DNA of 51,291 nucleotides. It comes from an uncultured Sphingomonas sp. GTDB lineage: Bacteria > Pseudomonadota > Alphaproteobacteria > Sphingomonadales > Sphingomonadaceae. The stretch is taken from the NCBI GenBank assembly GCA_913776255.1, contig CAJYLV010000005.1, positions 1 through 51,291 of the forward strand, read 5' to 3'. Numbering within the stretch: position 1 is the stretch's first letter; each line of letters begins with the position of its first letter. Of this stretch, positions 1-51,291 are shown piece after piece. The notes beneath the pieces are model-generated. The model worked only from the letters and a program-made list of their open reading frames with translations. It was not told where the DNA came from and made no database searches. The position numbers and the translations under genes were made by a program.

Positions 1-41
1 ATTCCGGTTTCCCGCGTCGCATAGGGACGCGAGAACGGGAA

Positions 42-287
42 TTACATGCCGTTGTGCTCGGCTGCGTTCTCGATCGCGTCCGAAGCGTCTTCGGCGTTTT
101 CCGAAGCGTTCATCAGGTCGGCCGCAACGGCTTCGTTCGAGGTGTTTTCAGCCTGGGCTTCCAGGTTGTCGGCCAGCATTTCCAGGTTGTCCGAAGCTGC
201 GTCGGCAGCGTTGTCGGTCGGGGTGTTCTTGCAGGCGGCGACCGAGAGGAGGCCGGCGGCGGCGGCGACGAGCATGATCTTCTTCAT
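42..287 (-). CDS. small acidic lipoprotein, function unknown
   Basis: 81-residue predicted exported protein. The N-terminus (MKK, then a hydrophobic stretch) ends in VAAC with Cys19, a usable lipobox, so a lipid-anchored periplasmic protein is likely. The mature part is acidic and rich in Ala, Asn, Asp and Glu, with repeated DNLE-like and NAxE-like units that could form a helix. I recognise no domain. I chose the ATG at 287 because GGGAG lies 8 bases upstream; a longer frame to 416 would bury the signal peptide. Similar small entericidin-like or Asn-rich lipoproteins are common in sphingomonads, but the name here is only descriptive. Confidence 0.75.
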   Translation of the reverse strand: MKKIMLVAAAAGLLSVAACKNTPTDNAADAASDNLEMLADNLEAQAENTSNEAVAADLMNASENAEDASDAIENAAEHNGM

Positions 288-719
288 TCGGGTTACTCCC
301 AGAAAATTCCATTTCGCGAATATCCCGGCGTCACCGCCGTCGCGAGATTGCCGCAATAGCGCCTTGTGCAGCGCCGTCAATGTCCAATTGTGGCAGGAAT
401 GCGGCTTTGCGACCAATGGTGGAGCGTGGCTGGTCCGCGACGAACCGCAAAAATGGCCGGATTCAGTGTCGAAAAGGTCGCGTTACGCTACGTCATGCTG
501 CATGTGCGAATTATGTCGCGGCGACCGGCGATCGATCCATTCGGCAGCCCGTCGATGATCGTGTCGCGGCGTCTGCGGGCACGGGGCGGGGCGTTCCGAA
601 TCGGCTGGGGACGCTGCCGTTCGGTTCACGGTACCCGCGTTGCCAATTCGCCGGCCCAACGCTACATCGCGCCGTAAGCATTCATACCACCCCAGATATT
701 CGAAACGGAGCCTTCGGCA
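288..719. other. 432-bp intergenic region between divergent genes
   Basis: Non-coding stretch between the lipoprotein gene (leftward) and ettA (rightward), so it must hold both promoters. Open frames here have no recognisable protein content. I see no tRNA, hairpin or repeat that I can defend. A GGAG about 10 bases before position 720 is the likely ettA ribosome binding site. Confidence 0.5.
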
Positions 720-2399
<1,680 letters not shown>

Positions 2400-2465
2400 C
2401 CGGGGCAGGGCGGGGCGCGGGGGCGCTCCGTCCGGCTTGCTTGCGCCCATGGTCATGATGGTGGG

Positions 2466-2486
2466 GCTCCGGACGTGAGCCGGAGC
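2466..2486 (+). terminator. candidate terminator hairpin after ettA
   Basis: Perfect 7-bp stem GCTCCGG / CCGGAGC with a 7-base loop, followed by AGTTT, 67 bases past the ettA stop. The U-tract is weak, so it may be only a 3'-end hairpin. Confidence 0.4.
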
Positions 2487-2522
2487 AGTTTCCGCTTCTC
2501 GCCGGGTTGGCGAACAACCGCC

Positions 2523-3080
2523 CTAAAGGTCAGTCGTCGCCACGGTCAGCCAGGGTAAAGTCGAGGCGGTAAGGACGTCGCCGAACCGCACGACGCGCCG
2601 TTCGGCATAGTCCTCACCCGACGGTTGCCATAGCTGGTGGATAACGCCGCCCTTGACGTCGACGGCCCAATATTCGGCGATCCCGGCACGGGCGTAAAGC
2701 GCCCGTTTCAGCGTCAGATCGCTAGCAAGCGTGCTATCGGCGACCTCGATTACCAGACGGACCTTCTCACCCGGCAACATACCGTCGCCATGCTTGGCTG
2801 CCACCACAAGGTCTGGCTCGGGCATCGTGTCGTCGAACAGTTTGACCGACGGCGCGATCAGCAGCATCAGCCCGGGATCGCGCCGCAAGGCGTGCCCGAT
2901 CGCCAACGCAAATGCGGCCTGTATCCGGGCATGCGGCGTGTACGCCGGACTCATGATCCAGATGTCCCCCTCGATCAATTCGGTCCGTCGATCGCCGAAC
3001 GTTCCGTCCGCTGCCAATCGAAGATAGTCCTCGACCGTCAGTCGGTATTTCCCGGGGCGGAGGCGTTCCTGCACCGTCAT
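2523..3080 (-). CDS. Uma2 family (DUF820) restriction-endonuclease-fold protein
   Basis: 185-residue protein of the Uma2/DUF820 family, a PD-(D/E)XK nuclease fold of uncertain cellular role that is abundant in cyanobacteria and also found in proteobacteria. Catalytic-type residues are visible: Glu in ELIEGDIW, Asp in MPEPDLVV and Glu in LVIEVADST, followed by a Lys (LKRALYARAGIAEYW, the usual Y-A-x-x-G-I-x-E-Y-W block). It begins with ATG at 3080 but has no clear Shine-Dalgarno sequence. It lies 42 bases after the M28 peptidase stop on the same strand, so it may be the last gene of the slt-greB-NYN-M28 run. Confidence 0.85.
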   Translation of the reverse strand: MTVQERLRPGKYRLTVEDYLRLAADGTFGDRRTELIEGDIWIMSPAYTPHARIQAAFALAIGHALRRDPGLMLLIAPSVKLFDDTMPEPDLVVAAKHGDGMLPGEKVRLVIEVADSTLASDLTLKRALYARAGIAEYWAVDVKGGVIHQLWQPSGEDYAERRVVRFGDVLTASTLPWLTVATTDL

Positions 3081-3122
3081 CGTGGGTAGATTATCATTGA
3101 ATCGTCTTGCGACAAGCCGCGG

Positions 3123-4754
3123 CTACTTCCGCTCCCCCGCGCTCTTGTCGCGCAGCGCGATAAACTCGCTGCCCGCGCTCCACGTCGGCCACACGCCCGC
3201 CTTCGACAGCCGCGCCCCCATCGCGTGGAACAGGTCGACGTCCGCCGCCGCGCCGTCCAGCTTCCACCCGGCATCCCAGGCGTCACAGGTCTTGTGGTAG
3301 CAGGCCATGTACTCGTCGAGCCACTTCTGCCCGCCCGCGCGTCCACCGTCGCGCAGGTCCGCCGCGCCGCCCAGCGCCATCAGCAGCAGCGACGGCACCC
3401 CGCGCCGCACCACCGAAAAGTGATCGGCGCGGTAGAAGAGCCCGCGCTCGCTGAACGTCTCCGGCGTCACCACGCGCCCCTGCGCACGTGTCGCGTCCGC
3501 CAGCAGCCCGTCGAGCGACGATTGCCCCTGACCGACCAGCACCACGTCCTTCGCGGGGCCGGCGGTCTGGAGGATGTCGAGCGTAAGGTTCGCGGCGGTC
3601 TTCGCCAGCGGGTAAACCGGATGCGCGGCATAATGTTCGGAGCCGAGCAGCCCGCGCTCCTCGCCGGTCCACAGCGCGAACAGCAGCGTCCGCTCCGGCG
3701 CGGGCGCCGCCTTGAACAGCCGCGCCAGTTCGACCACGCCCGCCGTTCCCAGCGCATCGTCGTTTGCGCCGGGGCGCAGCGTCTTGCCCGCGGCATCCGC
3801 CGGGCCTTCGCCATAGGCGTCCCAATGCGCCGCGAACATCACGATCTCGTCGGGGCGCTTCGTGCCGGGGATCTTCGCGAGCACATTGGCGCTCTCGATC
3901 CGCTCGACCGCGACGCGCGCCGCCGCCGAGAAGCGCGGCGTCATCGCCACCGGGCGGAACCCCTTTGAGCGCGCCGCCACGCGCAGTCTGGCGAGATCGA
4001 GCCCGGCGTCGGCGAACAGCCGATTGGCCACGTCATGGTCGATCCAGCCCTGCAACGGAACGCGGCGGTCGTCCGCCGCGCGGACGATGTCATAATTTTC
4101 GCCGTTCGAGGCGTTGACCGTCGACCACGGATAGCCAGCCCCGCCGGTATCATGGACGATCAGCGCCGCCGCCGCCCCGCGCCGCGCGGCTTCCTCGAAC
4201 TTGTAGGTCCAGCGCCCGTAATAGGTCATGCGGCGGTCGCCGAACTTGCCCTTGGCGTCGTCGCCGGCCTGCGCCTCGAAATCGGGATCGTTGACGAGGA
4301 AGACCAAGGTCTTGCCGCGCAGGTCGATGCCCTTGAAATCGTCCCAGCCCGCCTCGGGCGCCGACACGCCATAGCCGACGAACACCATCGGCGAGTCCTT
4401 GATCGCGATCGTGGCGGCATCGCGCACCGTCGTAACCGCAATCTCCTTGCCCTGCATCAGCGTCGTCGTCCCGATCGTCATCCGGGCATCGGGCGCGACG
4501 CGGGTGTGGATCAGCGGCACCTTCTGCAGCCATTGTCCGTCCGGACCGCCCGGCTCCAGTCCCAGCGCCGTGAAGCGTGCCACCAGCCAGTCGAGCGTCT
4601 TCGTCTCACCCGGCGTCCCCGGCGCGCGTCCGCCGAATTCGGGCGAGGCGAGCACGCGCACGTCGTCGGACAGCCGCTGCGGCGCGGCGTCCTCGGCCAG
4701 CGCCGGCGTGGCGATCGTCGCGGCCAGCGCCAGCGCAAGAGAAAGCCGCATCAT
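3123..4754 (-). CDS. M28 family zinc metallopeptidase (secreted)
   Basis: 543-residue exported aminopeptidase-like enzyme. The signal peptide spans about residues 1-22 (ending ATPALAED). Co-catalytic zinc ligands of the M28 fold are visible: His/Asp in FAAHWDAYGEGP, Asp in GANDDALGTAG, the Glu pair in WTGEERGLLGSEH and His in YRADHFSV. Residues about 130-260 look like an inserted PA domain. Substrate is unknown; periplasmic peptide turnover is likely. I chose ATG 4754 (or the adjacent ATG 4751) because GGAAGGA lies just upstream; a TTG at 4766 would overlap that site. Its start shares one base with the stop of the upstream NYN gene (TGATG), indicating translational coupling. Confidence 0.9.
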   Translation of the reverse strand: MMRLSLALALAATIATPALAEDAAPQRLSDDVRVLASPEFGGRAPGTPGETKTLDWLVARFTALGLEPGGPDGQWLQKVPLIHTRVAPDARMTIGTTTLMQGKEIAVTTVRDAATIAIKDSPMVFVGYGVSAPEAGWDDFKGIDLRGKTLVFLVNDPDFEAQAGDDAKGKFGDRRMTYYGRWTYKFEEAARRGAAAALIVHDTGGAGYPWSTVNASNGENYDIVRAADDRRVPLQGWIDHDVANRLFADAGLDLARLRVAARSKGFRPVAMTPRFSAAARVAVERIESANVLAKIPGTKRPDEIVMFAAHWDAYGEGPADAAGKTLRPGANDDALGTAGVVELARLFKAAPAPERTLLFALWTGEERGLLGSEHYAAHPVYPLAKTAANLTLDILQTAGPAKDVVLVGQGQSSLDGLLADATRAQGRVVTPETFSERGLFYRADHFSVVRRGVPSLLLMALGGAADLRDGGRAGGQKWLDEYMACYHKTCDAWDAGWKLDGAAADVDLFHAMGARLSKAGVWPTWSAGSEFIALRDKSAGERK

Positions 4755-5605
4755 CAATCCTTCCAACGAACCAGTACGTGATTGTCGCGACGGTCGACAT
4801 CGATCGACCCGATCGCATCCACCAGATCGGACAGCCGCTTGTAGCCATAATTGCGCACGTCGAAGCTCGACCGGTTCGCCGCGCGCTGCCCCAGCGCCGA
4901 CAGCCGCACGAAGCCCTTGGCATCGGGCTTGAGCGAATCATAGGCGTCATGAAGCAGTTGCAGCAATTCGGGATCGTCCGCGGGTCGTGTCGCCGCCGGG
5001 GCGGGGGCCGGGGGCGGTGCACTCGCCGGCACGCCGATCGGCGGCGGCACCGACTCGCCGATCGGCACTTCGACGCGCCGCGCGCGCTTCGGCTTGGTCG
5101 TCTCCATCAACGCATTGACGTCGATGAAGCGCGTACAGGCGTTGCGGAAGCCCGCCGGCGTGTTGCTGTTGCCGAAGCCGTAGACGTCAAGCCCGTCCTG
5201 CCGGATGCGGGTGGCGAGCGGCATGAAGTCGCTGTCCGACGACATGATCCCGAACGCGTCGACGCGCCCGCGGTGGAGCAGGTCCATGGCGTCGATCGTC
5301 ATCTTCATGTCGGTGGCGTTCTTGCCGCGCGTCAGGTCGAACTGCTGCTGCGGTTCGATGCCGTGCTTGACGCTCATGTCGCGCCAGCCCTTCAGCCCTT
5401 CCTTGGACCAATTGCCGTAGACGCGCCGCACGTTGACGCGCCCGAACTCGGCGAGCGCGGTCAGCACGGGGTCGAGCGCCTGCCACGACGCATTGTCGGC
5501 GTCGATCAGCAGCGCGATGTTTCGATTGGGATTGTCGTCGGCAGCCATCTCCGCTGCATCGGCTGCGGGAGCGGCCGGGTCAATGTTGTCGTGATCCTCC
5601 TCCAC
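4754..5605 (-). CDS. NYN-domain ribonuclease-like protein with C-terminal LOTUS (OST-HTH) domain
   Basis: About 283 residues. The N-terminal half is a LabA/DUF88-type NYN domain (PIN-like fold) with acidic positions in LLIDADNAS, KMTIDAMDLL and IMSSDSDFMPLATRI. This is followed by a Pro/Ala-rich linker (about 180-205) and a C-terminal OST-HTH/LOTUS domain from DPELLQLL to the end. The family links predicted RNase activity to RNA binding; the target is unknown. The start is uncertain: the first in-frame start is GTG at 5605, only three bases from a perfect dispersed palindrome, so no ribosome site is visible before it, while GGAGGAGG lies just inside the frame. A start at the in-frame ATG about 20 codons later is possible. 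Confidence 0.85.
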   Translation of the reverse strand: MEEDHDNIDPAAPAADAAEMAADDNPNRNIALLIDADNASWQALDPVLTALAEFGRVNVRRVYGNWSKEGLKGWRDMSVKHGIEPQQQFDLTRGKNATDMKMTIDAMDLLHRGRVDAFGIMSSDSDFMPLATRIRQDGLDVYGFGNSNTPAGFRNACTRFIDVNALMETTKPKRARRVEVPIGESVPPPIGVPASAPPPAPAPAATRPADDPELLQLLHDAYDSLKPDAKGFVRLSALGQRAANRSSFDVRNYGYKRLSDLVDAIGSIDVDRRDNHVLVRWKD

Positions 5606-5607
5606 GT

Positions 5608-5702
5608 CGTCATTCCCGCGCAGGCGGGAATCCAGACGCGCGGGTCCGTCGATCGAGCCGGAAGGTCAGAGGTTCTGGATTCCCGCCTGCGCGGGAATGA
5701 CG
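5608..5702. repeat. perfect 29-bp inverted repeat (dispersed palindrome, TTCCCGCG type)
   Basis: Arms 5608-5636 and 5674-5702 are exact reverse complements, starting CGTCATTCCCGCG, separated by 37 bases. The element fills most of the gap between greB (stop at 5729) and the NYN gene (start near 5605). It resembles the REP-like elements common in sphingomonads and other proteobacteria. In the transcript it would form a strong hairpin that could terminate or stabilise mRNA. Confidence 0.85.
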
Positions 5703-5728
5703 GATCTTTGTCGGCGGGCGCAGCGACG

Positions 5729-6223
5729 TCACCCTCCTTCCGGCTCGGGATAGCCGATCGCGACGATCTCATACTCCCGCTCGCCCGCCGGCAGCATGAC
5801 GCGCCGCAGATCGCCGACCGCCGCGCCGCGCAGGGCCCTCGCGAGCGGCGCGTTCCAGCCGACGCGACCGGCGCCCGCCTCGGCTTCGTCGTCGCCGACC
5901 AGCGTCAGCACGCGCTGGTTGTCGTCCTCGTCGGCGATCGTCACCGTCGCGCCGAACCACACGCGCGTGCGGTCCTGCTGCTGCGCGGGATCGACGACCC
6001 TGGCGGCCTTCATCCGCTTCGACAGCCAGCCGAGCCGCCGGTCGATCTCGCGCAGCTTCTTGCGGCCGTAGATATAGTCGCCGTTCTCGGAGCGGTCGCC
6101 ATTGCCCGCCGCCCAGCTGATCGTCTCGACCAGTGCCGGGCGTTCGGTGGCGAAGAGCTGCTCGTACTCTGCGCGCAGCTTCGCATAGCCGGCCGGCGTC
6201 ATGTAATTGGGACGCTCGGTCAT
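5729..6223 (-). CDS. greB: transcription elongation factor GreB-like
   Basis: 164-residue Gre factor. It binds the RNA polymerase secondary channel and stimulates cleavage of backtracked transcripts. The N-terminal coiled coil carries the acidic-tip region DRSENGDYIYGRKK and the GreB-type LREIDRRLGWL; the C-terminal FKBP-like domain includes VWFGATVTI and residues about 85-160. I chose ATG 6223: it overlaps the slt stop by four bases (ATGA) and gives the usual GreB length. It is followed by a palindrome that may reduce read-through to the NYN gene. Confidence 0.92.
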   Translation of the reverse strand: MTERPNYMTPAGYAKLRAEYEQLFATERPALVETISWAAGNGDRSENGDYIYGRKKLREIDRRLGWLSKRMKAARVVDPAQQQDRTRVWFGATVTIADEDDNQRVLTLVGDDEAEAGAGRVGWNAPLARALRGAAVGDLRRVMLPAGEREYEIVAIGYPEPEGG

Positions 6224-8196
6224 CCGCCGCGCGACCGCCCGAGATACCAGCTGAGGTTGTTCGGTCCGCGGCTCTTCGCCCGCGCCGGGTTCATCAGGTC
6301 GTAAACGACCGCATTCTCCAGCACCCGCTGGACGTAGTTGCGCGTCTCGCCGAACGGGATCGCCTCGACCCAGTCGACCGCATCGACCGCGCCGGTACGC
6401 GGGTCGCCGTTGGCGCGCAGCCATTTGTTCACGTTCCCCGGCCCGGCGTTATAGGCGGCGATCGCCAGCGGATAGCTGCCATAAAGCGCAAAGATCCGCT
6501 GGAAATAGCTCGAACCGAGCTGGATGTTGTAATTGGTGTCGCTGGTCAGCCGCAGCGGATCATACCCGAGCCCGAGCTTGCCGGCCTGTTCGCGCGCGGT
6601 GCCGGGCATCAGCTGCATCAGCCCGCTCGCCCCGACCGGGCTGCGCGCCATGCGGTCGAACTGGCTCTCCTGCCGCGCGACCGCGTGGATCATCGGCCAT
6701 TCCGCCTCATAGCCGCTCGGCACCGCGACGGTCGGGAAGCCGTTGGCGCTATATTCGGTCAGCCCGTTCTGCATCGCGCTGCGCCCGAGCAGCACGCCGA
6801 GATCGGGGCGGCCGAGCGCGCGCGACAATTCGTCGGCCAGATAATGGTCGGTGTCGCTGGTCGCGTCGGCGGCGATCTGCTTCACGAACGCGGTCTGGTC
6901 CTGATATTGCCCGGCCTGTCCGAGGAACTGCGCCGCGCGCACCACCTCGCGCCCGTAGAAAGCCGAGCGTGCGGTCGCGGCGATCACCGGCGTCGGCGGG
7001 GCCGGGGGTGCGGTGAGCGGGCGGCGGAGATGCTCGATCGCCAATTGCCCGTAATATTGGTCGCGATAGCCGGCGGTGCGCTCGAACAAGGCGTTGGCGT
7101 CGGGCTGGCGCGCCTGCTCGGCGGTGCGCGCCGCCCAGTACAGCCCCTTGGCGCGCGTCTGCGGCGACTGGCTGCCGAGCCCGTAGCGCTCGAACATCGC
7201 GCGCGCGTCTGCCGGCCGCCCGAGCTTGAGCGCCGCCTGACCCGCCAGCCACGCCAGCGAGGTATAATCGTCGCGCTCGCCATAGGGCTTGGTCGAGACG
7301 TCGGTGCCGGCGGGATAGGCGTCGTCGATCTGCCGCGCGATGTCATAGGCGGTCTGCCACTGGCCGTCCGCCGCCGCCGCGCGCGCATTGACCAGCAGCG
7401 CCTCGTAGAATTTCTCGACATTGCCCGGCCGCGTCATGCCGGTGCGGGTGCGCGCCAGCCAGCCGCGCGCGCTGGGGCTCGCCCCCGAATTGCGCAGCCA
7501 CATCGCCTTGTCGGCGATGTAGCCGGCATCGCTGGCGCCGATCGCATCATAGCTGGCGGCGAGCGCCGAGGCGTTCTCGGCATTGCTGCGGAACGCCAGC
7601 CGTGCGGTGAACAACGGACGCGCGGCCGCGCTGGTATAAGCGAGCATCCGCTGCGCGCTGCTCGTCGCGCCCTGCCACAGCAACGCGTCGGTGCGCGCGT
7701 CATGGTCGGCGGGAGACAGCGCGCTGGCGAACTGCGTCAGCACGGTCGATTCGTCCTGCGGTGACAAGGCGCCGAGCCGCCAGCCGGTGCGCGCTGCTTC
7801 CTGTGCGTCCACCGTCGCGCCGGTCGCCTGATAGGCGCGCGCACAGGCGATCCAGCCCGCCGCGGTCAACGGCTTCCAGCGGCGGCAGAACGCCGCGACG
7901 CTGGTCACCGGCGTGTTCGGGTCGGTCGCCGCCTTGCGCTCCAGCGTGCGCCGGAACCCGGCCTCGCCCGGCCAGCCGGGGTGGGCGCTGATGAACGAGA
8001 AATAGCTGTCGAACGGCAGCGCGTCGGTCTGTTGCAGCGCTTTCCACTGCGCGACCGGCTGTGCCATGCCGGGCAGCGGGGCTGTCGCGACCGGGGCCTG
8101 CACCGGCTGGATCGCGGGCACCGCGCCATATTGCCCGGCGACCACCGCCAGGGTTCCTGCTGCTGCAACGAAAAGGATCAACGCACCCGCCTTCAC
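6220..8196 (-). CDS. slt: soluble lytic murein transglycosylase (Slt70-like)
   Basis: 658-residue periplasmic enzyme that cleaves peptidoglycan glycan strands to 1,6-anhydro products. A signal or anchor segment spans residues 1-20. A long alpha-helical superhelical region (about 60-480) is followed by the GEWL-like catalytic domain: Glu in ARQESQFD, then SPVGASGLMQLMPGTA and AYNAGPGNVNKW. The start is GTG at 8196 with no clear Shine-Dalgarno sequence. Codons 1-2 lie inside a 124-bp segment that is repeated 2650 bp away upstream of dapA. In that second copy the corresponding start codon reads ACG. greB overlaps its 3' end, so the two are probably co-transcribed. Confidence 0.93.
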   Translation of the reverse strand: MKAGALILFVAAAGTLAVVAGQYGAVPAIQPVQAPVATAPLPGMAQPVAQWKALQQTDALPFDSYFSFISAHPGWPGEAGFRRTLERKAATDPNTPVTSVAAFCRRWKPLTAAGWIACARAYQATGATVDAQEAARTGWRLGALSPQDESTVLTQFASALSPADHDARTDALLWQGATSSAQRMLAYTSAAARPLFTARLAFRSNAENASALAASYDAIGASDAGYIADKAMWLRNSGASPSARGWLARTRTGMTRPGNVEKFYEALLVNARAAAADGQWQTAYDIARQIDDAYPAGTDVSTKPYGERDDYTSLAWLAGQAALKLGRPADARAMFERYGLGSQSPQTRAKGLYWAARTAEQARQPDANALFERTAGYRDQYYGQLAIEHLRRPLTAPPAPPTPVIAATARSAFYGREVVRAAQFLGQAGQYQDQTAFVKQIAADATSDTDHYLADELSRALGRPDLGVLLGRSAMQNGLTEYSANGFPTVAVPSGYEAEWPMIHAVARQESQFDRMARSPVGASGLMQLMPGTAREQAGKLGLGYDPLRLTSDTNYNIQLGSSYFQRIFALYGSYPLAIAAYNAGPGNVNKWLRANGDPRTGAVDAVDWVEAIPFGETRNYVQRVLENAVVYDLMNPARAKSRGPNNLSWYLGRSRGG

Positions 8197-8314
8197 TGTT
8201 TTTGACCGACGCCCGTGGTGGACAGCATAGCAGCCCTAGCCGTATCTGCGCTGAACGGCGTCCCCCAAACGCGTGTCAGGAGCAAATTCGTCACATATTC
8301 TCAGGTTCCATCCC
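8191..8314. repeat. left copy of 124-bp direct repeat (slt-dapA divergent promoter segment)
   Basis: Matches 10841-10964 at 118 of 124 positions with no gaps. It covers slt codons 1-2, the intergenic region, the dapA ribosome site AGGAG (8278-8282) and what would be the first codons of dapA. The dapA start is ATA here (8295-8297) instead of ATG, and the dapA-like sequence diverges after 8314. This copy supplies the slt promoter. Confidence 0.93.
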
Positions 8315-8551
8315 GGCAACTTTCCGGCGTCGCGTGTATCTGCCAGAGCATGAGATTTCGGCGACCGGCTGGCCTTGCTCCAAACTGCGAAATGCACGAA
8401 GCGCCGCTTCATTCATTGAATTACCTGAGAATCTGTAGAGCTTGATATCCGGATTCCGTAATCAGCAATGGCAGCGGTTCCTGGCACGCCATGACCAGTC
8501 GACGTCTCGGTCACCTGTGCCGGACTTATTCTGCCATAGGCTACCAGCCTA

Positions 8552-9625
8552 TCAACCATACTCAAAAATGACTGCGATGCCGTCGGCACCGGGGCCGCCA
8601 GGGAACCCGGATTGTCCAGCGATGGCTGATGCTCCGCCGCCGCCGGCCCCGGGCGCTGTGCCAGGGAGCCCCGCGCTCCCACCGCCGCCTTTCCCGCCAC
8701 CACCAAACAGCGATGCTCCGCCGTCGCCGGCGTCGACTATCGTCAGTGCTAGCGCCAAACCCGCCGTGCCACTGGCGCCGCAAGCTCCAAAGATGCTTGC
8801 TCCCGTCGGTGCAGCCGATGGTCCTCCTCAATCCCAAAGGAGCGGAGGTGGGTAGGGGGCACTTCCATTGCCTGCTGTTCCACCCGGCGCCAATATAAGG
8901 TCCCCAAATCGCGTGGTGCCTCCGGCGTTTCCGGATAAGCCGTTGGACGAACTCGATGCGCCGCCCTTTCCAACTTCGATCTCCACGCCATTGAAGCCCG
9001 CGTCTAATACTGCCTCGGCATACGATCCTGCTCCGCCTCCGCTTGCACAAGAGACTTCGCTTCCGGATGTTGCTGAGCAATTGCCACCGCTGCCGCCACC
9101 CCCGACCAATCGGACATATATACGCTTGGTGCCCGAGGTGGGGAGATAAGTTGCGCTTCGGGTGAATGACTGCACGCCGATCAAACCTCCGCCCGCCGAC
9201 GCGATGAAACATCTTTCGTCAGTGATATGTAAATCATCGATGGCTAACTGACCGACTCTACGCAGAATCTGTGCAACAGGTATCCATCCACTCGGTATAT
9301 CGGGTGGGGAAGGATTTGCGGCTTCTATGCCCACTAAGATTGTCAATCTACCAGTCTTGATGTTTACGACTGCTCTGTCAACACGCGATAGAGTTTTTGG
9401 AGGTGGAATGGGATCACTTAGCTGGCATGGTACTTCCAGTAATAAGCCGTCGCTGAAAAAAGACCCTGCATCAATCTCGATCCTGGTTGAGGGAGGGCGG
9501 GTTTGATGAGGCGCGAATGCGGCGACGACGCGGGACATTACATCAATGTTTCCAGCGATGGTTGGCAGTGCACCGCCGCTGGTGACGTCAGAAAAGGTGG
9601 CTTGCCCAAAGGTGTGCACGCTCAT
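8552..9625 (-). pseudogene. phage tail-fibre-like glycine-rich protein, interrupted by in-frame TGA
   Basis: Starts at ATG 9625 with GGAG six bases upstream. The first 265 residues include a phage-type baseplate or fibre region (RVDRAVVNIKTGRL, ITDERCFIASAGGGLIGVQ) and then the glycine-rich fibre tip (FTRSATYLPTSGTKRIYVR, LVGGGGSGG). TGA at 8830-8828 interrupts it. The same frame continues without a shift for about 90 codons of Gly/Ala-rich sequence ending PGADGIAVIFEYG at 8552, which is the normal C-terminus of such fibres. Intact length would be about 357 residues. It is either a recent nonsense mutation or a read-through protein. The segment just before the stop (APYPPPLLWD) fits the pattern poorly, so paired frameshifts are also possible. 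Confidence 0.75.
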
Positions 9626-9888
9626 ACTGCTCTCCTTCTTAGAGGCTATCTCCCATTCATTATAGTAAAACCTTTATACCTATTTTGCTGGGCGCCACTT
9701 TGACGCATAGATTAGCGGAATGTAGTGGCAGGATACTACAAGAAAAAGATTAATTTTAACGCATTTGTTTCCGCCATGCTTCTCAGTGAATCTGGTGCTT
9801 GCGGCCAGCATTGTAGGTCAGCTTGGCGTAAAATCATCTATAAATATCATGGCGACGGTCTGTGTCGTCGGCTGAAGGAAGCCGCAGC

Positions 9889-10827
9889 ATGGCATTTGGA
9901 GAATTTATAGAGCCTTTCACCGTGCAAGCTGATATCGATCAACTGATCCAAGACGTGCAACGATTTACCGGAAGCCGCTTCCGCGCCGCTTATAGTGCTC
10001 AAAGCCTCCTTGGGCGGAATCGCATTTTCGACCGAATCGTGGCGCGCTCGCAGCAGGTCGACTTGCCGTGCGAGGACCAGTGTAGTCCGCTTTACTATTT
10101 CGATCTGGTACGGGCGCTGCGCGACTTTGCCGGCCAATATGACCAAGTCATCGAGGTCGGCACCTTCCTGGGTGGCTCAACTGCCTTCCTCGCCGGCTGC
10201 ATCGAACCCTTCGACTTTGATCTCGATCTGGTCGACATCTATCCTCCCTATCTTCGCTTCGCCTATGAGCGCGTACGGCGGCTGTACCCAGAGGCGGCGA
10301 AGCGCATCCGGTTGTTCCATGGTGATCTGGCCAGTTATGTACAGAACGTTATGCTGCCGGGCAGCAGTACCCGGTCGATTGTTCATCACGATGCCGCTCA
10401 TGAATTCTCACGCGTTGTAAAGGATCTGGCGTCGCTGTCTTTTGTGCAGGAAGATCTCGTTGCGATTATCGCGCAGGACACCAATTTGCGCGGTGCGCAC
10501 CGCTACATGAACTTCGTCGATCTGGCGTTACAGGCAGTGTTTGGTTCCGGCATGAGTTTCGCACCGATTGGTCCGGTTCACCCGCATAGCAGCGCGCCCG
10601 ACCAATATTTCGGCAATTACGTGACCGGTGGTTTGCCGGAGGGCATGGTCTTGCCGATGGAGGCGAACCGCTTCGTCTATCCGCATCCGACCCATCAAAT
10701 AGCGGACTTCATGGCCACCAATGCGGAGATTGCGTCGACGCTTGCCCAACTCGACGAGCCGGTCTGGAGCAACGAAGCCTCTGCCGGCCAAAGCGCCGAT
10801 CCGATCCTGGCACGATCCTCTCACTAG
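9889..10827 (+). CDS. class I SAM-dependent methyltransferase (Methyltransf_24-like)
   Basis: 312 residues. SAM-binding motif I is visible as QVIEVGTFLGGSTAFLAG, followed by the acidic strand-2 motif DLDLVDIYPPY, LFHGDL, and the family-typical IVHHDAAHEFSRVVKDL (the position of the ID-x-D-H-x-Y block in sugar and small-molecule O-methyltransferases). Substrate is unknown. I chose ATG 9889, with GAAGGAA nine bases upstream; a GTG at 9862 is less likely. It lies in the foreign module, divergent from the tail-fibre-like gene, and ends just before the right-hand direct repeat. Its base composition is less GC-rich than that of the chromosomal genes. Confidence 0.8.
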   Translation: MAFGEFIEPFTVQADIDQLIQDVQRFTGSRFRAAYSAQSLLGRNRIFDRIVARSQQVDLPCEDQCSPLYYFDLVRALRDFAGQYDQVIEVGTFLGGSTAFLAGCIEPFDFDLDLVDIYPPYLRFAYERVRRLYPEAAKRIRLFHGDLASYVQNVMLPGSSTRSIVHHDAAHEFSRVVKDLASLSFVQEDLVAIIAQDTNLRGAHRYMNFVDLALQAVFGSGMSFAPIGPVHPHSSAPDQYFGNYVTGGLPEGMVLPMEANRFVYPHPTHQIADFMATNAEIASTLAQLDEPVWSNEASAGQSADPILARSSH

Positions 10828-10840
10828 CGGGGAGAGCCGA

Positions 10841-10964
10841 CTTCGTTGTTCTTGTCCGACGCCCGTGGTGGACAGCATAGCAGCCCTAGCCGTATCTGCG
10901 CTGAACGGCGTCCCCCAAACGCGCGTCAGGAGCAAATTCGTCACATGTTCTCAGGTTCCATCCC
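10841..10964. repeat. right copy of 124-bp direct repeat (slt-dapA divergent promoter segment)
   Basis: Partner of 8191-8314. It retains AGGAG (10928-10932) and the dapA start ATG (10945-10947). The slt start codon position (10846-10844, minus strand) reads ACG and is no longer a GTG. Differences from the left copy are at 10845, 10846, 10851, 10855, 10924 and 10947. This copy supplies the dapA promoter. Confidence 0.93.
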
Positions 10965-11826
10965 CGCTTTGGTCACGCCGTTCGACGCGCAGGGTGATTT
11001 CGTCGAGTCGGCGTACCGCAATCTGGTCGAGTGGCAGATCGCCGAGGGCTCGTCCGCGCTGGTGCCGTGCGGCACCACCGGCGAGGCGGCGACGCTGACC
11101 AAGGAGGAGCAGTTCGCGATCGTCCGCGTCTGCGTCGATCAGGCGAAGGGCCGCGTGCCGGTGATCGCCGGGGCGGGATCAAACGATACGCGCGTCGCCG
11201 CCGCCAACCTGCACGCCGCGCACGAGGCGGGGGCGAATGCCGCGCTGATGGTGCCGCCTTATTACAACCGCCCCTCGCAGGAGGGCATCTATCGCCATTT
11301 CGAGGCCCTCGCCGCTTTCACGCCCTTACCCATCGTATTGTATAACGTGCCGGCGCGGACCGTGACCGACATCCAGCCGGAAACGCTGATCCGCATCGTG
11401 GCGGCGTTCCCGAAGGTGTTCATCGCGGTCAAGGACGCCTCGGGCGTGCTGACCCGCGTGACGCAGCACCGCGCCGGTCTGGGCGCGGACTTCTGTCAGC
11501 TGTCGGGCAATGACGACCTCGGGCTCGCCTTCAACGCCACCGGCGGTGTGGGTTGTATCTCGGTGACCGCCAATGTCGCGCCGCGGCTGTGCGCCGATTT
11601 CCAGCGTGCCTGCGCCGCGGGCGACTATGCGGCGGCGCGCGACCTCCACGACCGGCTGTTCGCGCTCCACACGTCGCTGTTCACCGACGCCTCGCCCGGC
11701 CCGGTCAAATATGCGATGACCAGGGTGCGACCCGGCTTCCCCGATGGCCTGCGCCTGCCCATGACCCGGCCGTCCGAGGCGAGCCGCGCGGCAGTCGACG
11801 CCGGGCTCGAACGCGCGGGGCTGTGA
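10945..11826 (+). CDS. dapA: 4-hydroxy-tetrahydrodipicolinate synthase
   Basis: 293-residue cytosolic TIM-barrel aldolase of lysine/diaminopimelate synthesis; it condenses pyruvate with aspartate semialdehyde. Visible motifs: the N-terminal GSIPALVTPF, GTTGEAATL, the tyrosine motif in PYYNRPSQEGIYRHF and IVLYNVPARTV, and the Schiff-base lysine in FIAVKDASG. The start at ATG 10945 gives the normal family length, with AGGAG 12 bases upstream. Its first seven codons and whole leader are duplicated 2650 bp upstream beside slt. A strong palindrome follows the stop by 11 bases. Confidence 0.96.
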   Translation: MFSGSIPALVTPFDAQGDFVESAYRNLVEWQIAEGSSALVPCGTTGEAATLTKEEQFAIVRVCVDQAKGRVPVIAGAGSNDTRVAAANLHAAHEAGANAALMVPPYYNRPSQEGIYRHFEALAAFTPLPIVLYNVPARTVTDIQPETLIRIVAAFPKVFIAVKDASGVLTRVTQHRAGLGADFCQLSGNDDLGLAFNATGGVGCISVTANVAPRLCADFQRACAAGDYAAARDLHDRLFALHTSLFTDASPGPVKYAMTRVRPGFPDGLRLPMTRPSEASRAAVDAGLERAGL

Positions 11827-11837
11827 CGTGACACTTC

Positions 11838-11914
11838 CGTCATTGCGAGCGCAGCGAAGCAATCCAGGGCGTCCTGGTCCGGCCCTGGATTGCTTCGCTT
11901 CGCTCGCAATGACG
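11838..11914. repeat. 33-bp palindrome, CATTGCGAGCG family, copy A
   Basis: Arms 11838-11870 and 11882-11914 pair with one mismatch around an 11-base loop. It lies 11 bases after the dapA stop and could act as a terminator or 3' stabiliser. Related copies are at 20062, 34834 and 47227. Confidence 0.9.
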
Positions 11915-11935
11915 AGTTCTTTCCGGCGATAACGA

Positions 11936-12256
11936 ATGACGGCGTTCTGGCTGATCCTCCAGTCCGCCGTCGCCGGCCCGCTGCTCGCCAAACCGGTCGC
12001 GCCCGACCCATGCCGTGCCCCGACCGGCAACGACGTGGTCGTCTGTGGCCGGCGGCGGGACGCGGAACGCTACCGCCTCCGCCCGCTCTCCGACCGCTAC
12101 GACGCTGACGCTGCAGCCCTCCCGAGAGCGGAGACCGCCATCCTCGGTGGCCGCGCCGCGCTGGCGGCGGAGGCCGAGCCCGCCAGCGTCGGCGGCGTGC
12201 CCAGCAACCGCGCAATGATCCGGCTGAAGATCCCGCTCGGAAAATCTCGCCGCTAG
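11936..12256 (+). CDS. hypothetical protein with signal-like N-terminus
   Basis: 106 residues. The hydrophobic start (MTAFWLILQSAVAGPLLA) suggests export. A Cys-containing segment DPCRAPTGNDVVVCGRRR recurs in many sphingomonad hypothetical proteins in my recollection, and the rest is Arg/Ala-rich. No function can be assigned. It begins 21 bases after a dispersed palindrome and ends 39 bases before smpB. Coding status rests mainly on the recognisable VVVCGRR motif. Confidence 0.55.
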   Translation: MTAFWLILQSAVAGPLLAKPVAPDPCRAPTGNDVVVCGRRRDAERYRLRPLSDRYDADAAALPRAETAILGGRAALAAEAEPASVGGVPSNRAMIRLKIPLGKSRR

Positions 12257-12295
12257 CCGTTTGCTCGTGACGCCGGTCGCGCCTACATCGCGCGC

Positions 12296-12778
12296 ATGCC
12301 GCGTCCCAAACCCGCCACCTTCGACAAGAAGAAGATCGTCGCCGAGAACCGCCGCGCCCGCTTCGATTACGCGGTCGACACCACCTATGAGGCGGGGATC
12401 GTGCTCACCGGCACCGAGGTGAAGTCGCTGCGCTTCGGCGAGGGCTCGATCGCGGAAAGCTATGCCGAGGTGAAGGGCGACGAGGTGTGGCTGGTCAATT
12501 CGAACATCCCCGAATTCAGCCACGGCAACCGCTTCAACCACGAACCCAAGCGCCCGCGTAAACTGCTGCTTCACGAGCGTGAGATAAACAAGCTGCACGG
12601 CGCGGTCGCGCGGGAGGGCATGACGCTGGTTCCGCTGACCGTCTATTTCAACGGGCAGGGGCGCGCGAAGGTGGAACTGGCACTCGCCAAGGGGCGCAAG
12701 GCGCACGACAAGCGCGAGCATCTCAAGGAACGCGACTGGAAGCGCGAGGCCGGGCGCATCCTGCGCGACCACGGCTGA
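12296..12778 (+). CDS. smpB: SsrA-binding protein SmpB
   Basis: 160-residue partner of tmRNA in rescue of stalled ribosomes. Characteristic parts: [29 protein letters not shown] N-terminal barrel, [28 protein letters not shown], the central [15 protein letters not shown], and a basic C-terminal tail ([17 protein letters not shown]) that enters the decoding centre. Length is normal. No strong Shine-Dalgarno sequence is visible. The DUF2062 gene follows after three bases, so the two are probably co-transcribed. The tmRNA gene is not in this window. Confidence 0.96.
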
Positions 12779-12781
12779 CCC

Positions 12782-13342
12782 GTGGCGACGCGGCCCGTGA
12801 CTCTCTGGGAACGGCTCGCGGCATGGAGCCGCCGTAACCTGCCGACCCGCGAATCGATGGAGAACAGCCGCGTGCTGCGTCCGGTCGCGCACCGCGTGCT
12901 CGCGCCCGAGCTGTGGCGCTTCACGCGCCGCTCGGTGCCGCGTGGCGTGGCGCTGGGGATGTTCACCGGCATCCTCATCCCGCTCGGGCAGATCCCGGCC
13001 TCGGCGGTGCTCGCGCTGCCGCTGCGCGCCAACGTGCCGGCGGCGGCGCTCACCACCTTCTTCACCAACCCGCTGACCACCCCGCTGCTGTTCATCATGT
13101 ACTATAAGGTCGGCGGCTGGTTGCTGCACGTCGACCGCGCGGTGCCGGGGCAGCCGCTGGGCGATGCGGTGCGGGCCGCGCCGGGCTGGGTCGACTGGTT
13201 GTTGCAGGACGTCGGGCCGGCGACCGCGGTCGGGATGGTGGTCTGCGCGGTGATCGGCGCGCTGCTCGGCTACGGGCTGGCGGCGCTGATGTGGCGGCTG
13301 TGGATCGCGCGCAAATGGCGACACCGTCACCACGGTAACTAG
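12782..13342 (+). CDS. DUF2062 domain membrane protein
   Basis: 186-residue predicted inner-membrane protein. The DUF2062 block is visible as PRGVALGMFTGILIPLGQI and the FFTNPLTTPLLF motif, with hydrophobic helices at about 55-80, 85-115 and 155-178. The N-terminus is basic and probably cytoplasmic. Function of the family is not established. The start is GTG at 12782, three bases after the smpB stop, consistent with translational coupling. Confidence 0.85.
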   Translation: MATRPVTLWERLAAWSRRNLPTRESMENSRVLRPVAHRVLAPELWRFTRRSVPRGVALGMFTGILIPLGQIPASAVLALPLRANVPAAALTTFFTNPLTTPLLFIMYYKVGGWLLHVDRAVPGQPLGDAVRAAPGWVDWLLQDVGPATAVGMVVCAVIGALLGYGLAALMWRLWIARKWRHRHHGN

Positions 13343-13406
13343 CACACGCGGTCACGGCTCGTTACAAACCCGGCATTCAGCGGCTTTCCCGAAGGATGCC
13401 TGGTAC

Positions 13407-15455
13407 ATGCGTTTTCTTGCCGTCACCGTCACGTCCCTGTTCGCCCTGATCCCCGCCGCGCTGCTCGCGCAGTCCGCGCAGCAGGCGCCGGCCCCCGGCG
13501 CGCCCGCCCCGGCCGGCGACCGTCCCACCTATGGCACGTTCGGCTTCGACGCCGCGGGGATGGACCGCAGCGTCCAGCCCGGCGACGATTTCTACGGCTT
13601 CGCCAACGGCACCTGGGCGAAGAACACCGCGATCCCCGCCGACGAGTCGAACTACGGCGCGTTCAACGTGCTGCAAGACCTCTCGCGCGACCGTACGCGC
13701 ACCATCCTCGAAGCCGCGAAGGGCGATCCGCACTCGAAGATCGGCGCCGCCTATGCCGCGTTCCTCGACACGAACGCGATCGAGAACGCCGGGCTGAAGC
13801 CGATCCAGCCGTGGCTGGCGAAGATCCGCAAGGTCGACAAGGCCGGCTACCCTGCGCTGCTCGCCGAGGCGGACCGCAATGGCGTCGACATCCCGTTCGG
13901 CCTCTACGTCGGGCAGGACGACAAGGACCCGGACACCTATGCGGTCAACCTGATGCAGAACGGGCTGGGGATGCCCGACCGCGATTATTACCTCTCGACC
14001 GACGCCAAGCTGATGCAGACCAAGGCCGCCTATCAGGCGCATCTGGCGAAGCTGCTGACGCTGGCGGGCGAGCCGGACGGCGAGGCGCGCGCCGCCGCGT
14101 TGGTGGCGTTCGAGACCGAGCTGGCGCGGGTCCACTGGACGCGCATCGACAGCCGCGACGCCGACAAGACCTATAACAAGATGACGCTGGAGCAATTGCG
14201 CCAGAGCGCGCCGGGCTTCGACTTCGCGACCTTCCTCAAGGCGGAGAAGGCGAGCGCGCCGACGCTGATCGTCGCGCAGCCGACCGCGATCGCCGGCACC
14301 GCGAAGCTGATCGCCGCCACGCCGATCGCGGTGCTGCGCGACCAGTTGCTGGTGCGCAGCCTCGACGGCTTCGCCGATGTGCTGCCCAAGGCGATCGACG
14401 CCGAGAGCTTCGCGTTCAACGGCACGGTGCTGAGCGGCACGCCGCAGCAGCGCGAGCGGTGGAAGCGCGGGGTCGCCTTCACCTCGGAAGCGCTCACCGA
14501 CGAGGTCGGCAAGGTCTATGTCGCGCGCTACTTCCCGCCCGAAACCAAGGCGGCGGCGGACGAGATGGTCAGGAACGTGCTGACCGCGCTGGGCCACCGC
14601 GTCGAGAAGCTCGACTGGATGGCGCCCGAGACCAAGCAAAAGGCGCTGGCCAAGCTCGCCGCCTTCACCCCGCGGATCGGCTATCCCGACCAGTGGCGCG
14701 ACTATTCCAGCCTTGCGGTCCGCGCCGACGATGCGTTCGGCAACATGCTGCGCGCCAACCAGTGGCGCCACGACTACAACGTCACCAAGCTCGGCAAGCC
14801 GATCTATCGCTGGGAATGGGGCATGGCGCCGATGACGGTGAATGCGCAGGCCAATTTCGGGCTGGTAGCGATCACCTTCCCGGCGGCGATCCTCCAGCCG
14901 CCGTTCTTCGATCCGAAGGCCGATCCGGCGGTCAATTACGGCGGGATCGGCGCGGTGATCGGGCATGAGATCAGCCACCATTTCGACGATCAGGGCGCCA
15001 AGTACGACAGCAAGGGGCGGCTGACGCAATGGTGGACCGATGGCGACGTCCAGAAGTTCAAGGCGCTCAGCGAGCGGCTGGCCCGGCAATATGACGCCTA
15101 TGAGCCGCTGCCGGGGATGCACGTGAAGGGCGAGCTGACGCTCGGCGAGAATTCCGCCGATCTCGCCGGGCTCGCCGCGGCGCACGACGCCTATGTCGCG
15201 ACGCTCGGCGGCAAGCCGGCGCCGGTGATCGACGGCTTCAGCGGCGACCAGCGCTTCTATCTCGGCTGGGCGCAGGTGTGGCGGCGCAACTATCGCGAGG
15301 CGAACCTCCGCCAGCGCCTGCTGACCGATCCGCACGCACCTTCGGAGCAGCGCGGCAACATCGTCCGCAACATGGACCCGTGGTATCCGGCGTTCACTCC
15401 GCAGCCGGGGCAGAAGCTGTATCTCGCGCCCGACGCGCGGGTGCGGATCTGGTGA
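13407..15455 (+). CDS. M13 family (neprilysin-like) zinc metallopeptidase, secreted
   Basis: 682 residues, with a signal peptide (about 1-21, MRFLAVTVTS start) followed by a Pro/Ala-rich linker. The peptidase_M13 N-terminal helical domain (about 45-425) and catalytic domain follow. Zinc site: HEISH at 520-524 (His520, Glu521, His524) with third ligand Glu581 in GENSADLAGL. NYGGIGAVIGHE and the C-terminal PGQKLYLAPDARVRIW are family-typical. GAAGGA lies 11 bases before ATG 13407. It is likely a periplasmic or outer-membrane-associated oligopeptidase. cckA starts 17 bases later. Confidence 0.94.
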   Translation: MRFLAVTVTSLFALIPAALLAQSAQQAPAPGAPAPAGDRPTYGTFGFDAAGMDRSVQPGDDFYGFANGTWAKNTAIPADESNYGAFNVLQDLSRDRTRTILEAAKGDPHSKIGAAYAAFLDTNAIENAGLKPIQPWLAKIRKVDKAGYPALLAEADRNGVDIPFGLYVGQDDKDPDTYAVNLMQNGLGMPDRDYYLSTDAKLMQTKAAYQAHLAKLLTLAGEPDGEARAAALVAFETELARVHWTRIDSRDADKTYNKMTLEQLRQSAPGFDFATFLKAEKASAPTLIVAQPTAIAGTAKLIAATPIAVLRDQLLVRSLDGFADVLPKAIDAESFAFNGTVLSGTPQQRERWKRGVAFTSEALTDEVGKVYVARYFPPETKAAADEMVRNVLTALGHRVEKLDWMAPETKQKALAKLAAFTPRIGYPDQWRDYSSLAVRADDAFGNMLRANQWRHDYNVTKLGKPIYRWEWGMAPMTVNAQANFGLVAITFPAAILQPPFFDPKADPAVNYGGIGAVIGHEISHHFDDQGAKYDSKGRLTQWWTDGDVQKFKALSERLARQYDAYEPLPGMHVKGELTLGENSADLAGLAAAHDAYVATLGGKPAPVIDGFSGDQRFYLGWAQVWRRNYREANLRQRLLTDPHAPSEQRGNIVRNMDPWYPAFTPQPGQKLYLAPDARVRIW

Positions 15456-15472
15456 TCGGCTGAACGACGGTG

Positions 15473-17890
15473 ATGCGGCTCGCCACGATCGAGGGAAAGC
15501 GCCGGTGGCTCGACGGCGGGGTCGCCGCGCTGGCGATCGCGGGGATCGCCGGCATGGCGGCCGCCGCGCTGATCCTGTGGCTGGTCGGCGATGCGATGGT
15601 CGCGTGCGGCTTCCTCGCCACCGCGCTGGTGCTGGGCGGCGCCGGGGTCGCGATCGTGCGGCTGCGGCGGGTCACGCGCGAGGCGATCTCGGTCAGCTAT
15701 GACTGGGAGTTGCTCCGCGTCATCGCCGAATCGAGCCCCGACGGGGTGGCGATCACCGATCGCGGCGGCCGGCTGGTGTGCGCCAACGATCATTACGAGC
15801 AGCTGTTCGCCGGTTTTCCCACCCCGCCGTCGCTGCCGCTGGCCGGCGACGGCGCGGGCGAGCTGGAGGTGGCGGGGCGGACCGCGTGGCGTGACGGAGC
15901 GGCGCGCGTCACGCTGAAAGGCGCGGTCGGCGCGATCGAGGCGACGATTACGCGCGCCGGACAGCAGCAGGACGTGCTGGTCTGGCGCTTCGCCGGACGC
16001 ACCGTGTCGCCCGGTCTGCCCGCGCGGTTGATGGAGGCGCTCGACGGAACGCTCGGGACGCAGCTCGGCGCCGCGGGAGTCATGGCCGCGCTCATCACCG
16101 CCGAGGGCTATGTGATCTCGGCCAATGCGGTGCTCAGGACGCGCGCCGGATCGTCGCCGGACCAGCCGGTGATCGGCGAGGATCTCGCCCGCTTCCTGGT
16201 CGAGGACCAGGCCGGGCTGGTCCGGTTCGTGGCGGAAGGCAGCAGCGCCAATCCGTTGCGGCTCGTCCAGATCCCGCTCGCCGACGATCCCGAGGCGCCG
16301 ATCCTCGTCGCGCTCGTCGACAGCGACCCGTCGCTGGGCGGCGGGTCGGGGGACGGGATCGAGGCGTTGCTGATGCTGATGCCGTTCGGGGTCGCGCTGG
16401 TCGACCGCGAGGGGCGCTTCCTCCAGATGAACAGCGCGTTCGCGCGCGCGGCGAACGTCGATGCCGCCGCGCCGCCGATCTATCCCGGCGATCTGGTGGT
16501 GCGCGAGGACAAGAGCGCGGTCGCCGACGCGATCCGCCGCTTCACCAGCACCGCGGCGCGCTCGACCGATCTGGCGGTGCGGCTCAAGGACCATCCCGAC
16601 GAGCCGATCGCGCTGTCGATCGCGGCGGCGCGCGGGCTCGGCGATGCGGCGGTGCTGCTCAGCCTTAAGGACAATGGCGAGGAGAACCGGCTCAAGCGCG
16701 AGGTGGCGCAGGCGACGAAGATGCAGGCGGTCGGTCAGCTGGCCGGGGGCGTCGCGCACGACTTCAACAACATTCTCACCGCGATCATCGGCCATTGCGA
16801 CCTGATGCTGATGCGCCACTCGCCCGGCGACAGCGATTACGACGACATCCAGCAGATCCGCGCCAATTCCAACCGGGCCGCCAGTCTGACCCGGCAGTTG
16901 CTGGCCTTCTCGCGCCAGCAGACGCTGCGCCCGCAGGTGCTGCAACTCCCCGACGTCGTCTCCGAGGTCTCCAACCTGCTCCGCCGCCTGATGGGCGAGA
17001 CGGTGACGATGGAGGTCAAGCACGGCCGCGATCTGGGGCCGGTGCGCGCCGATCCGGGCCAGCTGGAGCAGGTCGTCGTCAATCTCGCGGTCAATGCGCG
17101 CGACGCGATGCTCACCACCGGCAACAGCGGCAAGCTGACGATCCAGACCCGCTCGGTCCCGATCGCCGAGATCCGGCGGCGCGGCGACATCATCCCGACC
17201 GGCGACTATACCGCGCTGGAGATCTCCGACACCGGCACCGGCATCCCGCCCGAGGTGCTGCCCAAGATCTTCGAGCCGTTCTTCACCACCAAGGAGGTCG
17301 GCAAGGGCACGGGGCTGGGGCTGTCGACCGTCTACGGCATCGTCAAGCAATCGGGCGGCTTCATCTTCGCCGACTCGCGACCGGGGCGGGGCGCGACCTT
17401 CACCATCTATCTGCCCGTCCACACTGCGGGCGTCACCGACGCGGTGACCGTCGCGGCGCAGGCCAAGCAGGCGGCGCGGCATCGCTCGGGCGACCTGTGG
17501 GGAAGCGGCACGATCCTGCTGGTCGAGGACGAGGACATGGTGCGCGCGGTCGCCGAGCGCGCGCTGGCGCGGCAGGGCTATACCGTGCTCGCGGCCGAGA
17601 ATGGCGAGGCGGCGATGGAGCTGATGCAGGGCGTCGACCGCCCGGCGCTGGTGATCTCCGACGTGATGATGCCGTTGATGGACGGCCCGACGCTGGCGCG
17701 GCAGCTGCGCAAGATCCACCCCGGCATCCCGATCCTGTTCATGTCCGGCTATGCCGAGGAGCAGCTGCGGCGGTCGATCGATCTCGACAACGTGTCGTTC
17801 CTTCCCAAGCCCTTCTCGGTGCAGCAGCTTGCCGAGGCGACCCGCGACGTGCTGGTCGCGCAGGAAGAGGCGTCTCGCGCCGGCGCCTGA
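15473..17890 (+). CDS. cckA: cell-cycle hybrid histidine kinase CckA
   Basis: 805 residues. Two N-terminal membrane helices (about 15-36 and 42-60) and PAS-like regions (about 85-135 and 295-400) precede the dimerisation/phosphotransfer domain with His429 in [17 protein letters not shown]. The HATPase follows ([38 protein letters not shown]), then a C-terminal receiver with Asp730 in [10 protein letters not shown]. The [18 protein letters not shown] block is typical of CckA, which in Caulobacter phosphorylates CtrA and CpdR through ChpT. The start could be GTG 15470 or ATG 15473. No other CtrA-pathway gene is in the window apart from the small receiver that follows. Confidence 0.93.
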
Positions 17891-17932
17891 CAGCGGTTGC
17901 GCGCGCGCGCGAGCGCGCTATGGCGTTTCGCC

Positions 17933-18280
17933 ATGACGATGCGTGTCCTTCTGGTCGAAGACGAACCCCTGATCGCGATGATGCTCGAGGACTTCCTCGA
18001 CGCGCTCGACAAGACGCATGCCGGCACCGCCGACAGCGTCGCCTCGGCGCTGCCGATGGTCGAGGCGGGCGGTTTCGACGCCGCGATCCTCGACGTCAAC
18101 CTGCGCGGCGGCGAGAAGAGCTTCGCGATCGCCGACGCGTTGGCCGAGCGCAACATCCCGTTCGTGTTCGCCACCGGCGGCGGCGGCGAGGAGATCGCGC
18201 CGACGCACCGCGAACGCCCGCGGCTCGCCAAGCCGTTCACGATCGACGGGGTCGACAAGGCGCTCAGCGAACTCACCTGA
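17933..18280 (+). CDS. single-domain response regulator (receiver only)
   Basis: 115-residue stand-alone REC domain. The acidic pocket is in [13 protein letters not shown], the phospho-acceptor is Asp54 in [14 protein letters not shown], the switch Thr is in FVFATGG and the conserved Lys in RLAKPF. The [21 protein letters not shown] style matches receivers that usually partner HWE/PAS kinases, rather than CpdR or DivK. There is no output domain. It lies 42 bases after cckA on the same strand, so co-expression is plausible, but whether CckA is its kinase is only inference. Confidence 0.85.
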
Positions 18281-18330
18281 CGCATTATACTTGCGCAACG
18301 CCCGTCTTCGGCGACATAGGCGTGCGCATT

Positions 18331-20052
18331 ATGACCCAGACCTTCGACAAGTCCCGCCTGCCGAGCCGCCATGTGTCGGTCGGCCCCGAACGCGCGCCGC
18401 ATCGTAGCTATTACTACGCGATGGGGCTCACCGAGGAGGAGATCGCGCGTCCGTTCGTCGCGCTCGCCTCCGCGGGCAACGACAGCGCGCCGTGCAACAC
18501 CACGCTCAACGCGCAGGCCGATGCCGCACGGCGCGGGGTCGAGCAGGGCGGCGGGATGCCGCGCCGCTTCAACACGATCACCGTCACCGACGGCATCGCG
18601 ATGGGGCACCAGGGGATGAAATCCTCGTTGGTCAGCCGTGAGGTGATCGCCGATTCGGTCGAGCTGTCGGTGCGCGGCCATTGCTATGACGCGCTGGTCG
18701 GCTTCGCGGGCTGCGACAAGTCGCTGCCCGGGATGATGATGGCGATGCTGCGGCTCAACGTGCCGTCGATCTTCGTCTACGGCGGCTCGATCCTGCCCGG
18801 CCGCTTCCACGATCGCGACGTGACCGTGGTCGACGTCTTCGAGGTCGTCGGCAAGTACGCGGCCGGCGCCTGCCCGCTGTCCGAGGTGCACGAACTGGAG
18901 AAGGTCGCGTGCCCGGGGCACGGCGCGTGCGGCGGGCAGTTCACCGCCAATACGATGGCGTGCGTCGGCGAGGCGATCGGCCTGTCGCTTCCCAACAGCA
19001 ACATGGTCCCCGCGCCGTTCACCACGCGCGAGCAGATCGCGGTCGCGGCCGGCGCGCAGGTGATGGAGCTGGTCGCACGCAATCTTCGCCCGCGTGACAT
19101 CTGCACACGCAGCGCGTTCATCAACGCCGCGCGCGTCGTCGCGGCGACCGGCGGTTCGACCAACGCCGCGCTCCATTTGCCCGCGATGGCGAGCGAGGCC
19201 GGGATCGACTTCGATCTGTTCGACGTCGCTGAGGCTTTTAAATCAACGCCTTACATCGCCGATCTCAAGCCGGGCGGCAAATATGTTGCCAAGGATATGT
19301 ACGAGGCCGGTGGCGTCTACATGCTGATGAAGACGATGCTGGCCGGCGGGCTGCTTGACGGCGAGTGTCTGACTGTCACCGGCAAGACGCTCGGCGAGAA
19401 CATCGATCAGGTGACGTGGAACCCCGACCAGAAGGTCATCTACGACGTCGCCACCCCGATCACCCCGACCGGCGGCGTCGTCGGGCTGCGCGGCTCGCTC
19501 GCCCCGGACGGCGCGATCGTCAAGGTCGCCGGCATGCACCGCCTGCAGTTCGAGGGGCCGGCGCGCTGCTTCGACTGCGAGGAGGACGCCTTCGCCGCGG
19601 TCGAGGCGCGGCAGATCGCCGAGGGCGAGGTCATCATCATCCGTTACGAAGGCCCGAAGGGCGGTCCGGGAATGCGCGAGATGCTGTCCACCACCGCCGC
19701 GCTCTACGGGCTCGGGATGGGCGAGAAGGTCGCGCTCATCACCGACGGGCGTTTCTCGGGCGGCACGCGCGGCTTCTGCATCGGCCATGTCGGGCCGGAA
19801 GCGGCCGACGGCGGCCCGATCGCGCTGGTCGAGGACGGCGACGCGATCCGCATCGACGCCGAGGCGGGGACGATCGACCTGCTCGTCGACGAGGGCGTGC
19901 TCGCCGAGCGGCGCACCCGCTGGCAGGCGCGGCAGAACGATTATGGCGCGGGGGCCCTGTGGCGCTACGCCCAGAACGTCGGTCCGGCGTACAAGGGCGC
20001 GGTGACGCACCCCGGCGCCAAGGCCGAGCGGCACGTCTTCGCGGACATTTGA
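18331..20052 (+). CDS. ilvD: dihydroxy-acid dehydratase
   Basis: 573-residue iron-sulfur dehydratase of valine, isoleucine, leucine and pantothenate synthesis. Cluster-ligand cysteines are visible in [21 protein letters not shown] and [12 protein letters not shown]. Other family blocks are [25 protein letters not shown] and the C-terminal [22 protein letters not shown] start at ATG 18331 ([14 protein letters not shown]), which gives the normal length; the same frame is open far upstream, but that part is out of frame with cckA and has no meaning. A palindrome lies 10 bases after the stop. Confidence 0.96.
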
Positions 20053-20061
20053 TCCAGCCGC

Positions 20062-20138
20062 CGTCATGGCGAGCGTAGCGAAGCAATCCAGGGCGTCCTG
20101 ATCCGGCGCTGGATTGCTGCGCTACGCTCGCCATGACG
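20062..20138. repeat. 33-bp palindrome, CATTGCGAGCG family, copy B
   Basis: Arms 20062-20094 and 20106-20138 pair with two mismatches around an 11-base loop that nearly matches the loop of copy A. It lies 10 bases past the ilvD stop. Confidence 0.9.
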
Positions 20139-20214
20139 TACGTGCCAAACCCGGATGCTGGTCCCGCAAAACGAACCGCTTCACTCCGCCGCCGACAGCG
20201 AGTAGGCGGCGGTG

Positions 20215-21588
20215 ATGATCCCGATCGCCGGAACCCCCGTGCTGACCGCCGCCGAGATGCGCGCGGCGGAAGATGCCGCCATCGCCGGCGGCACCAGTGT
20301 CGATACGCTGATGCAGCGCGCCGGGGCGGGGATCGCCGACGCGGTGCGGCGGCTGGCCGGCGTCAGCGACGTGCTGATCCTGTGCGGTCCCGGCAATAAC
20401 GGCGGCGACGGCTATGTGGCCGCCGCGCGGCTTCATGCCGCCGGGCGATCGGTGCGCGTCGCCGCTGCGGCAGAACCTCGCACCCCCGCCGCGATCGCCG
20501 CGCGCGCCTTGTGGACTGGCGTGGTCGAGCCGCTCGCCACCGCCGCATCCGCGCCGGTGCTGGTCGACGCGCTGTTCGGCACCGGGCTGTCACGCCCGCT
20601 CGACGCCGAAGCAGGGGCGGCGCTCAACCGGCTGACGAGGCAGGCGAATCTCACCATCGCCATCGATCTGCCGAGCGGGGTGGCGACCGACGACGGCACC
20701 GTCTTCGGCGAGGTGCCCGCTTTCCATGTCACGCTGGCGCTCGGCGCGGCCAAGCCCGCGCATCTGCTCCAGCCCGCCGCCGCGCGCTGCGGCACGGTGC
20801 GCGTGATCCCGATCGGCGTCGCGATCGACAGCGCCACGCAGGTCGTTTCGCCCCCCGATCTCTCCGCCCCGCCCGTCGACGCGCACAAGTTCACGCGCGG
20901 GATGGTCGCGGTGCTGCGCGGGCGGATGGCCGGCGCGGCGCAGCTCGCCGCCAGCGCGGCGATGCACGCCGGAGCGGGGTATGTCGAATTGCTCGGCGCG
21001 ACGATTCCGGCCGCGCCGCACGCATTGGTCCGCCGTCGCCTCGACGCCGAGGCGCTCGCCGATCATCGCATCGGCGCGGTGCTGATCGGCCCCGGGCTCG
21101 GCCGCGACGACGACGCCCGTGCGTTGCTCGAACAGGTGCTCGCCACCGAACATCCGCTGGTCGTCGACGGCGACGCGCTCCATCTCGTCACCCCCGAGCA
21201 GCTCCGCGAACGGCGTGCGCCGCTGATCCTCACCCCGCATGCGGGCGAGTTCGCCGTATTGTTCGGCGCGCTGGCCGGCAGCAAGCTTGCCGCCGCGCGC
21301 GCCGCCGCGGCGCGCGCGCAGGCCACCGTGGTCTTCAAGGGCCCGGACACCGTCGTCGCCGCCCCTGACGGTCCCGCGATCATGGCCGGCGCGGCGCCGT
21401 CCTGGCTGTCGACCGCCGGCAGCGGCGACGTGCTGGCCGGCGCGATCGCGGCGCTGCTCGCCGGTGGCCGCCGCCCGCTCGACGCCGCCGCTGCGGGGGT
21501 CTGGCTCCACGCCGAGGCCGCCCGCCGGCTCGGTCCCGCTTTCATCGCCGACGATCTCGCCGTCGCGCTCGCCGGAGCCCGCGCATGA
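20215..21588 (+). CDS. nnr: bifunctional NAD(P)H-hydrate epimerase / ADP-dependent dehydratase
   Basis: 457-residue metabolite-repair enzyme. The N-terminal YjeF_N (NnrE) domain epimerises damaged NAD(P)H hydrates (CGPGNNGGDGYVAARLH-type motif near residues 60-75; DALFGTGLSRPL; AIDLPSGVATDDG). The C-terminal ribokinase-like NnrD domain dehydrates the S form (LIGPGLGRDD; LTPHAGEF; FKGPDTVVA; the GSGDVLAGAIAALLA motif near the end). The start could be ATG 20215 or the adjacent GTG 20212. Its stop overlaps the next gene by four bases (ATGA). Confidence 0.94.
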   Translation: MIPIAGTPVLTAAEMRAAEDAAIAGGTSVDTLMQRAGAGIADAVRRLAGVSDVLILCGPGNNGGDGYVAAARLHAAGRSVRVAAAAEPRTPAAIAARALWTGVVEPLATAASAPVLVDALFGTGLSRPLDAEAGAALNRLTRQANLTIAIDLPSGVATDDGTVFGEVPAFHVTLALGAAKPAHLLQPAAARCGTVRVIPIGVAIDSATQVVSPPDLSAPPVDAHKFTRGMVAVLRGRMAGAAQLAASAAMHAGAGYVELLGATIPAAPHALVRRRLDAEALADHRIGAVLIGPGLGRDDDARALLEQVLATEHPLVVDGDALHLVTPEQLRERRAPLILTPHAGEFAVLFGALAGSKLAAARAAAARAQATVVFKGPDTVVAAPDGPAIMAGAAPSWLSTAGSGDVLAGAIAALLAGGRRPLDAAAAGVWLHAEAARRLGPAFIADDLAVALAGARA

Positions 21589-22763
21589 GCGCGATCGTTC
21601 GCGTCGCCGCGCGGGGCGAGGGCATCGCCGACGACGGCCGCCATGTCGCGCTCGCCGCCCCCGGTGATACGCTGAGCGCGGATGGCGCGATCGTCCGCGG
21701 CCCGCATCACCGCGACCCGCCGTGCCGCCATTATCCCCAATGCGGCGGCTGCCAGCTCCAGCATCTCGACGACGAGAGCTGGTCGGCGTTCATCACCGAC
21801 CGCATCGCCGCCGCGCTCGACGCACAGGGCGTGCGCGCGCCGATCCGCGCCCCGCTCCTGTCGCCGCCGCAGACCCGCCGCCGCGCCGCGCTGCACGTCG
21901 AGCCGTCGGGCCGGATCGGCTTCACCGCCGAGCGCAGCCACCAGATCGTCGACCTTCACGAATGTCATGTGCTCGCGCCCGAACTGTTCGCTTTGGTCCG
22001 CCCGCTCAAACGTCTGCTACCGACGTTCAAGGCGAAACGCCGGCTCGACGTCCATCTGACGCTCGCCGACCAGGGCGCCGACGTTTACGTGAAGGGCGTC
22101 GCGCCCGAGGGGCTCGCGCATCACGATGCGCTAACCGCCTTTGCGCAGGGGAACGGTGTCGCGCGCATCGCCTTCGACGACGGCATGGGGCCGGAGACGC
22201 GCTGGGAGCCCGAACCGGTGACGATCACGCTCGGCGGCGTCGCGGTGCCGCTGCCGCCGGGAGCCTTCTTGCAAGCGACCGTCGAGGGCGAGGCGACGCT
22301 GGTCGCGGCGGCGCGTGAGGCGGTGCAGGGCGCGCGGATCGTCGCCGATCTGTTCGCCGGGCTCGGCACCTTCGCGCTGTCGCTCGATGCGCGCGTCTAT
22401 GCGGCGGAGGGCGCGCGCGACGCGATCATGGCGCTCAAGGCCGCGGCGGGGCGCGCGCAGCGGCCGGTGTTCACCGAGCACCGCGACCTGTTCCGTCGCC
22501 CGCTGACCACCGCCGAGCTCGACCGTTTCGACGCGATCGTCCTCGACCCGCCGCGCGCCGGGGCACGCGAGCAGGTGCTGCAGCTCGCCGCGTCAAAGGT
22601 CGCGGCGATCGGCTATATTTCCTGCAATCCCGGTAGCTTCGCGCGCGATGCGCAGGAATTGTGCAAAGCCGGCTACGCGCTCGACTGGGTGCAGCCGGTC
22701 GGTCAGTTCCGCTGGTCGACGCATGTCGAGCTGGCGTCGCGCTTCAGCCGGTCGCCGGGGTAG
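21585..22763 (+). CDS. RumA/TrmA-type 23S rRNA (uracil-5-)-methyltransferase
   Basis: 392 residues. Iron-sulfur ligands of the RlmD-type family are Cys47, Cys53, Cys56 ([17 protein letters not shown]) and Cys127. The SAM motif is [15 protein letters not shown], and the catalytic region is [10 protein letters not shown] with the nucleophile in [13 protein letters not shown]. The N-terminal TRAM domain appears minimal or absent, as in short alphaproteobacterial members. Whether it modifies U1939, U747 or another site cannot be told from sequence alone. It is translationally coupled to nnr by ATGA. Its last 61 bases overlap the convergent truA gene. Confidence 0.9.
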
Positions 22764-23494
22764 CGCGCCGTCACGAAGAACAAGCCGTCGGGCGGCGCGT
22801 TGAGCCCGAGCCGCCCGCGATCGGCGGCGCGGAGCGCATCGCGGAGGTCGTCGACCGACCACCGGCCCATGCCGACCAGCGCGAGGCAGCCGACCATCGA
22901 GCGTACCTGATGGTGGAGAAACGACCGCGCCTCGACCCGCGCGAGCACCCGTTCGCCGTCGCGCACGACCTCGAACCAGTCGATCGACTTGCGCGGGCTC
23001 GCCGCCTGGCAATGCGCCGAGCGGAAGGTGGTGAAGTCATGCGCGCCGACCAGCAGCTGCGCGCCCGTGTGCATCGCCATGGCGTCGAGCGGCTGCGGGA
23101 TCTGCCACGCCAGCCCCTTCTCGACGGTCAGCGGCGCGCGGCGATTGATGATGCGATATTCATAAGACCGTGCAACACACGAGAAACGCGCGTGAAAATC
23201 TTCGGGCACCTCGACGCAATCGAGGATCGCGACCGGTGCGGGCCGCAGCCGCGCGTTCAGTGCCTCGCCCAGCCGGAACGCGCCGATCGGCTTGGCGATA
23301 TCGAGATGCGCGCGCATCCCCAGCCCGTGTACCCCGGCATCGGTGCGCCCGGCGCAATGGACCACCACCTGCTCGCCGGTCACCGCCAGCGCCGCTTCCT
23401 CGATCGCCTGCTGGACGCTTGGGCCATGCGCCTGCCGCTGCCAGCCCATGAACGGCCGCCCGTCGAACTCCACGGTCAGCGCATAGCGCGTCAC
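22703..23494 (-). CDS. truA: tRNA pseudouridine synthase A
   Basis: 263-residue enzyme that makes pseudouridine at tRNA positions 38-40. The catalytic Asp is in [14 protein letters not shown]; other family blocks are [19 protein letters not shown] and [12 protein letters not shown]. The start is GTG at 23494, overlapping the fmt stop by four bases (GTGA), so it is coupled to fmt. The C-terminus runs 61 bases into the oppositely oriented RumA-type gene. Confidence 0.95.
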
Positions 23495-24396
23495 AGCCGC
23501 GTCCCGACCGGGATCGTGAAGCCGCGCAGCAGCTCCGCGACGCTCATCACCCCGCGTCCGGCGCGTTGGACCCGTAACGGCCGGATCGCGCCGCTCCCGC
23601 ACGCGATCGTCAGCGCGTCGTCGCACACCGTGCCGGGCGCACCGACGCCGTCGAGCAGCTCGGCGTCGAGGATCTTCACCCGCTCGCCCTGATGCTCGAA
23701 GAAAGCACCCGGCACCGGGCAGAAGGCCGCGACTTGCCGCACCACCTGCGCGGCGTCGGCGGCGAAGTCGAGCCGCGCCTCGTCCTTGCGGATCTTCTCG
23801 GCGTAGGTGACGCCCTCGACCGGCTGCGCGACGGGCGGGTAGGCGTCCGGATCGCGCAACACCTCCACCATCAAGCGTGCGCCCATCAACGCCAGTTCGT
23901 CAGTCAGTCGCCCGGCGTTCTTGCCATCGATCGTGGTGCGCCCCTCCAGCCGCACCGGCCCGGTATCGAGCCCGGCTTCCATCTGCATGATTCCGACCCC
24001 GGTTTCCGCATCCCCGGCGAGGATCGCGCGCTGCACCGGCGCCGCACCCCGCCAGCGCGGCAGCAGCGAGCCATGGACGTTGAGGCATCCCAGCCGCGGC
24101 GCCTCCAGCACCGCGCGTGGCAGGATCAGCCCATACGCCGCGACCACCGCGACATCGGCGTCGTGCGCCGCGAACGCCGCCTGCGCCCCGGCATCGCGCA
24201 GCGTCACCGGGGTCAGCACCGGCACGCCCAGCTCCTCGGCCCGGATGTGCACCGGCGCGCGCACCAACTCGCGGCCGCGTCGCCCGCCCGGACGCGGCGG
24301 CTGGCTGTACGCCGCCACGACGTCATGCCCGTCCGCGACCAGCGCCTCCAGCGTCGGCACCGCGAACGCCGGGGTTCCCATGAAGATGATCCGCAT
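23491..24396 (-). CDS. fmt: methionyl-tRNA formyltransferase
   Basis: 301-residue enzyme that formylates initiator Met-tRNA with 10-formyl-THF. The N-terminal domain shows [14 protein letters not shown], the catalytic [16 protein letters not shown] and [16 protein letters not shown]. The C-terminal OB-like tRNA-binding domain starts near residue 205. I chose ATG 24396 with GAGAGG just upstream; a GTG 15 bases earlier is possible. It is the first gene of a two-gene fmt-truA unit, divergent from recR-def. The deformylase that removes the formyl group is therefore about 0.7 kb away on the other strand. Confidence 0.96.
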
Positions 24397-24448
24397 CGCC
24401 TCTCTCGACACGCTGGCGGCGCGGCGCGCAACCCCCTATCTGTTCCGC

Positions 24449-25045
24449 ATGGCATCCCCCGAGATCGAGGCGCTGACGAGCGCGCTGGCGCGGCTCCCCG
24501 GTTTCGGCCCGCGCTCAGCGCGACGCGCGGTGCTCCATCTGCTCAAGCGGCGCGAGGCGGCGCTCTCGCCGTTGCGCGCGGCGTTGACCGCGGTGGAGGC
24601 ACGGCTCGCAACCTGCGGTATCTGCGGCAATGTCGACACCAGTGACCCCTGCCAGATCTGCGCCGATCCGCGCCGCGATCCGCGCAGCCTGTGCGTGGTC
24701 GAGGATGTCAGCGATCTGTGGGCGCTAGAGCGCGGGCGGCTGTTCCCCGGCCGCTTCCATGTGCTGGGCGGCCGGCTGTCCGCGCTGGAGGGCGTCCGCC
24801 CCGAGGATCTCGCGATCGAGGGATTGATCGCGCGCGTCGCCGATGGCGCGGTCGACGAGGTCGTGCTGGCGATGAACGCCACGCTCGAAGGCCAGACCAC
24901 CGCGCATTATCTGGCCGAGCGGCTGGAGCGCTTTCCGGTCCGCCTGACCCAGCTGGCGCACGGGTTGCCGGTCGGCGGCGAGCTCGATTATCTCGACGAG
25001 GGCACGCTGGCGCAGGCGCTGCGCGCACGCCGCCCGGTCGCTTGA
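24449..25045 (+). CDS. recR: recombination protein RecR
   Basis: 198-residue RecFOR-pathway protein that helps load RecA at gaps. The helix-hairpin-helix is [17 protein letters not shown], the four-Cys zinc motif is [16 protein letters not shown], and the Toprim domain carries [14 protein letters not shown]. Length is normal for the family. ATG 24449 lies 52 bases from the divergent fmt start. def follows by 31 bases. Confidence 0.96.
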
Positions 25046-25076
25046 CGGGCCGGCGACGCGCTTCTAGCCCCGCGCC

Positions 25077-25607
25077 ATGGCCATTCTCCCGATCGTAGAA
25101 GTCCCCGACGCGCGCCTGCGCGAAACCGCCGCACCCGTGCCGGACGTGAACGACGCCGTGCGCGCGATCGTCACCGATATGTTCGAAACCATGTACGACG
25201 CGCGTGGCATCGGGCTGGCGGCGGTGCAGGTCGGCATCATGCAGCGGATCGTCGTCATCGACCTGCAGGAGCGCGAACTGGAGGAGGACGAGCCGCGTGA
25301 GGCGGCCCGCGACCCGCGCGCCTTTATCAACCCCGAAATTACGTGGCTTAGCGAGGAAACCTCGAGCTACAACGAAGGCTGCCTGTCGATCCCTGAACAA
25401 TATGCCGAGGTCACGCGCCCGACGCGCTGCCGCGTGACGTGGCTCGACACCGAGGGCGCGCGGCAGGAGGCCGAGTTCGACGGCCTGATGTCGACATGTA
25501 TGCAGCACGAGATCGATCACCTGAACGGCGTGCTGTTCATCGACCATATCTCGCGGCTGAAGCGTGGCATGCTGCTCAAGAAGCTCGACAAGCTCCGCCG
25601 CGGCTGA
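25077..25607 (+). CDS. def: peptide deformylase
   Basis: 176-residue metalloenzyme that removes the formyl group from nascent proteins. Three signature motifs are present: GIGLAAVQVG (motif 1; Val replaces the usual Pro), EGCLSIPEQYAEV (motif 2) and QHEIDHLNGVLF (motif 3, metal-binding HEIDH). The Cys in EGCLS is the third metal ligand. It probably shares a transcript with recR. Confidence 0.95.
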   Translation: MAILPIVEVPDARLRETAAPVPDVNDAVRAIVTDMFETMYDARGIGLAAVQVGIMQRIVVIDLQERELEEDEPREAARDPRAFINPEITWLSEETSSYNEGCLSIPEQYAEVTRPTRCRVTWLDTEGARQEAEFDGLMSTCMQHEIDHLNGVLFIDHISRLKRGMLLKKLDKLRRG

Positions 25608-25671
25608 CCGGGGCGGCGACCGCGGCAATTAACGGTTGTCGTGGCCCGGCCGTTCGATCTATGTTCCGGGC

Positions 25672-27051
25672 ATGATCGAATATGCCCTCGTCGCCCTGAT
25701 CGCCCTCGCGCTGGGCGCCCTGTTCGGCTGGCTGATGGGGCGGCGCGAGGCTGATGGCCTCCGCCGCGAGCGCGACGCGCAGGTCGAGCAGTTCAAGCGC
25801 GCGATCACCGATCTCGCTGGCGCCGAGGAACGCGCGCGTGCCGCCGAGATGCTCCGCACCGAGCTGGCGCAGGCGCGCGACGAGCGCGAGGCCGCGCGGT
25901 TGCAGGTATCGCGGCTGGAGGCGGAGGGCCGCGCCGCCGAGCAGCGCATCACCGACCTGCGCGCCGCCGCCGACGAGATGAGCCTGCGCTTCCGCGAGGT
26001 CGCGCAGAACGCGCTCGGCGAGGCGCAGAAGCAGTTCCTCGAACGTGCCGAGGCACGCTTCCGCCAGGCCGAGGAGCAATCGGGGCAGGGGCTGCGCGCG
26101 CTGCTACAGCCGGTCAACGACCGCCTGCTCCGCTATGAGGAGGGCGTCGCCAAGATCGAGGCCGAGCGCCGCGACGCGTTCGGCGAGCTGCGCGGGCAGA
26201 TCGAGGCGATGCGCGTCGGGCAGGAGCGCGTCTCGGGCGAGGCGGCCAAGCTTGTCAACGCGCTGCGCAACGCCCCCAAGGCGCGCGGACGCTGGGGCGA
26301 GCAGCAGCTGCGCAACGTGCTCGAATCGTGCGGGCTCGCCGAGCACACCGACTTCCAGATGGAGGTCAGCGTCACCGGCGAGGAAGGCGCGCGGCTGCGC
26401 CCCGACGCGATCGTCCGCGTGCCGGGCGGCAAGTCGCTGATCGTCGACGCCAAGGTGTCGCTCAACGCCTATCAGGACGCGTTCGGCGCAGTCGACGAGG
26501 CCGAGCGGCAGCTGGGGCTCGCCGCGCACGCCGCGGCGATGCGCGCACACGTCAACGCGCTAGGGGCCAAGGCCTATTGGACGCAGTTCGACGACGCGCC
26601 CGAATATGTGGTGATGTTCGTCCCCGGCGAGCATTTCCTCTCCGCCGCGCTCGAACATGATGCCGGGCTGTGGGACTATGCCTTCGAGCGCCGCGTGCTG
26701 CTCGCCACCCCGACCAATCTGATCGCGATCGCGCGCACCGTCTCGGCGGTGTGGCGGCAGGAGAAGCTGGCGCGCGAGGCGCAGGAGATCGGTGCGCTCG
26801 GCAAGGAACTCTACCAGCGGCTCGCGGTGATGGGCGGGCATGTCGCGCGGCTCGGCAAGAACCTCGACACCGCGATGGGCGCGTACAACAGCTTCGTCGG
26901 CAGTCTCGAGAGCCAGGTGCTGACCAGCGCGCGGCGATTCGAGACGCTCAACATCGACACCGGCAACAAGTCGATCGACCCGCTGCCGGTCGGCGAACAG
27001 GCCGCGCGCCCGCTGACCAAGCTGGTCACGGTGGAGGATGCGGCGGAATAG
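25672..27051 (+). CDS. rmuC: DNA recombination protein RmuC
   Basis: 459 residues. An N-terminal membrane helix (about 4-22) is followed by a long coiled coil (about 25-190) and the RmuC nuclease-fold domain with NAPKARGRWGEQQLRNVLES, DAIVRVPGGKSLIVDAKVS, MFVPGEHFLSAAL and ATPTNLIAIARTV. In E. coli, loss of rmuC increases inversion at short repeats; the biochemistry is not settled. ATG 25672 is the first plausible start after def, and I see no strong Shine-Dalgarno sequence. Confidence 0.93.
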   Translation: MIEYALVALIALALGALFGWLMGRREADGLRRERDAQVEQFKRAITDLAGAEERARAAEMLRTELAQARDEREAARLQVSRLEAEGRAAEQRITDLRAAADEMSLRFREVAQNALGEAQKQFLERAEARFRQAEEQSGQGLRALLQPVNDRLLRYEEGVAKIEAERRDAFGELRGQIEAMRVGQERVSGEAAKLVNALRNAPKARGRWGEQQLRNVLESCGLAEHTDFQMEVSVTGEEGARLRPDAIVRVPGGKSLIVDAKVSLNAYQDAFGAVDEAERQLGLAAHAAAMRAHVNALGAKAYWTQFDDAPEYVVMFVPGEHFLSAALEHDAGLWDYAFERRVLLATPTNLIAIARTVSAVWRQEKLAREAQEIGALGKELYQRLAVMGGHVARLGKNLDTAMGAYNSFVGSLESQVLTSARRFETLNIDTGNKSIDPLPVGEQAARPLTKLVTVEDAAE

Positions 27052-27083
27052 CGGTGCTTGCCGCGACCGGCTAAGTTCGTCGC

Positions 27084-27835
27084 ATGGCGCCCGATCAGCG
27101 AACGACCCAAGCCCTCGCGCGACTGACCGACAGCGAGAAGGAGTGTCTGCGCCGCCGGCTGCTGCCGCAGACCGCCAAGGAAATGGCGCTCGATCTCGGC
27201 ATCTCCCCTCACGCGGTGGAGAAGCGCCTGAAGATGGCGCGCGCCAAGCTCGGCGTGTCGTCGTCGCTGGAGGCGGCACGACTGCTCGCCGCAGCGGAGG
27301 GGTACCAGTCGCTGGTACCCCGGACGTCGGACCTGGCGCGGCCTGACGTGCCGGGCGAGGCGGGGGCGGCCGCCGTTCCGCTGAGCGGGATGGTGGCGCA
27401 TAGCCTCCCGCTACAAGGACTGTTGATGATCACGATCCTCGCACTGCTCGCCTTCGTGGCGCAGGACGTTCCCGCTGCCGATCCAAGTGCGTCGCCGATG
27501 TTCGACGAACGTGGGCAGGTCGTTGCCGCGCGCAAAGTAGGGGCGATGAGGCCGACGCCTACCTCCGCGAGAGTTTCGCGCTCATGGACGTCGACCATTC
27601 CGGCTATTTCGAGCCGGTCGAAGCCGGCAAGCTCGAACCACGCGACCGCACTCGCGACGCCACTCTGCCGCCGGCACCGCCACCCGGCGCGCGCGATCCC
27701 GCCGGCGAACGCAAGTGGATGGACTTGCTCGATCACGATCGCGACGGTCGCGTCACCAGCGAGGAGTATCGCCGATATATGATGCCGTGGACGCTGTTAA
27801 ACGGCGTGCCTGCCTATTGGCACAAGCACGATTAG
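27084..27835 (+). pseudogene. LuxR-type HTH regulator with membrane helix and two EF-hands, frameshifted
   Basis: The first frame (from ATG 27084) encodes a LuxR/sigma-70-region-4-like HTH at about residues 14-70 (LTDSEKECLRRRL, QTAKEMALDLGISPHAVEKR) and one membrane helix at about 108-127 (SLPLQGLLMITILALLAFVA). After about residue 152 the meaningful reading moves to another frame: GDEADAYLRESFALMDVDHS and onward to the stop at 27835. It contains two canonical EF-hand loops, DVDHSGYFEPVE and DHDRDGRVTSEE. One additional G in the GGGG run at 27540-27543 would join the halves into a single protein of about 250 residues. It is either a real frameshift or a sequencing error. If intact, the HTH would be cytoplasmic and the calcium-binding part periplasmic. 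Confidence 0.72.
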
Positions 27836-27858
27836 AGCAGCATTCGTTTTCTTTAACC

Positions 27859-27938
27859 GGTCATTCCGGGCTCGACCCGGGATCCCGCTTCTTCCCGGAG
27901 CGGTGCATAGCGGGACCCCGGATCAGGTCCGGGTGGCC
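27859..27938. repeat. imperfect inverted repeat (CCGGG-rich)
   Basis: Arms about 27859-27889 and 27909-27938 pair imperfectly (GATCCCGCT against AGCGGGACC cores). It lies between the stop of the EF-hand gene and the convergent TrmH-type gene, so it may serve as a bidirectional 3' hairpin. Confidence 0.6.
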
Positions 27939-27974
27939 ATCGATCAAGCGACGTGGATTTCCAGCAACACGTCC

Positions 27975-28772
27975 TCACCGATGTCGCGCCAGCACCTCAT
28001 ACGCCATCACCGCGGTGGCGACCGCCGCGTTCAAGCTGTCCGCCTTGCCCAGCATCGGCATCTTCACCAGCAGGTCGCACTCGGCCTCATATTCCTCGGG
28101 CAACCCCTGCGCCTCGTTGCCGGTCAGCAGGAAGGTCGGCGCGGCATAAGGCGCGTCGCGATAGCCGTTGTCGGTCTGCAGACTCAGCCCGACCAATTGT
28201 CCCGGCCCCTCGCGTAGCCACGTCAGGAACTCCGGCCAGATCACCCGCACGATCGGCACCGTGAACAGCGCGCCCATGCTGGCGCGCACCACCTCGGTCG
28301 AGAAGGGATCGACACACTCGTCGACGAGGATCAGCGCCCCCGCGCCGACCGCATCGCCGGTGCGCAGGATCGTCCCCAGATTGCCCGGATCGCGCAGCCG
28401 CTCGGCGACGAGCCAGATCGGCGCGGCGCTGCGGTCGAGGTCGGCGAGCATTGTCTCGAACGTGTCGAAGACGCCGACCACCGCCTGCGGATTGTCCTTG
28501 CCCGACAATTTGGAGAGGATGTCGGGCGTCGTCTCGATCGCCTCGCCGTAATCCGCCTCGACCGCGTCGATCAGCGCGCGGACCAAGGGATGCCCCGCGC
28601 TCGCCGCCGCGAAGAACAGGATGCGCGGGATGCGCCCGGTCTCGCGCGCTTCGGTCAGGATGCGCAGCCCCTCGGCGAGGAACAGTCCTTCCTCGCGGCG
28701 ATGGCGCTTGTCGCGCAACGCCTGCACGCGTTTGACCAACGGATTGGAAAAGGAGGTGATGACCTTGGGCAT
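27975..28772 (-). CDS. TrmH/SpoU family RNA 2'-O-methyltransferase
   Basis: 265 residues with a short N-terminal substrate-binding domain (ITSFSNPLVKRVQALRDKRHRR, EGLFLAEGLRIL) and a SPOUT knotted domain. Family motifs: the RDPGNLGTILRTGDAVGAG block, FLLTGNEAQGLPEE and the C-terminal MLGKADSLNAAVATAVMAYE. It modifies rRNA or tRNA, but the target is not deducible. ATG 28772 is chosen; a TTG nine bases earlier is less likely. It is last in the minus-strand run below the PTS genes, 20 bases after HPr. Confidence 0.9.
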   Translation of the reverse strand: MPKVITSFSNPLVKRVQALRDKRHRREEGLFLAEGLRILTEARETGRIPRILFFAAASAGHPLVRALIDAVEADYGEAIETTPDILSKLSGKDNPQAVVGVFDTFETMLADLDRSAAPIWLVAERLRDPGNLGTILRTGDAVGAGALILVDECVDPFSTEVVRASMGALFTVPIVRVIWPEFLTWLREGPGQLVGLSLQTDNGYRDAPYAAPTFLLTGNEAQGLPEEYEAECDLLVKMPMLGKADSLNAAVATAVMAYEVLARHR

Positions 28773-28791
28773 GAGAAGCAACGGCGGAGGA

Positions 28792-29061
28792 TCAATCCTC
28801 GCCGAACTTGCCCTCGACCAAGGCGCACATCGTCGCGACCACGCCCTCGGCCTGCTCGCCCTCGGCGGAGATGGTGATATGATCGCCCTTCGCGGCGCCC
28901 AGCATCATCAGCCCCATGATCGACGTCCCGATCACTTCCGAATCGCCCTTGGCGACCTTGACCGGCGCGGGCTGGCCGCTGGCGAGCGTCACGAACTTGG
29001 CGCTGGCGCGCGCATGCAAGCCGCGGCGGTTGGTGACCTCGACGGTGCGCGACACCGTCAT
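28792..29061 (-). CDS. ptsH: HPr family phosphocarrier protein
   Basis: 89-residue soluble phosphocarrier. The PTS phosphorylation site His16 is in RRGLHARASAKFV and the HPr-kinase site Ser47 in GTSIMGLMMLGA. With HPr kinase encoded four genes upstream and no sugar permease in the window, it probably works in a regulatory PTS, as in other alphaproteobacteria. ATG 29061 overlaps the EIIA stop by four bases (ATGA). Confidence 0.95.
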   Translation of the reverse strand: MTVSRTVEVTNRRGLHARASAKFVTLASGQPAPVKVAKGDSEVIGTSIMGLMMLGAAKGDHITISAEGEQAEGVVATMCALVEGKFGED

Positions 29062-29498
29062 GCCGCCGCCTCGCCGAGCACCTCGGACGCCACCGAGATA
29101 TACTTGCGCCCGGCCTCGCGCGCGGCGGCGACCGCGGCGACCACCGTCATCGCCTTGCGCGCCGATTCCAGCCGGATCAGCATCGGCAGGTTGATGCCGG
29201 CGATCACCTCGACACGGCCGCGCTCCATCAGCGAGATCGCGAGATTGGACGGCGTGCCGCCGAACAGGTCGGTCAGCACGATCACGCCGCGGCCTTCGTC
29301 GACCTCGCCGATCGCGGCGGCGATGTCGGCGCGGCGCGCCTCCATATCGTCCTCCGGCCCGATCGCGACGGTGCGCACCTGCCGCTGCGGGCCGACGACA
29401 TGCTCCATCGCGACCACGAATTCATCGGCGAGCCGCCCGTGGGTGACGAGCACCAATCCGATCACTGGCCCCGACATTTGCTTCGACAATCCGTTCAT
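29058..29498 (-). CDS. PTS EIIA component, mannose-type (regulatory)
   Basis: 146-residue EIIA-Man fold protein. The phosphorylatable His20 is in LVLVTHGRLADE; VLTDLFGGTPSNLA and INLPMLIRL are family-typical. There is no attached EIIB and no EIIC/EIID nearby, so a regulatory rather than transport role is likely. I start at ATG 29498 because it overlaps the rapZ stop (ATGA); an internal ATG at 29477 is the alternative. It is coupled to HPr by a second ATGA. Confidence 0.92.
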   Translation of the reverse strand: MNGLSKQMSGPVIGLVLVTHGRLADEFVVAMEHVVGPQRQVRTVAIGPEDDMEARRADIAAAIGEVDEGRGVIVLTDLFGGTPSNLAISLMERGRVEVIAGINLPMLIRLESARKAMTVVAAVAAAREAGRKYISVASEVLGEAAA

Positions 29499-30391
29499 TG
29501 ACCCTGTGGGCGTCCCTCGAGCGCATCCTGCGGGGCCGCCGCAAGGTCCCGATGCACGATGGTGGGGCATAATCCCGCGTCGCGCAACCGTCCAGCGACG
29601 CGCTCGGCGACATGGACCGAGCGATGCTTGCCCCCGGTGCACCCGAACGCCACGGTGACGTAAGGTTTTCCTTCGGCACGATAACGCGGCAAGAGCAGCA
29701 GCAGCAGCGCCTCGATCCGGCCCACCGCTTCCTCATAGGCCGGATCGGCGGCGATATAGGCCGCGACCGCCGCGTCCTGTCCCGTATGGGGACGCAGCGC
29801 CGGGTCCCAATGCGGGTTCCGGAGGAAGCGCATGTCGAACACCATATCGACCCCGGCGGGGATGCCGCGCGCGAAGCCGAACGATTCGACCGTCAGCGTG
29901 GTGCCGACCCCGGTCTCGCGCGCGAACGCCTCGCGGACCTGTTGCGCCAGCGTGTTGGCCTTGAAGGTGGTCGTGTCGATCAGCCGGTTGGCGCGCTCGC
30001 GCAGCGGCGCGAGCAGGCGTCGCTCGCGCTGGATGCCTTCCACCGCCGGGCGATCGTCGGCGAGCGGGTGGCGGCGGCGCGTCTCGGCGAAGCGTCGCGT
30101 CAGCTCCTCGCCCGAACAGTCGAGGAACAGCAATCCGACATTGTCGCCGCGCTGACGCAGCTCCTCGAAGCGGCGCAGCGCGGTGTCGGCATCGAAGTTG
30201 CGCGTCCGCGTCCCGAACCCGATCGCCAGCGGGCGGGGCGCCTCATCGGGGTCGGCCGGCGGCGCGACGACGCGCGGCAACAACGACAACGGCACGTTGT
30301 CGATCGTCTCCCAGCCGAGATCCTCCAGCGTCTTCAACACGGTGGAGACACCCGCGCCGGCCATCCCGGTCACCAGCAGCACTTCGTTCAT
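29495..30391 (-). CDS. rapZ: RapZ-like nucleotide-binding protein with altered Walker A
   Basis: 298 residues, the RapZ/YvcJ family. In E. coli RapZ controls glmS through small-RNA decay; in alphaproteobacteria it sits beside hprK. It has the TLEDLGWETIDNVPLSLLP block, a central GFGTRTRNF region and the C-terminal GCTGGKHRSVHVAERV. The Walker A at residues 9-17 reads GMAGAGVST: Val15 occupies the position of the usual Lys. It overlaps hprK (ATGA) upstream and EIIA (ATGA) downstream. Confidence 0.92.
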   Translation of the reverse strand: MNEVLLVTGMAGAGVSTVLKTLEDLGWETIDNVPLSLLPRVVAPPADPDEAPRPLAIGFGTRTRNFDADTALRRFEELRQRGDNVGLLFLDCSGEELTRRFAETRRRHPLADDRPAVEGIQRERRLLAPLRERANRLIDTTTFKANTLAQQVREAFARETGVGTTLTVESFGFARGIPAGVDMVFDMRFLRNPHWDPALRPHTGQDAAVAAYIAADPAYEEAVGRIEALLLLLLPRYRAEGKPYVTVAFGCTGGKHRSVHVAERVAGRLRDAGLCPTIVHRDLAAAPQDALEGRPQGQ

Positions 30392-30819
30392 CGCTCGGCC
30401 TCTCTGACAGGCGGTTGTCCGTCCAGCGCCCATTCCACCTTGATCGGCGCGGAGGGCCAGCGCGGGTCGATCACGATCTCCGGCACGGTCACGCCGTCGA
30501 GCACGATGCTGCGCGGCTCGGGCATCCGTTCGTCCTCGCTGGCGAGCACCACCGACAGCGCGACCGACACCGCGGCGCGCGCGGGGCGTGCGACGATCCC
30601 GACGCCGCGCACCTCCATCCGCCCGGCGATCGTGGCGGGAGCGCGCGCGATCAACAGGCCGTGCTCGCATGAAAGAAGCGTGTAATCATCGGCGACCAGA
30701 ACGGCCCCGCGGTCGATCAGTCGCATCGCCAGGTCGCTTTTGCCCGCGCCCGACGGCCCGGTCAGCAACACGCCGCGCGCGCCGATCGCGACGCAGGTCG
30801 CATGGATCGTCGCGGTCAC
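30388..30819 (-). CDS. hprK: HPr kinase/phosphorylase, short alphaproteobacterial form
   Basis: 143 residues, only the C-terminal catalytic domain of the enzyme known from Gram-positive bacteria, which is the usual form in alphaproteobacteria. Walker A GPSGAGKS is at 21-28, the acidic region is VLVADDYTLL and the HPrK signature is MEVRGVGIV. It is predicted to phosphorylate Ser47 of the HPr encoded downstream. GTG 30819 overlaps the chvG stop by four bases (GTGA), coupling it to the sensor kinase. Confidence 0.93.
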   Translation of the reverse strand: MTATIHATCVAIGARGVLLTGPSGAGKSDLAMRLIDRGAVLVADDYTLLSCEHGLLIARAPATIAGRMEVRGVGIVARPARAAVSVALSVVLASEDERMPEPRSIVLDGVTVPEIVIDPRWPSAPIKVEWALDGQPPVREAER

Positions 30820-32381
30820 GCGCGCGCCGCCAGCGGCAGCCGCACCACGAAGCGCGCGCCGCTCAGCCGGTCCTCGCGCGATTCGACGCCGATCTCACCC
30901 TGGTGCGCCTCGACGATCGTCCGCGCGATCGCCAGCCCCAGCCCGGAATGCTGCCCGAACGTCTCCTGCGACGGACGCACCGAATGGAAGCGGCGGAAGA
31001 TCGCCTCGCGCGCTTCCTCGGGGACGCCCGGCCCCTCGTCCTCGACCCACACCTCCAGCATCGAGCGGTCGCGCCGCGCCGCGATCGTCACGGTGCCGCC
31101 CTCGGGCGAGAACGAGATGGCGTTGTCGATCAAATTGGCGAACACCCGCTCCAGCCGCGCGCCTTCGCCCGCGACGACCAGATCGTCGTCGAGCGGATCG
31201 AAGCGCACGCGCACGTCATGCGCCGGTCCGCGCGCCTCGCGCTCGGCGACCATCGCCGCCAGCATCGCCGCGACATCGACCGGATCGAAGGTCGCGCGGC
31301 TCAGTTGCGCATCCAGCCGCGAGGCTTCGGAAATGTCGCTGATGAGGCGGTCGAGCCGGTGGACGTCGTCGTTGACGATCGCGAGCAGCTTCGCGCGCAG
31401 CTCGGGCTGTTCGACGCGGCTGAGCGCATCGGTCGCGGAGCGCAGCGAGGCGAGGGGATTCTTCAATTCGTGCGTCACGTCGGCGGCGAACGCCTCGGTG
31501 GCGTCGATCCGCGCGCGCAGCGCCAGCGTCATGTCAGACAGCGCGCGCGCCAGCATCCCGATCTCGTCGCGCCGCTCGGGCAGCCGCGGCACCGTCACCT
31601 CGCGCGCGCGCCCCAGGCGTACGCGCACCGCGGCGCGCGCGAGCAGCCGCAGCGGCACCACGATCGTCCGCGCGAGGAACAGCGACAGCCCGATCGAGAT
31701 CGCGCTCGCCACCAGCACCACCACGCTCAGACGGTAGCGCTCGGCACGCACCCGCTCGGTGACGTCGCGCGCGTTGACCGCGGTCAGCAGCGCGAGGTCA
31801 CGGCCGAGCGGCGCGGCGGCGGTGATGACCGGGGTGCGATCCGGCGCGCGCCACAAGGTCTGCGCGCTCGCCGCGCCCGTGAGGACCGCGCGCACGTCGG
31901 GCCAGCGCCGCCCGTCGCGCTGCTCGCGATAGCCCGGGGCGAGCGGGGCGCGGACGATCCGGTCGATCGCGGCGTCGAGCCAGCGCGCGCTGCGCCGCGC
32001 CAGCGGATCGTCGTCGGGATCGTCGAGCCGGAAATTGCCGACGCCGAGCGCGCGGCTGTCCGCCAGCAGCGCGCCGCCGCGGTCGTACAGCCGCACCCGC
32101 GTGCCGGTCTCCTTCGCCAGCCGTGCGATCGTCGTGTCGCGCGCGTCGAGCGGGATCGGCGCCAGCGCCTCGGTCATCAGCCGCACCTCGCGCGCCGCCT
32201 GCGTCGAGCGCTGGTCGAGGATCCGGGTGCGGAACGATTCGAGATAGAAGAAACCGCCCGCCAGCAGCAGCAGCGCGAGCACGTTGACCGCGAGGATGCG
32301 CGGGGTGAGCGAGACCTTCCCCGACCACGCCCGCGCCTGCTCGGCGGCGTCACTCCTCCGAAAAGCGGTAGCCGGCGCCAT
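30816..32381 (-). CDS. chvG: sensor histidine kinase ChvG (ExoS-like)
   Basis: 521 residues. Membrane helices lie near 28-47 and 250-275, flanking a periplasmic sensor domain. A HAMP domain ([19 protein letters not shown]), phosphorylation site His304 ([19 protein letters not shown]) and HATPase ([48 protein letters not shown]) follow. The order beside chvI, hprK and pckA identifies it as ChvG, which senses acid or envelope stress in rhizobia. The start is unclear: the only in-frame ATG at a plausible place (32381) overlaps chvI by 32 bases and lacks a good ribosome site, whereas GGAGGAG lies near the chvI stop without an in-frame standard start after it. Confidence 0.93.
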
Positions 32382-33054
32382 AGAGCGTCTCGATCGAGTC
32401 GAAGGCGGGGTCGGCTTCGCGGAACTTGCGGCGCACGCGCTTGATATGGCTGTCGATGGTTCGGTCGTCGACGTAGATGTCGTCCTGATAGGCCGCATCC
32501 ATCAGCTGGTTGCGGGTCTTCACGATCCCCGGGCGCTGCGCCAGCGTCTCGAGGATCAGGAATTCGGTGACGGTCAGCGTGACCGGCTTGCCGTCCCAAG
32601 TGACGCGATGCCGCGCGGGGTCCATCACCAGCCGCCCGCGCTCGATCGGGCCCTGCGTCTCGGTCTCGCCCTCGGCGCCGGCCTGCGCCGGCTCGGTGCG
32701 CCGCAGGATCGCGCGGATGCGCGCGATCAGCAGCCGCTGGCTGAACGGCTTGGCGATATAATCGTCCGCCCCCATCGCGAGGCCGAGCGCCTCGTCCAGC
32801 TCATCGTCCTTGCTGGTCAGGAAGATCACCGGCAACCGGCTCTTCTCGCGCAGCCTCCGCAGCAGCTCCAGCCCATCCATCTTCGGCATCTTGATGTCGA
32901 AGATCGCGAGGTCGGGCGGGTTGTCGGTCAGCGCCTTCAGCGCCGCCTCGCCGTCCGAATAGAGGCGGGTCATGAACCCTTCGGCCTGCAGCGCGATCGA
33001 CACCGACGTCAGGATATTCCGGTCGTCGTCGACCAGCGCGATCGTGGCGGTCAT
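32350..33054 (-). CDS. chvI: response regulator ChvI (OmpR family)
   Basis: 234 residues. The receiver has the acidic pocket in ALVDDDRNI, phospho-acceptor Asp53 in [12 protein letters not shown] and conserved Lys in DDYIAKPFS. The C-terminal winged helix (about 130-234) ends [15 protein letters not shown] and [13 protein letters not shown] 33054 has GGGA at a good distance; a longer frame to 33135 lacks homology. In rhizobia ChvI controls envelope and exopolysaccharide genes. It is divergent from pckA, with 161 bases between the starts. Confidence 0.95.
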
Positions 33055-33125
33055 GGATTGGTCCCGTTCATCACGCGGGCAGGGGTAAGCCAAAGCGGCG
33101 CGGCGCTCAATGGCAAGCAGATGCG

Positions 33126-33142
33126 TGTTTAACATGTTTGAC
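33126..33142 (+). promoter_or_regulatory. direct repeat TGTTTAAC / TGTTTGAC in chvI-pckA promoter region
   Basis: Two 8-bp near-identical half-sites at 33126-33133 and 33135-33142 (one mismatch) lie in an AT-rich patch between the divergent chvI and pckA genes. OmpR-type regulators bind direct repeats, so this is a candidate ChvI site or pckA control site. No consensus was used; the assignment is inference. Confidence 0.35.
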
Positions 33143-33215
33143 GCGGACGTCCGACCGGCGTATTTCGCCGCTATCGAACGCGCCCGTTACAGGACGCACA
33201 TTGGAGGACGGACCC

Positions 33216-34826
33216 TTGAGCCATCGCATTCCCGACGCCGGGCTGGAGACGCAGGGCATCGAAACCCGCGCCACGTTGCACTGGAACCTCGTCACCGCGC
33301 GGCTGACCGAAGCCGCGGTCGCGCGCGGCGAGGGCAAGCTCTCCGCCGACGGCCCGCTGGTCGTCGAGACCGGCGCGCACACCGGCCGCTCGGCGCAGGA
33401 CAAGTTCATTGTCCGCGATGCCGAGACCGAATCGACCGTGTGGTGGGGCAAGTCGAACAAGGCGATGGACCCGGCGCATTTCGCCGCGCTCAAGGAAGAT
33501 TTCCTCGCCGCGCTGGGCACGAAGAGCGACCTGTTCGTCCAGGACCTGTACGGCGGCTCGCAGCCGTTGCACCGCGTGCGCGTCCGCGTCATCAACGAGC
33601 TGGCGTGGCACAATCTGTTCATCCGCACGATGCTGGTCCGCCCCGAGGAGAAGGATCTCAAGGGCTTCGTCCCCGATTACACGATCATCGACCTGCCGAG
33701 CTTCCGCGCCGATCCCGCGCGCCACGGCTGCCGCAGCGAGACGGTGATCGCGGTCAACATGACCGAGAAGCTGATCCTGATCGGCGGCACGCGCTATGCC
33801 GGCGAGATGAAGAAGTCGGTGTTCGGCATCCTCAACTATTTGCTCCCGCCGACCGGCGTGATGCCGATGCACTGTTCGGCGAACATGGGCGCGGACGGGC
33901 GCACCGCGGTGTTCTTCGGCCTCTCGGGGACCGGCAAGACCACTTTGTCCGCCGATCCCAAGCGCACGCTGATCGGTGACGACGAGCATGGCTGGTCCGA
34001 CGATGCGGTCTTCAATTTCGAGGGCGGCTGCTACGCCAAGATGATCCGGCTGTCGGCCGATGCCGAGCCGGAGATCTTCGCCACCACCAAGCGGTTCGGC
34101 ACCGTGCTCGAGAACGTCGTGATGGACGAGGTGACGCGCCAGCTCGACCTCGACGACAACAGCCTCGCCGAGAACAGCCGCGGCGCCTATCCGATCGACT
34201 TCATCCCCAATGCGTCGAAGGAGAATATGGGCGGCACGCCGCGCAGCATCGTGATGCTGACCGCCGACGCTTATGGCATCCTGCCCCCGATCGCCAAGCT
34301 GACTCCCGATCAGGCGATGTATCACTTCCTCTCGGGCTATACCGCGCGCGTCGCGGGGACCGAGATCGGCGTGACCGAGCCCGACGCCACCTTCTCGACC
34401 TGCTTCGGCGCGCCGTTCATGCCGCGCCACCCGTCGGTCTACGGCAATCTGCTCAAGGAGCGGATCGCCAAGGGCGGGGTCGATTGCTGGCTGGTCAACA
34501 CCGGCTGGACCGGCGGCAAGTACGGTACCGGGCACCGGATGCCGATCAAGGCGACGCGCGCGCTGCTGAACGCCGCGCTCGACGGCAGCCTCAACGATGC
34601 CGAGTTCCGCACCGACCCGAACTTCGGGTTCAAGGTGCCGGTCGCGGTGCCCGGCGTCGACGGCGCGATCCTCGATCCGCGCGCGACCTGGGCGGACAAG
34701 GCCGACTATGACGCGACCGCGGCCAAGCTGGTCGACCTGTTCAACGACAATTTCGCGCAATTCGCCGAGCATGTCGATGAAGGCGTCCGCGAGGCTGCGC
34801 CCAAGGCGGTGAAGGCCGACGCCTGA
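33216..34826 (+). CDS. pckA: phosphoenolpyruvate carboxykinase (ATP)
   Basis: 536-residue gluconeogenic enzyme converting oxaloacetate and ATP to PEP. The kinase-1a loop [13 protein letters not shown] and DDEHGWSD are visible, with [12 protein letters not shown], the metal/oxaloacetate-binding MHCSANMG region and [12 protein letters not shown]. The start is TTG 33216: GGAGG lies eight bases upstream and the protein then has the normal length, starting (L/M)[13 protein letters not shown]. No ATG fits. Its place next to chvI is conserved in alphaproteobacteria. A palindrome begins seven bases after the stop. Confidence 0.95.
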
Positions 34827-34833
34827 ACCCAAG

Positions 34834-34911
34834 CGTCGTTGCGAGCGTAGCGAAGCAATCCAGGGCGTCCAGGGTGCGGCCCTGGATTGCTTCGCTGCGC
34901 TCGCAATGACG
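34834..34911. repeat. 33-bp palindrome, CATTGCGAGCG family, copy C
   Basis: Arms 34834-34866 and 34879-34911 pair with few mismatches around a 12-base loop. It lies seven bases past the pckA stop. Confidence 0.9.
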
Positions 34912-34943
34912 AGTGCTGCTGGAGCCGGGCTACTGCCCCCTAG

Positions 34944-36464
<1,521 letters not shown>

Positions 36465-36472
36465 ACCGTCAG

Positions 36473-36504
36473 GACCCGCACCGCTGTCCTACGCGGCGCG
36501 GGTC
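36473..36504 (+). terminator. terminator-like hairpin after guaB
   Basis: A 12-bp stem with one mismatch (GACCCGCACCGC against GCGGCGCGGGTC) and an 8-base loop, starting nine bases after the guaB stop. No U-tract follows, so an intrinsic terminator is possible but not proven. Confidence 0.5.
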
Positions 36505-36691
36505 TGGCAGAAGCGGGGGATGACGCTCGCGCTAGATTGCCGCCCGACCTTGCCGGTCACAGGCTCCATTCCGGTTTCCCGATCCGTCATCCCGGCTAAC
36601 GCGGGGATTCCGCTTTTTCTTGGCCGGGCGACCACGCGGTTGACAGCACGCAGAGCCGTCGACCGTCATCGTGCCGGTTCGCCCTCCACCC

Positions 36692-36783
36692 GTCACCCCG
36701 GCGAAGGCCGTGGTCCAGTAGCGGAACGGCCGTGGCAGCGCCGGAGCGTCTCTCAAGTGGACCCCGGCCTCCGCCGGGGTGAC
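36692..36783. repeat. 26-bp inverted repeat, GTCACCCCGGCG type
   Basis: Arms 36692-36717 and 36758-36783 pair with two mismatches around a 40-base spacer. Its arms start GTCACCCCGGCG, a third palindrome type in this window. Confidence 0.8.
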
Positions 36784-36899
36784 GAAAGAGGCGAGAAAAG
36801 CGCCTCATCGCCACCCCGCCAGCGTCTCAACATTCGCAACATTCGGCTCCGCTCGCCGTCCACCAACACCACCCCGCCTCTCAGCCCGAAAGCGCCGCA

Positions 36900-38051
36900 A
36901 TGACCCCCGCCGCCCGCACCCAAGCCGCGATCGATCTCCTCGACGCGATCGTCATCGCCGCACGCGAGGGCGGGGCGGCGGCCGACACGCTGATCTCCCG
37001 CTATTTTTCGGAACGCCGCTACGCCGGATCGAAGGACCGCCGTGCCGTCCGCGAACTGGTCTATGCCGCGATCCGCCGACTCGGCGAGCGCCCCGCCGAC
37101 GGCCGTGCCGCGCTGCTCGCGCTCGCGGTGACCGACCCGGCGCTCGCCGCGACCTTCGATGGCTCCACCCACGGTCCCGCGCCGATCGGCGACGAAGCGC
37201 CCGCCGCCGAGGGCCTGCACCCGCGCTGGCTTGAGGATCGCCTGACCGCCTCGGGCGTGGGCGCCCCCGAGCAACAAGCGTTGATCGGCCGCGCCCCGCT
37301 CGACGTACGCCTCCATCCCGATCACGCCGACCTTGAACTCCCCGAAGCCGCGCCGATCCCCGGCATTCCGCTCGCGCGCCGGCTCCCCGCCGGCAGCGAT
37401 GTGGCCGCACACGCCGGCGCGCTGGAGGTACAGGATGCCGGCAGTCAGGCGGTAACGCTGGCCGCAGCGGTCGTGCCGGGCATGACGGTGCTCGATCTGT
37501 GCGCTGGGGCGGGCGGCAAGAGCCTGGCGATGGCCGCGCAGATGGCCAACGACGGCCGCATCATTGCTGCCGACATCGACCGCGCGCGCCTGTCGCGCCT
37601 CGCCCCACGCGCCGAAAAGGCTGGCGCGACGATCATCGAGATGCGGCTTCTCAACCCCCATCACGAAGCCGAGGCGCTGGCCGACGTACAGGCGGATGTC
37701 GTGCTGATCGACGCGCCGTGCTCGGGGACCGGCACGTGGCGGCGCAACCCGGAGGCGCGCTGGCGGCTGACCCCCGCGCGGCTCGACCGGCTGATCGAGA
37801 CGCAGCGCCACGTTCTGGCGATCGGTGCCGGCGCGGTGAAGCCGGGCGGGGCGCTCGTCTATATCGTCTGCTCGCTGCTCGACGGGGAGGGATCAGCGCA
37901 GGTCGATGCCTTCCTCGCCGCTCATCCCGGCTGGGAGGCGGAGCCGCTCGCGCTCCCCTTCGGCCGCCCGCATCACGCCGGCACCCGCCTGACCCCCGCG
38001 CATGACGGCACCGACGGTTTTTTCGTCGCACGGCTGCGGGCGCCATGCTAA
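36900..38051 (+). CDS. RsmB/NOP family RNA (cytosine-5-)-methyltransferase
   Basis: 383 residues. SAM motif VLDLCAGAGGKSLAMAAQM, then DIDRARLSRL, the catalytic motif IV DAPCSGTGTWRRNPEARW and motif VI with the second Cys in VYIVCSLLDGEG. The N-terminal part (residues 1-65, SRYFSERRYAGSKDRR) is a short substitute for the NusB-like domain of E. coli RsmB. The target base is not certain; 16S rRNA C967 is the usual one for RsmB. ATG 36900 follows the repeat-rich gap. Confidence 0.9.
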   Translation: MTPAARTQAAIDLLDAIVIAAREGGAAADTLISRYFSERRYAGSKDRRAVRELVYAAIRRLGERPADGRAALLALAVTDPALAATFDGSTHGPAPIGDEAPAAEGLHPRWLEDRLTASGVGAPEQQALIGRAPLDVRLHPDHADLELPEAAPIPGIPLARRLPAGSDVAAHAGALEVQDAGSQAVTLAAAVVPGMTVLDLCAGAGGKSLAMAAQMANDGRIIAADIDRARLSRLAPRAEKAGATIIEMRLLNPHHEAEALADVQADVVLIDAPCSGTGTWRRNPEARWRLTPARLDRLIETQRHVLAIGAGAVKPGGALVYIVCSLLDGEGSAQVDAFLAAHPGWEAEPLALPFGRPHHAGTRLTPAHDGTDGFFVARLRAPC

Positions 38052-38084
38052 CCGGGCCGGATCGTGTCGAAGCTGGAGCCGTTC

Positions 38085-38609
38085 ATGCGTTTCACCGCCG
38101 TCGCCATGGCCGCCTCGCTGGCGCTGGTGTCGATCTCCACCGCGCTCCACGGGCAGCGGCCTGACGACCAGATCGACGCGCGCAGTATGGCGTTGCTGCA
38201 ACAGGGCAAGGCGGCGCGCGCGGCGGGCAACCTCGACGGCGCGACCGACCTGCTCGAAACCGCGGTGACCGTCGACCCGCGTAATCGTCAGGCGTTCGTC
38301 GCGCTGGCCGGGGTCGCGGAGGCACGCGGGCTCCCGGGCAAGGCGATCCGCCTCTATCGCGAGGCGCTGCTGCTCGAACCCAACGACGTCAATGCGTTGG
38401 CCGGGCAGGGCGAGGCGATGGTCGCCAAGGGGGCGGTCGAGCGCGCGCGCCAGAACCTCGCCAAGGTCCGGTCGTTGTGCAAGGGTGCCTGCCCGCAGGC
38501 GACGACGCTCGCCTCGGTGATCGCCAAGGGCCCGCCGATCACCACCGCACAGGTCGGCGCGAACACCACCACCGCCGCGACGGGGACGACGCCGACCTCG
38601 GACGATTGA
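38085..38609 (+). CDS. exported TPR protein
   Basis: 174 residues with a signal peptide (about 1-23, [19 protein letters not shown]) and two to three tetratricopeptide repeats at about 33-125 ([20 protein letters not shown], then [20 protein letters not shown], then [19 protein letters not shown]). The tail is low-complexity Thr/Ala. It is likely a periplasmic scaffold of unknown partner. I chose ATG 38085 with GGAG six bases upstream rather than GTG 38064. It lies 33 bases after the RsmB-type gene and converges with rsmA, with four bases between their ends. Confidence 0.85.
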
Positions 38610-38613
38610 GGCG

Positions 38614-39435
38614 TCAGCTCAACCGCCTGGCGACCGCGACGAACTCGGCGACGCTCACCGTCTCGGCGCGGCGCGTCGCTTCGATCCCCTCGGCGTCCAA
38701 GGCGTCCAGCGCACCCGGCACGCCGCGTAGCGACTGACGGAGCATCTTGCGGCGCTGCCCGAACGCCGCTGCGGTCACCCGCTCCAGCGCGGCCAACGCC
38801 ACCCCGGCCGGCGCGTCGGTGGGGGCGATATGCACCACCGCCGACATCACCTTGGGCGGCGGGGTAAAGGCGGAGCGATGCACCGGCATCGCGATCCGCG
38901 CGGTCGAGCGCCACTGCGCCAGCACCGCGAGCCGACCATAGGCGTCGCCCCCTACCGGCGCGACGATCCGTTCCGCCACCTCGCGCTGAAACATCAGCGT
39001 CAGCGACGTCCACCACGGCCGCCATTCGGCCGAGAGCCAGCCGATCAACAAGGCGGTGCCGACATTGTAGGGCAGGTTGGAGACGATATGCGGCGCGCCC
39101 GCGAACAGCGTCCGCGCGTCGATCTCGGTCGCATCGCCCTCGATCACGCGCAGCTTGCCGGGATAGGCCGCTTCCAGCTCGGCCAGCGCCGGGATGCAGC
39201 GCCGATCGCGCTCGATCGCCGTCACCCGCGCGCCCTGCGCCAGCAACGCCCGCGTCAGCCCGCCCGGGCCGGGGCCGATCTCCAGCACTTCCGCATCGGT
39301 CAGATCGCCGGGAATGCGCGCGATCCGCGCCAGCAACTGCGCGTCGAACAGGAAGTTCTGCCCCAGCGCCTTCGACGCCGACAGGCCATGGCGCGCGATC
39401 ACATCGCGCAGCGGCGGCAGCTCCGGCGTCGTCAT
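38614..39435 (-). CDS. rsmA: 16S rRNA dimethyladenosine transferase
   Basis: 273 residues, KsgA/RsmA, which dimethylates A1518 and A1519 of 16S rRNA late in 30S assembly. Visible: [11 protein letters not shown], the SAM motif [19 protein letters not shown] motif IV ([15 protein letters not shown]), [11 protein letters not shown] and the C-terminal [15 protein letters not shown] 39435 overlaps the pdxA stop by four bases (ATGA). Last gene of the lptD-surA-pdxA-rsmA run. Confidence 0.96.
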
Positions 39436-40421
39436 GCGCTGGCGCGGTGCACCGCGGCTTCGTGCGCCATCAAGATCGCGGCGATCGTCGCTCCCGGATG
39501 CGCCATCCCCTTGCCGGCGATCCCGAACGCGGTGCCGTGATCGGGCGAGGTGCGCACGATCGGCAGCCCCAGGGTCATGTTGACCCCGTCGTCGAAGAAC
39601 AGCGTCTTCAGCGGCACCAGCGCCTGGTCATGATAGGGACAAAGCGCCACGTCGTAACCTGCCCGTGCCCGCGCATGGAACATCGTGTCCGCCGCCAGCG
39701 GCCCGCGCACGTCGTTACCCTCGGCACGCAGGATCTCGATCGCCGGGCGCATCACCTCGATCTCCTCGCGCCCCAGCGCGCCGTCCTCGCCCGCATGGGG
39801 ATTGAGCCCGGCAAAGGCGAGGCGGGGACGCTCGATCCCGAAATTGCGCGTCATCGCGCGCGCGGTCACCCGCGCCTTGGCCAGCATCAGCTCGACCGTC
39901 AGCAACGCGGGCACCTCGGCCAGCGCGACATGCGTGGTGATCGGCACGACGCGCAGCCCCGGTCCGGCCAGCATCATCACCGCATTGTCGCGCGAAATGC
40001 CGCAGCGTTCGGCGACGAACTCGGTCTGCCCCGGATAGGTGAAGCCGATCTGGTACAATTGCGCCTTGGACACCGGCCCGGTCACCAGCGCGCGTCCCGC
40101 GCCCGACCGCACCAGCCCGGTGGCCAGCTCAAGCGCGCGAACGGCGCAGCGCGCACCATCGGCGTCGGGCAGGCCGGGCACGATGTCGCCGGCGTCCTCC
40201 ACGGTCAGGACCGGCAACGCCTCCGGAAAGACGGCCGCGACCGCGTTGAGGTCGGAAACCGGCGCCACCGGACCATCCCACACGCGGGCGATCGACCGGC
40301 GGTCGCCCACCGCCACGAACGGCGGCAGCGCGCGCTCGACGCGCGCGTCCCAGGCCTTGGCGATCGTCTCCGGCCCGATCCCCGCGGGATCGCCCATCGA
40401 GATGACGATCGGCCCGTTCAT
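39432..40421 (-). CDS. pdxA: 4-hydroxythreonine-4-phosphate dehydrogenase
   Basis: 329-residue NAD-dependent enzyme of pyridoxal phosphate synthesis. N-terminal [12 protein letters not shown]; metal-binding histidines in [25 protein letters not shown] and [19 protein letters not shown] 40421 with GAGG upstream gives the normal length; a TTG 24 bases earlier is an unlikely alternative. It starts 10 bases after the surA stop. Confidence 0.95.
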
Positions 40422-40431
40422 CGGCGCTGCC

Positions 40432-41784
40432 TCAGCGATATTCAATCACCGCGTCGCGCCGCAGGTCGCGCAGCGCCTGCTGCGCGCGCAGGTTGACGCG
40501 CTGCTGCTCGAGCTGGTTCTGGATCTGCTGCGCGCCGGGCAGTTGTCCGCCCTGCGCCTCGTCGCGCCCGCACATCACGAGCGTGCGGACACCCTCGGTC
40601 GGCGAACCGAACGGCGGCGTCGCCTGGCCGACCTGCAGCTTCAGCATGATCGCCTGCAGCGGCGGCGGCAGATCGCGGATGCGGATCGCGTCATTGTCGA
40701 CCACCTCGGCGTTCAGCGACGCGGCGACCTTCGCGACCGAACCGCAGCCCTGCAGCTTCTGGATCGCCTCGGCGAAGGCGCTGGTGCGTGCGGTGGCCTG
40801 CGTCTGCGTCGTCCCGGGCGGGAACTTGATCGTCAGCTGCTTGAGGCTGAGCCGCGCGTCGCGCGGATCGGCGGTCAGGACCTGACGCTTGTCGACCAGA
40901 TAGAGGATCGAAAAGCCGCCCGGCGTCGCGACCGGCCCGGCGACCTGCCCGATCTGCATCGTCTGCGTCGTCTCGGCGAGCGGTCCCGGCAGCTGCGCGG
41001 CGCGCACCCAGCCGAGATCGCCCCCGACGCCGCGCGTCGACGCTTCGGAAAAATTCCGCGCGAAATAGCTGAAGGGCGCCTGACCCTTGCTGATCTCGGC
41101 AATCAGCTGCTTGCTGTTGTCGAACACCTGCTGCTGACGATCGGGTGTCGCGGCGAGGTAGATTTCGTTGAGATGATATTCCTCGGTGCCCTTCGCGGCC
41201 TCGAGTCGATCGAGGATCGCCTTCACCTCTTCGTCGCCGACGTTGACGAACGGCTCGACGCGCTTGCTCAGATAGCGGTTCCACGCCAGCTCGCCCTCGA
41301 TCTGCCGCCGCAGCGAGCGATCCGACGAGCCCTGCTCGCGCAGCCACGTCGTCAGCTGCGCCGGCGTCTTCTGGAGGTTGCGCGCGACCCCGGCATAGGC
41401 CTGGTCGATCTCGCCCTTTGTCACGGTGATGTCCGCGACCTTCGCCTGCTGGATCTGCAGCGTCTCGTCGATCAGCTGGCGCAGCACCTGCAATTGCAGC
41501 TTCTCGCGCTCCTCGGCGTTCAGCTTCGCGTTGTTCGCCGCGGCGATGAAGTTCACGCGCTGGTCGACGTCGGTGCCGGTGATGATCGCTTCGTTGACGA
41601 TCGCGGTCGCCTTGCGGATGTTCGGATCGACCTTGCCGAAGATCTGGAGATCCTTGGGGAGGTTGAGCCCGGTCGTGTCGCGCGCGGGTTCGGCGTCCTG
41701 CGCCAGCGCAGCGCCGGTCACGCCGAGCGCCACGATCGTTCCCAGCAACCGGCGGGTCAGCGCCGCGCCCTTTGTCTTCATCAT
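40432..41784 (-). CDS. surA: periplasmic chaperone / peptidyl-prolyl isomerase SurA
   Basis: About 450 residues. Signal peptide (about 1-28), SurA N-terminal helical domain (IVNEAIITGTDVDQRVNF, AEEREKLQLQVLRQLIDE) and parvulin-type domains (YHLNEIYLAA through ILYLVDKRQV; a second region is degenerate). It escorts outer-membrane proteins, including LptD encoded just upstream. Two adjacent ATGs (41784, 41781) are possible starts. The gene lies 78 bases after the lptD stop. Confidence 0.93.
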   Translation of the reverse strand: MMKTKGAALTRRLLGTIVALGVTGAALAQDAEPARDTTGLNLPKDLQIFGKVDPNIRKATAIVNEAIITGTDVDQRVNFIAAANNAKLNAEEREKLQLQVLRQLIDETLQIQQAKVADITVTKGEIDQAYAGVARNLQKTPAQLTTWLREQGSSDRSLRRQIEGELAWNRYLSKRVEPFVNVGDEEVKAILDRLEAAKGTEEYHLNEIYLAATPDRQQQVFDNSKQLIAEISKGQAPFSYFARNFSEASTRGVGGDLGWVRAAQLPGPLAETTQTMQIGQVAGPVATPGGFSILYLVDKRQVLTADPRDARLSLKQLTIKFPPGTTQTQATARTSAFAEAIQKLQGCGSVAKVAASLNAEVVDNDAIRIRDLPPPLQAIMLKLQVGQATPPFGSPTEGVRTLVMCGRDEAQGGQLPGAQQIQNQLEQQRVNLRAQQALRDLRRDAVIEYR

Positions 41785-41862
41785 CACGTCCGTCTCGAAA
41801 TCCCGATGAGGTGCGCCTGTCGCCGCCGCGGCGCTTGTGCCGGAAAACAACTGAACCGCGGC

Positions 41863-44100
41863 TTAGCGGCCGAGGTTCTTCAAGGAAAGCGTCAACAGAT
41901 AGCTGTTGCCGCTCCGTGCGTCGCCGACGTTGCGGTAATCGCGCTTCCACGCCAGCCCCAGATTGATACAATCGTCCTCATAGGCAACGCCGAGACGGTG
42001 ACGGATCGGCGAGAAGCCGTCCGAGGTCGACAGCGGGTCCTCGGCGCGGTTGGTGAGGTCGACGATCGCCGAACCCCATACCGACCAGAAGCGCGTGATC
42101 CCCACGCGGCCGCCGACGCGCACCTCCTCGCGATCCTGCAGGTCCTCGAGCACGTCGATGTCGCGGTTGAGCCGCAGGTAGCCGACGGTGGCATAGGTCT
42201 GGCGCGTGCCGACCGTCGCGTCGATCTCATTGCGGCGGATCGCGAAATTGTCCTTGTCGATGCGGTAGCGGTGGGTCAGCGTCACCAGCTCGCCGAAGCG
42301 GATGTTGGTGCGGCCGACGATGTCCGAAAAGCGATCGGACAGGCCGGTGCCGTCGGGCAGGATGCTCGGCCGCTCGTTCAGGCGATAGCTTTGCCCGACA
42401 TTGGCCGAGATCGCCACCCGGTCGAGATCCAGCGCCCATTCCGCGCCATAAGTGATGCGGCTGGAATCTTCCCAGCGGTCGTAACCGGAGAAGCGGTTGA
42501 GCGCGAAGAGGTTGGAATCCTCGAGGTCGACGGCGCGGGCGTCCTCGTTGGGCACCTGGATGTTGCGCGTCTTCGGCGTGGCGACGATCTGGACGCGCGG
42601 CGTGAAGCGCTGGAATCCGCCGAACAGCTCGCCCACGAACGGCCAGCGCACGTCCGCCGCCAGCGCGCCGATGAAGCGCGTCTGGAAGCCCTCAATGCCG
42701 CGATAGCTGACGATCGAGGTCGCCGCGACATTCTGCGTGTCATAGGCGTCGGCGCGCCCGAACGCCGTCAGCGTCACCTCCTGACCGAGCACGGTGATCC
42801 CGCGCCAGTCCCACCGCGCGCTGCCGAACGCGCGTTGGGTGTCCTGACCGGCCTTGCGTCCGATCGCCAGCGAGTTGAGCTGGATCTGCAACGTCCCGCC
42901 GAGCAGCGCGTCGGGCACGCGGCGGCGATAGTCGACTTCGGGCAGGGCGACGGGCTGCATGCCCTGCCGGTCGCCGACCCGCAGCGTCTGCACCGCCCAG
43001 CCGGCGATCGACAGATAGCTGTTCGGATCGACCCGCTCGAGCGCCAGCGTCGTGCGCAGCCGGTCCTCGTTCGAGATGTCGTAGCGGCGCAGGAAGGTCC
43101 GGTCGGTCACCAGCCGCAGCGAACCCGACAGGCTCCAGTTCGGGTCGAACTGGAAGCGGCCCGCCCCATCCAGATAGCCGCGGAACGCCCGCTCGGTATC
43201 GGAGGTGGTGATATCGGCGAGGTTCTGCGTCCGCCGGCTGCTCGTCGCGAAGCCGCGGATGGAATAGGCACCCAGCTCGTTCAACCCGCTGTAGCGTGCC
43301 TCCATCATCGGCACTTCCGAGGTGAAGATGTGCGGCGCGAGCACGAGCGACTGGTTGGGGCCGAGCGCCAGATTGAACGGCAGCACCAGCTCGGCGCCGT
43401 TGAGCCGTGTCAGCCCGATCGAGGGGGTGAGCAGCCCGGTGTCGTTGCTCGCCGCGACCGAATTGCTGAAGCGCGGCAAGGCCGGGCTGGTCAGCCCGAA
43501 CAGATGGAAGCGCGCGCCCTCGTAATAGACGCGCTCCTTGTCAGGGCGGTAGATGACCTTGACCGCGGTGATCTTCCACGTCGGCTCGCGCGGGCATCCG
43601 TCCGATCCGGTGACGGCGCACGGCGAATAGACCGCGCGGTCGAGGTTCATCGTCCCGTCCGCCTCGCGCACGCCGCGCACCGCCGCCAGCCGGCCGCCCT
43701 GCTCGAGCACGACCAGCAGATTGTCGACCATGCCGTCCTTGAGCGTGTCGGTCAGCTCGATCGAATCGCCATAGGCGACGTCGCCCTGCGGGTTGGTCAC
43801 CGCGACGTTGCCGGTCGCGACGACCTTCCCGCTCTTGCGGTTCCACACCACCTTCTCGGCGCGTAGCCGCTCGCCGGCGCGGCTCATCCGCACCTCGCCG
43901 GTCGCGGTCACGACGTCGGCGTTATAGTCATATTCAAGCGCACCGGCGCTGAATTGCACCTGATCGCTGTCGGCGGGACTGGCCCCGGCCGCGGGCGCAG
44001 CGGCGGGCGCAGCGCCCGCAGGGTCCTGAAGCGACTGCGCCGCGGCCGGTGCAGCCAGCGCCAGACACAGCGCAGCGCCGGCGAGAAGATCGAAACGCAT
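41863..44100 (-). CDS. lptD: LPS-assembly protein LptD
   Basis: 745-residue outer-membrane protein that inserts lipopolysaccharide (or the glycosphingolipid-based surface of sphingomonads) with LptE. Signal peptide about 1-20 (MRFDLLAGAALCLALAAPA), Ala/Pro linker, OstA-like beta-jellyroll (about 50-180: GEVRMSRAGERLRAEKV, GNVAVTNPQGD) and a C-terminal barrel. Cysteines in SPCAVTGSDGCPREP and the C-terminal EDDCINLGLAWKRDY fit the structural disulfides. ATG 44100 is preferred over a longer frame to 44190 that lacks a signal peptide. First gene of lptD-surA-pdxA-rsmA, divergent from pepA. Confidence 0.95.
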   Translation of the reverse strand: MRFDLLAGAALCLALAAPAAAQSLQDPAGAAPAAAPAAGASPADSDQVQFSAGALEYDYNADVVTATGEVRMSRAGERLRAEKVVWNRKSGKVVATGNVAVTNPQGDVAYGDSIELTDTLKDGMVDNLLVVLEQGGRLAAVRGVREADGTMNLDRAVYSPCAVTGSDGCPREPTWKITAVKVIYRPDKERVYYEGARFHLFGLTSPALPRFSNSVAASNDTGLLTPSIGLTRLNGAELVLPFNLALGPNQSLVLAPHIFTSEVPMMEARYSGLNELGAYSIRGFATSSRRTQNLADITTSDTERAFRGYLDGAGRFQFDPNWSLSGSLRLVTDRTFLRRYDISNEDRLRTTLALERVDPNSYLSIAGWAVQTLRVGDRQGMQPVALPEVDYRRRVPDALLGGTLQIQLNSLAIGRKAGQDTQRAFGSARWDWRGITVLGQEVTLTAFGRADAYDTQNVAATSIVSYRGIEGFQTRFIGALAADVRWPFVGELFGGFQRFTPRVQIVATPKTRNIQVPNEDARAVDLEDSNLFALNRFSGYDRWEDSSRITYGAEWALDLDRVAISANVGQSYRLNERPSILPDGTGLSDRFSDIVGRTNIRFGELVTLTHRYRIDKDNFAIRRNEIDATVGTRQTYATVGYLRLNRDIDVLEDLQDREEVRVGGRVGITRFWSVWGSAIVDLTNRAEDPLSTSDGFSPIRHRLGVAYEDDCINLGLAWKRDYRNVGDARSGNSYLLTLSLKNLGR

Positions 44101-44250
44101 CACGTCGTCGTCGTTGCCCCGTTTGCGCGACCGACCGGAAATGGCGGCCACGCCTCCGCCGCCTATCGCATCGCCACGCCGAGCCTGCAACGCTTTGCCA
44201 TTTCACCGCCCGGTGCCTAGGTAGGCGCCATGTTGGAAGAGGATACAGGA

Positions 44251-45693
44251 ATGCAGATCGCCTTCACCGCCGAACGTCCGGCCGATGTTGCCGTGCTGGC
44301 GCTGCCGGTCCGCAAGGATGCCGGCACCGCCGGGCTGGTCGACGGTGCCGACGCGCTGCTCGCCGCGGTGACGGAAGGTCAGCGCTTCACCGGCGAGGCG
44401 GGCAGCGTCGCGGAAGCATTCGTGCCCGCCGGGCAGGGGACGCAGCGCGTGCTGCTGCTCGGCGTCGGCAGCGGCGACGATGCCGCGTTCGAGCGCGCGG
44501 GCGGCGCGCTGACCGCGCGGCTGCTCACCTCGGGCGCTACCAGCGCGGTTGCCGATCTGCACGGCGCGCCGGCACTTGCGGCCGCGCGCTTCGCGGCCGG
44601 GGTCGCCCAGCGCGCGTGGCGTTTCGACGAATATCGCACCAAGCTCGCCGAGAAGCAGAAGCCGACGCTGGCCGCGGTCACGATCGTCGGCGACGATGCC
44701 GAATGGTCCGGGCGTGAGGCGGTGACGCGCGGGTTGGGGCTGGCGCGCACGCTCGCCACGCTGCCGCCGAACATCCTCTATCCGGAAAGCTTCGTCGCGC
44801 GCGTGCTGGAGGCGGTCGACGGGCTCGGGCTCGAAGCGACCGTGCTGGGCGAAGAGGAGCTGGCCGAGCTTGGCGCCGGGGCGTTGCTCGGCGTCTCGCA
44901 GGGTTCGCGGCGCGAGGCGCGTGTGCTCGCACTCAAGTGGAGCGGGGCGGGGAGCGACGCGCCGCTGACCGCGCTGGTCGGCAAGGGCGTGACCTTCGAC
45001 ACCGGCGGCATCTCGATCAAGCCCGCCGCCGGCATGGAGGACATGAAGTGGGATATGGGCGGCGCGGCGGCGGTCGCGGGCGCGATGCTGACGCTCGCCT
45101 CGCGCAAGGCGAAGGCCAATATCATCGGCGTGATGGGGCTGGTCGAGAACATGCCCGACGGCAATGCGCAGCGTCCCGGTGATGTCGTTACCAGCATGTC
45201 GGGGCAGACGATCGAGGTCATCAACACCGACGCCGAGGGCCGGCTGGTGCTGTGCGATTGCATCACCTGGGTCCAGAACACTCATAAGCCGACACGGATC
45301 GTCGACCTAGCGACGCTGACCGGCGCGATGATCGTCGCGCTCGGCAATGAATATGGCGGGCTGTTCAGCAACGACGATACGCTCGCCGAACAGTTGCTGG
45401 CAGCGGGCGTCGCCACCGGCGACAAATTGTGGCGCTTCCCGCTCTCGGACGCCTACGACAAGCTGATCGACTCGCCGATTGCCGACGTGAAGAACGTCGG
45501 GCCGCGCGGTGCAGGCTCGATCACCGCCGCGCAGTTCCTGCAGCGCTTCGTCGACGACGGCGTCGCCTGGGCGCATCTCGACATCGCCGGCATGGTGTGG
45601 GCGGACAAGGACGGCCCGACGTGGGCGAAGGGCGCGACCGGCTATGGCGTGCGTGTGCTCGACCGGTTCGTCGCCGACACCTGCGAGGCCTGA
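44251..45693 (+). CDS. pepA: leucyl aminopeptidase
   Basis: 480-residue M17 dizinc aminopeptidase. Metal and catalytic residues are in VGKGVTFDTGGISIKPA, KWDMGGAAAVAGAM, GLVENMPDGNAQRPGDV and the signature NTDAEGRLVLCD. The N-terminal macro-like domain covers about 1-155. I chose ATG 44251, with GAAGAGGA seven bases upstream, over ATG 44230, which precedes that site. holC starts eight bases after its stop. Confidence 0.95.
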   Translation: MQIAFTAERPADVAVLALPVRKDAGTAGLVDGADALLAAVTEGQRFTGEAGSVAEAFVPAGQGTQRVLLLGVGSGDDAAFERAGGALTARLLTSGATSAVADLHGAPALAAARFAAGVAQRAWRFDEYRTKLAEKQKPTLAAVTIVGDDAEWSGREAVTRGLGLARTLATLPPNILYPESFVARVLEAVDGLGLEATVLGEEELAELGAGALLGVSQGSRREARVLALKWSGAGSDAPLTALVGKGVTFDTGGISIKPAAGMEDMKWDMGGAAAVAGAMLTLASRKAKANIIGVMGLVENMPDGNAQRPGDVVTSMSGQTIEVINTDAEGRLVLCDCITWVQNTHKPTRIVDLATLTGAMIVALGNEYGGLFSNDDTLAEQLLAAGVATGDKLWRFPLSDAYDKLIDSPIADVKNVGPRGAGSITAAQFLQRFVDDGVAWAHLDIAGMVWADKDGPTWAKGATGYGVRVLDRFVADTCEA

Positions 45694-45701
45694 GCCGAGC
45701 G

Positions 45702-46142
45702 ATGCAGGTCGACTTCTACCACCTGACCCGCATGCCGCTGGAGCGTGCGCTCCCGCAGATCGCGGCGAAGGTGGTGGCGTCGGGCGCGCGGCTGCTGATC
45801 GTCGCCGCCGACGAGGAGCGGCGCGCGGCGCTCGACCGGGTGCTGTGGAACTATGCGCCCGACAGTTTCCTGCCGCACGCGCAGCAGGGCGGGGCGGCGG
45901 ACGCGCGTCAGCCGATCCTGATCGCCGCCGACGTCAACCCTGCCAATCGCGCCCGGCATATCGCGCTGGTCGACGGGGAGTGGCGCGACGCCGCGCTCGA
46001 TTTCGACCGCGCCTTCCACTTCTTCGACGAGGAGCATATCCGTGCCGCACGCGCGGCGTGGAAGGATTTGGCGACGCGTGACCGGGTCGAGCGGCGCTAC
46101 TGGAAGCAGAACGAGGCGGGACGCTGGGAACAGGCGGCCTGA
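45702..46142 (+). CDS. holC: DNA polymerase III subunit chi
   Basis: 146-residue chi subunit, which links the clamp loader to SSB. The start [37 protein letters not shown] and the [21 protein letters not shown] block are typical. ATG 45702 gives the family length. Its place between pepA and ndk is conserved in alphaproteobacteria. Confidence 0.92.
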
Positions 46143-46222
46143 GCGCTCGCTTGCATCCCCGCGCGCGTCCGCCTAGGGCGACGCCACTTCCATCCTATTC
46201 ATTTCAGGAGCCCGTGACCGTC

Positions 46223-46645
46223 ATGGCCGCGAACCGTACCTTCTCGATCATCAAGCCCGATGCCACGCGCCGCAACCTGACCGGCGCGGTCACCAAGATG
46301 CTGGAGGAGGCCGGCCTGCGCGTCGTCGCGTCCAAGCGCATCCAGATGACCAAGGAGCAGGCCGAGGGCTTCTACGCGGTCCACAAGGAGCGTCCGTTCT
46401 TCAACGATCTGGTTGGCTTCATGACCTCGGGTCCGGTCGTCGTGCAGGTGCTGGAGGGCGAGAACGCCATGCAGCGCAACCGCGACATCATGGGCGCGAC
46501 CAACCCCGAGAACGCCGCGCCGGGCACGATCCGCAAGGAACTGGCCGAGTCGATCGAGGCGAACACCGTCCACGGGTCGGACTCGGACGAGAATGCCGCG
46601 ATCGAGATCGCATACTTCTTCAAGCCGGAAGAAATCGTCGGCTGA
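46223..46645 (+). CDS. ndk: nucleoside diphosphate kinase
   Basis: 140 residues, normal family length. It balances NTP pools by phosphate transfer through a histidine. [17 protein letters not shown] is the N-terminal signature, and the active-site His lies in [28 protein letters not shown] is the nucleotide-binding loop. ATG 46223 is chosen; AGGAG is 12 bases upstream, and a GTG at 46214 is too close to it. Confidence 0.97.
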
Positions 46646-46646
46646 T

Positions 46647-47162
46647 ATGGATTGGCGCCTGCACCGCGCGGGACCGGCGGATGCCGCCGCGCTCGCGCTG
46701 GTAGCGGGCGCCACATTTCTCGAAGCCTTCGCGGGCATCCTCGACGGGCCGGACATTGTCGCGCATGTCACGCGCAACAGCAGCGTAGCGGCGTTCGAGG
46801 CGTATCTGGCCGATGGCGCGATCGCGACGCTGGCAGGAGCCGAAGCGGGCGGTGCGCCGATCGGTTACAGCCTCCTGACCACCCCCGATCTGCCGGTCGG
46901 GCCGGAAGCCGGCGATGTCGAACTCAAGCGCATCTACGCCTTGTTTCCCACGCACGGCACCGGGCTGGGGCCCGCGCTGATGGCGCGCGCCATCGAGGAT
47001 GCGCGCGCGCGCGGTTGTCGGCGCGTGCTGCTCGGCGTCTACGGGCGCAACAAGCGTGCGCAGCGATTCTACGAAAAGCAGGGCTTTACGGTCGCGGGTA
47101 CGCGCCGTTTCCGTGTCGGCGCGACATGGCACGACGATTTAATCTACGCGCGCACGATTTGA
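46647..47162 (+). CDS. GNAT family N-acetyltransferase
   Basis: 171 residues. The acetyl-CoA-binding region is DVELKRIYALFPTHGTGLG with ALMARAIEDARARGCRR, followed by RVLLGVYGRNKRAQRFYEKQGF, the usual GNAT C-terminal pattern. Substrate is unknown. ATG 46647 overlaps no gene and begins one base after the ndk stop, so it is probably translated from the ndk message. It ends ten bases before the perfect 16-bp palindrome CCCGGATTAATCCGGG at 47172-47187. Confidence 0.88.
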   Translation: MDWRLHRAGPADAAALALVAGATFLEAFAGILDGPDIVAHVTRNSSVAAFEAYLADGAIATLAGAEAGGAPIGYSLLTTPDLPVGPEAGDVELKRIYALFPTHGTGLGPALMARAIEDARARGCRRVLLGVYGRNKRAQRFYEKQGFTVAGTRRFRVGATWHDDLIYARTI

Positions 47163-47226
47163 ACCACCGTCCCCGGATTAATCCGGGCGTGGACAATCTT
47201 CGGAGCGTGATGACGTGAACTTGATC

Positions 47227-47302
47227 CGTCGTCGCGAGCGCAGCGAAGCGATTCAAGGCGTTTGTTCCGGTCGTAAATCGGTTCGCTGCGCTCGCAATGA
47301 CG
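47227..47302. repeat. degenerate palindrome, CATTGCGAGCG family, copy D
   Basis: The left arm starts CGTCGTCGCGAGCGCAGCGA at 47227 and the right arm ends CGCTCGCAATGACG at 47302. The inner part of the stem is diverged (AAATCGGTTCGC). It interrupts the ATPase-like fragment on the minus strand. Confidence 0.8.
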
Positions 47303-47506
47303 AACGATACCGTCGTTGTCGATGAGTTCGACGATCGCATCGCCATTGCTACGATACCCGAGGTCACGAATACTCCGCACGAATGCCTCTGGCACCATCA
47401 GGCCGAGCTTTGACCGCTGACGCCGACCTTCGACATAACGCCGCTGCGCGGCAAGGGCCGGACCGGTTCCGGCACCGCACAGCGTCTCCCCGGCATCGGA
47501 CATCAT
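47303..47506 (-). pseudogene. N-terminal fragment of an HSP90-like ATPase, cut by a palindrome
   Basis: Begins MMSDAGETL at 47506 and contains PEAFVRSIRDLGYRSNGDAI followed by VELIDND. That matches the start of a GHKL/HSP90-type ATP-binding domain, where Glu-Leu-x-Asp-Asn binds ATP-Mg. Immediately after Asn-Asp the frame runs into palindrome copy D, and no further ATPase sequence is seen. The rest of the gene has been lost. Confidence 0.55.
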
Positions 47507-47512
47507 ACGCTA

Positions 47513-47683
47513 CTCGGTGGGCATTTCGTTGGCCGGCTTGAACGGTGCATCTGGGAACGGGGGAAGGAGAGGCGTCGCGACCATCAGCCCGCCCATCCGC
47601 CTGACCGCCAGCTGCCAGAATTCGTCTCGATCCCTGCTGCGTTGGTTGCGGATGCTGTCAATCTGGTCGATGCAGCGGTTCAG
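47513..47683 (-). pseudogene. downstream part of broken integrase-associated frame
   Basis: 57 codons in the same frame as the integrase fragment, separated from it by a TGA at 47686-47684. Contains RCIDQIDSIRNQRSRDRDEF and ends KPANEMPTE before TAG. I do not recognise it. It could be the continuation of the integrase reading frame after the stop, or a separate small gene using an internal start (MGGLMVATP). Confidence 0.35.
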
Positions 47684-47824
47684 TCAGCGGCTGGCCTCGG
47701 CCGGATCACGCGTCTTGAGCGAGCGCCGGACCTGACACCTGCCCATCTCGCTCCGCAGCTGCGGCGGCAGTTCCTCGTAGAGATAGTAGATGCCGGTCTG
47801 GCGATGTTTCCAGAATGTGAGCAT
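47684..47824 (-). pseudogene. N-terminal fragment of a tyrosine integrase (DUF6538-like)
   Basis: From ATG 47824 the frame reads MLTFWKHRQTGIYYLYEELP then PQLRSEMGRCQVRRSLKTRD. This is the H-x-x-T-G-x-Y-Y-x-x-x-x-x-P-x-x-L-R pattern at the start of many proteobacterial site-specific recombinases. It stops at TGA 47684. No catalytic Arg/His/Tyr domain follows anywhere nearby, so the recombinase is dead. Confidence 0.6.
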
Positions 47825-48146
47825 CTGCACCAAGCGCTTACATATCCGTTCGCTATACTTGCGGACGGCGAAGTCGGCGTGCACCCTGGATTTCCGCACT
47901 TCCACAAGAATGGTGACCCCTACGGGAGGGATGTCACAAACATAAAAGGCGCGGTTTCCGGGCTTTTTGTGTTTCACGATCAGCCACGCTGTACCTACTC
48001 GCTGTACCAACGCGGTTGAAAATGATGGGATGTAAATACGATCGGAAACGTCAAATTCAACCGCTTTTGGCGTTCATATGTACAATGGGAGAAGGGGTGA
48101 TTGGCATCGTATTCGGGTAGGATCTTATCGAGGCGGCGCGCGTCGA
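47825..48146. other. 322-bp AT-richer region upstream of integrase fragment
   Basis: Less GC-rich than the chromosomal genes. An open frame continues leftward from 48010 into the integrase fragment but shows no recognisable protein. I see no tRNA or attachment-site repeat that would mark the original element end. Confidence 0.4.
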
Positions 48147-48659
48147 TCAGACGATATCGCGCGTTAGCCTGACCAGCATGGGATCGCTCTCGACTGGATG
48201 AGGGATAAAACCCATTTCCTTCTCGATCGTGATGGCGGATTGGTTGTCGCGATCCTCTATCGCTTCGATCGTGTGATATCCCTTTCGTTTTGCATGACCG
48301 ACCAGATGGTCGAGCAACGTCCAGCCGATACCTCGCGCCTTCATGTCGCGCCGGATGGCGACGGCGACCTCTGCGGTTTTCGCGATGTCGTCCCCGGCCA
48401 GCATCGCCGCCGCAACGATCGATCCGCCGTCGTCAAAGGCGATCAGGCTTTCGCTGGTTGCATCATTGGCACGGATCATGCCGGACAGCCGCTCGTGACT
48501 CACTACACGCACGCTGGTCAGGAAGCGGAAGCGCAGATCCTCGGGCGAAACCTTCGCGAAGAAGGCGGCGAGCGCGGGCTCGTCCTCTTCGCGGGCGGGC
48601 CGGACGTGCAGCACTGTGCCGTGGCGGGTGACGAGCATCTCGGTATCGGCGGCGATCAT
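48147..48659 (-). CDS. GNAT family N-acetyltransferase
   Basis: 170 residues. The acetyl-CoA motif is in EVAVAIRRDMKARGIGWTLL followed by DHLVGHAKRKGYHTIEAIED and QSAITIEKEMGF. It resembles the GNAT domain of bacterial protein-lysine acetyltransferases (Pat type), lacking the large acyl-CoA-synthetase-like part. ATG 48659 has AGGAGGA a few bases upstream. It lies 60 bases after the CoA-transferase stop, so it may be co-transcribed with acetyl-CoA-producing functions; protein acetylation is inference. Confidence 0.88.
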   Translation of the reverse strand: MIAADTEMLVTRHGTVLHVRPAREEDEPALAAFFAKVSPEDLRFRFLTSVRVVSHERLSGMIRANDATSESLIAFDDGGSIVAAAMLAGDDIAKTAEVAVAIRRDMKARGIGWTLLDHLVGHAKRKGYHTIEAIEDRDNQSAITIEKEMGFIPHPVESDPMLVRLTRDIV

Positions 48660-48719
48660 GGTGTCCTCCTGGGTTGCCGTACCGATGAATCGGTGGCACG
48701 CGTGCCGCATTGACCGCGG

Positions 48720-51291
<2,572 letters not shown>

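Follow-up and report, generated by a model that had tools for sequence, protein, structure and literature searches.

Introduction

Some elements, such as SpyCI at mutL, restore the 5' end of the gene that they enter, and do so using an encoded site-specific recombinase. A different pattern, termed 'insertion with long target duplication' (Nobusato et al. 2000), emerged from comparison of the Helicobacter pylori strains 26695 and J99; it is described in PMC1643837, PMC4978471 and PMC3031569 as being often linked to restriction-modification genes, and is cited in PMC2869330. The microcin H47 (MccH47) genomic island of Escherichia coli is, in the accounts drawn on here (PMC3191183, PMC5426353), a recombinase-less island of 13 kb and known function for which both excision and integration have been detected. 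Finally, for transposed Arabidopsis genes with flanking repeats, PMC2869330 sets out a proposed scheme in which a gene bounded by repeats circularises and then inserts where the target sequence matches; small differences between the repeats alter the flanks.

Here we analyse an insertion lying between slt and dapA in a stretch of 51,291 nucleotides (the window) from an uncultured Sphingomonas sp., the genome of which is a draft of 68 contigs, 79% complete. The insertion belongs to the pattern already published. What is particular to it is the target, a divergent promoter with neither gene harmed, together with its cargo and the hint of a ring. Among six of the seven matches of a literature search, no title concerned an insertion at slt-dapA in Sphingomonas.

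Results

The control region is present twice

Self-BLAST of the window and a repeat search revealed a direct repeat, 8187-8317 and 10837-10967, with an offset of 2650 and 123 of 131 positions identical (94%; E 6e-52). The features of the locus, in window coordinates, are as follows.

6220..8196, minus strand: slt, coding for a lytic transglycosylase with an SLT domain, its GTG start intact; Pfam PF01464, E 5e-25
8187..8317, no strand: left control-region copy, dapA start reading ATA; direct repeat, 123/131
8206..8273: 68-bp identical core of the left copy, from run lengths; likely zone of a putative crossover
8552..9625, minus strand: phage-tail-fibre-like glycine-rich gene, 357-codon frame with an in-frame stop at codon 266 (8828-8830)
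9626..9888: AT-rich spacer separating the divergent cargo genes
9889..10827, plus strand: class I SAM methyltransferase-fold gene, 312 amino acids; weak PF13578 match
10837..10967, no strand: right control-region copy, slt start position reading ACG, dapA ATG intact
10856..10923: 68-bp identical core of the right copy, from run lengths
10945..11826, plus strand: dapA, dihydrodipicolinate synthase; PF00701, E 4e-79

A first-pass annotation of this DNA had reported a match of 118 in 124 at offset 2650, with a different start codon spoiled in each copy. Our recount of 8191-8314 against 10841-10964 gives the same figure, six mismatches in 124, and inspection of the window confirms the codons. In the left copy the slt GTG, read leftwards from 8196, is intact and the dapA start position (8295-8297) reads ATA; in the right copy the dapA ATG is intact at 10945-10947 and the slt start position (10844-10846) reads ACG. 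Identical runs of at least 8 nt measure 68, 22 and 17 nt (8206-8273, 8275-8296 and 8298-8314). All differences between the copies lie outside the 68-bp core, and each dead start faces the module enclosed by the copies.

On its right side the duplication ends sharply, but the right copy has an ill-defined left edge, with 12 of 17 positions alike at -106 to -90 from the dapA start. That likeness is above chance, being reached by 0 of 2473 module windows, and the only place in the whole window to attain it is the right copy itself.

Related genomes have an empty site

The genus set comprised 295 genomes, with dapA found in 292 and slt in 289. In all 60 of the relatives compared (the best 60 of 292 by dapA) the two genes lie head to head, 88-280 nt apart, the larger spacings probably reflecting an unaligned N-terminus of slt. 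The best dapA match, G083, encodes slt and dapA proteins 98% and 96% identical, respectively, to those of the window; it possesses a single control-region copy with both starts intact and a spacing of 98 nt. The spacing in the window genome, 2,748 nt, is exactly these 98 nt plus 2,650, and the added length is in turn made up of the 2,519-nt module between the copies and one 131-nt copy. Judged by this comparison, the 2,650 bases at slt-dapA are an insertion, as had been claimed at first pass; relatives with one copy and both starts, proposed at the time as a check, do exist, with G083 the example seen in detail. The accompanying claim that both divergent genes keep a full promoter is supported likewise.

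A 22-nt motif from the control region, allowing no more than two mismatches, occurs in 19 of the 295 genomes, once in 18 of them and twice only in the window genome. None of the 60 relatives compared carries other cargo at slt-dapA. In G004, dapA starts 152 nt into a 3.6-kb contig.

The module and its cargo genes

The GC content of the module is 56%, compared with 69% around it; of 462 equally long segments taken from the rest of the window, 0 have so low a value. The 18 open reading frames of at least 60 amino acids touching the module gave no Pfam match to any family of recombinases, transposases or replication proteins, and the main frames gave none in PHROGs and NCBIfam; the absence of an integrase noted in the first-pass annotation is thereby borne out. 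Searches of the module for iterons, tandem repeats and a strict DnaA-box match found none, the repeat listing contains no terminal inverted repeats around it, and Rfam yields no matches in 8000-11200. The module does not fit a transposon or composite transposon, with no transposase family matched, no inverted ends listed and a duplication (110-131 bp) that is not short. Nor does it fit a site-specific integrative element with its own integrase, or a small replicating plasmid with a Rep family or origin repeats, though a helper might replicate it.

The first cargo gene is matched by PHROG tail families (E down to 9e-33), and its residues 1-151 find 30-33% identity in 14 phage records, from Acinetobacter, Escherichia and Pseudomonas phages, of which part are annotated as tail fibre and part only as hypothetical. 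An intact homologue, P0001, is 98% identical over 357 residues to the window gene, which has one stop inside. A frameshift suspected from the list of open reading frames was ruled out, there being a single in-frame stop and no indel. The structure model of P0001 (pLDDT 79.5, pTM 0.56) resembles the fibre of cyanophage Pam3 (E 1.5e-6, TM 0.42 of the query), its matches to the Pam3 fibre and the Bxb1 tail tip spanning E values of 1e-6 to 4e-5. Since the fibre gene is broken here, the module has the look of a passenger in decay.

Assignment of the second cargo gene is weaker. PF13578 scores 25.5 bits, below the cut-off of 26.3, though the same family is listed for many homologues. The model of P0068, a relative differing at one residue, resembles O-methyltransferases at E 5e-5, with low confidence (pLDDT 69.6). 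On this weak model, the product of 9889-10827 has a class I methyltransferase fold resembling that of O-methyltransferases. A sequence search at E 0.01 found no solved structure for either cargo alignment. In the spacer (9626-9888) one promoter-like match, not above chance, was seen and a search for repeats found none. The expected site of action of such cargo, a fibre-like protein and a methyltransferase, would be the cell surface or phages.

Beyond the window genome, methyltransferase homologues occur in 22 of 294 other genus genomes (G210 and G171, among the 22, have short weak matches only) and fibre homologues in 10 of 294. The 19 methyltransferase and nine fibre loci listed, for which mechanically called open reading frames were read by eye, are scattered over several neighbourhoods, some of them recurrent. 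The same flanking gene adjoins the methyltransferase in L075, L099, L101 and L103, and another recurs near it in L104, L106, L107 and L112; a DNA methylase gene adjoins the fibre gene in L131 and lies near it in L133. No cargo homologue was recognised at slt-dapA in these 19 and nine loci.

Distant direct repeats of at least 40 nt were present in eight of 30 cargo-homologue loci, and in four (L104, L111, L112 and L132) the repeat pair brackets the cargo gene. Those of L104, L111 and L112, considered as possible doubled control regions, were read instead as palindromic intergenic repeats; that of L132 is 47 nt long and 81% identical. A second doubled control region was recognised in none of the 30 loci. 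G244, where both cargo genes lie at contig ends, was considered as a tail-to-tail copy of a ring and rejected, BLAST showing no end-to-end match and the homologues being distant.

Fibre relatives also occur in viral contigs (at least 80 loci), and no methyltransferase relative lies beside them among the 80 viral loci listed. A prophage origin was rejected: the fibre has its relatives in phages and viral contigs, yet the methyltransferase has none in those loci. Around cargo homologues, no evident prophage appeared in nine genus loci, judged by starts of open reading frames only. Eight proteins from these nine loci and P0001 were scanned, of which one, in L140, is a transposase.

Discussion

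How the module arrived

The explanation that we favour, tentatively and at a little under an even chance, is that the insertion entered as a small DNA ring bearing an imperfect copy of the control region, by a single crossover and without an integrase of its own. We infer that such a ring would have carried its own slt-dapA control region with both starts already dead, and that host recombination would have supplied the machinery for one crossover within the 68-bp core. The resulting left copy would consist of chromosome (slt side), core and ring, and the right copy of ring, core and chromosome (dapA side). Such an exchange would leave each housekeeping gene with its own start and promoter, the dead starts facing the module. 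How the ring came by a host segment can be guessed at, the simplest possibility being that an earlier insertion of like kind was excised imprecisely. Among the suggestions of the first-pass annotation was a passenger that a recombining circle had moved, an idea which the favoured explanation shares. In favour of the ring we also count the empty site in the 60 relatives, the control-region motif doubled only in the window genome and the low GC content of the module. The same annotation had the spare starts decaying or being selected away. This could have happened through drift of the module-facing halves and is not needed, one crossover with a startless ring being sufficient; since the edge of the right copy is far more divergent than the rest of it, decay of a spare start would be only one of the possible readings.

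The distribution of differences around the core bears on the choice between a ring and a duplication made in place. To the left of the core, the left copy agrees with G083 throughout, while the right copy differs at five of 17 positions (-106 to -90); to the right of it, the right copy has the working dapA start and the left has ATA. The bases at -21 and +20 are those of G083 in the left copy and those of G297, G303 and G168 in the right. The pattern suggests two haplotypes rather than one freshly doubled sequence, although G125, with the left-copy base at -21 and the right-copy base at +20, argues against clean haplotypes. The module-facing portions also differ in divergence: five of 17 at the edge of the right copy versus one of 44 in the left half, when only changes not shared with the right copy are counted (Fisher p 0.005), or three of 44 when the left half is counted against the right copy (Fisher p 0.03). 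Such inequality would be odd if both had begun drifting together; the numbers are small. Against the ring stands position -2, where A is found in both copies and in 0 of 8 aligned relatives, which suggests a recent common origin of the copies and favours either doubling within the lineage or a ring from the same species. If the ring came from the same species, the -21 and +20 alleles, the divergence and the -2 base would all be accounted for, again on small numbers. A further point against the ring is that the module contains no visible means of replication; another is that cargo homologues elsewhere in the genus occupy several different neighbourhoods, in none of which a doubled control region was recognised.

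A possible trace of the ring lies in contig sizes. The entries for P0001, with the intact fibre, and P0068 both list 2,680 nt as the longest contig, P0001 being on one contig and P0068 on three. P0001 alone bears the source label 'lgn', which we take to be Logan; no source is shown for P0068. Logan uses k = 31 and, according to its description, recognises and trims circular contigs by a 30-mer repeat at their ends (PMC12424806). With these parameters a closed ring of 2,650 nt would print as 2,680. By simple arithmetic an integrated copy of 2,650 spacing, breaking at a shared run of length m, would give 2,710 - m, with a maximum of 2,679. The listed size of 2,680 nt matches the ring prediction to the base, a striking agreement that we regard as a hint. 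Searches of viral contigs, plasmids, phages and genome contigs for a ring or ring junction found none; such searches detect close matches only, and the sets searched may leave out the window genome.

The best-surviving alternative, though on balance unlikely, is a one-step insertion with long target duplication, in which foreign DNA would have been captured at a staggered break or by template switching, with some 110-131 bp of target copied to its other side, after which the module-facing halves drifted. Since only those halves would be free to drift, doubling in place could also produce the observed block pattern; the sharp right edge of the duplicated segment and the shared A at -2 fit it, as does the precedent described for Helicobacter pylori in PMC1643837 and PMC3031569. 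It sits less comfortably with the -21 and +20 alleles, which sort with different relatives, and with the unequal divergence of the two drifting halves, and it leaves the 2,680-nt contig without a reason.

An artefact of assembly seems improbable to us. Here a free ring sharing the 68-bp core would have been threaded into slt-dapA by the assembler, the true chromosome having the empty site. The draft state of the genome (68 contigs, 79% complete) would allow for this, threading through the shared core should give the block pattern seen, and the 2,680-nt contig fits a free ring; the final assembly k-mer, however, would have to be 68 or less (by arithmetic), and a real crossover yields an identical arrangement. 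Very improbable indeed is a site-specific element with attL and attR as its repeats and a recombinase that has since disappeared or is encoded at another place in the genome: a small recombinase-less island of E. coli, bounded by repeats that are long and imperfect, is described as excising and integrating (PMC3191183, PMC5426353), but the shared segment here is clade-specific (motif in 19 of 295 genomes and single in the other 18), too local for a travelling att site, and no other cargo occupies slt-dapA in the 60 relatives.

Returning to the ring, a fuller version of the idea may be put forward, which we consider distinctly doubtful. A free ring of 2,650 nt would circulate in this Sphingomonas clade with the fibre and methyltransferase genes and no gene for replication or recombination; its startless copy of the slt-dapA promoter would serve as a landing site, and host recombination would both insert and release it, leaving both genes intact. 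If the ring is real, small gene cassettes could move between strains by host recombination only; how such movement occurs is a question that recombinase-less islands and insertions with long target duplication raise as well. Whatever the route, the locus is a clean case of new genes in a conserved divergent promoter with neither gene broken, for which the empty site is known and the added length exact to the base.

Comparison with known systems

The slt-dapA insertion is ordinary in kind and unusual in detail. The likeness drawn at first pass to elements that rebuild the 5' end of an invaded gene is valid only as an analogy: as with SpyCI-type elements, the target gene retains promoter and start, but those elements carry a recombinase and none was matched here. 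The scheme proposed in PMC2869330 for Arabidopsis shares the route of circle and reinsertion, although it concerns plant nuclear genes rather than bacterial cargo.

The microcin H47 island, as portrayed in PMC3191183 and PMC5426353, is alike in lacking a recombinase and in its extensive imperfect direct repeats with identical stretches (here of 68, 22 and 17 nt). It differs in that its mobility was detected, whereas for the module here, of 2.65 kb, mobility is conjectural.

The nearest match is to insertion with long target duplication, as characterised in PMC1643837, PMC4978471 and PMC3031569. In both, inserted genes lie between long direct copies of the target, the target is single at the empty site and doubled around the insert, and the insert contains no transposase or integrase family. 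Restriction-modification cargo, frequent and not obligatory in those accounts, is replaced here by a fibre-like gene and a putative O-methyltransferase-like fold. Unlike the examples in those accounts, the copy here covers a whole divergent promoter, the two start positions included, and there are hints of a ring form.

Conserved and repeated sequences

Within the duplicated slt-dapA control region a 22-nt stretch is kept in relatives while the remainder of the region drifts; it possibly represents overlapping promoters or a regulator site. A family of ~80-nt repeats, its copies in the window 78-92% alike, carries a near-perfect 33-nt inverted repeat and is read here as REP-like. Stretches related to these repeats are also matched by G083, the relative whose dapA best matches that of the window.

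8236-8257 (left copy) and 10886-10907 (right copy): 22-nt conserved stretch
11838-11914, further copies near 20061, 34834 and 47225: ~80-nt repeat family

Module genes and their relatives

The module methyltransferase (9889-10827, plus strand) ends in a tail of ~16 residues, encoded shortly before the right control-region copy and mostly absent from 11 aligned homologues.

Tail-fibre-like genes sit in chromosomes of the genus (loci L131-L134 and L136-L140), around which, judged by ORF starts, no evident prophage was seen; they are possibly borrowed fibres. At one of them, L140, a transposase adjoins the gene. In three relatives (L133, L134 and L136) the neighbour is a SPASM-domain protein, with a radical-SAM match in two of the three, and these loci resemble the window module, with its fibre and methyltransferase, in pairing a fibre with a modifying enzyme.
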